From the NCBI GenBank assembly GCA_016201205.1, contig JACQDF010000127.1, positions 1 to 38,845 on the forward strand: a stretch of 38,845 nt of DNA, in the 5' to 3' direction. The stretch is from Acidobacteriota bacterium. Lineage in GTDB: Bacteria > Acidobacteriota > Terriglobia > Bryobacterales > Bryobacteraceae. Position numbers and translations under genes: made by a program. The notes beneath the pieces are model-generated. The model was not told the origin of the DNA. It saw only the letters and a list, made by a program, of their open reading frames with translations, and ran no database searches. Positions within the stretch are counted from its first letter, which is position 1, and each line of letters starts with the position of its first letter. This document shows positions 1 through 38,845 of this stretch, in pieces.

Positions 1-569
1 GAATCGCCGTCCCTGGCGACGGGCACGGCGCTGAGTGAGCAGGAGCCGGCGCGATACCAGCCCGCAAACCCGCGTGAGTTGGCAAAGTGCCTGGCCCCCT
101 GTGAGGCGCTGAAGGTGGCGCCTTCCGAGTTCACGATCCGGGGATCGAAGGCAAAGGCAGCCTCCTCGGCTTGTCTGGCCTGGCGGATTCGCTCCGGCGT
201 ATCGATCTGGTCTATGTCCGGGCAGAACAAGCCAAGATCGCCCTGGATGGCGCCCAGCTCATCGGGCTCGGGAAGGCCCGCGTGCGGATCTTCCGTGGTG
301 AGCCTGGCCAGCTCGACAGCCGAAGCGGCCATGCGCTCGAGGCCCTCCCGCGTGAGGTCGGAGGTGTACGACGACCCGACTCTGCTGCCGATCATCACCC
401 GCACGCCGGCCGCGCGTGAACCGGCCTCCTTCAGCGTCTCCAACTCTCGCATCCGGACGGACGCGGAGAACTCGCTTCCTTCGGCGATGGTGCATTCGGC
501 TTCGTGGGCGCCTTTCTGGCAGGCGAGTTTCACGACCTGCCGGGCGGTTTCGAGCAATTCGGGGGTCAC
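1..569 (-). CDS. pmbA: TldE/PmbA metalloprotease, N-terminal part (runs off left edge)
   Basis: The minus strand encodes about 190 residues of a TldD/TldE (PmbA) family protein; the rest lies beyond the left edge. Recognisable family segments in order are an N-terminal helix with KGAHEAECTIAEGSE, then LETLKEAGSRAAGVRV, TSDLTREGLERMAASAV, and AEEAAFAFDPRIVNSEGA followed by the glycine/serine-rich stretch typical of the family. The likely start is GTG at 569 (VTPELLETARQ), where similarity to the family begins. The frame is open back to about 650 without an ATG and no good Shine-Dalgarno is seen, so the start is uncertain. TldE pairs with TldD to form a zinc protease that degrades unfolded or modified peptides. 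A TldD partner gene is not in view and may lie to the left. A damaged partial copy of this gene sits at 1590-1739. Confidence 0.85.
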   Translation of the reverse strand, partial: MTPELLETARQVVKLACQKGAHEAECTIAEGSEFSASVRMRELETLKEAGSRAAGVRVMIGSRVGSSYTSDLTREGLERMAASAVELARLTTEDPHAGLPEPDELGAIQGDLGLFCPDIDQIDTPERIRQARQAEEAAFAFDPRIVNSEGATFSASQGARHFANSRGFAGWYRAGSCSLSAVPVARDGD

Positions 570-780
570 AAGTTTGATTGTAATTGGCGCGTGGGCGTCC
601 GCGGCGGGGAGGCCGCTCGGGTTCGTTTGTTCATTTTTTGTTGCTTGGGTTCACGCGAGGCTTTGACAGGCCGCACGATCCTCCTCCAGCCCGAGACTAC
701 CATGCGCGGTCAGGCTTGAAGGTGGCGCGTAAGCACGTTTTGTTGAAAACAGGGGAGATATTTCCAGGATTCGGAAGGCA

Positions 781-993
781 TTGTTCTGTTTTTGGTATTG
801 TTGTCAGCAGACACCTGCGAGGCGGGTGGGCGGCAAGCCGTGCATCCGCGGGATGCGCATGTCCGTCTACGACGTGCTCGACTATCTGGCGTCGGGCATG
901 ACCGAGGACGAGATCCTGCATGACTTCCCCGACCTCACGCGCGACGACATCCGTGCCTGTCTTGCTTTTGCCGCGGATCGTGAATTGCGTTGA
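781..993 (+). pseudogene. DUF433 antitoxin-like gene remnant
   Basis: From about 826 the frame encodes VGGKPCIRGMRMSVYDVL followed by DYLASGMTEDEILHDFPDL and TRDDIRACLAFAADRELR, an unmistakable DUF433 domain (winged-helix antitoxin-like, usually paired with a PIN/Mut7-C toxin). The N-terminal strand that normally precedes GGKP is missing or replaced by an unrelated Cys/Trp-rich stretch, and the gene stops right at the end of the domain. No DUF5615-type toxin follows; instead the stop codon lies against the middle of a HigB-like gene. GTG at 826 could still give a 55-residue product, so a functional short protein is not excluded, but a remnant is more likely. Confidence 0.6.
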
Positions 994-1232
994 CACGACT
1001 GGGCCAAGGGAACTTCTCGAATGTCGAAGGCGTGGGCGGCGGCGTCTACGAGATCAAGATCGATTTCGGCCCGGGGTATCGGGTCTACTTCGGCAAGGAC
1101 GGCGAGCGGATCGTGATTCTGCTGGGCGGGAGCGCGAAGAAGCGGCAGGACGCGGCGATTGCCGCCGCGAAAGCGGCGTGGGTCGAGTACAGGCGCCGCA
1201 AAGGTGGGAAGGAGCAGGGCAAATGGCACTGA
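990..1232 (+). pseudogene. HigB/RelE-type toxin, N-terminally truncated
   Basis: The frame reads LGQGNFSNVEGVGGGVYEIK then IDFGPGYRVYFGKDGERIV and ILLGGSAKKRQDAAIAAAK, the C-terminal two thirds of the phage-derived Gp49-like HigB (RelE superfamily) killer family. The first about 35 residues of the family (the TEEF..WLR..RDR region) are absent. An in-frame TGA lies just upstream at 981-983, so a full-length product cannot be made; a TTG at 990 is the only possible start. It overlaps the following antitoxin-like gene by 10 bases, the normal toxin-antitoxin arrangement. It is most likely inactive because of the truncation. Confidence 0.7.
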
Positions 1233-1477
1233 CAAGATCGTTTCGGGAGACTGTCTACAAACGCGCGCAGCAGGATGGCGCATTCCGCAAGGCGCTGCTG
1301 ACGGAAGCAGTCAACGCCTATCTCGGCGGCGATGAGGCGACGGGGAAAGCGGTGTTGCGCGACGTCATCAATGCGACGGTGGGTCCGCGGGGCAACCCCA
1401 GCACGGCCAACTTCTTCGCGATTCTCCAGGTATTGCAGAAGAGAGCCGGCGTGAAGTTGACCGTGAAGGCGGCGTAA
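1223..1477 (+). pseudogene. HigA-like antitoxin with deleted helix-turn-helix
   Basis: The 84-residue product begins MALTRSFRETVYKRAQQDGA and continues FRKALLTEAVNAYLGGDEAT, GKAVLRDVINATVG, then PRGNPSTANFFAILQVLQKR. This is the HigA-like addiction-module antidote family. The usual segment between INATVG and GPRGNP (a helix-turn-helix of about 20 residues ending in LMRMLG) is missing while the reading frame is kept. The start ATG at 1223 overlaps the toxin-like gene. Loss of the recognition helix should abolish DNA binding. It could still make protein, but with the truncated partner it looks like a decayed module. Confidence 0.65.
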
Positions 1478-1589
1478 GATCATCTCGCGCGGGCTGGGCC
1501 AGATACGCCCGGTACAGGCAGGCCTGCGCGAAGGTGATGCGCCTGGCTGCGGCGCTGGGCTTCCTTGATGGCGTCGTGGCGGCAGTCGG
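1478..1589 (-). pseudogene. Short unidentified coding remnant
   Basis: On the minus strand two neighbouring frames look protein-like: RHDAIKEAQRRSQA in one, and RRITFAQACLYRAYLAQPAR in another, in continuous order. This suggests one gene fragment with a frameshift near 1525. I do not recognise the family. The fragment joins directly to the partial tldE copy at 1590. Confidence 0.25.
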
Positions 1590-1739
1590 TCGCCCTGGAT
1601 GGCGCCCAGCTCAGCGGGCTCGGGAAGGCCCGCGGCCTCTTTCAGCGTCTCCAACTTGCGCATCCGGACGGACACGGAGAACTCGCTTCCTTCGGCGATG
1701 GTGCATTCGGTTTCGTGGGGCGCCTTTCTGGCGGGCGAG
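1590..1739 (-). pseudogene. Partial, internally deleted copy of the tldE/pmbA 5' region
   Basis: This 150-base stretch matches 237-282 plus 424-527 of the tldE gene at the left edge, at roughly 90 percent identity by eye. The piece corresponding to 283-423 (141 bases, exactly 47 codons) is missing, joining LETLKEA to AGLPEP. There is also one extra G in the run near 1720, which breaks the frame relative to the original. Both ends stop abruptly; the right end lies next to the stop of the exonuclease gene. It is a non-functional duplicate fragment. Confidence 0.8.
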
Positions 1740-1746
1740 TCCAGCT

Positions 1747-3000
1747 TCAAAACAACGCCGCCCGATTCCGTCCCGCGAGCTTCCGCTCGAGTCTCCGCGC
1801 GCGATGAGCCAGCTTCGGTGTCGCTTGCTTCGCCAGCGCCGCTCGTGTGAATTCGAGCGCCATGGCGTAATTGCGCTCGCGGTGCTCGTAGTGCTTGGCG
1901 AGTTCTTCAAGGGCCGCCTCGCGCAGCGAATTGTGTGAGGCCGCCAAATCCGTGTACATCGCGAGGGCCGGTTGCTCGCGACCCAGCTTGCGCTCCAGTT
2001 GGGCGATGTCCCACATCGTGCGGAACAGCAGCTCGTCGGAGATGCGCCTCGTCAGCGCCTGCCGCATCCAGGCAACCGCTTCCTCGAAGCGCTCTGCCTT
2101 GCGCATCCACCGCGCCAGGCCGATCATCTCCGCCGGGTGCACCAGCCGGGCCTCGGAAGGATCGCGGAAGGCGTACGGCACAATCGCCGTCAGGCAGGCG
2201 AGCGTCAGGATGTCGATTGCATTGTGATGAAAGACGGGGACCAGACGGAGGATCTCGCCTTTGCGCAGGTAGTCAAAGTAGAGATACGGGATCAATTCGC
2301 CAGCCACGTCGCCTTCGCGCTCGACGCCCAGAATCTGGCTCTCGAGCTCGACCAGCCGGCAGCTCTCCAGGCGCAGCTTCCACAGCCGGCGCGCGCCGTA
2401 GAGCAGATCCAGATGCGCCATGCGCTCAAATGGCGGCTTGCTGCGCGCCAGCCGGTAGCGCGTCTCGAGCAGCGGCTGGTCGAAGGCTTTTCCGTTATAG
2501 GTGACCAGGACATCGAATTGAGCCAGATGCTCCGCCAGCGCCTCCAGAGCGCTCGCCTCTTCACCCGGGTCGCGAAGGAAATACTGCTTGAGGTGAAAAC
2601 CGCCGGCGCTGATCCAGCCAACGCCGATCAGAAACGCGTACGTGCCAGTGCCCCCGGCCAGCCCGGTGGTTTCGGTGTCCAGAAAGCACCAGCGCTGCGG
2701 CTCGCATAGAGGCACGGTGCTTTCGCTAACGGCTTCGAGCAGATTGGCAGGGAGTTCCGCCAGGTTCGAGATCTCCATGCTCCCATGGCGCCGATGGCGC
2801 TCCCATCGGCGCGTAGTCTGAAAGTGGCGGCCGGAGCGCGTCTCGACTACCTGGCCGGGGAGCCATTCTTCCGGCGCGGTGCATTCGCGGGGAGAAACGG
2901 GAGCAGGCTTGGGAGGAGCAAAGCCGTTGGCGTACTTGCGGTCAATGGCGGCGATGCGGCGGCGGAGGAAGTCGAGTTGGGAATCGAGGTGATCGGCCAT
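1747..3000 (-). CDS. YprB-type RNase H-like (DEDD) exonuclease domain protein
   Basis: This 417-residue protein has a ribonuclease H-like exonuclease fold of the YprB type in the middle. FLDTETTGLAGG (Asp108, Glu110) gives the first acidic metal ligands. YNGKAFDQPLLETRYR near residue 167 gives the second, and the C-terminal FHHNAIDILTL motif near residue 260 supplies the His and Asp. The last 110 residues are helical and repeat-like (RWMRKAERFEEAVAWMRQAL and following), resembling TPR units. It is probably a cytoplasmic nuclease acting on RNA or DNA; the substrate is unknown. The first 80 residues are basic and variable. ATG at 3000 is the only sensible start. The gene diverges from the BON gene across 101 bases. 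Confidence 0.8.
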   Translation of the reverse strand: MADHLDSQLDFLRRRIAAIDRKYANGFAPPKPAPVSPRECTAPEEWLPGQVVETRSGRHFQTTRRWERHRRHGSMEISNLAELPANLLEAVSESTVPLCEPQRWCFLDTETTGLAGGTGTYAFLIGVGWISAGGFHLKQYFLRDPGEEASALEALAEHLAQFDVLVTYNGKAFDQPLLETRYRLARSKPPFERMAHLDLLYGARRLWKLRLESCRLVELESQILGVEREGDVAGELIPYLYFDYLRKGEILRLVPVFHHNAIDILTLACLTAIVPYAFRDPSEARLVHPAEMIGLARWMRKAERFEEAVAWMRQALTRRISDELLFRTMWDIAQLERKLGREQPALAMYTDLAASHNSLREAALEELAKHYEHRERNYAMALEFTRAALAKQATPKLAHRARRLERKLAGRNRAALF

Positions 3001-3085
3001 GTTCGCTTTTTCTTTGCCTTAGGGTAGCATGCCGCAAGCGTGAAACGTGATACTCGGGACACCCGTCCATCGCGGTGTAAGGCTC

Positions 3086-3092
3086 GAGGAGG
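3086..3092 (+). promoter_or_regulatory. Ribosome binding site of the BON-domain gene
   Basis: GAGGAGG ends nine bases before the ATG at 3102 and supports this start over the second ATG at 3108. Confidence 0.6.
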
Positions 3093-3101
3093 CCAAAACA
3101 A

Positions 3102-3644
3102 ATGAAGATGAAACGACTAGGGCTATTTCTGATGGGGACGTTGCTGGCCGGCGCTGTGCTGGCGCCTGCTTCAACCACCTCACCCACCGGTACCAGGACG
3201 CTGGCGGAAAAGGTGCGGCACGAACTGGTGCTGCTTCCGTTCTACAACGTTTTTGACAACCTCGCATTCACCGTCAACGGCAACGAGGTAATGCTCACAG
3301 GCCAGGTGACAAGGCCGACGCTCCGGTCGAGCGCCGAAAACGTAGTCCGGCGCATAGAAGGCGTGGGCAAGGTTCGCAACGAGATCCAAGTCCTGCCTCT
3401 GTCTCCCTTTGACAACCGCCTGCGGTTGGCGCTCTACCGCGCTATCTACACGCAGCCCGGTCTGGACAGGTATGCGCTGGGCGCGATCCCGGGAATCCAC
3501 ATCATCGTCAACCAGGGCAATGTGAAGCTGGAGGGCGTGGTGGCGACTGAGATGGACAAGAACCTGGCGTACCTGCGCGCCAACGGCGTGGCCGGGGTGT
3601 TTTCGGTGGAGAACAAGCTGCGCGTAGCGAGTTCCAGACACTAG
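3102..3644 (+). CDS. Exported protein with two BON domains
   Basis: 180 residues. The N-terminus MKMKRLGLFLMGTLLAGAVL is a signal peptide; no lipobox Cys is present, so a periplasmic location is expected. Residues about 34-98 form a first BON domain (VRHELVLLPFYNVFDNLAFT, then NEVMLTGQVTRP, ending EGVGKVRNEIQVLPL). Residues about 105-175 form a second, with IHIIVNQGNVKLEGVVATEM and ENKLRVA. BON domains occur in OsmY-like and secretin-associated proteins and are thought to bind phospholipid or peptidoglycan surfaces. It is a single gene that converges on the sugar dehydrogenase gene, with two hairpins between them. Confidence 0.85.
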   Translation: MKMKRLGLFLMGTLLAGAVLAPASTTSPTGTRTLAEKVRHELVLLPFYNVFDNLAFTVNGNEVMLTGQVTRPTLRSSAENVVRRIEGVGKVRNEIQVLPLSPFDNRLRLALYRAIYTQPGLDRYALGAIPGIHIIVNQGNVKLEGVVATEMDKNLAYLRANGVAGVFSVENKLRVASSRH

Positions 3645-3650
3645 TAGGGC

Positions 3651-3713
3651 AAGCCCGCTTTCAGCGGGCTTAGCCGCCTGAAAGGCGGCTGCGGCCAGGA
3701 TTGGCCACCCCAC
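3651..3713. repeat. Double hairpin between convergent genes, part of a dispersed repeat family
   Basis: Two perfect inverted repeats lie side by side: AAGCCCGC/GCGGGCTT (3651-3671, loop of 5) and AGCCGCC/GGCGGCT (3672-3690, loop of 5). They are followed by GGCCAGGATTGGCCACCCCAC. The segment 3679-3712 resembles 34609-34645, so both belong to one intergenic palindromic repeat family. The position between two convergent stop codons suits a bidirectional transcription stop, though there is no T-run. Confidence 0.65.
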
Positions 3714-5057
3714 CTACAACCGCACAATCTTGCTCGAGCGGTGGCCCTTCAGCGCATTGCGGGTATCGACGATCAGCCTGGCATTCTCGACAATCGGGTC
3801 GTAGTCGAGGGTGGTGTGGTCGGTGACGATCACCACGCAGTCGGCAGTGGCTGAGCAGGCGACCGGATCTTTGGAATCCATCTCAATCCCGTCGGCTTTC
3901 AGACAGGGAACATACGGATCGCTGAAGGTCACCGAAGCGCCGCGGCGTCGCAGCAGGTGAATGATGTCCAATGCGGGTGACTCTCGGACATCGTCGATGT
4001 TGCGCTTGTAGGCGACACCCATCACGTGCACGCGCGAGCCCTTCAGCGGCTTGCCGTGTTCGTTCAGGGCGTTCTGGACCTTGTCCACCACGAAATGCGG
4101 CATCTGGCCGTTGATATGGCCGGCCAGCTCGATGAACCGCGCCTCAATCCCGGCCTGCTTGGTTTTCCAGGACAGGTAAAACGGATCGATCGGAATGCAA
4201 TGGCCGCCCAAGCCAGGGCCCGGATAGAACGGCATGAATCCGAATGGTTTGGTGGCCGCCGCTTCGATGACCTCCCACACATTGATGCCCATGCGGTCGC
4301 ACATCATGGCCATCTCATTCACCAGGCCGATGTTGATCATGCGGAAAGTGTTCTCGAGCAGTTTCACCATCTCGGCGACCTGCGTCGAGCTGACCGGAAC
4401 CACGTGTTCGAGCGCCCGCCCGTAGAACAGGGCGCCCATCTGGGTGCACGTCGGCGTAATGCCTCCGACCACCTTGGGGATATTGCTGGTCTGATAGTTG
4501 GGATTGCCAGGGTCCACGCGCTCGGGAGAGAAGCAAAGGAAAAACTGCTTGCCGACCCGCAGCTCGGGCTTCTCGATCATCGGCAGGACCAGCTCTGATG
4601 TGGTGCCGGGATAGGTGGTGGATTCCAGAATCACGAGCATGCCAGGGTGCGCATATTTGGCCACTTCCTGGCAGGCAGAGACGACATAGCTCATGTCCGG
4701 ATCTTTCGTCTTCCGCAACGGGGTCGGCACAGCGATGTTCACTGTGTCGAGCGAAGAGATCACCGAAAAGTCAGTAGTGGCGCGCAGCTTTCCCGCTTCC
4801 ACCAGAGACGCCACCTCTTCGGAGGAGATGTCCTGAATGTAGGAAATACCGCGATTGAGTTTTTCGACTTTGTCTAGCTGGACATCGATCCCGGAGACTC
4901 GAAAACCTGCTTTGGCGAACTCGACGGCCAGGGGCAGGCCGACATAGCCTAAACCAATGATCCCGACCTCGGCCGTGCGATTCAGCAGCTTCTGTTCCAG
5001 TTCTTCAGCCCATTGAGTCTGTGCTTGCATCGGAAATTCCGTTATGACGGCGCTCAT
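3714..5057 (-). CDS. UDP-sugar 6-dehydrogenase (WbpA/WecC-like)
   Basis: 447 residues of the UDP-glucose/GDP-mannose dehydrogenase family, oxidising the C6 hydroxyl of a nucleotide sugar to a carboxylate with two NAD+. The N-terminal Rossmann motif is GIIGLGYVGLPLAVEFAKAG near residue 33. The middle domain has ESTTYPGTT and FCFSPERVDPG. The catalytic cysteine lies in GPGLGGHCIPIDP, and the C-terminal domain has GVAYKRNIDDVRESPAL. FSPERVDPG and the helix MINIGLVNEMAMMCDRMGIN favour the UDP-N-acetylhexosamine branch (WbpA, WecC, TviB) rather than UDP-glucose, but the substrate is not certain. It is the last gene of the operon; ATG at 5057 overlaps the dapF stop (ATGA), implying translational coupling. 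The product would feed polysaccharide or glycan synthesis. Confidence 0.88.
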   Translation of the reverse strand: MSAVITEFPMQAQTQWAEELEQKLLNRTAEVGIIGLGYVGLPLAVEFAKAGFRVSGIDVQLDKVEKLNRGISYIQDISSEEVASLVEAGKLRATTDFSVISSLDTVNIAVPTPLRKTKDPDMSYVVSACQEVAKYAHPGMLVILESTTYPGTTSELVLPMIEKPELRVGKQFFLCFSPERVDPGNPNYQTSNIPKVVGGITPTCTQMGALFYGRALEHVVPVSSTQVAEMVKLLENTFRMINIGLVNEMAMMCDRMGINVWEVIEAAATKPFGFMPFYPGPGLGGHCIPIDPFYLSWKTKQAGIEARFIELAGHINGQMPHFVVDKVQNALNEHGKPLKGSRVHVMGVAYKRNIDDVRESPALDIIHLLRRRGASVTFSDPYVPCLKADGIEMDSKDPVACSATADCVVIVTDHTTLDYDPIVENARLIVDTRNALKGHRSSKIVRL

Positions 5058-5881
5058 TCGAAATAGAACTCTCCTCCGGCAATGATTTCGGCCGGTCCGG
5101 TTAGATGCAGATCATCACCATCCCAGCGAACCTGGAGAATACCCCCCGGTGTATTCACCTCAAGGGGACTCCTACACAATCCTCTCAGAATTCCTGCGGC
5201 TGCCGCACCTGAGCTTCCGGTACCAGAACTCATAGTCTCGCCGGCGCCGCGCTCCCAAAAACGGACTTCGATCGCGTGGGGGCTCAGCACGCGGACGAAG
5301 GAAACATTGGTGCGCCGTGGGAATTGCGGGTGGTCCTCGATGCGGCCGCCCAGGTCCCGCCAGTCGAAATCAAAGTCGTCGACGAAAACAGCACACTGGG
5401 GGTTGCCCATGTTCAGGATGGTGACTTCCAGAGGCTCATCCGGAAGCTCTTCCGGAAGCTCTTCCGGAAGCGGCAGAGGAAAACGCAAGCCCCCCTGTTC
5501 GAGCAGAGGCCGGCCCATGTTCATTTCGAACTCGAACCGGCGTCCCTGGCGGCCGAGCAGCCGGAGCTGTTTTGTGCCGGCGCCGGTGGCAATGCGGATG
5601 TCGCCGGCGTCCAAACCGGCATCCAGGAGGAAAGCGGCGGCACAGCGAGTGCCGTTTCCGGAGATCTCCGAGTCGCTCCCGTCGGAGTTAAGCAGCCGGA
5701 TGGCGCCATGCGCGGCGGTGGTGGCCGGGCTCACGAGAATCCAGCCATCGCCGCCGATCCCGGCACGCCGGTCGCAGATGGCCCGCGCCATGGCGCGAGC
5801 ATCCGCCGCCGGGGCCTCATGAGCCCATGTGAGCAGAAAATCATTTCTCGCGCCGTGCGCTTTGGTGAAGGGAATTCTCAT
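5054..5881 (-). CDS. dapF: Diaminopimelate epimerase with Ser in place of one catalytic Cys
   Basis: 275 residues, close to the usual length. DapF interconverts LL- and meso-diaminopimelate for lysine and peptidoglycan synthesis in the cytoplasm, using two cysteines as acid/base. The first site is intact: NSDGSDSEISGNGTRC (Cys80). The second motif, normally GETxACGTG, reads GETMSSGTGSSGA, so Ser219 stands at the Cys position. Substrate-binding motifs TKAHGARNDF, NMGNPQC and ERGAGE are present. The start at ATG 5881 gives the family N-terminus MRIPFTKAHGARNDF; an open frame upstream (to 5932) overlaps the glycosyltransferase gene and is not needed. Residues 136-150 contain a PEELPEELPDEP repeat made by a 12-base tandem repeat. 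It could be a DapF-like isomerase of altered function. Confidence 0.85.
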   Translation of the reverse strand: MRIPFTKAHGARNDFLLTWAHEAPAADARAMARAICDRRAGIGGDGWILVSPATTAAHGAIRLLNSDGSDSEISGNGTRCAAAFLLDAGLDAGDIRIATGAGTKQLRLLGRQGRRFEFEMNMGRPLLEQGGLRFPLPLPEELPEELPDEPLEVTILNMGNPQCAVFVDDFDFDWRDLGGRIEDHPQFPRRTNVSFVRVLSPHAIEVRFWERGAGETMSSGTGSSGAAAAGILRGLCRSPLEVNTPGGILQVRWDGDDLHLTGPAEIIAGGEFYFE

Positions 5882-7394
5882 CGAAGTCCTGGCGGCGGTA
5901 AATCTCGATGACGGGGGCGCCCTTGACTGCAATCATTTTCACACAGATGAACCTGGGGCCGCGACGCTGCGCCTTAAGCAGCGTCGTTGCCACCGAATCG
6001 CCGCTGATGGCCACCGCCCAGTGCTCCCACAAGAACAAATCCGGCCGCTGTTCCACGGCGTTCCAGAGCGGGTGATTGCCATCGTGCAGCGTCTCGCTGA
6101 GCGGGATGCCCGCTTGCTGGAAGATCCCGGTCAGGTCGCCAAAGCTGGTGTAGATGCCGTCCCCAAAGCGATAGTGATTCTTGAGATAGTCCGCGGCTTG
6201 TCCAGTCCACTCCCTGCGGGCTTCTGAATTCACCTGGGACTCCTTCCAGCAGATCCAGGTTTCCGGGCGCGGATACGCAATCCATGGCGAGATGGCCACG
6301 GCTGCCACCAGCACGGCTGTGACAGGCCGGAACCGGCCGGGAAGCGCGCTGACAAGAGCCGCCGCTCCGAACACCAGGAGGGGGAATGCCGCCAGCCCGT
6401 AGCGCGTGTTGTAGTAGCTATGCGGCCACATTTGGGGCACAAAAACCGGGGTGCCGGATGAGTGAATGCTCCAAATGTAAAAAGCAACCGGAAGAGCAAG
6501 AAACACCAGCGGCCAGAACAGGCGTTTCCAAATCAGAATGCCAATCCCGGCCAGCCCGAGAACAGGGAGAGCGCCGCCGGCGCAGAGTGCGGCAGCCGCC
6601 TGGAATTGCCGCCAGGCACGGAACCAGTCGTGATCCCCTGGCGCAGACGCCATTCCGCTGGCGAGCGCCCGCTGATAGATGGCCTTCGCGGAATAGGGGC
6701 CGTTGTAGAACTCGAGCAGGTTGCCATAGTCCCACCAGTTGTGCGTCAGCCACGCCAGCGGCGCCAGCGATGCCAGCAGTCCGAACAGCAGCGCTTTGCG
6801 CGGGCGATGGTTTCGGTCGGCCAGCCAAAAGTACAGCGTTACGAACGGAATCAGGAACCAGCCTTCGTAGCGTGTCAGGGACGCCGCATTCGAGGCTGCC
6901 GCCGCAAGCAACAACGCCCGGTAACTTCCGGATTGCCCGAACCAGACGGTGGCGTAAAGCAAAGTCAGGAGCCCGGCCAGGAAGATGGGTTCGGTCATGG
7001 GAGTGGCCTGCAAGTAGAGGAGGTTGGGATTCAGCGAGAACAAGAAAGAGGCCGCCAGCGCCGTGGTTCTGCATTGAAAGGCGCGGCGAACAGCGGCATA
7101 AAGGAAAGCGCCCGCCAGGACGAAGCAGGCCGCCACCGGCATCGCCCCCGCCAGCCCGCTGCGCCACCAATCGTTGTTCCCGACCAGAGGCAGCATGAGC
7201 AGATGCGGCAGCGGCAACCAGGCTGTCCCGATCTGCTCCCGGCCAGGAGTGCGTGAATCGACGACGCGCCGGGCAATGTTCAGATGCGCAGTGGCGTCGC
7301 CGTAGTAAAGCGTGTAGCCGTGCTCGAGATGCCACCAGACGGCGAGTGCGCTGATCAAGGCAAGCAGCAAGCACACGCCAGCGACATCGAGCAT
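5841..7394 (-). CDS. GT-C type membrane glycosyltransferase
   Basis: 517 residues with about ten or more hydrophobic helices. The first long loop carries YYGDATAHLNIARRVVDSRT, the acidic motif expected at the catalytic site of GT-C (PMT/ArnT-like, lipid-linked sugar donor) enzymes. Later loops include MTEPIFLAGLLTLLYAT and SLTRYEGWFLIPF, also typical. The C-terminal about 130 residues are soluble. It probably transfers a sugar from a polyprenyl phosphate donor on the outer face of the inner membrane; the acceptor is unknown. ATG at 7394 (MLDVAGVCLLLAL) begins just before the first helix. An earlier in-frame start at 7460 would overlap the kinase gene by 44 bases. The 3' end overlaps dapF by 41 bases. 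Confidence 0.75.
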   Translation of the reverse strand: MLDVAGVCLLLALISALAVWWHLEHGYTLYYGDATAHLNIARRVVDSRTPGREQIGTAWLPLPHLLMLPLVGNNDWWRSGLAGAMPVAACFVLAGAFLYAAVRRAFQCRTTALAASFLFSLNPNLLYLQATPMTEPIFLAGLLTLLYATVWFGQSGSYRALLLAAAASNAASLTRYEGWFLIPFVTLYFWLADRNHRPRKALLFGLLASLAPLAWLTHNWWDYGNLLEFYNGPYSAKAIYQRALASGMASAPGDHDWFRAWRQFQAAAALCAGGALPVLGLAGIGILIWKRLFWPLVFLALPVAFYIWSIHSSGTPVFVPQMWPHSYYNTRYGLAAFPLLVFGAAALVSALPGRFRPVTAVLVAAVAISPWIAYPRPETWICWKESQVNSEARREWTGQAADYLKNHYRFGDGIYTSFGDLTGIFQQAGIPLSETLHDGNHPLWNAVEQRPDLFLWEHWAVAISGDSVATTLLKAQRRGPRFICVKMIAVKGAPVIEIYRRQDFDENSLHQSARREK

Positions 7395-7416
7395 CCCGCC
7401 GCCGCCGCTTGTGGGC

Positions 7417-8331
7417 TTAGAACGAGGTGAAATTCCGGAACTCCTCAAAGCGCCTGTCAATGTCCTGCCGTGTCAGCGTTCGGAAGCGGTCCACGCCGAA
7501 TCGCTCGCAGCAGAAACTGCCCATCACGGAGCCATAGACGACGGCTCGGCTCATGAGCATGGGATCGACGGGACCATTTCCGCCGGCGCCCTGCTCGGCC
7601 AGATAGCCCATGAAGCCGCCGGCGAAGCAGTCCCCGGCGCCAGTGGGGTCGTGGACGCGCTCCAGCGGATAGCCCGGAACGGCGAAGTAGCCGTGGTTGT
7701 GGAACAGAATCGCGCCGTATTCGCCTCGCTTGATAATCACCGCCGCCGGTCCCATCTGGCGGACCTTTTCCGCCGCCCGGCCCAGGTTGGATTCGCCGGA
7801 CAGCAGGCGGGCTTCGCTGTCATTGATGAGCAGGAAGTCCCAATGCCGGATGGTCTGGAGCAGCTCTTCGCGGAAATCGTGGATCCAGTAATTCATCGTG
7901 TCCCCGCCGATGAGGCGGACACCGTGCATCTGCTCGCGCACACTGCGCTGCAAAGCCGGCTGGATGTTGCCGAGAAGCGCATAGGGCTGGCCGCGGTAAT
8001 GGTCGGGCAGCTTGGGGTGGAAATCGGCGAACACGTTCAGGTCCGTGCGCAGCGTCGTGCGGTCATTCATGTCGGCCGAATACACACCCGCCCAAAAGAA
8101 CGTCTTGCCAGGGACGCGTTCGAGACCGGAAAGGTCGATGTCGCGCGCCGCCAGAAGATCGTAGTCTTCCGAGGCGAAATCTTCTCCGACGACAGCGACC
8201 ACTTTGACATGCGTAAAAAAACTGGCGGCCAGGGAAATATACGTGCAGGCGCCGCCCAGCATGCGGTCCACTTTGCCGTGCGGCGTTTCCACGCCGTCAT
8301 AGGCGACCGAGCCAACGACAACCAGAGACAT
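7417..8331 (-). CDS. PfkB-family sugar kinase
   Basis: 304 residues of the ribokinase/PfkB family, ATP-dependent cytoplasmic kinases of sugars or nucleosides. The N-terminal GSVAYDGVETPHGK and LGGACTYISLAASFF (GG motif), INDSEARLL in the middle, and the signature DPTGAGDCFAGGFMGYLAEQ with the catalytic Asp near residue 245 are all visible. The substrate cannot be told from sequence; the neighbourhood (glycosyltransferase, nucleotide-sugar dehydrogenase) suggests a sugar precursor. It is the first gene of a four-gene overlapping minus-strand operon. It diverges from the Tat-exported enolase-like gene across 71 bases, which must hold both promoters. Confidence 0.88.
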   Translation of the reverse strand: MSLVVVGSVAYDGVETPHGKVDRMLGGACTYISLAASFFTHVKVVAVVGEDFASEDYDLLAARDIDLSGLERVPGKTFFWAGVYSADMNDRTTLRTDLNVFADFHPKLPDHYRGQPYALLGNIQPALQRSVREQMHGVRLIGGDTMNYWIHDFREELLQTIRHWDFLLINDSEARLLSGESNLGRAAEKVRQMGPAAVIIKRGEYGAILFHNHGYFAVPGYPLERVHDPTGAGDCFAGGFMGYLAEQGAGGNGPVDPMLMSRAVVYGSVMGSFCCERFGVDRFRTLTRQDIDRRFEEFRNFTSF

Positions 8332-8402
8332 GAAGGATGAACTTCAGCCATTGTCCCATTGGCCGGGAGAAGAAGACAATTGCTGATAAGCTATCCAGTG
8401 CT

Positions 8403-9689
8403 ATGTACACTCTGAGCCGCCGCCACTTTCTCGCCGGCACCGCCGGGCTCGCCGCCGCCTGGACTCTGGAGCAATCGCAGATCCTCAAGGCGATGCCGCA
8501 GGCCGAATCGGTGTTCGGCAAAGTCAAAATCCGCGATGTCGAGACGGCCACCATCCAGATGAATTATCCGGCGCACCTGGTCAAGATCACCACCGACCAG
8601 GGCATCTCCGGATACGGGGAGGCGTACAACGGGGCGGGCATCGTGGACCTGGTGCACCACGCAAAACAGTACGTCCTCGGCCAGGATCCTCTGCAAGTCG
8701 AGTATCTCTGGAGCCGCATGATGGAAGCGACCTCGGGCCATGGCTCGAACGCCGGCTCGACCGTGTCGGCGATCGCGGGCATCGAAAGCGCTTTGTGGGA
8801 CCTGGCCGGCAAGATCCTCAAAGTGCCGGTCTTTGTGCTGCTCGGCGGCAAATACCGCGACAAGCTGCTTGCCTATCACGACACCGGCTCGCCGAAAACC
8901 GCCGATCCCAAACCGTGGATCGAAGAGGCGCTGGCATCCAAAGCATACGGGTTCAAAGCGATGAAATTCGATCTGGACTGGGAGTCTCGCAACCAGGGCG
9001 TTTCCGGCAGAACGCCCTACAAGTATCGGCGCGAAGTCTGGAATCGAGTGATTACAGCCGAAGAGATGCGCCAATGGTACAAGATCCTGGAATCCATCCT
9101 GAGCGCGCTCGGGGCGGGCTACGACGTGGGTGTCGATCTGCACTGGAATTACAACACGCGGGATGCGTTGCGCTTTGCGCAGGAGGTGGAGCCGCTGAAG
9201 CTTTGGTTTCTTGAAGACCCCGTTCCCCCGGAGAACGCGGATGCTTTGAAGCGCATCACCGATGCCACCAGGACACCCATTCTCACCGGCGAGAACCTGT
9301 ACACGCGCCACGGCTTCCGCCCGTTCATCGAGAAGCAGGCGTGCGACATCATCCAGCCCGATCCGCAAAAATGCGGCGGCCTGCTCGAGACCAAGCGCAT
9401 CGCCGACATGGCGGATCTGTACTACATCACCTTCGCCTGCCACAACATGTGCACTCCGGTGGGGACATACGCCTGCGCGCAGGTTTGCGCCGCGATCCGC
9501 TCCTTTGTAGCGCTCGAGAGCGACAGTATCGAGATCCCGTGGTGGAAGGACATGGTCGCCAACGACGGCGGCAAGTTCTATCCCGGCGGCTGGTTCACGC
9601 TGCCCAATAAGCCTGGCCTTGGCTTCGAGTTGAATGAAGAAGTGTGCAGGCAGCACCTGGCGGCTGGCACGCGCTGGTTCCGAAGCTAA
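8403..9689 (+). CDS. Tat-exported enolase-superfamily enzyme (mandelate racemase/sugar-acid dehydratase type)
   Basis: 428 residues. The N-terminus TLSRRHFLAGTAGLAAAW is a twin-arginine signal, so the enzyme folds in the cytoplasm and acts in the periplasm. The rest is the enolase superfamily: an N-terminal capping domain, then a TIM barrel with metal ligands in VDLHWN (Asp), FLEDPVPPEN (Glu) and ILTGENLY (Glu). The late motif CHNMCTPVG supplies a His, as in galactonate/mannonate-type acid-sugar dehydratases. The substrate is probably an aldonic or other alpha-hydroxy acid. ATG at 8403 is preferred because it places the RR motif at residues 6-7; an in-frame start at 8337 would bury it. Periplasmic members of this superfamily are unusual but recurrent in Solibacter-like genomes. 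Confidence 0.83.
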   Translation: MYTLSRRHFLAGTAGLAAAWTLEQSQILKAMPQAESVFGKVKIRDVETATIQMNYPAHLVKITTDQGISGYGEAYNGAGIVDLVHHAKQYVLGQDPLQVEYLWSRMMEATSGHGSNAGSTVSAIAGIESALWDLAGKILKVPVFVLLGGKYRDKLLAYHDTGSPKTADPKPWIEEALASKAYGFKAMKFDLDWESRNQGVSGRTPYKYRREVWNRVITAEEMRQWYKILESILSALGAGYDVGVDLHWNYNTRDALRFAQEVEPLKLWFLEDPVPPENADALKRITDATRTPILTGENLYTRHGFRPFIEKQACDIIQPDPQKCGGLLETKRIADMADLYYITFACHNMCTPVGTYACAQVCAAIRSFVALESDSIEIPWWKDMVANDGGKFYPGGWFTLPNKPGLGFELNEEVCRQHLAAGTRWFRS

Positions 9690-9699
9690 CGCGGGTCTG

Positions 9700-9835
9700 A
9701 AGTGTTTGCGTAAGACCGCTTGTCGCGGCTCAGAAAGCGCTTCCGAACCGCGACGGTCACGGAGCGGTTGCCCGGTACCGCAAGACCCTTTTTGGTTCCG
9801 GCTATGCCGGGGTAGGGAGCGGAGCGCAAACACTT
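9700..9835. repeat. Palindromic repeat element with 11-bp inverted ends
   Basis: The element starts with AAGTGTTTGCG (9700-9710) and ends with its perfect reverse complement CGCAAACACTT (9825-9835). Inside it is a second inverted pair, GTCGCGG (9722-9728) and CCGCGAC (9748-9754). The left end, up to CGGCTCAGAAAG, recurs in direct orientation at 10453-10497. No open frame of note is inside. It looks like a small non-autonomous (MITE- or REP-like) element and fills most of the 224-base gap between the enolase-like gene and the DUF4160 gene. Confidence 0.7.
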
Positions 9836-9913
9836 CTGTTGTAGTGTTTAACTCTTGCCTATCCAGCCCAGACACCGGGGCGGTTCGGCCCATGACGATG
9901 TAAACTGGAAACG

Positions 9914-10150
9914 TTGCCAACGGTTCTTCGGTCCGGCCCCTACCGGCTCTTCTTCTATTCGGCGGATCGAGACGAGCCTCCCCACGTGCATGTGGAGCGG
10001 GAAGAATTGAAGGCCAAGTTTTGGGTGGAACCGGTCCGCTTGGAGAGGAGCCGGGGATTTAGCCGAGCGGAAATCGGACGCATCGAGAGGCTGGTCGCAG
10101 AGAACGCAGTGAACTTGCTGAGGGCATGGCATGAGTACTTCGGGAACTGA
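9914..10150 (+). CDS. DUF4160 domain protein
   Basis: 78 residues beginning at TTG 9914 with PTVLRSGPYRLFFYSADRDE, then PPHVHVEREELKAKFWVEPV and the C-terminal ERLVAENAVNLLRAWHEYFG. This is the DUF4160 family, a small conserved bacterial protein of unknown function. An in-frame TGA at 9893-9895 excludes a longer product. The conserved PPHVHVER motif is intact. DUF4160 genes are commonly paired with a DUF2442 gene, as here with a 20-base overlap, an arrangement that resembles a toxin-antitoxin pair. That role is inference only. Confidence 0.8.
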   Translation: MPTVLRSGPYRLFFYSADRDEPPHVHVEREELKAKFWVEPVRLERSRGFSRAEIGRIERLVAENAVNLLRAWHEYFGN

Positions 10151-10454
10151 AGTTGGGGAAGCGGTGGCGCAAAGGGTAAGCGTAAGTGAAGACGCTTTGG
10201 TCGTGGACCTGGCAGATGGCCGGACGATCACGGTACCGGTCGCTTGGTTCCCGCGCCTGGCGCACGGGACGCCCGCAGAGCGAGCGAACTGGCGTCTCAT
10301 TGGGGGCGGCGAGGGGATCCACTGGCCGGACTTAGATGAAGATATCAGTGTCGAGAGCCTCCTGGCTGGTCGCCGATCTGGTGAAACGCAGGAGTCTCTT
10401 CGCCGCTGGCTAACGGGGCGCGGCAGGCGACGGCAAAAAGCCGGCCGCGTCTAA
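10131..10454 (+). CDS. DUF2442 domain protein
   Basis: 107 residues. The DUF2442 core is VSVSEDALVVDLADGRTITV, then PVAWFPRLAHGTPAERANWR and IHWPDLDEDISVESLLAGR. The family is small, with a predicted beta fold; it is often a partner of DUF4160 and is sometimes classed with antitoxin-like proteins. It overlaps the DUF4160 stop, so the two are probably cotranslated. The C-terminal tail RRWLTGRGRRRQKAGR is very basic and could bind nucleic acid. The stop lies next to a repeat copy at 10453. Confidence 0.82.
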   Translation: MSTSGTEVGEAVAQRVSVSEDALVVDLADGRTITVPVAWFPRLAHGTPAERANWRLIGGGEGIHWPDLDEDISVESLLAGRRSGETQESLRRWLTGRGRRRQKAGRV

Positions 10455-10497
10455 AGTGTTTGCGTAAGACCGCTTGCTGACGCGCGCGGCTCAGAAA
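10453..10497 (+). repeat. Second copy of the left end of the 9700 repeat element
   Basis: AAGTGTTTGCGTAAGACCGC followed by TTG and, after a short insert, GCGGCTCAGAAAG matches 9700-9734 in the same orientation. Only the left part is present. The two copies bracket the DUF4160-DUF2442 gene pair. Confidence 0.75.
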
Positions 10498-10503
10498 GAT
10501 GCG

Positions 10504-12120
10504 CTAACGCGGAGCAGGCGGCAGCCTGCGCAGAATCACCCCCGGCCGTGCACCGGTGTGTTTGCCTTGATCCAGCACCACTGCGCCGTTCACGATGACG
10601 TATTCCACGCCGCCCGCATACTGGTGCGGCTTCTCATAGGTGGCGTGATCGATCACCCGTAGAGCGTCGAACACCGTCACGTCCGCCGCCATCCCCGGCC
10701 GCAGCAGGCCGCGATCATAGATGCGGACCTTGGCCGCGTTGGCCGAAGTCATCTTACGCACCGCTTCTTCGAGCGTGATCACTTTCTCCTCGCGCACGTA
10801 GCGTCCCAGCACCCGCGGAAATGTGCCGTAGTACCGGGGATGCGGATTGCCGGCCGCCAGCGGCCCCTCGGTCGCTACCGCCGTTCCATCCGAGCCGATC
10901 GAGACGAACGGCTGCCGCAGCGCATACCGCATGTCTTCTTCGGAATGATGGAAATACACGGTGGGCACGGAGCCCTTGTTGTCGCTCAGCACTTTGAAGA
11001 GCACGTCGATCGGGCTGCCGCCCACTTCGGCGATCACCTGGCTCATGCGCTTGCCTTCGTACTTCTTGTACGCAAGGTTGGAGAACGACACCAGCAGCAT
11101 GCCCTCCCACGATCCTGTGGCCGTGTAGTGGTTGTACCAGTTCGAGCCGGGAATGCCGTTGAGGATCTCCTGCTCGAGGCGCGGGCGCAGCGCGGGATCG
11201 TCGAGCCGCCCGATCATCGCCGCCGGGCCGTTTTCGTGCGCCCAGGGCGGGATGATGCTCGAGAGATTGTTCTGCCCGGCGCGATAGGGATAAACATGCG
11301 CCTCGACTTGCTGGCCATTGGCGCGGGCGTTCGCAATGGTCGCGATCAGCTCGGGCATGCGGCCCCACAGCTTGTGCTCGGCGATCTTCAGATGAATGAT
11401 GTCCACCGGCACACCAGCGCGGCGGCCGATTTCAAGCGCTTCCGACACCGCTTCAAACACGCCGAAGCCTTCCGTGCGCATGTGCGTCGAGTAGATGCCG
11501 CCGTAGGGGGACGCCACTTCGCACATGGCCGCCAGCGTGTTCGTATCAATCCAGCTTCCAGGCGGCCCGCTCAGCGAGCTCGCCACTCCCAGCGCGCCGT
11601 CCTCCATCGCCCGGCGCACCTCGGCGCGCATTCTCACGAGTTCCTCCGCGGTGGGCGGTCCGGCCTTTTGCCCCCGCACCTCGGTCCAGATCTGGCTCGA
11701 TCCGACATACGAGCCGATGTTGGTCGAGATGCCTCGCTTCAGCAGCTCTTTGTAATAGGCGTCGAATGTGGGGAAGTCGCGCGACGGCGCAGCCGAGCCG
11801 CCTTCCCCGAAAATCATGCTCGTCACGCCTTGCCGGATCATCGACTGGGCGTTGCCATCCACGAGAATCGTCCGATCCGAGTGGTTGTGCATGTCGATGA
11901 AGCCCGGCGCCACCGTCAGCCCGGAGGCATCGATGGTCCGGCGCGCCGGTTTGCCGGCCAGCTTGCCGATGGCCGCAATCCTGTTTCCGGAGATGGCAAG
12001 GTCCGCCATGAACGACGGATTGCCGGTGCCGTCCGCCAGACGGCCGTTGCGGATCAACAGATCGTAGTCCTGTGCCAGAGCGGCTCCGGCGAATGGAATC
12101 AGCAATAGCCCTGTTCGCAT
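10504..12120 (-). CDS. Exported D-aminoacylase/N-acyl-D-amino-acid deacylase family amidohydrolase
   Basis: 538 residues from the preferred ATG at 12120. The N-terminus MRTGLLLIPFAGAALAQDYD is a Sec signal with an ALAQ cleavage region. The amidohydrolase fold follows: DYDLLIRNGRLADGTG (N-terminal beta sandwich), APGFIDMHNHSD (HxH metal motif), THMRTEGFGV and IIHLKIAEHKLWG (metal histidines), and SIGSDGTAVATEGP (catalytic Asp). The C-terminal GLLRPGMAADVTVFDALRV closes the sandwich. This is the D-aminoacylase-like branch, hydrolysing N-acyl-D-amino acids or related amides, here probably in the periplasm. GGAGA lies about 5 bases upstream of the second of two adjacent ATGs. It diverges from the next gene with only 25 bases between the starts. 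Confidence 0.82.
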   Translation of the reverse strand: MRTGLLLIPFAGAALAQDYDLLIRNGRLADGTGNPSFMADLAISGNRIAAIGKLAGKPARRTIDASGLTVAPGFIDMHNHSDRTILVDGNAQSMIRQGVTSMIFGEGGSAAPSRDFPTFDAYYKELLKRGISTNIGSYVGSSQIWTEVRGQKAGPPTAEELVRMRAEVRRAMEDGALGVASSLSGPPGSWIDTNTLAAMCEVASPYGGIYSTHMRTEGFGVFEAVSEALEIGRRAGVPVDIIHLKIAEHKLWGRMPELIATIANARANGQQVEAHVYPYRAGQNNLSSIIPPWAHENGPAAMIGRLDDPALRPRLEQEILNGIPGSNWYNHYTATGSWEGMLLVSFSNLAYKKYEGKRMSQVIAEVGGSPIDVLFKVLSDNKGSVPTVYFHHSEEDMRYALRQPFVSIGSDGTAVATEGPLAAGNPHPRYYGTFPRVLGRYVREEKVITLEEAVRKMTSANAAKVRIYDRGLLRPGMAADVTVFDALRVIDHATYEKPHQYAGGVEYVIVNGAVVLDQGKHTGARPGVILRRLPPAPR

Positions 12121-12145
12121 CATTTCTCCGATATCATAAGTCCTG

Positions 12146-12988
12146 ATGAGGAATTTCACCAGGCGCAGTTTTGTGGCGGCCGCGGCCGCGGGCGCCGCTT
12201 CCGGCAGAACGCTGCCGGCCATCGGCGTCCAGCTCTACACGGTGCGCACGATTCTCCCTGACCAGCCGCTGGAAACGCTGCGCGCGATCGAGCAGATCGG
12301 CTTCCGCGAAGTAGAAGCCGTGGGCCGCGACCTGGAGAAGATCTGGGCGCCCCTGAAGGAGACGTCCCTGAAGGCCGTGAGCCTCCACCTGGATACCGGG
12401 CTGTTTCTGCGCGCCCAGGACAAGCTCCCAGCCGCGCTCGATGACGCTGTGAAGCGGGGTTTCCAATACGTCGTCTGCCCTTACATCGCTCCTGCTGACC
12501 GCGGCGGCGTCGAGGTGATCAAACGGCTTGCGGAGACGCTGAGCAGGGCCGGCCAGCGGTGCCGGGCGGCCGGGCTGGCGCTGGCGTATCACAATCATGC
12601 CTTCGAGTTCGAGCCGGCGGGCTCGAAAACCCTGCTCGACATTCTGCTCGAATCAACCGATCCGAAGCTGGTCGGGCTCGAACTGGACATCATGTGGGCG
12701 AAGGTCGCCGACGTCGAGCCGGTCGCCGTGCTCGAGAAATACAAGGGGCGAATCCCTCTAATGCACGTCAAGAACCTTCGCGCGGGGATCGAGAAACGCT
12801 ACAACGAACAGGCGCCCAGGGACGGCTTTGTCGAGGCCGGCAAAGGGATCATCAACATGAAGCCGGTGCTTGCGGCCGCGGCACATTCCGGCGTGAAGCA
12901 TTACTTCGTCGAGCAGGATCAGACGCCGGGGAATCCGCTGGACAGCTTGCGCGAGAGCTTCCAGTACCTGAAGAATCTCAGCTACTGA
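12146..12988 (+). CDS. Tat-exported sugar phosphate isomerase/epimerase-like TIM barrel
   Basis: 280 residues of the AP-endonuclease-2-like (xylose isomerase-type) TIM barrel. The start MRNFTRRSFVAAAAAGAASG is a twin-arginine signal. Barrel motifs in order are IGVQLYTVR, FREVEAVG (Glu), LAYHNHAFEF (His), VGLELDIMWAKVAD (Asp), LMHVKNL (His) and KHYFVEQDQTP (Glu), which make a divalent-metal site. Exported members of this family are common in Solibacter-like genomes and probably act on sugars or inositol derivatives in the periplasm; the substrate is unknown. It shares a very short divergent region with the amidohydrolase gene. Confidence 0.82.
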   Translation: MRNFTRRSFVAAAAAGAASGRTLPAIGVQLYTVRTILPDQPLETLRAIEQIGFREVEAVGRDLEKIWAPLKETSLKAVSLHLDTGLFLRAQDKLPAALDDAVKRGFQYVVCPYIAPADRGGVEVIKRLAETLSRAGQRCRAAGLALAYHNHAFEFEPAGSKTLLDILLESTDPKLVGLELDIMWAKVADVEPVAVLEKYKGRIPLMHVKNLRAGIEKRYNEQAPRDGFVEAGKGIINMKPVLAAAAHSGVKHYFVEQDQTPGNPLDSLRESFQYLKNLSY

Positions 12989-13018
12989 AGGCGAGCGGTT
13001 CGTCCCGGCTGATCGGGC

Positions 13019-13831
13019 TCACCGCTGGAAGAGCTTTGCCTCATCCCACTTGGCGATGATCTCTTTGACCAGCGCCGTCATTTTCTCGACAACCGCTGCA
13101 AAATAGGCATCCGCTTTCGCCTGGTCGAACTTCGGATACCCCTGCCCCGGCTGGTACAGAATGATCGACGAAGGGAACGGATACGCCGACCACGCGCCGG
13201 CCGCCGGTCGCGCCGTCGCCTGCGATGGCTTGTAGCGTTCCGGATGCACCAACTCGCGGTCAATCGCCTGGATGAACGCCGTTTCGTTCCAGCCTGCGTG
13301 ACCGCCGTCCTCGCCGAATACCTTCATCGTCACATCGGAGCAATAAGCCCACCAATTCACCACCAAGGTTCGAATGCGATGCTCGCGTCCGATCTTCTCG
13401 GCCACGTCATTCAAGATCGCGGTCTGCGGGCCCCCATGCCCGTTAATCACAATCAGATTGCGGAAGCCATTGCGCGCCAAGCCCGTCATGACGTCGGTGA
13501 CAAACGCGCGGTACGCCGGCTCGCTGATCGAGAACGTGCCCGCGAATCCATCGAGACTGCCGGTGACGCCGTAGTTGAGCACAGGCGCCACCAGGGCGTT
13601 GATCTTCGGCGCCATGGCGCGCGCCAGCGCCACCGGCGCCGTGTTGTCCGCGCCATTGTTGACGACGCCATGGGCTTCGAGCGTCCCCGCCGGCAGCAAT
13701 ACCGTCTGGATGCGCGAAGGCGCCCATTCCTGAAACTCCATCCAGTTGATGTCGTTCAGCTCACGCGTGGATGGACCCGCCTGGGCCATCAGCCCAAGTG
13801 CGGTGATCAGAAGAAAAAGCAACAGACGCAT
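13019..13831 (-). CDS. Exported creatininase-family amidohydrolase
   Basis: 270 residues. The N-terminus MRLLLFLLITALGLMAQAGP is a signal peptide. The body matches the creatinine amidohydrolase family: LLPAGTLEAHG (Glu52 and His54, metal ligands), GADNTAPVALARAM (Asp), RNLIVINGHGGPQ and GGHAGWNETAF (Glu). Family members are zinc or manganese amidases acting on cyclic amides such as creatinine or formylated pterin and flavin intermediates; the substrate here is not predictable. It ends 31 bases from the convergent isomerase stop. Confidence 0.82.
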   Translation of the reverse strand: MRLLLFLLITALGLMAQAGPSTRELNDINWMEFQEWAPSRIQTVLLPAGTLEAHGVVNNGADNTAPVALARAMAPKINALVAPVLNYGVTGSLDGFAGTFSISEPAYRAFVTDVMTGLARNGFRNLIVINGHGGPQTAILNDVAEKIGREHRIRTLVVNWWAYCSDVTMKVFGEDGGHAGWNETAFIQAIDRELVHPERYKPSQATARPAAGAWSAYPFPSSIILYQPGQGYPKFDQAKADAYFAAVVEKMTALVKEIIAKWDEAKLFQR

Positions 13832-13843
13832 GGACTCCTCCTT

Positions 13844-14031
13844 TTAAGAAACTCGCTCGCACAACGCGCCGGGCCTACCGGCAGCCGGCGGGTTCCTCAC
13901 CGGTATGGAGGCCGGCCCGGCCTGTGCGAGCTTCCTATTAAGAAACTCGCTCGCACAACGCGCCGGGCCTACCGGCAGCCGGCGGGTTCCTCACCGGTAT
14001 GGAGGCCGGCCCGGCCTGTGCGAGCTTCCTA
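13844..14031. repeat. Two tandem copies of a 94-bp palindromic repeat
   Basis: 13844-13937 and 13938-14031 are essentially identical. Each unit contains GCTCGCACA ... TGTGCGAGC (9-bp perfect inverted ends) and, just inside, GCCGGGCC ... GGCCCGGC, so each can fold into a long hairpin. The second copy includes the stop codon of the DinB-like gene. The repeats fill the 197 bases between the creatininase and DinB-like genes. Confidence 0.9.
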
Positions 14032-14544
14032 CGGCGTGTGCCGGCCGTGCGCGGCAGCCTGGTTGAGGTGCCGGTAAAAGCCGAGATCTTCGTGCGTCAG
14101 CAGCTTGGTCGCGTAGATGATCTGGCCTGTGTGCTGCGCGAAATGCTCGACTACATGGAACACGGCTTCCAGTACGGAAACGTCATACCCCTGAATCGTG
14201 ACTCGCTCTGCCAGCCGCTCCGCCGTAAGCTGATCGATTACGCCGGCGGCCTGCTCGACCGCCGCTTCCAGCCGCTGACACAGCTCCTGCCTGGAGATAT
14301 CGCCATGCGCGGAAAACTCACGATCGCGCGTGCGCACGTCCGGTTGGCCGCCGACGCCGCTTACAATCCATTGCCGCACGTTCCCGGCCAGGTGCAGCAC
14401 GAGATTCCCAATGGCGTTCTCATTCTCCGAGCCTCGCTCCCAGATCCGCTGGTCATCCAGCCGCTCAAGGCATGCCTTGATGCGGTCCAGATACTGCCGC
14501 AACCGCCGCCGGGCCGTGTCGAGAAACAGAGGGGCGAGTTCCAT
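14029..14544 (-). CDS. DinB-like four-helix metal-binding protein
   Basis: 171 residues, all helical. NAIGNLVLHLAGNVRQWIVS and SVLEAVFHVVEHFAQHTGQI carry the three histidines (HLAGN, HVVEHFAQH) that form the metal site of the DinB/YfiT superfamily. Members are thiol-dependent transferases or hydrolases (for example bacillithiol or mycothiol S-transferases), but many are uncharacterised. The C-terminus (FYRHLNQAAAHGRHTP) and the TAG stop run into the 94-bp repeat, so the end of the protein may have been reset by the insertion. It is 16 bases upstream, on the same strand, from the nucleotidyltransferase stop. Confidence 0.75.
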   Translation of the reverse strand: MELAPLFLDTARRRLRQYLDRIKACLERLDDQRIWERGSENENAIGNLVLHLAGNVRQWIVSGVGGQPDVRTRDREFSAHGDISRQELCQRLEAAVEQAAGVIDQLTAERLAERVTIQGYDVSVLEAVFHVVEHFAQHTGQIIYATKLLTHEDLGFYRHLNQAAAHGRHTP

Positions 14545-14560
14545 AGGACGATTGTAGGTA

Positions 14561-15043
14561 TTACGTGGAATCGAGCTGCCGCCGTAGATCGTCAGGGTAG
14601 ATTCGCAAGAGTTGCGGATAGGCTTCTCCCAGCCGGATCAGATCCAGCTCGTCTTTTTTCCGTTTGCTGAGTCTTCGTTCAGGAGCTCCGTATGCCCACA
14701 GCTTCCCTTGCGCCACGTCCTCCAGGCAGGCCACTCTCACGGGAACTCCAAGCACCTGGCGCGTCTCGGCGCGATCGAGGAATACCTGATACCGGGGATC
14801 TGTCGTGAGCTGAACTCTCAACTCACTGCGGCCCTCGGCGCGAAGCGCTTCCGAGACGGCCTCGATCCCGGAGGCAACCAGCACAATGTCCGCATCCAGC
14901 GTATAAACCGGCTCGACATAGCAATTGACGGCCAGCCCGCCGATGAGACAATACGGTCCGAATGCCTGACACACCTCCAGCACACGGCTGAATTCCGTGG
15001 CCCCGCCGCGCGTCGTCAATTCGTAGACCTCCTGCGCCGTCAC
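14561..15043 (-). CDS. Nucleotidyltransferase-superfamily protein (AbiEii/DUF6036-like)
   Basis: 160 residues from GTG 15043 (TAQEVYELTTRGGATEFSRV). The nucleotidyltransferase core is FGPYCLIGGLAVNCYVEPVY then TLDADIVLVAS: the GG motif, with Asp-x-Asp (DAD) as catalytic metal ligands. RLSKRKKDELDLIRLGEAYP near the C-terminus is also typical. Some relatives are toxin components (AbiEii); others are stand-alone. An in-frame ATG at 15082 would add 13 residues (MAPPDRKPCYVWV); neither start has a clear Shine-Dalgarno. It may be co-transcribed with the DinB-like gene 16 bases downstream. Confidence 0.65.
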   Translation of the reverse strand: MTAQEVYELTTRGGATEFSRVLEVCQAFGPYCLIGGLAVNCYVEPVYTLDADIVLVASGIEAVSEALRAEGRSELRVQLTTDPRYQVFLDRAETRQVLGVPVRVACLEDVAQGKLWAYGAPERRLSKRKKDELDLIRLGEAYPQLLRIYPDDLRRQLDST

Positions 15044-15123
15044 AACCCAAACATAACATGGCTTTCGGTCGGGGGGTGCCATAAAATAATAAATTCTAAT
15101 TGTATAGGATGATGATTTTTTGC

Positions 15124-15153
15124 TGGACTTATACCATGCCGTTGCCCTATACT
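15124..15153 (+). promoter_or_regulatory. Possible sigma70 promoter of gltBD
   Basis: TGGACT (15124-15129), an 18-base spacer and TATACT (15148-15153) lie in the AT-rich 154-base gap upstream of gltB. The -35 is weak. A strong alternative is not seen in the gap. Confidence 0.35.
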
Positions 15154-15197
15154 TAGCGATAACTCCTTCTCTCCGCAGGAGTCGAGGGACGAAACAA

Positions 15198-19787
<4,590 letters not shown>

Positions 19788-19799
19788 AGGGGGCGCTCA

Positions 19800-21248
19800 A
19801 TGGGCAAAGTCACCGGTTTCATGGAATATGGGCGTGAAACAATTCAGACACGCCCTGTCTTGGTCCGCATCCACGACTGGTTCGAGGTGTACGCCGCTCT
19901 GCCGGAAGAGAAGGTCCGCAATCAAGGCGCGCGCTGCATGGATTGCGGAGTGCCGTTTTGCCACACTGGCTGCCCGGTGAGCAACATCATCCCCGACTGG
20001 AATGATCTGGTGTACCGAAACCGCTGGAAAGAGGCGATCCGCGTTCTGCACTCGACCAACAACTTCCCGGAGTTCACCGGCCGCATCTGTCCGGCGCCGT
20101 GCGAGGCCGCTTGTGTGCTGGGGATCAATGAACCGCCGGTTTCGATCAAGCTGATCGAGCGCGCGATTATTGACCAGGCCTGGCAGCAGGGGTGGATTCA
20201 GCCCGAACCACCCGACCGGCGCACGGGCAAGCGGGTCGCCGTCATCGGTTCCGGCCCCGCGGGACTGGCGGCTGCGCAGCAGCTCAACCGGGCCGGCCAC
20301 AAAGTCGCGGTTTACGAGAAGGCGGACCGCATCGGCGGCCTGCTCCGTTATGGCATCCCCGACTTCAAGATGGAGAAGCACCACATCGACCGGCGTGTCG
20401 ATCAAATGACGGCGGAAGGCGTTGAGTTCGTAACCAAGGCGCATGTCGGCGCTGCTCTTCCGATCGAAGACCTGCAAAAGGAATTCGATGCCATCCTGCT
20501 GTCCACTGGCGCGGAGGCTTCCCGGGATTTGAACGTGGGGGGACGTGAATTGAAGGGCATCCACTTTGCCATGGATTTTCTTCCGCAGCAGAATAAGCGC
20601 GTCGCGGGGGATGCGGGCATCGTCGCCGACCCAACGCGGCTGGCGGAGCCGATTCTGGCGACTGGCAAGCGCGTCATCATCCTCGGGGGCGGCGACACCG
20701 GCGCGGACTGCCTGGGCACCACGCACCGCCAGAAGCCGCTCTCGGTGCATCAGCTCGAGATCATGCCGAAGCCGCCGGACGAGCGCGCCGGCTCGACTCC
20801 TTGGCCATTGTGGCCGCTGAAGCTGCGCAGCGAAACTTCACACGAGGAAGGCGGCATCCGCGATTGGAGCATCTCGACCACGCATTTCAGCGGCGATGAG
20901 CAGGGCAACGTGAACAAGCTTCACGCCATCCGCTGCGGTCCGCCGCCCAGCTTCGAGCCGGTCGCGGGCACCGAGTTCACGCTCGACGCCGACCTGGTGC
21001 TGCTGGCCCTGGGGTTCACCGGCCCGTGCCGCAACGGTCTCATCGAATCGCTCGAGAAACAGGGGCTGAAGCTCGACGCTCGCGGCAACGTCGCCACCGG
21101 CGAGGACTACATGTCCACTGTGCCGGGCGTGTTCGCCGCCGGCGACGCCCGCCGTGGCCAGTCGCTGGTGGTGTGGGCGATCGCGGAAGGCCGCAAGGCC
21201 GCCCGGGGTGTCGACAAGTGGCTGATGGGCGAGACGAAGCTGCCGTGA
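19800..21248 (+). CDS. gltD: Glutamate synthase small subunit
   Basis: 482 residues, the usual length. GltD takes electrons from NADPH through FAD and passes them by 4Fe-4S clusters to GltB. The N-terminal cluster ligands are in [18 protein letters not shown] and [14 protein letters not shown]. The FAD-binding motif is [20 protein letters not shown] near residue 150, and the NADPH-binding motif [13 protein letters not shown] near 290. The C-terminal [20 protein letters not shown] completes the FAD site. GGGGGC upstream of ATG 19800 and the 12-base spacing indicate coupling with gltB. Confidence 0.97.
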
Positions 21249-21250
21249 GG

Positions 21251-21277
21251 GGCGTGAGTGGCGTGAGTGGCGTGAGT
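21251..21277. repeat. Three tandem 9-base repeats (GGCGTGAGT)
   Basis: GGCGTGAGT occurs three times without gaps just after the gltD stop. A fourth partial unit precedes it in the gltD stop region. It is a simple tandem repeat with no known role. Confidence 0.8.
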
Positions 21278-21287
21278 GGAATGGTAC

Positions 21288-21316
21288 TTGACTCGCGCAA
21301 ACAAGTTCTCTACAAT
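21288..21316 (+). promoter_or_regulatory. Strong sigma70-like promoter without a proper gene
   Basis: TTGACT (21288-21293), exactly 17 bases, then TACAAT (21311-21316): a near-consensus promoter in a GC-rich background. Downstream there is only ATG 21327 with an eight-codon frame (MPEKIVLV, stop at 21353), after which transcription would run antisense into the DUF4760-like gene. Confidence 0.5.
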
Positions 21317-21349
21317 GAAGGTGGTTATGCCTGAGAAGATTGTGCTCGT

Positions 21350-21937
21350 CTAGGTGATCCTCTTCCATTTCTTGAGAAGATTTTGCAGCTCGATGTACAT
21401 CGAGTCTCCCGCTTCTTCCTGGCTTCTCCTTTCTTTTTCCACCCAATCTTTGAAGTTTCTCCAAAGCCCCACCAAGACTTCTTCCATATAGTCTTTGATC
21501 AGGCCCTCGTCCGCGCGGTCTTCCCTCACGGCCAGCGCCGCTTCCTCGGCGAAATCCAGCAAAGCGACAATTTTTCGCCGCGTGTCCATGTCGGTGGGGA
21601 GTACGAGCTTCCCGCCCTTCTTTTCGCAGGCGTAGTCGACCGCATTCATGCTTCCCGACTTCACTTTGGCGAAGATGTCTTTCGAATCCGCCAGATCCTT
21701 GGTCTGCCAGCGCGCGCAGAGGCTCTCCGCCCTCTCGGCCCGCTTCTGATCCAGCCCGCTCAAGTGGCTGTAGAGCACGAATGCGCCACCAACGATCGTT
21801 GCGCCAAAGACGATTGTCTTTTCCCAACTTGCCGCTACGTGGTGGTAAGCCATCAACAGAATTCCTTCAATAGGCACAAAGATGCCAAGAGAAATCCAAA
21901 TCGCTGGAATTGCGGGGGGCTGATATTTTTTCGCCAT
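21350..21937 (-). CDS. Small membrane protein, DUF4760-like
   Basis: 195 residues. Two transmembrane helices lie at the N-terminus (AIWISLGIFVPIEGILLMAY and KTIVFGATIVGGAFVLYSHL). A mostly helical, charged cytoplasmic part follows, with KIVALLDFAEEAALAVREDR and VGLWRNFKDWVEKERRSQEE, which resembles DUF4760 proteins. The function is unknown. Base composition is visibly lower in GC than the surroundings, and the gene stands alone between gltD (convergent) and the 22105 gene (divergent), so horizontal acquisition is plausible. The stop overlaps an eight-codon frame on the other strand. Confidence 0.65.
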   Translation of the reverse strand: MAKKYQPPAIPAIWISLGIFVPIEGILLMAYHHVAASWEKTIVFGATIVGGAFVLYSHLSGLDQKRAERAESLCARWQTKDLADSKDIFAKVKSGSMNAVDYACEKKGGKLVLPTDMDTRRKIVALLDFAEEAALAVREDRADEGLIKDYMEEVLVGLWRNFKDWVEKERRSQEEAGDSMYIELQNLLKKWKRIT

Positions 21938-22104
21938 CGGATTTCAAAACCTCCAGCAAAGAATAACGAACATGCCTGGCGTCTGCAACAAACTCGAGCC
22001 GCGAGCATGCCGATCCACTGCCGGGGCGCGTTCAAGCATGTCCCTGCTCGCATCGCCGAGGCCCGGGCACAAGGATTCGAGAGGATCGTATACTGGTCAT
22101 CTCG

Positions 22105-23346
22105 ATGAGGATCCGATCCGTTCGCGCGCACCTGCTCTCGTATCCGCTCCGGGATCCCCCGAAGCTGGCCTACTACGGCGGCGAGCGTATGATTCTGAAG
22201 CGGGACGCGATGCTGGTGCGAATCGAATCCGACAGCGGCGTCGTGGGCTACGGTCCGGGAGCGGCGAGTGAGCAATGGAAATCGCGCATCGAAGGGGAAA
22301 TCGCCCCATTCCTGGCCGGCCGTGTGGCGGCGGATGCGGATGCGCTGCGGATTCAGTTCTTCCAGCACGCCGGCCAGGATGCCGAGATGCAGAAGATCTA
22401 CTGCGCAGTCGAGGTGGCGCTCTATGACTTGATCGGCAAGCTGAAAGGCGTCCCTGTCTCGGAGCTGCTGGGCGGGCGGGTCCGCGACCGCATCCGCCTC
22501 TATGGCAGCGCAGGCATGTATATGCCGCCGGAAGGCTACGCCGCCGAGGCCGCGCTGGCAAATGAGTTGGGCTTCAAGGCTTACAAGATGCGGCCGGGGA
22601 TCGGGCTGGAAGGCGACCTGGAAGCGGTTCGGCGGATGCGGGACGCCACCGGCGGCGGCTTCGAGCTGATGGTGGACGCGCACACCTGGTGGCGCATGGG
22701 GGACCGCAGCTACACCCCGGAGACCGTCGAGCGGCTCGCACAACAAATGAGCGAGTACGACATCACCTGGCTGGAAGAGCCGCTTCCACCGGATGACCAT
22801 GAAGCCTACCGGCGGCTGCGCGAAAAGGAAATCGTACCGCTGGCCAGCGGCGAGCATGAGTCCGGCGAGGAGGGTTTCCTCGATCTGCTGAACGGCCCTT
22901 GTGTCGATTACGTGCAGATGGACGTCGTCTGCCAGGGCGGCTATAGCCTGGGCCGGCGCCTGTTCAGCGAGCTGGGCCGCGCGGGGATGCGTTTTGCATT
23001 CCACTCCTGGGGCACTGCCCTCGAAGTGATGGCGGCGGCGCAGCTAGGCGTCTGCTGGCCGGAAGCTGTGGTCGAGTGGCTCGAGTATCCCTGCTACTCG
23101 GCGCCCGAGCACAAGTTCATGTACGCGTTTCCGCTGGCGGCGGAGATCGTGAAAGAGCCGCTCGAGATTGTGAACGGGGATCTGGTGGTGCCCGCAAAAC
23201 CGGGTCTCGGAGTCGAGGTGGATGAATCCGTCCTCGAGCGGTACCCCTGGATCCCGGGGCCCTGGTCGTTCTTCAAGCTCTTCTCCCCGCCGGAGACCTT
23301 CGCCGTGATCAGCGATCATAGCGTAAAGTGGACGGAGAAGGGCTGA
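22105..23346 (+). CDS. Enolase-superfamily enzyme (mandelate racemase/muconate lactonizing type)
   Basis: 413 residues without a signal peptide, so cytoplasmic. The N-terminal capping domain ends in VSELLGG. The barrel shows AYKMRPG (candidate catalytic Lys), LMVDAHTWW (Asp), TWLEEPLPPDD (Glu), PLASGEHESG (Glu) and FAFHSWGTAL (His), matching acid-sugar dehydratase-like members. The substrate is unknown. TATACT at 22089-22094 may be its -10. The stop TGA shares its last base with the ATG of the deacetylase gene (TGATG), so the two are coupled. It is the first gene of the deacetylase-ACP-ketosynthase operon. Confidence 0.83.
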   Translation: MRIRSVRAHLLSYPLRDPPKLAYYGGERMILKRDAMLVRIESDSGVVGYGPGAASEQWKSRIEGEIAPFLAGRVAADADALRIQFFQHAGQDAEMQKIYCAVEVALYDLIGKLKGVPVSELLGGRVRDRIRLYGSAGMYMPPEGYAAEAALANELGFKAYKMRPGIGLEGDLEAVRRMRDATGGGFELMVDAHTWWRMGDRSYTPETVERLAQQMSEYDITWLEEPLPPDDHEAYRRLREKEIVPLASGEHESGEEGFLDLLNGPCVDYVQMDVVCQGGYSLGRRLFSELGRAGMRFAFHSWGTALEVMAAAQLGVCWPEAVVEWLEYPCYSAPEHKFMYAFPLAAEIVKEPLEIVNGDLVVPAKPGLGVEVDESVLERYPWIPGPWSFFKLFSPPETFAVISDHSVKWTEKG

Positions 23347-24065
23347 TGCTGATTCCCGAAATCGCGTACGCGGGCGCGGCGGTGGCCGCGGGCGCCATGA
23401 CATGGGCTGTGCGCGGGCGCAGCGCGTGTGTGTTCGGCGCCTCGGTTCATCGGGGGCCGCGCGATCATAAGGCGATTGCGCTCACGTTCGATGACGGACC
23501 CAGCGAATCGACGCCTCAGTTGCTCGATGTGCTCGACGGCGAAGGGGCCAGGTGCACGTTTTTTCAGGTTGGCCGGAATGTCGAGCGCCTGCCTGAAATC
23601 GCGAAGAGCGTATTGGCCCGTGGACATGAGATCGGCAACCACACGTATTCGCATGCCCCTCTTTATCTGCGCCCTGCCCAATTCATCGCCGATGAAATCT
23701 TCCTGGCGCAGGACGTGATGTACAAGGTGACGGGGCTCGCGCCGTCGCTGTTCCGCGCTCCCTATGGCGCCCGCTGGTTTGGTTTGCGGCGCGTGCAGGA
23801 GCACTTCGGATTGCTCGGCGTCATGTGGACGGTGATTGCGCGGGACTGGAAACTGGATGCTCAGGGAATCCATCAGCGCATCAAGCGCGGCGTGGAGAAC
23901 GGCGCCATCATCTGCCTCCACGATGGCCGAGAGGTGCAGCCGAATCCGGAGATCCGGGCGACGATCGAAGCAGTGAAGCGACTCGTGCCGGAGCTCCGCG
24001 AGCGCGGATTCGAGCTTGTCACGGTGAGCGACCTTTTATGCCCGAAAGCATCCTCGAACGCGTGA
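23346..24065 (+). CDS. NodB-type polysaccharide deacetylase
   Basis: 239 residues. An N-terminal hydrophobic helix (EIAYAGAAVAAGAMTWAV) anchors or exports the protein. The NodB homology domain has all expected motifs: AIALTFDDGPSESTPQLLDV (metal Asp and catalytic Asp), GHEIGNHTYSHAPL (HxxxH), LFRAPYGARWFG and IICLHDGREVQ (catalytic His). Such enzymes remove N-acetyl groups from chitooligosaccharides, peptidoglycan or other glycans. The start ATG 23346 overlaps the upstream stop; it overlaps the ACP gene by 28 bases. Context (ACP, ketosynthase) points to a lipo-saccharide or modified glycan rather than housekeeping peptidoglycan deacetylation. Confidence 0.87.
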   Translation: MLIPEIAYAGAAVAAGAMTWAVRGRSACVFGASVHRGPRDHKAIALTFDDGPSESTPQLLDVLDGEGARCTFFQVGRNVERLPEIAKSVLARGHEIGNHTYSHAPLYLRPAQFIADEIFLAQDVMYKVTGLAPSLFRAPYGARWFGLRRVQEHFGLLGVMWTVIARDWKLDAQGIHQRIKRGVENGAIICLHDGREVQPNPEIRATIEAVKRLVPELRERGFELVTVSDLLCPKASSNA

Positions 24066-24295
24066 TTCGCGTCATCGCCTCCGCGCAGCACATGCCGCCG
24101 GAGGAGATCCACCCCGGGAGCACGTTCGAGGAGCTGGGCATCGATTCGCTCGACGGGATCAATATCGTGTTCGCGCTCGAAAATGAATTCGACGTGAACA
24201 TCCCGGATGAGGCGGCTAAGTCGATTCGCGGCGTCGGCGATATTGTCCAAGGCATCGACAAGCTGCTGGCTGAAAAGCAGGGGCCGTCCGGATGA
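24038..24295 (+). CDS. Acyl carrier protein
   Basis: 85 residues starting at ATG 24038 (MPESILERVIRVIASAQHMP). The phosphopantetheine attachment site is FEELGIDSLDG (Ser near residue 37), followed by ALENEFDVNIPDEAAKSIRG, the acidic helix II-III pattern of ACPs. It is a dedicated rather than the fatty-acid-synthesis ACP, judged by its location: it overlaps the deacetylase gene by 28 bases and the ketosynthase start by 4 bases (ATGA). It probably carries the acyl chain made by the neighbouring ketosynthase, as NodF does for NodE. Confidence 0.9.
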   Translation: MPESILERVIRVIASAQHMPPEEIHPGSTFEELGIDSLDGINIVFALENEFDVNIPDEAAKSIRGVGDIVQGIDKLLAEKQGPSG

Positions 24296-25506
24296 GCCCG
24301 CGGCGCGTGGCCGTCACGGGAATCGGCGTGTTCTGCGCCTCCGGCAAGAACCGGCGCCGGTTCTGGGAAGCTCTGACAAGCGGCCGCAGCGCGATCGGCC
24401 CTATCGAAGGATTCGGCGAGCTGCGGTTTCCCAACGGCGCGCAAATCCGCGATTACTGTCCGCTGGATCAGTTCAGCGAAAAGGAGGCGGACTTTCTCGA
24501 CCCCTTTGCGCAATACGCGCTGATCGCGGCGCGAGAGGCCGTTGCGGCGGCGGGCATCCAATGGACCGCGCAGTTGCGCCGGCAAACGGGTGTGATCACC
24601 GGCTCTTGCGTGGGCGGCAAGCTGACCGAGGACCGGGCGTTCCGCGAATTGTATGAAGAGAAGAAGACGCGGTTCCATCCCATGATCATTCCGCGAACGA
24701 TGGCCAATGCCGGAGCGAGCGCGATCACTATGGAGTTCGGGCTGACGGGAGCGTCGTTCACGATCTCGACGGCGTGCTCGTCCGCAAACCACTCGCTGGC
24801 GCAGGCATTCTGGCTGGTGCGGCAAGGATCCCTCGAGATGGCCATTGCCGGCGGCAGCGAAGCGCCTTTCACCACCGCGCATCTGAAGGCGTGGGAAGCG
24901 CTGCGCGTGATGTCGCCTGATACATGCCGGCCGTTTTCCAAAGACCGCCGGGGCATGATTCTGGGCGAAGGAGCGGCCATGCTGGTGCTGGAGCCGCTGG
25001 CGGCGGCCAAAGCCCGTGGCGCGACAGTGTACGCGGAGTTGGCAGGCGCGGGCATGAATGCGGATGCGCATCACATCACCCAGCCGTCCGTCGAGGGAGC
25101 GGCCCGCGCGATGGAACTGGCGCTTGCCGACGGCGGTGTTCCCGCGGATGCCGTCGGCTACATCAATGCACACGGTACCGGAACGCCCGCCAACGACCCT
25201 GTCGAGTCGAAAGCGATCCGGCGGTTGTTCGGCGCGCATGCGGACCGGATTGCGGTCAGCTCGACCAAGTCGATGCACGGGCACGGACTCGGGGCAGCGG
25301 GGGCGATCGAGGCCGCGGCCACCGTCTCGGCTCTCGACACGGGTGTGCTTCCTCCCACGGCGAATTACACAACGCCGGACCCGGAATGCGATCTGGACGT
25401 GATTCCGAACGAAGCCAGGCGTGCCGAGATTGAGTACGCTCTTTCGAATTCCTTCGCCTTTGGAGGCTTGAACGCGGTGCTCGCTTTTCGCCGCTACAAT
25501 CCTTGA
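24292..25506 (+). CDS. Beta-ketoacyl-ACP synthase, NodE/FabF-like
   Basis: 404 residues of the KAS II fold, condensing malonyl-ACP with acyl-ACP. The catalytic triad is visible: Cys in ISTACSSANHS, His in INAHGTGTPANDP and His in STKSMHGHGLGAAGA. Several stretches recall NodE in particular: LKAWEALRVMSPDTCRPFS, GMNADAHHIT, LPPTANYTTPDPECDLDV and ALSNSFAFGGLNAVLAF. Several of these also occur in other FabF-like enzymes. It is coupled to the ACP gene by ATGA overlap. It is probably a specialised chain-elongating enzyme making a particular acyl group for a saccharide or secondary metabolite. Confidence 0.9.
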   Translation: MSPRRVAVTGIGVFCASGKNRRRFWEALTSGRSAIGPIEGFGELRFPNGAQIRDYCPLDQFSEKEADFLDPFAQYALIAAREAVAAAGIQWTAQLRRQTGVITGSCVGGKLTEDRAFRELYEEKKTRFHPMIIPRTMANAGASAITMEFGLTGASFTISTACSSANHSLAQAFWLVRQGSLEMAIAGGSEAPFTTAHLKAWEALRVMSPDTCRPFSKDRRGMILGEGAAMLVLEPLAAAKARGATVYAELAGAGMNADAHHITQPSVEGAARAMELALADGGVPADAVGYINAHGTGTPANDPVESKAIRRLFGAHADRIAVSSTKSMHGHGLGAAGAIEAAATVSALDTGVLPPTANYTTPDPECDLDVIPNEARRAEIEYALSNSFAFGGLNAVLAFRRYNP

Positions 25507-25509
25507 AGC

Positions 25510-26450
25510 ATGACTCTGGCCCGCGCGCTGTGGCTCTTGCTCGCGTTCCTGGGCGCGGTGGCCTGGTGGATGATTGTCTGCCTGGGCATCTGGCATTTCG
25601 TGGTGGTGGCGGCCGGGCTGTACGAGGCAAGCACGGGCAGCCCATTGCCCGGGCTTGGCAGTGTTGCTGGGGGCTGGCGTGCTGGCTCTACGCTGTGCTG
25701 AACCGCTTTCTTACCCGCCGGGCGCGGTTGTACGCCGATTTCGCCAAGGCGGTGATTGAAAAGGCGGCGTCGATACTCGACTTGAACGAGCGGAAGCGGT
25801 TCCTGGAGCGGGAGCTGGCTACGTGGTTCGGCTTCAGACAGGTGCTCGTGTCGCAGGACGCGGAACTGACGCGGTTTGCCCAAGAGCAAGGCGGCGATGT
25901 GTTTCATGTAAGCCGCAGTCGCTCGAGACGTGCCGGCTGGTGGAAGAGAAGATTGGGCTGGAACGGCTGGCAAGCCTCGGCCAGGCTGCGGCAACGATCG
26001 CGCAACTGATGCGGGAAGATCCGGCCCTCGCCCGGAGTCATGGCGAGGATCTGGCGTTCATTGCCGGCGAGGCGGACCGTCTGGACGGCTCCGTGCGCCA
26101 GCTTCTCGGGTTCGCACGGCAGAAGCCGCCTCTGGACGAAGAGGTGGACTTGTCCGCGTTGCTGGAGTCGGCGGCGGCCGCGGTGACCCGGCAAACGGAG
26201 AAGGACGGCGTTGGCGTGTCGGCGCAGGCAGAGCCGGGCATCGTGGCTCTCGGTCGAGGATGACGGGCCGGGGATCCCACCCGAACTGCGGGACAGGGTA
26301 TTCGAGCCGTTTTTCACAACCAAGCCAAAGGGCGCCGGACTGGGACTGGCGATTGTGCGAAGGAACGCCAGGGCGATGGGCGGAGATGCATGGATTGAGG
26401 GCGGCGAGGGAGGCGGGACGCGAGTGGTGGTGGCCGTGGGAGCCCCATAG
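25510..26450 (+). pseudogene. Sensor histidine kinase, broken by frameshifts and internal deletions
   Basis: The gene starts three bases after the ketosynthase stop with two hydrophobic helices (TLARALWLLLAFLGAVAWWM, IWHFVVVAAGLYEAS). Around 25660 the frame shifts to one with WLYAVLNRFLTRRARLYADF and ELATWFGFRQVLVSQDAEL. Near 25910 it shifts again to LVEEKIGLERLASLGQAAAT. There the H-box is absent: ATIA joins QLMREDP, where HEIRNPL should stand, so the phospho-accepting His is gone. After EPGIVAL the N-box of the ATPase is deleted with a frame change, and the rest reads [20 protein letters not shown] then [17 protein letters not shown] (G boxes). It cannot encode a working kinase. Confidence 0.85.
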
Positions 26451-26474
26451 CAGGGATGGTGTAAGATCACGGTC

Positions 26475-27404
26475 ATGTTCCCTGCATATGCATTCCTGCT
26501 CTTGCTTGCGATGCCTGGCGCGGCCCAGAAGACGCTGTGGTTTCCAAAGCCCGTGCAGCCGGCGGCCTACCGGCCGCCCATGAAGCCGCTTACACGGCTG
26601 GGGGACCTGAAGGCGAAGCACTGGGGCAACACGAACTGGAGTGAGCTGGTGATTGACGACGGCAACACGAAAGCGTGGGTGATCTCCGCATCGCCCGGCT
26701 CAAGAGTGGCTCGCCATCTGTTTCCCGATTCGCCGGCCTGGTGGGTGGTGCAGGAAGGGCGCATCCGGTTCGAGGTTGAATATCCGGAGAATCAGTGGCA
26801 GGTGATCGAGGCGCGGAAGGGATCCTACGTGTTCGTCCCGGAGCGGCATCTGCATTCGCTCGAAGTAATCGGCGATGCGCCCGCGATTCGCCTCGAAGTG
26901 CAACTGGCGGCGGCGACGCCGGTGTGGGAGAAAAGGCCGGAAGGCGTGGACAACAGCGAGATCGAGTATGTTCCGGTTCGACTGTCCACTGGCGAAAACC
27001 GTGACGACATTCCGCGCGCCGGCGGCAAGCCGGACCGGATTCACGTGAATATCGAGGATCTCGAAGCGGCTCATCGCGGCCAAAGCGCATGGTCGGAGCC
27101 TTCGATGCGAAAGAACCGGGTACGCGGCAACTTCATCTACGGCCACGAAAAGGACAACCCGAAACGCGAGCCAGGGTACCGCGGCCATTTCCACGCGGAC
27201 TTTGCGGAATTCTGGATCGTGGTCCGGGGGCGGCTGCGGTGGATCATGGAGGGCATCGACAAGCCGCTCATCGCGGGCGAAGGCGACATCGTCTACGCGC
27301 CCCCGAATACATTTCACATCCCCGAGTTTCTGGGGCCCGGGCCGGCGTGCCGGCTGACCAGCAGCACGTATCCGGGAGCGAATCATATCTTCGATGCGCG
27401 CTGA
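26475..27404 (+). CDS. Exported bicupin protein
   Basis: 309 residues. The N-terminus MFPAYAFLLLLAMPGAAQKT is a signal peptide. Two cupin barrels follow. The first spans about residues 65-145: SPGSRVARHLFPDSPAWWVV with RIRFEVEYPENQ, and FVPERHLHSLEV. The second spans 210-305: YRGHFHADFAEFWIVVRGRL (His-x-His and Glu metal ligands), then GDIVYAPPNTFHIPEF. The second barrel has the full metal set; the first is weaker. The function is unknown; a periplasmic dioxygenase, isomerase or binding role is possible. It lies alone after the dead kinase, with a 24-base gap, and is followed by convergent MFS gene. Confidence 0.75.
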   Translation: MFPAYAFLLLLAMPGAAQKTLWFPKPVQPAAYRPPMKPLTRLGDLKAKHWGNTNWSELVIDDGNTKAWVISASPGSRVARHLFPDSPAWWVVQEGRIRFEVEYPENQWQVIEARKGSYVFVPERHLHSLEVIGDAPAIRLEVQLAAATPVWEKRPEGVDNSEIEYVPVRLSTGENRDDIPRAGGKPDRIHVNIEDLEAAHRGQSAWSEPSMRKNRVRGNFIYGHEKDNPKREPGYRGHFHADFAEFWIVVRGRLRWIMEGIDKPLIAGEGDIVYAPPNTFHIPEFLGPGPACRLTSSTYPGANHIFDAR

Positions 27405-27424
27405 CAGAAAGCAAGAGAGCGATG

Positions 27425-28639
27425 TCAGACTGCTGACCTGCCGGCTCCCCGCGTCCCCATCCACGTCAGCGCCCCCGCCCCCGCCAGCCAAATTGCTCCC
27501 GTCCAGTACGGAGATCCCGCTCCGGCCCAATCAAACACGGCCCCCGCGTACAAAGGTCCGAAGACGCGAGTCAGGCTGAGCAAAGATTGTGTCGAGCCGA
27601 GCAGCCAGCCCTGTTCCCGGGGGCTGACGCGATGGGTGAGCAGCGCCATCTGTGCGGTGCTGGCGAGCCCGACTCCGGAGACCAGCAACACCGCCAGGTA
27701 CAGTTGCCAGCTATTCTGCGAGAAAGCAATCCCGAGGAAGCCCAGCACCAGCGCCGTCATGCCCCCCGTCGCCATCATCCGCTCTCCCAGCAACGGATTC
27801 AACCGCCGCACCAGGAATCCCTGGACCAGGGCGGCAAGCAAGCCGATGTAGGCAAACACCGTCGCGTTTTGCTGCGGGGTGTACCCCAGACGCACCAGCG
27901 TGAACACGGGGAAATTGCTTTGCAGACCGCTGAAGGCGAAGTTCAGCACAAACACCGCCGCCAGCAGCAGATGCAGCTCGCGCCGGGCCAGCACTTCCCC
28001 AAGCGGCCGTAAGGGATTGAGGTCCCTGAGGCGAAACCCTTGCTGGCTGCGGTGCTCCGGCGCCAGCGATTCCGGCAAAGCGAAGTAGCCCAACACGCAT
28101 GTGGCCAGCAGGAGCACGCCCGCGGCATAGGCCGGCGCGTGTACGCTGATGCGGCTCAGCACACCGCCCACGGCCGGTCCGATGATAAAGCCGAGGCCGA
28201 AGGCCGCTCCGATCAGTCCGAAGCTCTTGGCGCGGTCCTCCGGCGCCGTGACGTCGGCGATGTAAGCCTGCGCGGTCGAGATGTTGCCGCCGGTAATTCC
28301 GTCGAGAATGCGGGCGAAGAACATGACCGGCAGCGAACTCGCCAGCGCAAACAGGAAGTAGCCTGCCGAAGAACCGAGCAGGCTCACCAGCAGCACCGGC
28401 CGCCGGCCGTAGCGATCCGAAAGCACGCCCAGCACGGGACTGCCCACGAATTGGGCGGCCGAAAAGCTCATCGACAGCATCCCCACCGCGGTGGCGTCGG
28501 ATCGGAACTGGCGCACCAGGTAGGGGATGATCGGCAGCAGAATGCCGGCGCCCAACAGATCGAGGAATACCGTCAGAAACAGGAAGACGAGCGCCTTCCT
28601 GCTTGGCGCGGAACCGGGTGCGTTGGGCGGAACTGCGAT
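27425..28639 (-). CDS. MFS transporter (TetA/drug-exporter type)
   Basis: About 404 residues with twelve predicted helices. The signature between helices 2 and 3, GVLSDRYGRRPVLLVSLLGS, and the helix 4-5 region ARILDGITGGNISTAQAYIA place it in the tetracycline/multidrug resistance exporter group (TetA, NorA-like). The substrate is unknown. The start is a problem: the first helix (ALVFLFLTVFLDLLGAGILL) is encoded upstream of the first acceptable codon, TTG 28555. The frame is open back to the infB end, but no ATG, GTG or TTG precedes that helix. An ATC at 28639, ten bases after GGAG, is the best guess. The gene follows infB by 4 bases. Confidence 0.8.
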   Translation of the reverse strand: MAVPPNAPGSAPSRKALVFLFLTVFLDLLGAGILLPIIPYLVRQFRSDATAVGMLSMSFSAAQFVGSPVLGVLSDRYGRRPVLLVSLLGSSAGYFLFALASSLPVMFFARILDGITGGNISTAQAYIADVTAPEDRAKSFGLIGAAFGLGFIIGPAVGGVLSRISVHAPAYAAGVLLLATCVLGYFALPESLAPEHRSQQGFRLRDLNPLRPLGEVLARRELHLLLAAVFVLNFAFSGLQSNFPVFTLVRLGYTPQQNATVFAYIGLLAALVQGFLVRRLNPLLGERMMATGGMTALVLGFLGIAFSQNSWQLYLAVLLVSGVGLASTAQMALLTHRVSPREQGWLLGSTQSLLSLTRVFGPLYAGAVFDWAGAGSPYWTGAIWLAGAGALTWMGTRGAGRSAV

Positions 28640-28643
28640 AACG

Positions 28644-31511
28644 CTAAATCTCCGCGGCCCGTTTCTCGGTAGTGAAGGCTTCGATGATGTCGTTCGGCTT
28701 CACGTCGTTGTAGCCGGCCAGGCTGATCCCACACTCGTAGCCGGTCTTCACTTCGCTGACGTCATCCTTGAACCGGCGCAGCGAGCCGATCTTGCCGGTA
28801 TGCACGACGATGTTGTCCCGCACCAGGCGGACCTGCGCATCGCGCGGAATGACGCCGTCCTGCACCATCGACCCGGCGACCATGCCAACCTTGCTGATGC
28901 GGAAGACCTCGCGCACCTGAGCCCGGCCTTTGTGGATCTCCCGGATCACCGGCTCGAGCAGACCGGCCATCGCCTTCTTCATCTCGTCGGTCAGCTCGTA
29001 GATGATCGTGTGCAGGCGAAGATCGACGCTCTCCTTCTCGGCGAGCGCGGCGGCGTTTTTCTCCGGCCTCACGTTGAAGCCGACGATCACGCCATTGGAC
29101 GCGGAGGCGAGCAGCACGTCGGTTTCGGTGATGGCGCCGACTCCGGCGTGGAGAACGCGCACCTTGACTTTTTCCGTGGTGAGCTTCTGCAACGTGTCGG
29201 AGAGCACTTCCGCGGTGCCGCCAACGTCCCCCTTGAGGATGATGTTGAGCTCCTTGACCTGGCCTTCCCGCAGCGACTGGGCCAGCGATTCCAGCGTGAC
29301 GCGGGCGCCTTTCTTCATCTGCTCCTCGCGCGCCTTGCGCTCGCGATACATCACGATCTGCTTGGCTTTGGCCGTATCGGTGACTACCTGGAAGGTGTCG
29401 CCGACGTCGGGCACCTCATCGAGCCCCAATACTTCGACGGGCATGGACGGCCCGGCTTCCTTCAGCAAATTGCCACGGTCGTCAAACATCGCTCGTACGC
29501 GCGAGAACACCGAGCCGCAAACGAAATAATCGCTGACGCGCAACGTTCCCTTGTGCACCAGCACGGTAGCGACCGGGCCGCGGCCGCGGTCCAGTTGCGC
29601 CTCGAGCACGCTGCCCACCGCCGGGCGGTTGGGATTCGCCTTCAGAGACTGAAGGTCGGTCACCAGCAGGATCATCTCGAGCAGCAGGTCGATATTCTGC
29701 TTCGTCTTGGCGGATAGAGGAACGGTGACCGTTTCGCCGCCCCAATCCTCCGGCATCAGGCCAAGATCGGTAAGCTGCTGCTTGATGCGTTCCGGCTGCG
29801 CCTCGGGCTTGTCGATCTTGTTGATGGCGACGACGATGGGCACTTTCGCCGCGCGTGCGTGATCGATCGCCTCACGGGTCTGCGGCATCACACCGTCATC
29901 GGCGGCCACCACCAGCACGACGATATCGGTGACTTTCGCGCCACGGGCCCGCATGCGTGTAAACGCTTCGTGGCCAGGCGTGTCAATGAAGACGATCTTA
30001 CGTCCGTTCTTCTCGACGCAGTACGCGCCGATATGCTGCGTAATGCCGCCGAACTCGCCTTCCACGACATTGGATTCGCGAATCGCGTCGAGCAGGGAGG
30101 TCTTGCCGTGATCGACGTGGCCCATGATCGTAATCACCGGAGGCCGGGGCGTCATATCCTGAGCATCTTCCGCCATTTCCAGGTCGAAGGTTGCTTCTTC
30201 CTCGAAGGTCATCTCGGTGGTGGCGGCGCCGAAGTCTCTGGCCAGATTTTCAGCCATCTTCACGTCCAGGGTCTGGTTGATGGTGGCAAAAATCTTGCGA
30301 TCGACGAGCTTCTTGATCACCAGATTGGCCTTGATGCCAAGCTTCTCGGAAAGCTCCTTGACGGTGATGCCTTCCGAGACGGTGATTTCTTTATTGGGGG
30401 CGACAACCTGCTCGGGCGCCTGCCTCCTGGCAATCAGGCGCTGGTCTTTCTCTTCGATTTCCGGCTTACGATGGCGGTCACGCGCACGCTTGGCCAGGTC
30501 CCGGCGGCTGTCGGCGGGGAGAGCCGCCGGTTCCGGCCGCACGGGCGTCGTGGGATGCATCGGACGCACCCCGGGGCGCTGTGGTCTGCCAGCGGGCTGA
30601 GATCCTGGTTTCAGGATCGGCTGCCCGGGACGAATCGGGCCGCGATAAATGGGCTGTCCAGGCACCGGCGCGGATGGTCTCCCCGGCATCGGCGCGCGTG
30701 CAACAGGCTGCCCGGGCGACGCTTTCGGCTGCGTCTGCAAACGCAGCACCAGGTCCGGCCGCGGCGGCACCACGGGACGAGCCGCCGGCTGGCCAACGAG
30801 AACGGGCTTGGCGGCGGGTGCGGCCGGCCGCTGGCTGGGCGGGGCAGACATGGGCAGACCGGGAGCGGTGACAGAGCCGGGCGCCGAGGGTGGGGCGGCC
30901 GGCGCGGGACGTGGTTTCCGGGGAACCAGCAGGGCGGCTGAAGCGCCCTCGACGGGTCCCGCAGTCTCCACACCCGATGGAAGCGGCTGCCGTGGGCCTG
31001 TCAGGATTTGTCCCGGACGCGGTGGGGGAACGGGCTTGGCAGGGATGGCGATCGTTCGTGGAAGGGGGGCCGGAATGGTGGGCGGAGCCGCCGGTGTAGC
31101 GGGAAACTCCCGAAGAACCGGCCCGCTGGCCATGGGACCCGCCAGCGGCGGCCGCAGCGGCGTCGAGGACCGCGCGAATCGATCCAAAGAGAAAGTCGAA
31201 GGCTGCTCAGCCTCGGAGGCAGCCCCCGCGCTCGCGGTTACCGCGGCTTGCTCATCGGCGGGTGGCGCCCCGCCGGCGGCAGACAAATCTGCTTCGTGCT
31301 CGGGAGGCTCAGCGACTGCCGTTGCCGTCTCGAGGACGGCGCCGCCGCCGTCAAGGCCAAACATTCGACGCAATTGGATCGCGACCTCCTCGTCAATTGA
31401 GCTGGAGTGAGTTTTTTTCTCGGCGACTCCGAGTTCGGGGAGCAGGTCGAGAATGCGGTTTGGCTTGACTTCCAGCTCCCGCGCCAGCTCGTTGATTCGA
31501 ATCTTGGTCAT
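28644..31511 (-). CDS. infB: Translation initiation factor IF-2
   Basis: 955 residues. IF-2 is the GTPase that positions fMet-tRNA on the 30S subunit. The N-terminal domain is [20 protein letters not shown]; residues about 60-340 are a proline/alanine-rich linker, long and low in complexity; and a second IF2N domain ([20 protein letters not shown]) follows. The GTPase has [14 protein letters not shown] (G1), [15 protein letters not shown] (G3), [11 protein letters not shown] (G4) and SAKTKQN (G5). The C-terminal domains II-IV finish with [20 protein letters not shown]. It is preceded by nusA with 97 bases between; the ylxR and L7Ae-like genes often found there in other phyla are absent. Confidence 0.98.
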
Positions 31512-31608
31512 ACCTCAGAAATATGAAGTTCCTTCTGCGCAGTCTCCACGTGTCTGCTTCCCATCGAAAGCACGGTGCGACGCGTCCGCTAGCTCGCCGT
31601 TGGCTTCC

Positions 31609-33141
31609 TTACTCCGCGCTTTTTATCGTATCAGATTCGCTCTCCAAGTACCTAGGCTCCGCACTCGGAGGCGCTTCCGCCCCGGGGGCCTGCTCGCTGC
31701 TTGCGGCGTTTGCGGATCCGGCTTCAGCCTCTTTGGATGCCTCCTCGACCGGTTCCGGCGACTCCGCTTCCGCTGGAGGAGCTTCGGCGGCGTCCACGGT
31801 TTCTTCCGGCACCTGGACGGCCTGTGGCGCAGCTTCCGCATCCGCCGCCGCCGCCGTTTCGACTTCCGCCGGCGCTACTTCAAACTGGCCGTAGTAACTG
31901 TTCACGGCGACCTGGATGCTTTCAACCATCTCGGAGCTCATTCCGGCCGCCTCGAGTTCCTCCGGCGTCATGGCGCCGAGCTTCTCGACGGTGGGAATGC
32001 CGGACTCGATGAGCCGCTGGGCGATGCTCTCCGCAATGCCATGCCCGATCAGCACCGAAACGGGCGCGCCAGGCACGGTAAGAGCCTCCATAGCGGATTC
32101 CACTTCCTGGCGCTTTTCTTCCTCGCTCTTGATGTCAATGCGCCACACCAGCAGTTTCGAGGCGAGCCGGACGTTTTGTCCCTTCTTGCCGATGGCGAGG
32201 GAAAGCTGGCTGTCGTCTACGATCACCTCCATGTGCTTTTCCGGCAAGCTCAGGATGGACACTCGAGTGATCTTGGCCGGGCTCAACGCATGGGTGGCGA
32301 AGACCGCCGGGTCCTCGGAGTACTCGATGATGTCGATCTTCTCGCCTCGCAGCTCGCGGATGATCGACTGAACGCGCATGCCCTTCATGCCGACGCAGGC
32401 CCCCACGCTGTCCACTTCGCGGTCGCGGCTGCTGACGGCGATCTTGGTGCGCTCGCCGGCCTCGCGGGCGCATCCCCGGATCAGCACGGTTCCGTCGTAG
32501 ATTTCCGGCACCTCCTGCTCAAACAGGCGCTCGACCAGCTCAGGCGCCGCCCGCGAAACCAGAACCCCCGCGTTCTTTCCGGCCTTTTCCACGCTCTTGA
32601 TCACGCACCGGATGCGGTCTCCGACGGAGAAGTTCTCCAGCTTGGACTGCTCCTTTCTGGGCAGCCGCGCCTCTGTCTTGCCCAGGTCGCACAACAGATC
32701 CAACCCTTCCATTCTCTTGACTGCGCAATTCACCATTTCGCCGACGCGGTTGGCGTATTCCGCATAAACCGTTTCCCGCTCGGCTTCCCGCACCTTCTGG
32801 AGAATCACCTGTTTGGCGGTCTGGGCCGAGATGCGGCCCAGCGATTCGGTGGATCTGAAAATGCGGATCTCCTGGCCCACCTCCGCCGCCGGGTCGCTGC
32901 GGCGCGCCTGCTCGAGCGTCATCTCGCGAATCGGATCGGTGATCTCCTCCACCACCTTGTAAACGGCGAAGATCCGCACGCCCTGGCTGCGATCCTCCAG
33001 ATCCGCCACCAGGTCTTCCGTGGTGCGGAAGTGCTTGCGGGCAGCCACCAGCATGGCGTCCTTCACCGCGTCAAACACGATCTGCGGGTCAATGCCCTTC
33101 TCCTTGCTGAGAAGCTCGATGGACTGGAAGATATTGTCCAA
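31609..33141 (-). CDS. nusA: Transcription termination/antitermination protein NusA
   Basis: 510 residues from TTG 33141. NusA binds RNA polymerase and nascent RNA and modulates pausing, termination and antitermination. The domains are the N-terminal RNAP-binding part (DNIFQSIELLSKEKGIDPQI), S1 (VGDRIRCVIKSVEKAGKNAG), KH1 and KH2 (IAVSSRDREVDSVGACVGMK, LSLAIGKKGQNVRLASKLL), then a helix-hairpin-helix-like acidic tail (AMTPEELEAAGMSSEMVESI) and a low-complexity Ala/Glu end. AGAAGGAG (33148-33155) sits six bases before the TTG, making it the likely start; an upstream GTG at 33192 overlaps rimP by 7 bases and has no such site. Confidence 0.96.
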   Translation of the reverse strand: MDNIFQSIELLSKEKGIDPQIVFDAVKDAMLVAARKHFRTTEDLVADLEDRSQGVRIFAVYKVVEEITDPIREMTLEQARRSDPAAEVGQEIRIFRSTESLGRISAQTAKQVILQKVREAERETVYAEYANRVGEMVNCAVKRMEGLDLLCDLGKTEARLPRKEQSKLENFSVGDRIRCVIKSVEKAGKNAGVLVSRAAPELVERLFEQEVPEIYDGTVLIRGCAREAGERTKIAVSSRDREVDSVGACVGMKGMRVQSIIRELRGEKIDIIEYSEDPAVFATHALSPAKITRVSILSLPEKHMEVIVDDSQLSLAIGKKGQNVRLASKLLVWRIDIKSEEEKRQEVESAMEALTVPGAPVSVLIGHGIAESIAQRLIESGIPTVEKLGAMTPEELEAAGMSSEMVESIQVAVNSYYGQFEVAPAEVETAAAADAEAAPQAVQVPEETVDAAEAPPAEAESPEPVEEASKEAEAGSANAASSEQAPGAEAPPSAEPRYLESESDTIKSAE

Positions 33142-33147
33142 ACCTGA

Positions 33148-33155
33148 CTCCTTCT
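33148..33155 (-). promoter_or_regulatory. Ribosome binding site that fixes the nusA start at TTG
   Basis: On the minus strand AGAAGGAG precedes TTG 33141 by six bases and is close to the ideal anti-16S sequence. It favours a TTG start for nusA over GTG 33192. Confidence 0.65.
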
Positions 33156-33185
33156 GTTCTCTTCTGGGTTGTTGGATCGCGGGAG

Positions 33186-33662
33186 CTACCACTCAAACTT
33201 CAGGTTCGCCTGTTCCACCTCGTCCAGGGGGAAATCAATAAGCTTGCCTGGGGATGCCTCCAACGTGATGACGCGGCCGGTGATGCCGGCCAATGTCCCC
33301 TCCCAACGCCGCCTGTTTTCGACCGGGGATCTCAGCACCACTCTGGCTTTCTGGCCGGTGAAACGCTCAAAATCCCGCGCGGTCTTGAGCTTCCTCTCGA
33401 CGCCCGGGGAGGAGACTTCGAGAGTGTAGCCGGCGCCCGGCACAACGTCCTCCACGTCGAGGATGACGCCAACCTGGTGCGAGATCAGCTCACAATCGGA
33501 GTGAGTAACGCCAGCCGGCTTGTCGATATAAATGCGCAACACGCGGTTTCTGCCGCCTCCCGCCAACTCCACATCCACGATCTCGATGCCTTCCGACGCG
33601 CCCACTCGGTCCGCGATTTCATGAACCTTGCCGAGCACGGACTGCTTTGCTTCCAGAGACAT
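33186..33662 (-). CDS. rimP: Ribosome maturation factor RimP
   Basis: 158 residues from ATG 33662 (MSLEAKQSVLGKVHEIADRV). RimP assists 30S assembly. The conserved segments GIEIVDVELAGGGRNRVLRI, YIDKPAGVTHSDCELISHQV and YTLEVSSPGVERKLKTARDF (the SSPGxxRxL motif) are all present, followed by an SH3-like C-terminal domain. It is the first gene of rimP-nusA-infB and ends within the upstream open frame of nusA. An in-frame TTG at 33710, seven bases after AAGGAG, would add MLRYKWARCPLFCSKA; that extension would run through a terminator-like hairpin. Which start is used is unclear. Confidence 0.93.
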   Translation of the reverse strand: MSLEAKQSVLGKVHEIADRVGASEGIEIVDVELAGGGRNRVLRIYIDKPAGVTHSDCELISHQVGVILDVEDVVPGAGYTLEVSSPGVERKLKTARDFERFTGQKARVVLRSPVENRRRWEGTLAGITGRVITLEASPGKLIDFPLDEVEQANLKFEW

Positions 33663-33673
33663 CGCCTTAGAAC

Positions 33674-33698
33674 AAAAAAGTGGGCATCGGGCCCACTT
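33674..33698 (-). terminator. Terminator-like hairpin in the rimP leader
   Basis: On the minus strand AAGTGGGC, a 5-base loop, GCCCACTT and a run of T form a textbook intrinsic terminator (8-bp stem). It ends 11 bases before the rimP ATG at 33662, too close for a promoter in between. It therefore either ends transcripts from the LRR gene or acts as an attenuator of rimP-nusA-infB. Confidence 0.75.
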
Positions 33699-33721
33699 GT
33701 ATCGCAACAAACTCCTTCTTT

Positions 33722-33727
33722 ATTATA
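33722..33727 (-). promoter_or_regulatory. Perfect -10 box upstream of rimP
   Basis: TATAAT on the minus strand (reading from 33727 to 33722), followed by AAAGAAGGAG. No good -35 hexamer is seen 16-18 bases upstream. Transcription from here would begin near 33715 and pass through the terminator-like hairpin. Confidence 0.4.
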
Positions 33728-33780
33728 CATGACACCGCCGGGCTCTCCGGCGGCCAGGGGAGTCAGGGAGTCAGGCCGGG

Positions 33781-34362
33781 CTACTTTTTCTCCTCTGCCT
33801 TTTTTTCGGCAGGTTTCGCCTCTGTATCCCAGCCGGTCACCACGCTCGCATTGGGCAACGACTTCTTGAGCTTCTCGATGCCCTCTTTGGTCACCTTGGT
33901 CTGCCAGACGTAGAGGTTCTTCAGGCTGCCCAGCCCGGTCAGGTGAGCCAGGCCGGCGTCGGTAATGGCCGTGTTGTAAAGGTTCAGGTACGTCAGCTTC
34001 TTCATGCCGGCCAAATTCACGAGTCCTTTGTCTGTGATCTTGGTTCCTTCCAGGTGCAATTCCTCGAGGTCGGTAAGCCCCTTGACGTAGGCAAGGCCGG
34101 CATCGGTGAGCGAAGTCTTGCCCAGATGGAGCTGCGCCACTCGTTTGAGGGAGGCGACGGCAGCGACATGCTCGTCCCGGATGGCGGCGCCTTCCAGGTA
34201 AAAGCTGACCTCGCGACGCTCGTCGTTCTGGGCGATCTGGCGAACGCTGCCGCCGGCCTTCTCGATGGCGGCGATCGCCTTGGCCTCGGGATCGGCTGGG
34301 GCGGTGGCTTGTTTTTTTTGGCCAGCCTGGAGCCAAGCCAAGGGAAACGGCAAGAGTTTCAT
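33781..34362 (-). CDS. Leucine-rich-repeat protein, probably exported
   Basis: 193 residues from ATG 34362 (MKLLPFPLAWLQAGQKKQAT), whose start looks like a weak signal peptide. Residues about 70-170 are four to five 24-residue leucine-rich repeats of the bacterial type: LKRVAQLHLGKTSLTDAGLA, then LTDLEELHLEGTKITDKGLV, MKKLTYLNLYNTAITDAGLA and LGSLKNLYVWQTKVTKEGIE. The C-terminus AKPAEKKAEEKK is a charged tail. LRR proteins of this kind are numerous in Acidobacteria and Planctomycetes; the partner is unknown. No Shine-Dalgarno is evident. It diverges from the 34675 gene. Confidence 0.75.
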   Translation of the reverse strand: MKLLPFPLAWLQAGQKKQATAPADPEAKAIAAIEKAGGSVRQIAQNDERREVSFYLEGAAIRDEHVAAVASLKRVAQLHLGKTSLTDAGLAYVKGLTDLEELHLEGTKITDKGLVNLAGMKKLTYLNLYNTAITDAGLAHLTGLGSLKNLYVWQTKVTKEGIEKLKKSLPNASVVTGWDTEAKPAEKKAEEKK

Positions 34363-34391
34363 GGGGAAGATGATACAGCGTGGAAAGGCGC

Positions 34392-34419
34392 TTGACAATT
34401 TCTGTACTTCAATGATAAT
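34392..34419 (+). promoter_or_regulatory. Near-consensus sigma70 promoter of the 34675-arsR-arsM operon
   Basis: TTGACA (34392-34397), 16 bases, GATAAT (34414-34419). The -35 is perfect and the -10 differs from consensus at one base. It directs transcription into the repeat-rich leader and then the TIM-barrel, arsR and arsM genes. It starts inside the region just upstream of the LRR gene. Confidence 0.5.
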
Positions 34420-34441
34420 AGAAATATGCGTCTGGTTCCTC

Positions 34442-34645
34442 GGTGGGGTCAGGCTTTCAGCCTGCCGCCGGGCTTCCGCCCGGCGCGGGACTCAGCGCCG
34501 ATGGCGCGGGACTCAGCGCCGGCTGGCGCGGGACTCAGCGCCGATGGCGCGGGACTCAGCGCCGGCTGGCGCGGGACTCAGCGCCGATGGCGCGGGACTC
34601 AGCGCCGGCTGGAAAGCCGGCGGCAGCCAAGAATGGCCGCCCCAC
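34442..34645 (+). repeat. Intergenic palindromic element with six hairpin units
   Basis: Six alternating 21- and 22-base units (34482-34610) each contain GGCGC GGGACTCA GCGCC, a 5-bp stem with an 8-base loop; linkers alternate GAT and GGCT. The block is flanked by AGGCTTTCAGCCT and GCCGGGCTTCCGCCCGGC hairpins on the left and GCCGGCTGGAAAGCCGGC on the right. The outer ends, GGTGGGGTC and GGCCGCCCCACGCC, are roughly inverted. The right part resembles 3679-3712. The element fills most of the 312-base gap between the divergent genes and would be transcribed as the 5' leader of the 34675 gene. Confidence 0.85.
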
Positions 34646-34674
34646 GCCGGACGAGCCGCGGTGAGATACGGATT

Positions 34675-35631
34675 ATGCTGACACGAAGGCTATTGCTGAC
34701 GGAACTGGCAGCCGGCCTGATGCCCGCCGCTTCGGGCTTCTGGAAGACCGCCATTGGACTGAATGGATTTGGCTCCTCCGAGCGCGTCTTCAACCAGAGA
34801 TACGAACTCGATCAGATCCTGAAATTCGCCCGGGATGAGGGGTTCGATGGGATCGAGTGGTGGCCGTTCCACGCTCCTTATCCCCATCCCGACGACGACA
34901 CCATGATCCAGGCGCTGCGGAGCAAAGTGGAATCCTACGGCATCCGGATCTTCTCGATCCAGACGAGCACGCGCGGCGCCAATCCGGTTCACGCCGATCC
35001 GGCCGTCAGGCGCCAGTATGCCGAGTTGCTCAAAGGCCAGATCGACCTGGCCCGAAAGCTGGGGTGCGAGGCGGCCGGAGTGTGGCCGCCTCCGCTGCCG
35101 GCGGCAAAAGGTCTGGGGGAAGACGAGATCATTGAGCGGCTGGCGGAAAGCCTGCGCCCTGCCGCACGCCATGCCACCGACCACGGGCTGATTCTGGCCA
35201 TTGAGGGCGAGCCTCCGCTGGTGATCAACTCCCCGGTGCGGTATCAAAAACTGTTCGCGGCTGTCGGGATGAAGGAATTCAAGGTCATTTTCGACCCCAG
35301 CCATTTCGATCTGCTCACGGGCGGAAAACGGCGGCCGGATCTGCTGCTCGAGCAACTTGGCGTCGGCCGCGTCGGATACGTCCAGTTCACCGACGGGGAC
35401 GGCACTCTCCGGGTGCGACCGGACGGCAGCGTGGGCACCTCGAAGCATCTCGCCGCCGGCCAGGGGAAGTACGACATTCCCCGGCTTCTGAAGATGCTCC
35501 ACCGCGGCGGGTTTCGCGGCTGGATTCAGATGGACACCTGGGAAACCGAGGATCCCTTTCAGGCTTCCCGCGCCGGCAAGAAGGCCGTAGACGCGGCCGC
35601 GCGCCGGTTGGCTGGACGGAGGCGGAACTAA
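34675..35631 (+). CDS. Exported sugar phosphate isomerase/epimerase-like TIM barrel
   Basis: 318 residues. MLTRRLLLTELAAGLMPAAS looks like a twin-arginine-like or Sec signal. The xylose-isomerase-like barrel follows: FDGIEWWPFHAPYPHPDD (Glu), LILAIEGEPPLVINS (Glu), KVIFDPSHFDLLTGG (Asp, His), VGYVQFTDGDGTL and GWIQMDTWETEDP (acidic C-terminal ligand). The metal ligands are plausible, but the substrate is unknown. It is first in an operon: the TAA stop shares its final A with the ATG of the arsR-like gene. A functional link to arsenic is not obvious. Confidence 0.8.
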   Translation: MLTRRLLLTELAAGLMPAASGFWKTAIGLNGFGSSERVFNQRYELDQILKFARDEGFDGIEWWPFHAPYPHPDDDTMIQALRSKVESYGIRIFSIQTSTRGANPVHADPAVRRQYAELLKGQIDLARKLGCEAAGVWPPPLPAAKGLGEDEIIERLAESLRPAARHATDHGLILAIEGEPPLVINSPVRYQKLFAAVGMKEFKVIFDPSHFDLLTGGKRRPDLLLEQLGVGRVGYVQFTDGDGTLRVRPDGSVGTSKHLAAGQGKYDIPRLLKMLHRGGFRGWIQMDTWETEDPFQASRAGKKAVDAAARRLAGRRRN

Positions 35632-36005
35632 TGGAGGGGGCTGCCGGCAGGCAGGGGCGATCCCTGACACTCCCCGATCAGACCGCACGCTACGCCGACA
35701 TGTTCTCCGCCATGGGCGCCGAACACAGGCTGCGCATCCTGCGCCTGCTGCTCTCGGCGTACCCCAAGGGCATGACCGCCGGCGATATCCAGGAGGAATT
35801 GGGCCTGTCGGCTTCCAACCTGTCGCATCATCTCGAGAAGCTTCGCAACGAAGATCTCCTCACCGTGCGCCGGGAAGGCACCTTCCTCTGGTACGCCGCC
35901 AGTACAGACACACTCCAGGAGCTGCTTCGCTGGCTCTATGCGGAGTGCTGCACGCGGAACAAAGTCGTTCCGCCCGAGACCGTAGTCCAAATCCGAAAGG
36001 CTTGA
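35631..36005 (+). CDS. arsR: ArsR-family regulator
   Basis: 124 residues. The winged-helix core is ADMFSAMGAEHRLRILRLLL, then GMTAGDIQEELGLSASNLSH, HLEKLRNEDLLTVRREGTFL and WYAAS, characteristic of ArsR/SmtB repressors. The C-terminal helix has Cys106-Cys107 (LYAECCTRNK), a likely As(III)-binding pair. Known CC-type ArsR proteins use a third Cys a few residues further on, and none is present here. It probably represses its own operon and is released by arsenite. It overlaps the preceding stop and lies 3 bases before arsM. Confidence 0.9.
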   Translation: MEGAAGRQGRSLTLPDQTARYADMFSAMGAEHRLRILRLLLSAYPKGMTAGDIQEELGLSASNLSHHLEKLRNEDLLTVRREGTFLWYAASTDTLQELLRWLYAECCTRNKVVPPETVVQIRKA

Positions 36006-36008
36006 AGC

Positions 36009-36839
36009 ATGAGTGAACCCAACATCAAAGAAATTGTCAGGGAAAAATACGGCAAAGCCGCCTTGCGGGCCGTCACCGGCGGTGACGGCTGCTGCGGCGA
36101 CGGCTGCTGCGGAGCCGGGCCATCGGCCGGGGGCGCCGATCCCATCACCTCGAACCTCTACAGCACGGGCGAAACCAGCGAGCTTCCCGAGACCGCTGTG
36201 AAGGCGTCGCTCGGCTGTGGCAATCCCACCGCTCTGGCTGAATTGAGGCCTGGCGAGACGGTGCTGGATCTCGGAAGCGGCGGCGGCATCGATGTGCTGC
36301 TCTCGGCCAGACGCGTCGGGCCAGGGGGCAAGGCCTACGGCCTTGACATGACAGATGAGATGCTCGCGCTGGCCCGCGAGAACCAGCTCAAAGCGGGCGT
36401 CGAAAACGTCGAGTTCCTCAAAGGCGAGATCGAGAACATCCCGCTGCCGGAGAACACGGTCGACGTCATTATCTCGAATTGTGTGATCAATCTTTCCGCC
36501 GATAAGGACCGCGTGCTGCGCGAAGCGTTTCGCGTGCTGAAGCCCGGCGGGCGGTTTGCCGTTTCTGATGTTGTCACCCGCGGCGAGATCCCGCATGACA
36601 TTCGCCGGAGCATCCTGTTGTGGGTCGGTTGCCTGGCCGGTGCGTTGGAAGAGGACGAATACCGCGACAAGCTTGCCTCGGCCGGCTTTGAGAACATCGG
36701 CATCGAGCCTACTCGCATCTACAAGGTGGAAGACGCGCGTCAATTCCTGACCGGCCGCGGCCTGGATGTCGACCGTATCGCTCCTCTGGTCGATGGCAAA
36801 TTCATGAGCGCTTTTGTGCGCGCGCGAAAACCGCGCTAG
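36009..36839 (+). CDS. arsM: Arsenite S-adenosylmethionine methyltransferase
   Basis: 276 residues. ArsM methylates As(III) with SAM, giving mono-, di- and trimethyl arsenicals that leave by volatilisation or efflux. The N-terminal part has two Cys pairs ([11 protein letters not shown], residues 28-34). Then come [15 protein letters not shown] (Cys70, equivalent to the first conserved arsenite ligand), the SAM motif [30 protein letters not shown] (Cys158) and [14 protein letters not shown] (Cys208). All three conserved arsenic-binding cysteines are thus present. [15 protein letters not shown] is the methyltransferase post-motif. GAAGC precedes ATG 36009. The arsR-arsM pair is a compact arsenic detoxification unit. 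Confidence 0.95.
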
Positions 36840-36841
36840 CG

Positions 36842-38566
36842 CTATTTCACCGATACAGTGGCGGTGACGGGCGTCGACCGTCCGGCGATCGTGACCACCA
36901 CCGACAGGTCCTTGGCGGCTCTTACGGTGCTGGGAACATTCACGTTCAGTTGAACAAGCCCTGCCAGCGAGCCGGGCACCGCGGTGGCCGAAATGACGCT
37001 GGCGGCATCCCCACCGATGGTAACCGAAGGCGTACTGTTGAGCACCGGCAGGGGGCTGGCGCCGGCGAGCTGTCCTTCGGGGTTCGGTAGGGGTGTGATG
37101 GCGCCGCCGCCAGTGAGGTACAGCACCAGGATGCCTCCTTTGCTCACCGGCGTGGAAGCCGCGTTGAGGCTGTAGGTTTGGGTAGCGGCGACATAATTCA
37201 GCGCCGCAGCCTGGCCGCGGCCGGAGCTGTCGACAGTGAACACGCCTGGATCCGAGGCGACGCCGTTAAAGGTCAACGCAGTGGAAGTCAGGTTGTTGTA
37301 CGTGACGCGCAACTTCAGCCCGTTCACCACCGGCAGGGTAAAGGGCGCCTGGCAGTTGATCAGATTGGCCTGGGCCAGGATAAGCGGCGCCGCAATCCAG
37401 GTATTCGAGCTGGCGGGGATCTCGAACTCGACCGTCGTCGCCGGTGTGCCAAGAGAAGTAGGGAAAGCGTTGTTGGCCGGGGTGGCGAGGATGGCCGTCG
37501 AGGGGCCGAGCCCGGCGCCGAAGATGGAGAAGATTTCGCCGGGGGCGAGCACCGGTGGCGTGGATTGTGCAGCGAAGCTCGCCGCGTTGGTGATCGCCTG
37601 CAACGTAGGGCCAGGCGGCGTGACGGTGAAGGCAATCTGGTTGGATACCGGCTGAGGTGAGTTGAGGACCGTGATGTTGAGGGCCCCCGGCGTGGTCAGG
37701 AGAGCCTTTGGAATGGTCGCAAGAACAGCGCCTGTGCTGATCCAGGTGGCTGGCAGATCGGTCGAGTTTGCTTTGACAACCGAGGCTTTGAACAAGTGGC
37801 TGCCGAGAATCGTGATCGTGGTGTCATTGGCGCCGATAGGAGCGGCGCTCGGCCAGAGCGAGGTCAGCACAGCGGCGCCGGGCGTGACGGTGAGAGTGAT
37901 GCTGATGGTGAGCGTCTTGTTTGCTGCCGTCTGTGAAGCGAGTGTTATACGGCCGGTATACGTCCCTGGTGTCATCCCGGTGGTGTCGGCGGAAGCCGCA
38001 ATCGCCACCGGGCTTCCCGATAGGGCGACCCCAACGGTAGGAGTAATCGAGAGCCAGGAGCCGCCGCTGCCGGCGGCTGTGAACGAAAACGGCTCGCCGT
38101 TGGTGGTCACCGTAATCGTTTGTGGGACAGGCAGGGAAGCGGCATCGGTTTGCCAGGTATAGGTGAGTGAAGCCGGCGTCGCGGCCATGGTCGGTGGTGG
38201 ATTTTTCACTACCAGAGTCACGGTCGCGGTGGCGGTATCCTGAACTCCAGGCGCCGTCACCTGCAACACGGCCACGTACGTACCCGCGATCAAGGAGGTC
38301 GGATTCACCCGCGCGCTGACGGAAGTGCCCGTCTTGCCGGTCGTTGGGGTGACGATGAGCCAGGGGGAGGCGGGCGTCACGGCAATCGTGAAATCAAGAG
38401 CAGTGCCCGAGCCGGATCGCTTGATCTGAAGGCTTTGCGCCACCGGCAAGGTGGTGGCGCCGATCTGGAAACTGAAGCTGACACTGGAGGGTGTGACGCT
38501 AAGGGTAGTGGCGGTTTGCGCCGACAGCGGCAGCCAAACAAGAAAGGCGAGCAACAGCCGCAGCAT
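36842..38566 (-). CDS. Secreted multi-domain protein with Solibacter-type C-terminal domain (TIGR03437)
   Basis: 574 residues. A signal peptide (MLRLLLAFLVWLPLSAQT) is followed by two BACON-like beta-sandwich domains (residues about 20-120 and 125-230: SVTPSSVSFSFQIGATTLPV, and SLTYTWQTDAASLPVPQTIT). Then come an IPT/TIG-like domain (ILGSHLFKASVVKANSTDLP) and a C-terminal domain of about 240 residues. That domain has AITNAASFAAQSTPPVLAPG then EIFSIFGAGLGPST, and ends VTIAGRSTPVTATVSVK. It matches the Solibacter uncharacterised C-terminal domain. It is likely surface or secreted and probably carbohydrate- or protein-binding. The gene is convergent with arsM (2 bases between stops). Confidence 0.85.
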   Translation of the reverse strand: MLRLLLAFLVWLPLSAQTATTLSVTPSSVSFSFQIGATTLPVAQSLQIKRSGSGTALDFTIAVTPASPWLIVTPTTGKTGTSVSARVNPTSLIAGTYVAVLQVTAPGVQDTATATVTLVVKNPPPTMAATPASLTYTWQTDAASLPVPQTITVTTNGEPFSFTAAGSGGSWLSITPTVGVALSGSPVAIAASADTTGMTPGTYTGRITLASQTAANKTLTISITLTVTPGAAVLTSLWPSAAPIGANDTTITILGSHLFKASVVKANSTDLPATWISTGAVLATIPKALLTTPGALNITVLNSPQPVSNQIAFTVTPPGPTLQAITNAASFAAQSTPPVLAPGEIFSIFGAGLGPSTAILATPANNAFPTSLGTPATTVEFEIPASSNTWIAAPLILAQANLINCQAPFTLPVVNGLKLRVTYNNLTSTALTFNGVASDPGVFTVDSSGRGQAAALNYVAATQTYSLNAASTPVSKGGILVLYLTGGGAITPLPNPEGQLAGASPLPVLNSTPSVTIGGDAASVISATAVPGSLAGLVQLNVNVPSTVRAAKDLSVVVTIAGRSTPVTATVSVK

Positions 38567-38574
38567 GCTAATTG

Positions 38575-38604
38575 CTTATCGGCGCAAAAAGAGGCAGTTT
38601 TCAA
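38575..38604 (-). promoter_or_regulatory. Possible promoter of the TIGR03437-type gene
   Basis: Reading on the minus strand: TTGAAA (38604-38599), 18 bases, GATAAG (38580-38575). The predicted start would be about two bases before ATG 38566, and no Shine-Dalgarno precedes that ATG, so the mRNA may be leaderless. Confidence 0.3.
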
Positions 38605-38693
38605 GGAAACCGGATTTTTCCGAAGCTCACAAAAGCCAGGAACTTCGCACACCAAGTTCATTACGTGAGTGATCAACGAGATAGGAGGAAATT

Positions 38694-38728
38694 CGCAAAT
38701 GCGAGCAAATGCGAGATTCGCATTTGCG
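38694..38728. promoter_or_regulatory. Palindromic operator-like site overlapping a -35 box
   Basis: CGCAAATGCGA (38694-38704), GCAAATGCGA (38705-38714), a 3-base loop and TCGCATTTGCG (38718-38728). The right arm is a perfect inverted match to both left copies, which are direct repeats of each other. The right arm covers the -35 box of the promoter at 38724-38751, as expected for a repressor site. Confidence 0.5.
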
Positions 38729-38751
38729 TTTTGCGGGTTTGGTGATATAAT
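38724..38751 (+). promoter_or_regulatory. Extended -10 promoter at the right edge
   Basis: TTGCGT (38724-38729), 16 bases, TATAAT (38746-38751) preceded by TGA, giving an extended -10 (TGATATAAT). It faces right into a gene outside or at the edge of the window. Confidence 0.5.
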
Positions 38752-38763
38752 TCTTGCAGTCAG

Positions 38764-38845
38764 ATGGAGGAAAGAGAGAACCTGGCCAAGCTTCCCATCC
38801 TCGCCCTGCGGAACCGCCGTGAGGGCCTGACAAAGCTTCTGCCTC
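38764..38845 (+). CDS. Possible start of a protein running off the right edge
   Basis: From ATG 38764 the frame is open to the window end with 27 codons (MEERENLAKLPILALRNRRE). The predicted transcription start lies only a few bases upstream and there is no Shine-Dalgarno, so this would be a near-leaderless message. Too little is present to identify it. A competing 43-codon frame (38699-38830) with a GGAGG upstream is closed and overlaps the operator-like palindrome. Confidence 0.3.
   Translation, partial: MEERENLAKLPILALRNRREGLTKLLP

What the first reader, a model, noticed from the sequence alone, without database searches (positions are those of the whole stretch)
22105..25506. NodB + ACP + NodE-like ketosynthase operon outside rhizobia
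Four genes overlap by a few bases each: enolase-superfamily enzyme, NodB-type deacetylase with all metal and catalytic motifs, dedicated ACP, and a ketosynthase whose segments (LKAWEALRVMSPDTCRPFS, PPTANYTTPDPECDLDV) recall NodE more than ordinary FabF. In rhizobia nodB, nodF and nodE deacetylate a chitin oligomer and make its special acyl chain. No NodC chitin synthase or NodA acyltransferase is in the window, so this may be a different lipo-saccharide route, or an ancestral or parallel one. The enolase-like enzyme would be a novel component. The NodE resemblance is from memory of the family, not a computed alignment.
Basis: partly seen in the sequence, partly recalled or inferred. Interest (0 to 1): 0.75.

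Follow-up and report, generated by a model that had tools for sequence, protein, structure and literature searches.

The report
NodE-related acyl-chain operon in Solibacteraceae
Acidobacteria of one family carry a conserved set of genes whose chain-building enzyme is a cousin of NodE, the rhizobial enzyme that tailors the fatty chain of nodulation signals, but the rest of that signalling pathway was not found, so it probably tailors an unknown lipid of the bacterium's own envelope.

Summary
The four genes are real and overlap head to tail: an MR-type enolase-superfamily enzyme (ENO), a CE4 deacetylase (DA), an acyl carrier protein (ACP) and a ketosynthase (KS). The remembered NodE likeness holds under computation: in an 83-row tree the KS shares a clade with five NodE (44 rows, 100/99), and AU tests reject joining it to FabF (p 0.0008) or to the aryl-polyene ApeO group (p 0.0012). 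The unit is conserved: 70 of 121 family genomes have DA and KS within 800 bp, 21 of them with ENO too, in otherwise little-conserved surroundings.

The Nod pathway itself is not supported: DA fails the NodB model and tree, ACP is not NodF-like, no NodA was found, NodC only below cut-off. Elsewhere related ACP-KS pairs adjoin lipid acyltransferases: LpxL-type plus desaturase in five of six Pyrinomonadaceae-type loci, LpxD-like in four of four non-rhizobial alphaproteobacterial loci. Best reading: a NodFE-type pair makes a special acyl chain for an amine that the membrane-tethered DA uncovers, giving an unknown N-acylated glycolipid. The acyltransferase and ENO's step are not identified, and nothing here shows the product.

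The parts
22105..23346 (+). ENO: mandelate racemase-type enolase-superfamily enzyme, 413 aa; acid-sugar dehydratase/epimerase-like
   Evidence: Pfam MR_MLE_N/C; best solved relative by sequence galactonate dehydratase 5olc, E 4.5e-45; ligand and dyad motifs (VDAH, WLEEP, SGEHE, QMD, FHSWGT) line up, second Lys of KxK is Arg (motif roles recalled); no NCBIfam model reaches its cut-off
23346..24065 (+). DA: CE4 polysaccharide-deacetylase-type enzyme with an N-terminal hydrophobic segment (ORF open from GTG 23328)
   Evidence: Pfam PF01522, E 3e-32; catalytic residues in 30 of 30 relatives; N-terminal hydrophobic stretch, basic residues after it
24038..24295 (+). ACP: acyl carrier protein, 85 aa, phosphopantetheine site DSL
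   Evidence: Pfam PP-binding, E 4.3e-12
24292..25506 (+). KS: NodE-clade beta-ketoacyl-ACP synthase, 404 aa, with C162, H294, K326 and H331 by alignment
   Evidence: Pfam ketoacyl-synt N/C; trees; aligned active-site stretches
24883..24939 (+). KS stretch LKAWEALRVMSPDTCRPFS (residues 198-216) with A200, W201, V206, C212 and a deletion of six residues against FabF
   Evidence: signature columns, 35 clade rows against 22 FabF rows; aligned stretch

Best explanation
The operon is an acyl-tailoring unit of the NodFE kind, working for a lipid of the bacterium's own envelope. The ACP and the NodE-clade KS borrow the ordinary fatty-acid enzymes (malonyl transfer, ketoreduction, dehydration) to build an acyl chain unlike the bulk fatty acids. 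DA, tethered to the inner membrane and probably facing the cytoplasm, removes an acetyl group from an N-acetylated amino sugar or similar precursor. The freed amine is then acylated from the ACP by an acyltransferase encoded elsewhere. ENO acts on, or supplies, a sugar-acid part of the precursor. Shown: gene order, conservation, KS clade, residues. Inferred: chain chemistry, amine acceptor, DA topology, ENO substrate, and that all four act in one pathway.
For: KS lies in a 44-row clade with five NodE (100/99), FabF being a separate clade of 29 (97/89); AU tests reject joining the acidobacterial KS to FabF (p 0.0008) or to the ApeO group (p 0.0012). Like two NodE and a Paracoccus relative it scores 417-446 bits on the FabF model, under the cut-off 493.75, while a family housekeeping FabF scores 654.8. 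NodEF are needed for alpha,beta-unsaturated or polyunsaturated and longer chains (passages in PMC9048898 and PMC5080398). The genome keeps a separate FabF-type KS at C15. Related ACP-KS pairs adjoin acyltransferases: Lip_A_acyltrans with a divergent FA_desaturase in 5 of 6 f21/Pyrinomonadaceae-type loci, LpxD-like hexapeptide proteins in 4 of 4 non-rhizobial alphaproteobacterial loci fetched. Adjacent within 800 bp: DA-KS in 70 of 121, ENO-DA in 37 of 121, ENO-KS without DA between in 3; no further gene family in more than 8 of 41 neighbourhoods. Catalytic residues of DA and KS kept.
Against: No acyltransferase or glycosyltransferase recurs next to the operon in this family. The genes can part: 22 of 121 genomes have DA but no KS, 3 KS but no DA, 16 have ENO-DA without an adjacent KS, 41 lack ENO. 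In the tree without outgroups an AU test does not reject the acidobacterial KS branching off nearer to FabF than the sister group does (p 0.10), so closeness to NodE within the 44-row clade rests on branch support only (98-100/87-97). One lone ApeO row jumped into the acidobacterial clade in one tree; with four ApeO-type rows it left. ApeO shares the deletion, the Cys and AFGG with this clade, though not W201 or H329. Identity alone does not separate NodE (46-49%) from the nearest FabF-clade rows (up to 46%). DA topology rests on charge counts. A galactonate-transporter-like MFS gene near the operon genes in 7 loci, ENO being present in 4 of these, would also fit catabolism.
Confidence: 0.5

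Rival explanations
1. The ACP-KS pair tailors acyl chains for an ordinary membrane lipid or lipid A (O-acylation), and DA and ENO are separate envelope or sugar enzymes that merely share the operon. No N-acylation of a freed amine takes place.
For: In f21/Pyrinomonadaceae-type loci the pair stands with an LpxL-type acyltransferase and a desaturase, without DA or ENO. In the phylum sample (297 genomes, 3 of them of this family) KS is in 17, ENO in 1, DA at 50% identity or more only in the 3 of this family. The own genome has one Lip_A_acyltrans, not linked to the operon.
Against: DA is kept just before ACP-KS in 70 of 121 genomes in little-conserved surroundings. A CE4 gene also lies 0.8 kb upstream of a related ACP-KS in 1 of the 6 acidobacterial loci of the sister group (L115).
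Confidence: 0.27
2. ENO, DA and a neighbouring MFS transporter salvage N-acetylated sugar acids, and ACP-KS joined the operon secondarily.
For: ENO's nearest solved relative is galactonate dehydratase. ENO-DA occurs without KS in the genome in 9 of 121 and away from KS in 7 more. An MFS gene whose best (sub-cut-off) model is a galactonate transporter is nearby in L076, L081, L097, L101, L102, L104 and L110 (model tested for L101 and L081).
Against: ENO also stands with ACP-KS, DA elsewhere, in 3 genomes. DA has an N-terminal hydrophobic segment. CE4 enzymes generally act on polymers or oligomers (established knowledge, recalled).
Confidence: 0.13
3. The genome makes a true lipo-chitooligosaccharide of the Nod-factor kind.
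For: KS clade; CE4 enzyme and ACP in the same operon.
Against: No NodA match, with a positive control that rang. NodC-model hits weak and non-specific. DA is not NodB, ACP is not NodF-like. The genome is 94.3% complete, so a missed gene is possible.
Confidence: 0.04
4. The KS is simply a second primary-metabolism FabF, or part of an aryl-polyene or polyketide pathway.
For: NCBIfam's broad subfamily model PRK07314 (beta-ketoacyl-ACP synthase II) accepts it, as it does NodE. ApeO shares the deletion, Cys and AFGG.
Against: Trees and AU tests. It fails the FabF equivalog model as NodE does. The models that ApeO and ApeR pass (PRK09185, PRK09116) give the window KS 256.9 and 285.5 bits against cut-offs of 407 and 470. 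The other three genes of the unit include no ketoreductase, dehydratase or chain-length factor.
Confidence: 0.06

Closest known systems
Rhizobial NodFE (with NodB and NodA), lipo-chitooligosaccharide synthesis
   Same: KS of one clade, 46-49% identical to five NodE, shared signature residues; ACP gene directly before KS; CE4 deacetylase in the operon
   Different: No NodA found; NodC only below cut-off; DA is not NodB; ACP is not NodF-like; ENO added; conserved over one acidobacterial family (three genes in 70, all four in 21 of 121 genomes)
FA_desaturase - ACP - KS - Lip_A_acyltrans loci of Pyrinomonadaceae-type acidobacteria (L111, L216, L255-L257)
   Same: Orthologous ACP-KS pair, KS 59-61% identical
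   Different: An acyltransferase and a desaturase take the place of ENO and DA; I know of no functional study of these loci (recall)
LpxD-like hexapeptide acyltransferase - ACP - KS loci of Paracoccaceae and an alphaproteobacterial MAG (L117, L118, L121, L189)
   Same: KS of the same wider clade with ACP, beside a putative N-acyltransferase of an amino sugar
   Different: No CE4 and no ENO match in the stretches fetched
CE4 de-N-acetylases (PdaB, PgdA, NodB)
   Same: Family and catalytic residues
   Different: Own clade (97/99), first Asp of motif 4 absent, N-terminal hydrophobic segment
Mandelate racemase-type acid-sugar dehydratases (galactonate dehydratase 5olc)
   Same: Domain layout, metal-ligand and His-Asp dyad motifs
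   Different: Second Lys of KxK is Arg; no NCBIfam cut-off reached

Membership tests
NodE | Falls in one clade with NodE, apart from FabF | tested here: met
   44-row clade with 5 NodE 100/99; AU p 0.0008 against joining FabF. Inside it the window is in an acidobacterial subclade, not in the NodE subclade; nearness to NodE rather than to the sister group is not settled by AU (p 0.10)
NodE | Stands with nodF in a nod cluster | tested here: not met
   ACP not NodF-like; no NodA, NodC only below cut-off
NodE | Makes polyunsaturated or long acyl chains for a saccharide | not testable with these tools
   Needs chemistry
NodB (TIGR04243) | Reaches the equivalog cut-off of 240 bits | tested here: not met
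   125.1 bits; true NodB 326.1
NodB (TIGR04243) | Groups with NodB in a CE4 tree | tested here: not met
   Family DA are one clade of 12 (97/99) without the 3 NodB; deep branches unresolved and bootstrap not settled
CE4 polysaccharide deacetylase | Metal triad, catalytic base, Arg, Asp-Trp and His motifs | tested here: met
   30 of 30 for D, D, H, H, R, D, H; 29 of 30 for W (roles recalled)
NodF | NodF-type ACP sequence | tested here: not met
   Pairwise identity 28% (26/92) to 38% (23/60) with four NodF against 45% (29/64) with E. coli AcpP; ordinary ACP models give 66 bits to the window ACP and at most 35 to the one NodF tested. Short sequence, no tree made
Lipo-chitooligosaccharide pathway | NodA acyltransferase and NodC chitin synthase present | tested here: not met
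   0 NodA; 13 weak NodC-model hits, best 39.7 against 550 bits; genome 94.3% complete
FabF (TIGR03150) | Equivalog cut-off 493.75 bits | tested here: not met
   441.6 bits; family FabF 654.8
Aryl-polyene ketosynthase (ApeO, ApeR; gene names recalled) | Groups with ApeO or ApeR, or passes the models they pass | tested here: not met
   AU p 0.0012 against joining four ApeO-type rows; PRK09185 and PRK09116 under cut-off. A lone ApeO row did fall inside
Mandelate racemase subgroup acid-sugar dehydratase | Asp/Glu/Glu metal ligands, KxK or KxR, Asp-His dyad | tested here: met
   Read from the alignment with 5olc; substrate not testable

The most novel reading that the evidence does not exclude
Solibacteraceae run a chromosomal counterpart of the Nod-factor logic: a CE4 enzyme uncovers an amine, and a NodE-clade KS with its own ACP builds the special chain put on it. 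The product would be an undescribed N-acylated saccharolipid. Rhizobial NodFE would be a late, symbiotic use of an old acyl-tailoring module that in other bacteria serves envelope lipids.
Probability: 0.33. Interest if true: 0.8.

Novelty: new variant of a known kind. Interest (0 to 1): 0.6.

Why it matters
NodE and NodF help decide which legume a rhizobium can nodulate (established knowledge), yet where these genes came from is, as far as I know, unsettled. The tree places rhizobial NodE on a long branch inside a clade whose other sampled members are acidobacteria and mostly non-rhizobial proteobacteria, several of them next to lipid acyltransferases. That gives a testable source for NodFE: an envelope-lipid module. 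It also points to an unknown lipid in Solibacteraceae, with a short gene list to knock out.

Tried and rejected
Plain FabF duplicate: rejected by tree, AU test and equivalog score. Aryl-polyene KS: rejected after a check; a lone, very long ApeO row sat at the root and inside the acidobacterial clade, and only with three more ApeO-type rows did it settle outside. DA as NodB: rejected. True Nod-factor pathway: no NodA, NodC only sub-threshold. ACP as NodF: no support.

AU tests: the first one (p 0.0009) is withdrawn, because seven rows that the tree puts inside FabF had been left out of the held group. Repeated with them and without outgroups it gives p 0.10; with outgroups p 0.0008. All groups were named after a tree had been seen.

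A shared gene downstream of KS: looked for in 34 KS loci, with 10 downstream genes chosen by length and strand scanned; nothing recurs there except an MFS gene, so the operon probably ends at KS. Upstream argC-argB-GNAT and an unassigned gene (weak MoeA likeness, E 0.46) recur in up to 8 of 41 loci; taken as old synteny. Promoter and terminator scans gave no more than shuffles. Literature: searches found no paper; one broad review (listing only); one search listed 12 of 132 (titles and starts of abstracts), nothing on this gene set; one search listed two, of which I read the passages found for given terms. PMC5080398 calls NodE the carrier protein and NodF the synthase, the reverse of PMC9048898; I follow the latter.

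Choices before counts: KS 55% and DA 45% identity thresholds were set after seeing the gap in the listings. Of 139 KS sequences gathered (hits under 200 aligned residues or with a stop dropped, L217 among them) 78 rows went into the first tree, with 11 of 31 fetched family KS loci; one search left out ApeO, ApeR, FabB, L202 and L190; one search left out L190. One search dropped hits under 140 residues. Structure prediction and fold search were not used.
Full report
The observation. The window lies in contig C226 of a 7.0-Mb, 94% complete genome. The four genes are all on the + strand: ENO 22105-23346, DA (ORF from GTG 23328; the ATG at 23346 that overlaps the ENO stop is the likelier start) to 24065, ACP 24038-24295, KS 24292-25506. 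Pfam assigns MR_MLE, Polysacc_deac_1, PP-binding and ketoacyl-synt. Upstream lie the genes for both glutamate synthase subunits, then 856 bases in which no ORF passed my codon-position filter (a minus-strand ORF 21350-21937 just misses it and was not tested). Downstream lies what looks like a broken histidine kinase.

Which bacteria.

The ketosynthase. Against the window KS, five NodE are 45.8-48.8% identical, the genome's own FabF-type KS at C15 40.5%, E. coli FabF 39.8%. NodE is so called here from its place beside nod genes and, for S. meliloti pSymA, which has no annotation in this collection, from recall. Some rows that the trees put among FabF reach 46%, so identity alone proves nothing. 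In the fullest tree, 83 rows with four ApeO-type KS and other outgroups, the window is in a subclade of 23 (Solibacteraceae, other acidobacteria, one Rhizobium multihospitium; 100/99). This joins a proteobacterial group with all five NodE, a Mesorhizobium relative, Paracoccaceae, a Burkholderiaceae MAG and an alphaproteobacterial MAG (34 rows, 98/87). Ten further acidobacterial, beta- and gammaproteobacterial KS complete a clade of 44 (100/99). FabF is a separate clade of 29 (97/89); FabB, ApeR, the genome's third KS (L202), the ApeO group (100/98) and three other KS lie outside the 44-row clade. Holding the acidobacterial KS together with FabF is rejected (p-AU 0.0008), and with the ApeO group too (p 0.0012).

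What is less firm. In earlier trees the same 34-35 rows had 100/96 and 99/96. In the tree without outgroups, an AU test does not reject the acidobacterial KS branching off nearer FabF than the ten-row sister group (p 0.10). So membership of the 44-row clade is firm, the order inside it less so. A lone ApeO row was placed inside the acidobacterial clade in one tree, which I take as a long-branch effect because four such rows together leave it. The rows were gathered by similarity to the window KS or to ApeO, so unsampled paralogues could still fall between.

Independent signs. On NCBI's FabF model the window KS scores 441.6 bits, two NodE 417.1 and 428.4, a Paracoccus relative 445.5, all under the cut-off 493.75; a FabF of the same family scores 654.8. 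Fourteen alignment columns separate the 35 clade rows (state in at least 85%) from 22 FabF rows (another state in at least 75%): among them W201, C212, four columns of a six-residue deletion between these two, H329 beside the active-site His, and A389, where the FabF loop reads GFGG and this clade AFGG. ApeO shares the deletion, the Cys and AFGG, but not W201 or H329, so the last two are the better markers. The Cys-His-His-Lys set is intact (C162, H294, H331, K326).

Conservation. In 121 genomes of the family (76 genera) a KS orthologue (55% or more) is found in 96, a DA orthologue (45% or more) in 115, an ENO orthologue (E 1e-100 or better) in 80. DA and KS lie on one strand within 800 bp in 70; of the 71 pairs within 6 kb, 69 have a gap of 230-331 bp, the size of the ACP gene, and in 20 of 20 fetched the ACP is there. 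Architectures: ENO-DA-ACP-KS 21; DA-ACP-KS with ENO elsewhere 33; DA-ACP-KS without ENO 16; ENO-DA with KS elsewhere 7; ENO-DA without KS 9; ENO-ACP-KS with DA elsewhere 3; none adjacent 32. Some of the last are cut by contig ends. In 40 fetched neighbourhoods plus the window no further gene family, by a simple gene caller and blastp clustering, occurs in more than 8 of 41. In a phylum sample of 297 genomes, 3 of them of this family, the KS orthologue (E 1e-112 or better) is in 17, over six families; ENO only in the window genome; DA at 50% or more only in the three of this family. So ACP-KS is the wider module; ENO and DA look like additions of this family.

What stands beside related ACP-KS pairs. 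Five of six loci of f21 and a named Pyrinomonadaceae record have a divergent FA_desaturase before and a Lip_A_acyltrans (LpxL-type) directly after ACP-KS (L111, L216, L255, L256, L257; not L260). In the four non-rhizobial alphaproteobacterial loci fetched (L117, L118, L121, L189) an LpxD-like hexapeptide protein directly precedes ACP-KS; other Paracoccus and Pseudorhodobacter hits were not looked at. In rhizobia NodA, and in one record NodB and NodC, are near. In one gp13 acidobacterium of the ten-row sister group, ACP-KS is followed by an MGDG-synthase-like glycosyltransferase, an AMP-binding protein, a HAD phosphatase and an aminotransferase, with a CE4 gene 0.8 kb upstream (L115); the CE4 was not seen in the other five acidobacterial loci of that group. 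X. sacchari has a GNAT, two aminotransferases and a HAD phosphatase around. The common theme is acyl transfer and amine chemistry. Against it: L112, L213, L218, L220 and L222, also with ACP-KS, showed unrelated or unassigned neighbours among the genes scanned.

The deacetylase. It scores 125 bits on the NodB model and 124 on PdaB, both far under cut-off; a true NodB scores 326. In a tree of 33 CE4 proteins the family's DA form one clade (97/99), NodB lying elsewhere with unresolved deep branches. D, D, H, H, R, D and H of the motifs are kept in 30 of 30, but not NodB's first Asp of motif 4. In all 30 the most hydrophobic 17-residue stretch ahead of the catalytic domain has a mean hydropathy of 1.18 or more. 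The 15 residues after it carry a net positive charge in 28 of 30 (not L103, L107) and more than the 15 before it in 23 of 30; the start codons are uncertain, which blurs the upstream side. By the positive-inside rule this suggests a catalytic domain on the cytoplasmic side; this is inference.

ENO and ACP. ENO lines up with galactonate dehydratase 5olc through the metal ligands and the Asp-His dyad, with Arg for the second Lys of KxK; no NCBIfam model reaches cut-off. ACP is an ordinary-looking carrier with the DSL site, not closer to NodF than to AcpP, and only 32% identical to an ACP-like stretch near the genome's FabF.

Missing parts. NodA has no match in the genome, while the same search rings three times on a Rhizobium tropici Sym plasmid. 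NodC-model matches are generic. One Lip_A_acyltrans exists, unlinked. Three full-length KS were found: C15 (FabF), C226 (this one) and C196, besides four short partial matches.

Mechanism. NodE and NodF are needed for alpha,beta-unsaturated or polyunsaturated and longer acyl chains, which NodA transfers to the amine uncovered by NodB (passages in PMC9048898 and PMC5080398). The shared clade, the intact active sites and the acyltransferase neighbours elsewhere make it likely (about 0.8, my estimate) that this ACP-KS pair also makes a special acyl chain for a lipid. That the chain goes on an amine uncovered by DA, and that ENO belongs to the same pathway, is a weaker inference from gene order; hence 0.5 for the whole. 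No product is known.

Novelty. Searches for this gene set or for NodE/NodF in acidobacteria found no relevant paper in the library held here; most subscription journals and preprints are not in it. The parts are known families; the combination and the clade membership are new to me, so I rate it a new variant of a known kind.

Noticed in passing
window 25510-26450 (+): Directly downstream of KS lies what looks like a broken histidine kinase: an HATPase_c fragment at 26211-26450; two other pieces tested in neighbouring frames gave no Pfam match.
   Followed up: partly
L113 6001-7206 (Rhizobium multihospitium HAMBI 2975): A rhizobium carries a KS 58% identical to the window KS that falls inside the acidobacterial clade, with a weak ACP match on the opposite strand and an Nramp gene nearby: looks like a transfer separate from NodE.
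   Followed up: partly
L111, L216, L255, L256, L257: Conserved FA_desaturase / ACP / KS / Lip_A_acyltrans cluster in Pyrinomonadaceae-type genomes; a candidate for an unusual unsaturated acyl chain on lipid A or another lipid.
   Followed up: partly
L115 4098-12063: A gp13-type acidobacterium has CE4, response regulator, ACP, KS, MGDG-synthase-like glycosyltransferase, AMP-binding protein, HAD phosphatase and class-III aminotransferase together; sister loci L114, L116, L119 were not annotated.
   Followed up: partly
L190 (Xanthomonas sacchari plasmid): ACP-KS of the same wider clade among aminotransferases, GNAT, arginase-family and HAD genes on a 509-kb plasmid; an uncharacterised cluster.
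   Followed up: no
L072, L083, L085, L086, L088, L092, L100, L102: A protein of about 323 aa without a Pfam or NCBIfam match (weak MoeA likeness, E 0.46) recurs upstream of the ENO/DA/ACP genes in 8 of 41 loci, mostly next to arginine genes.
   Followed up: partly
window 8337-9689 (+): A second MR_MLE enolase-superfamily gene with a weak Tat-signal match, only 25% identical to ENO.
   Followed up: no
G000:C196 (L202): Third KS of the genome, a long branch outside the FabF and NodE clades; function not looked at.
   Followed up: no
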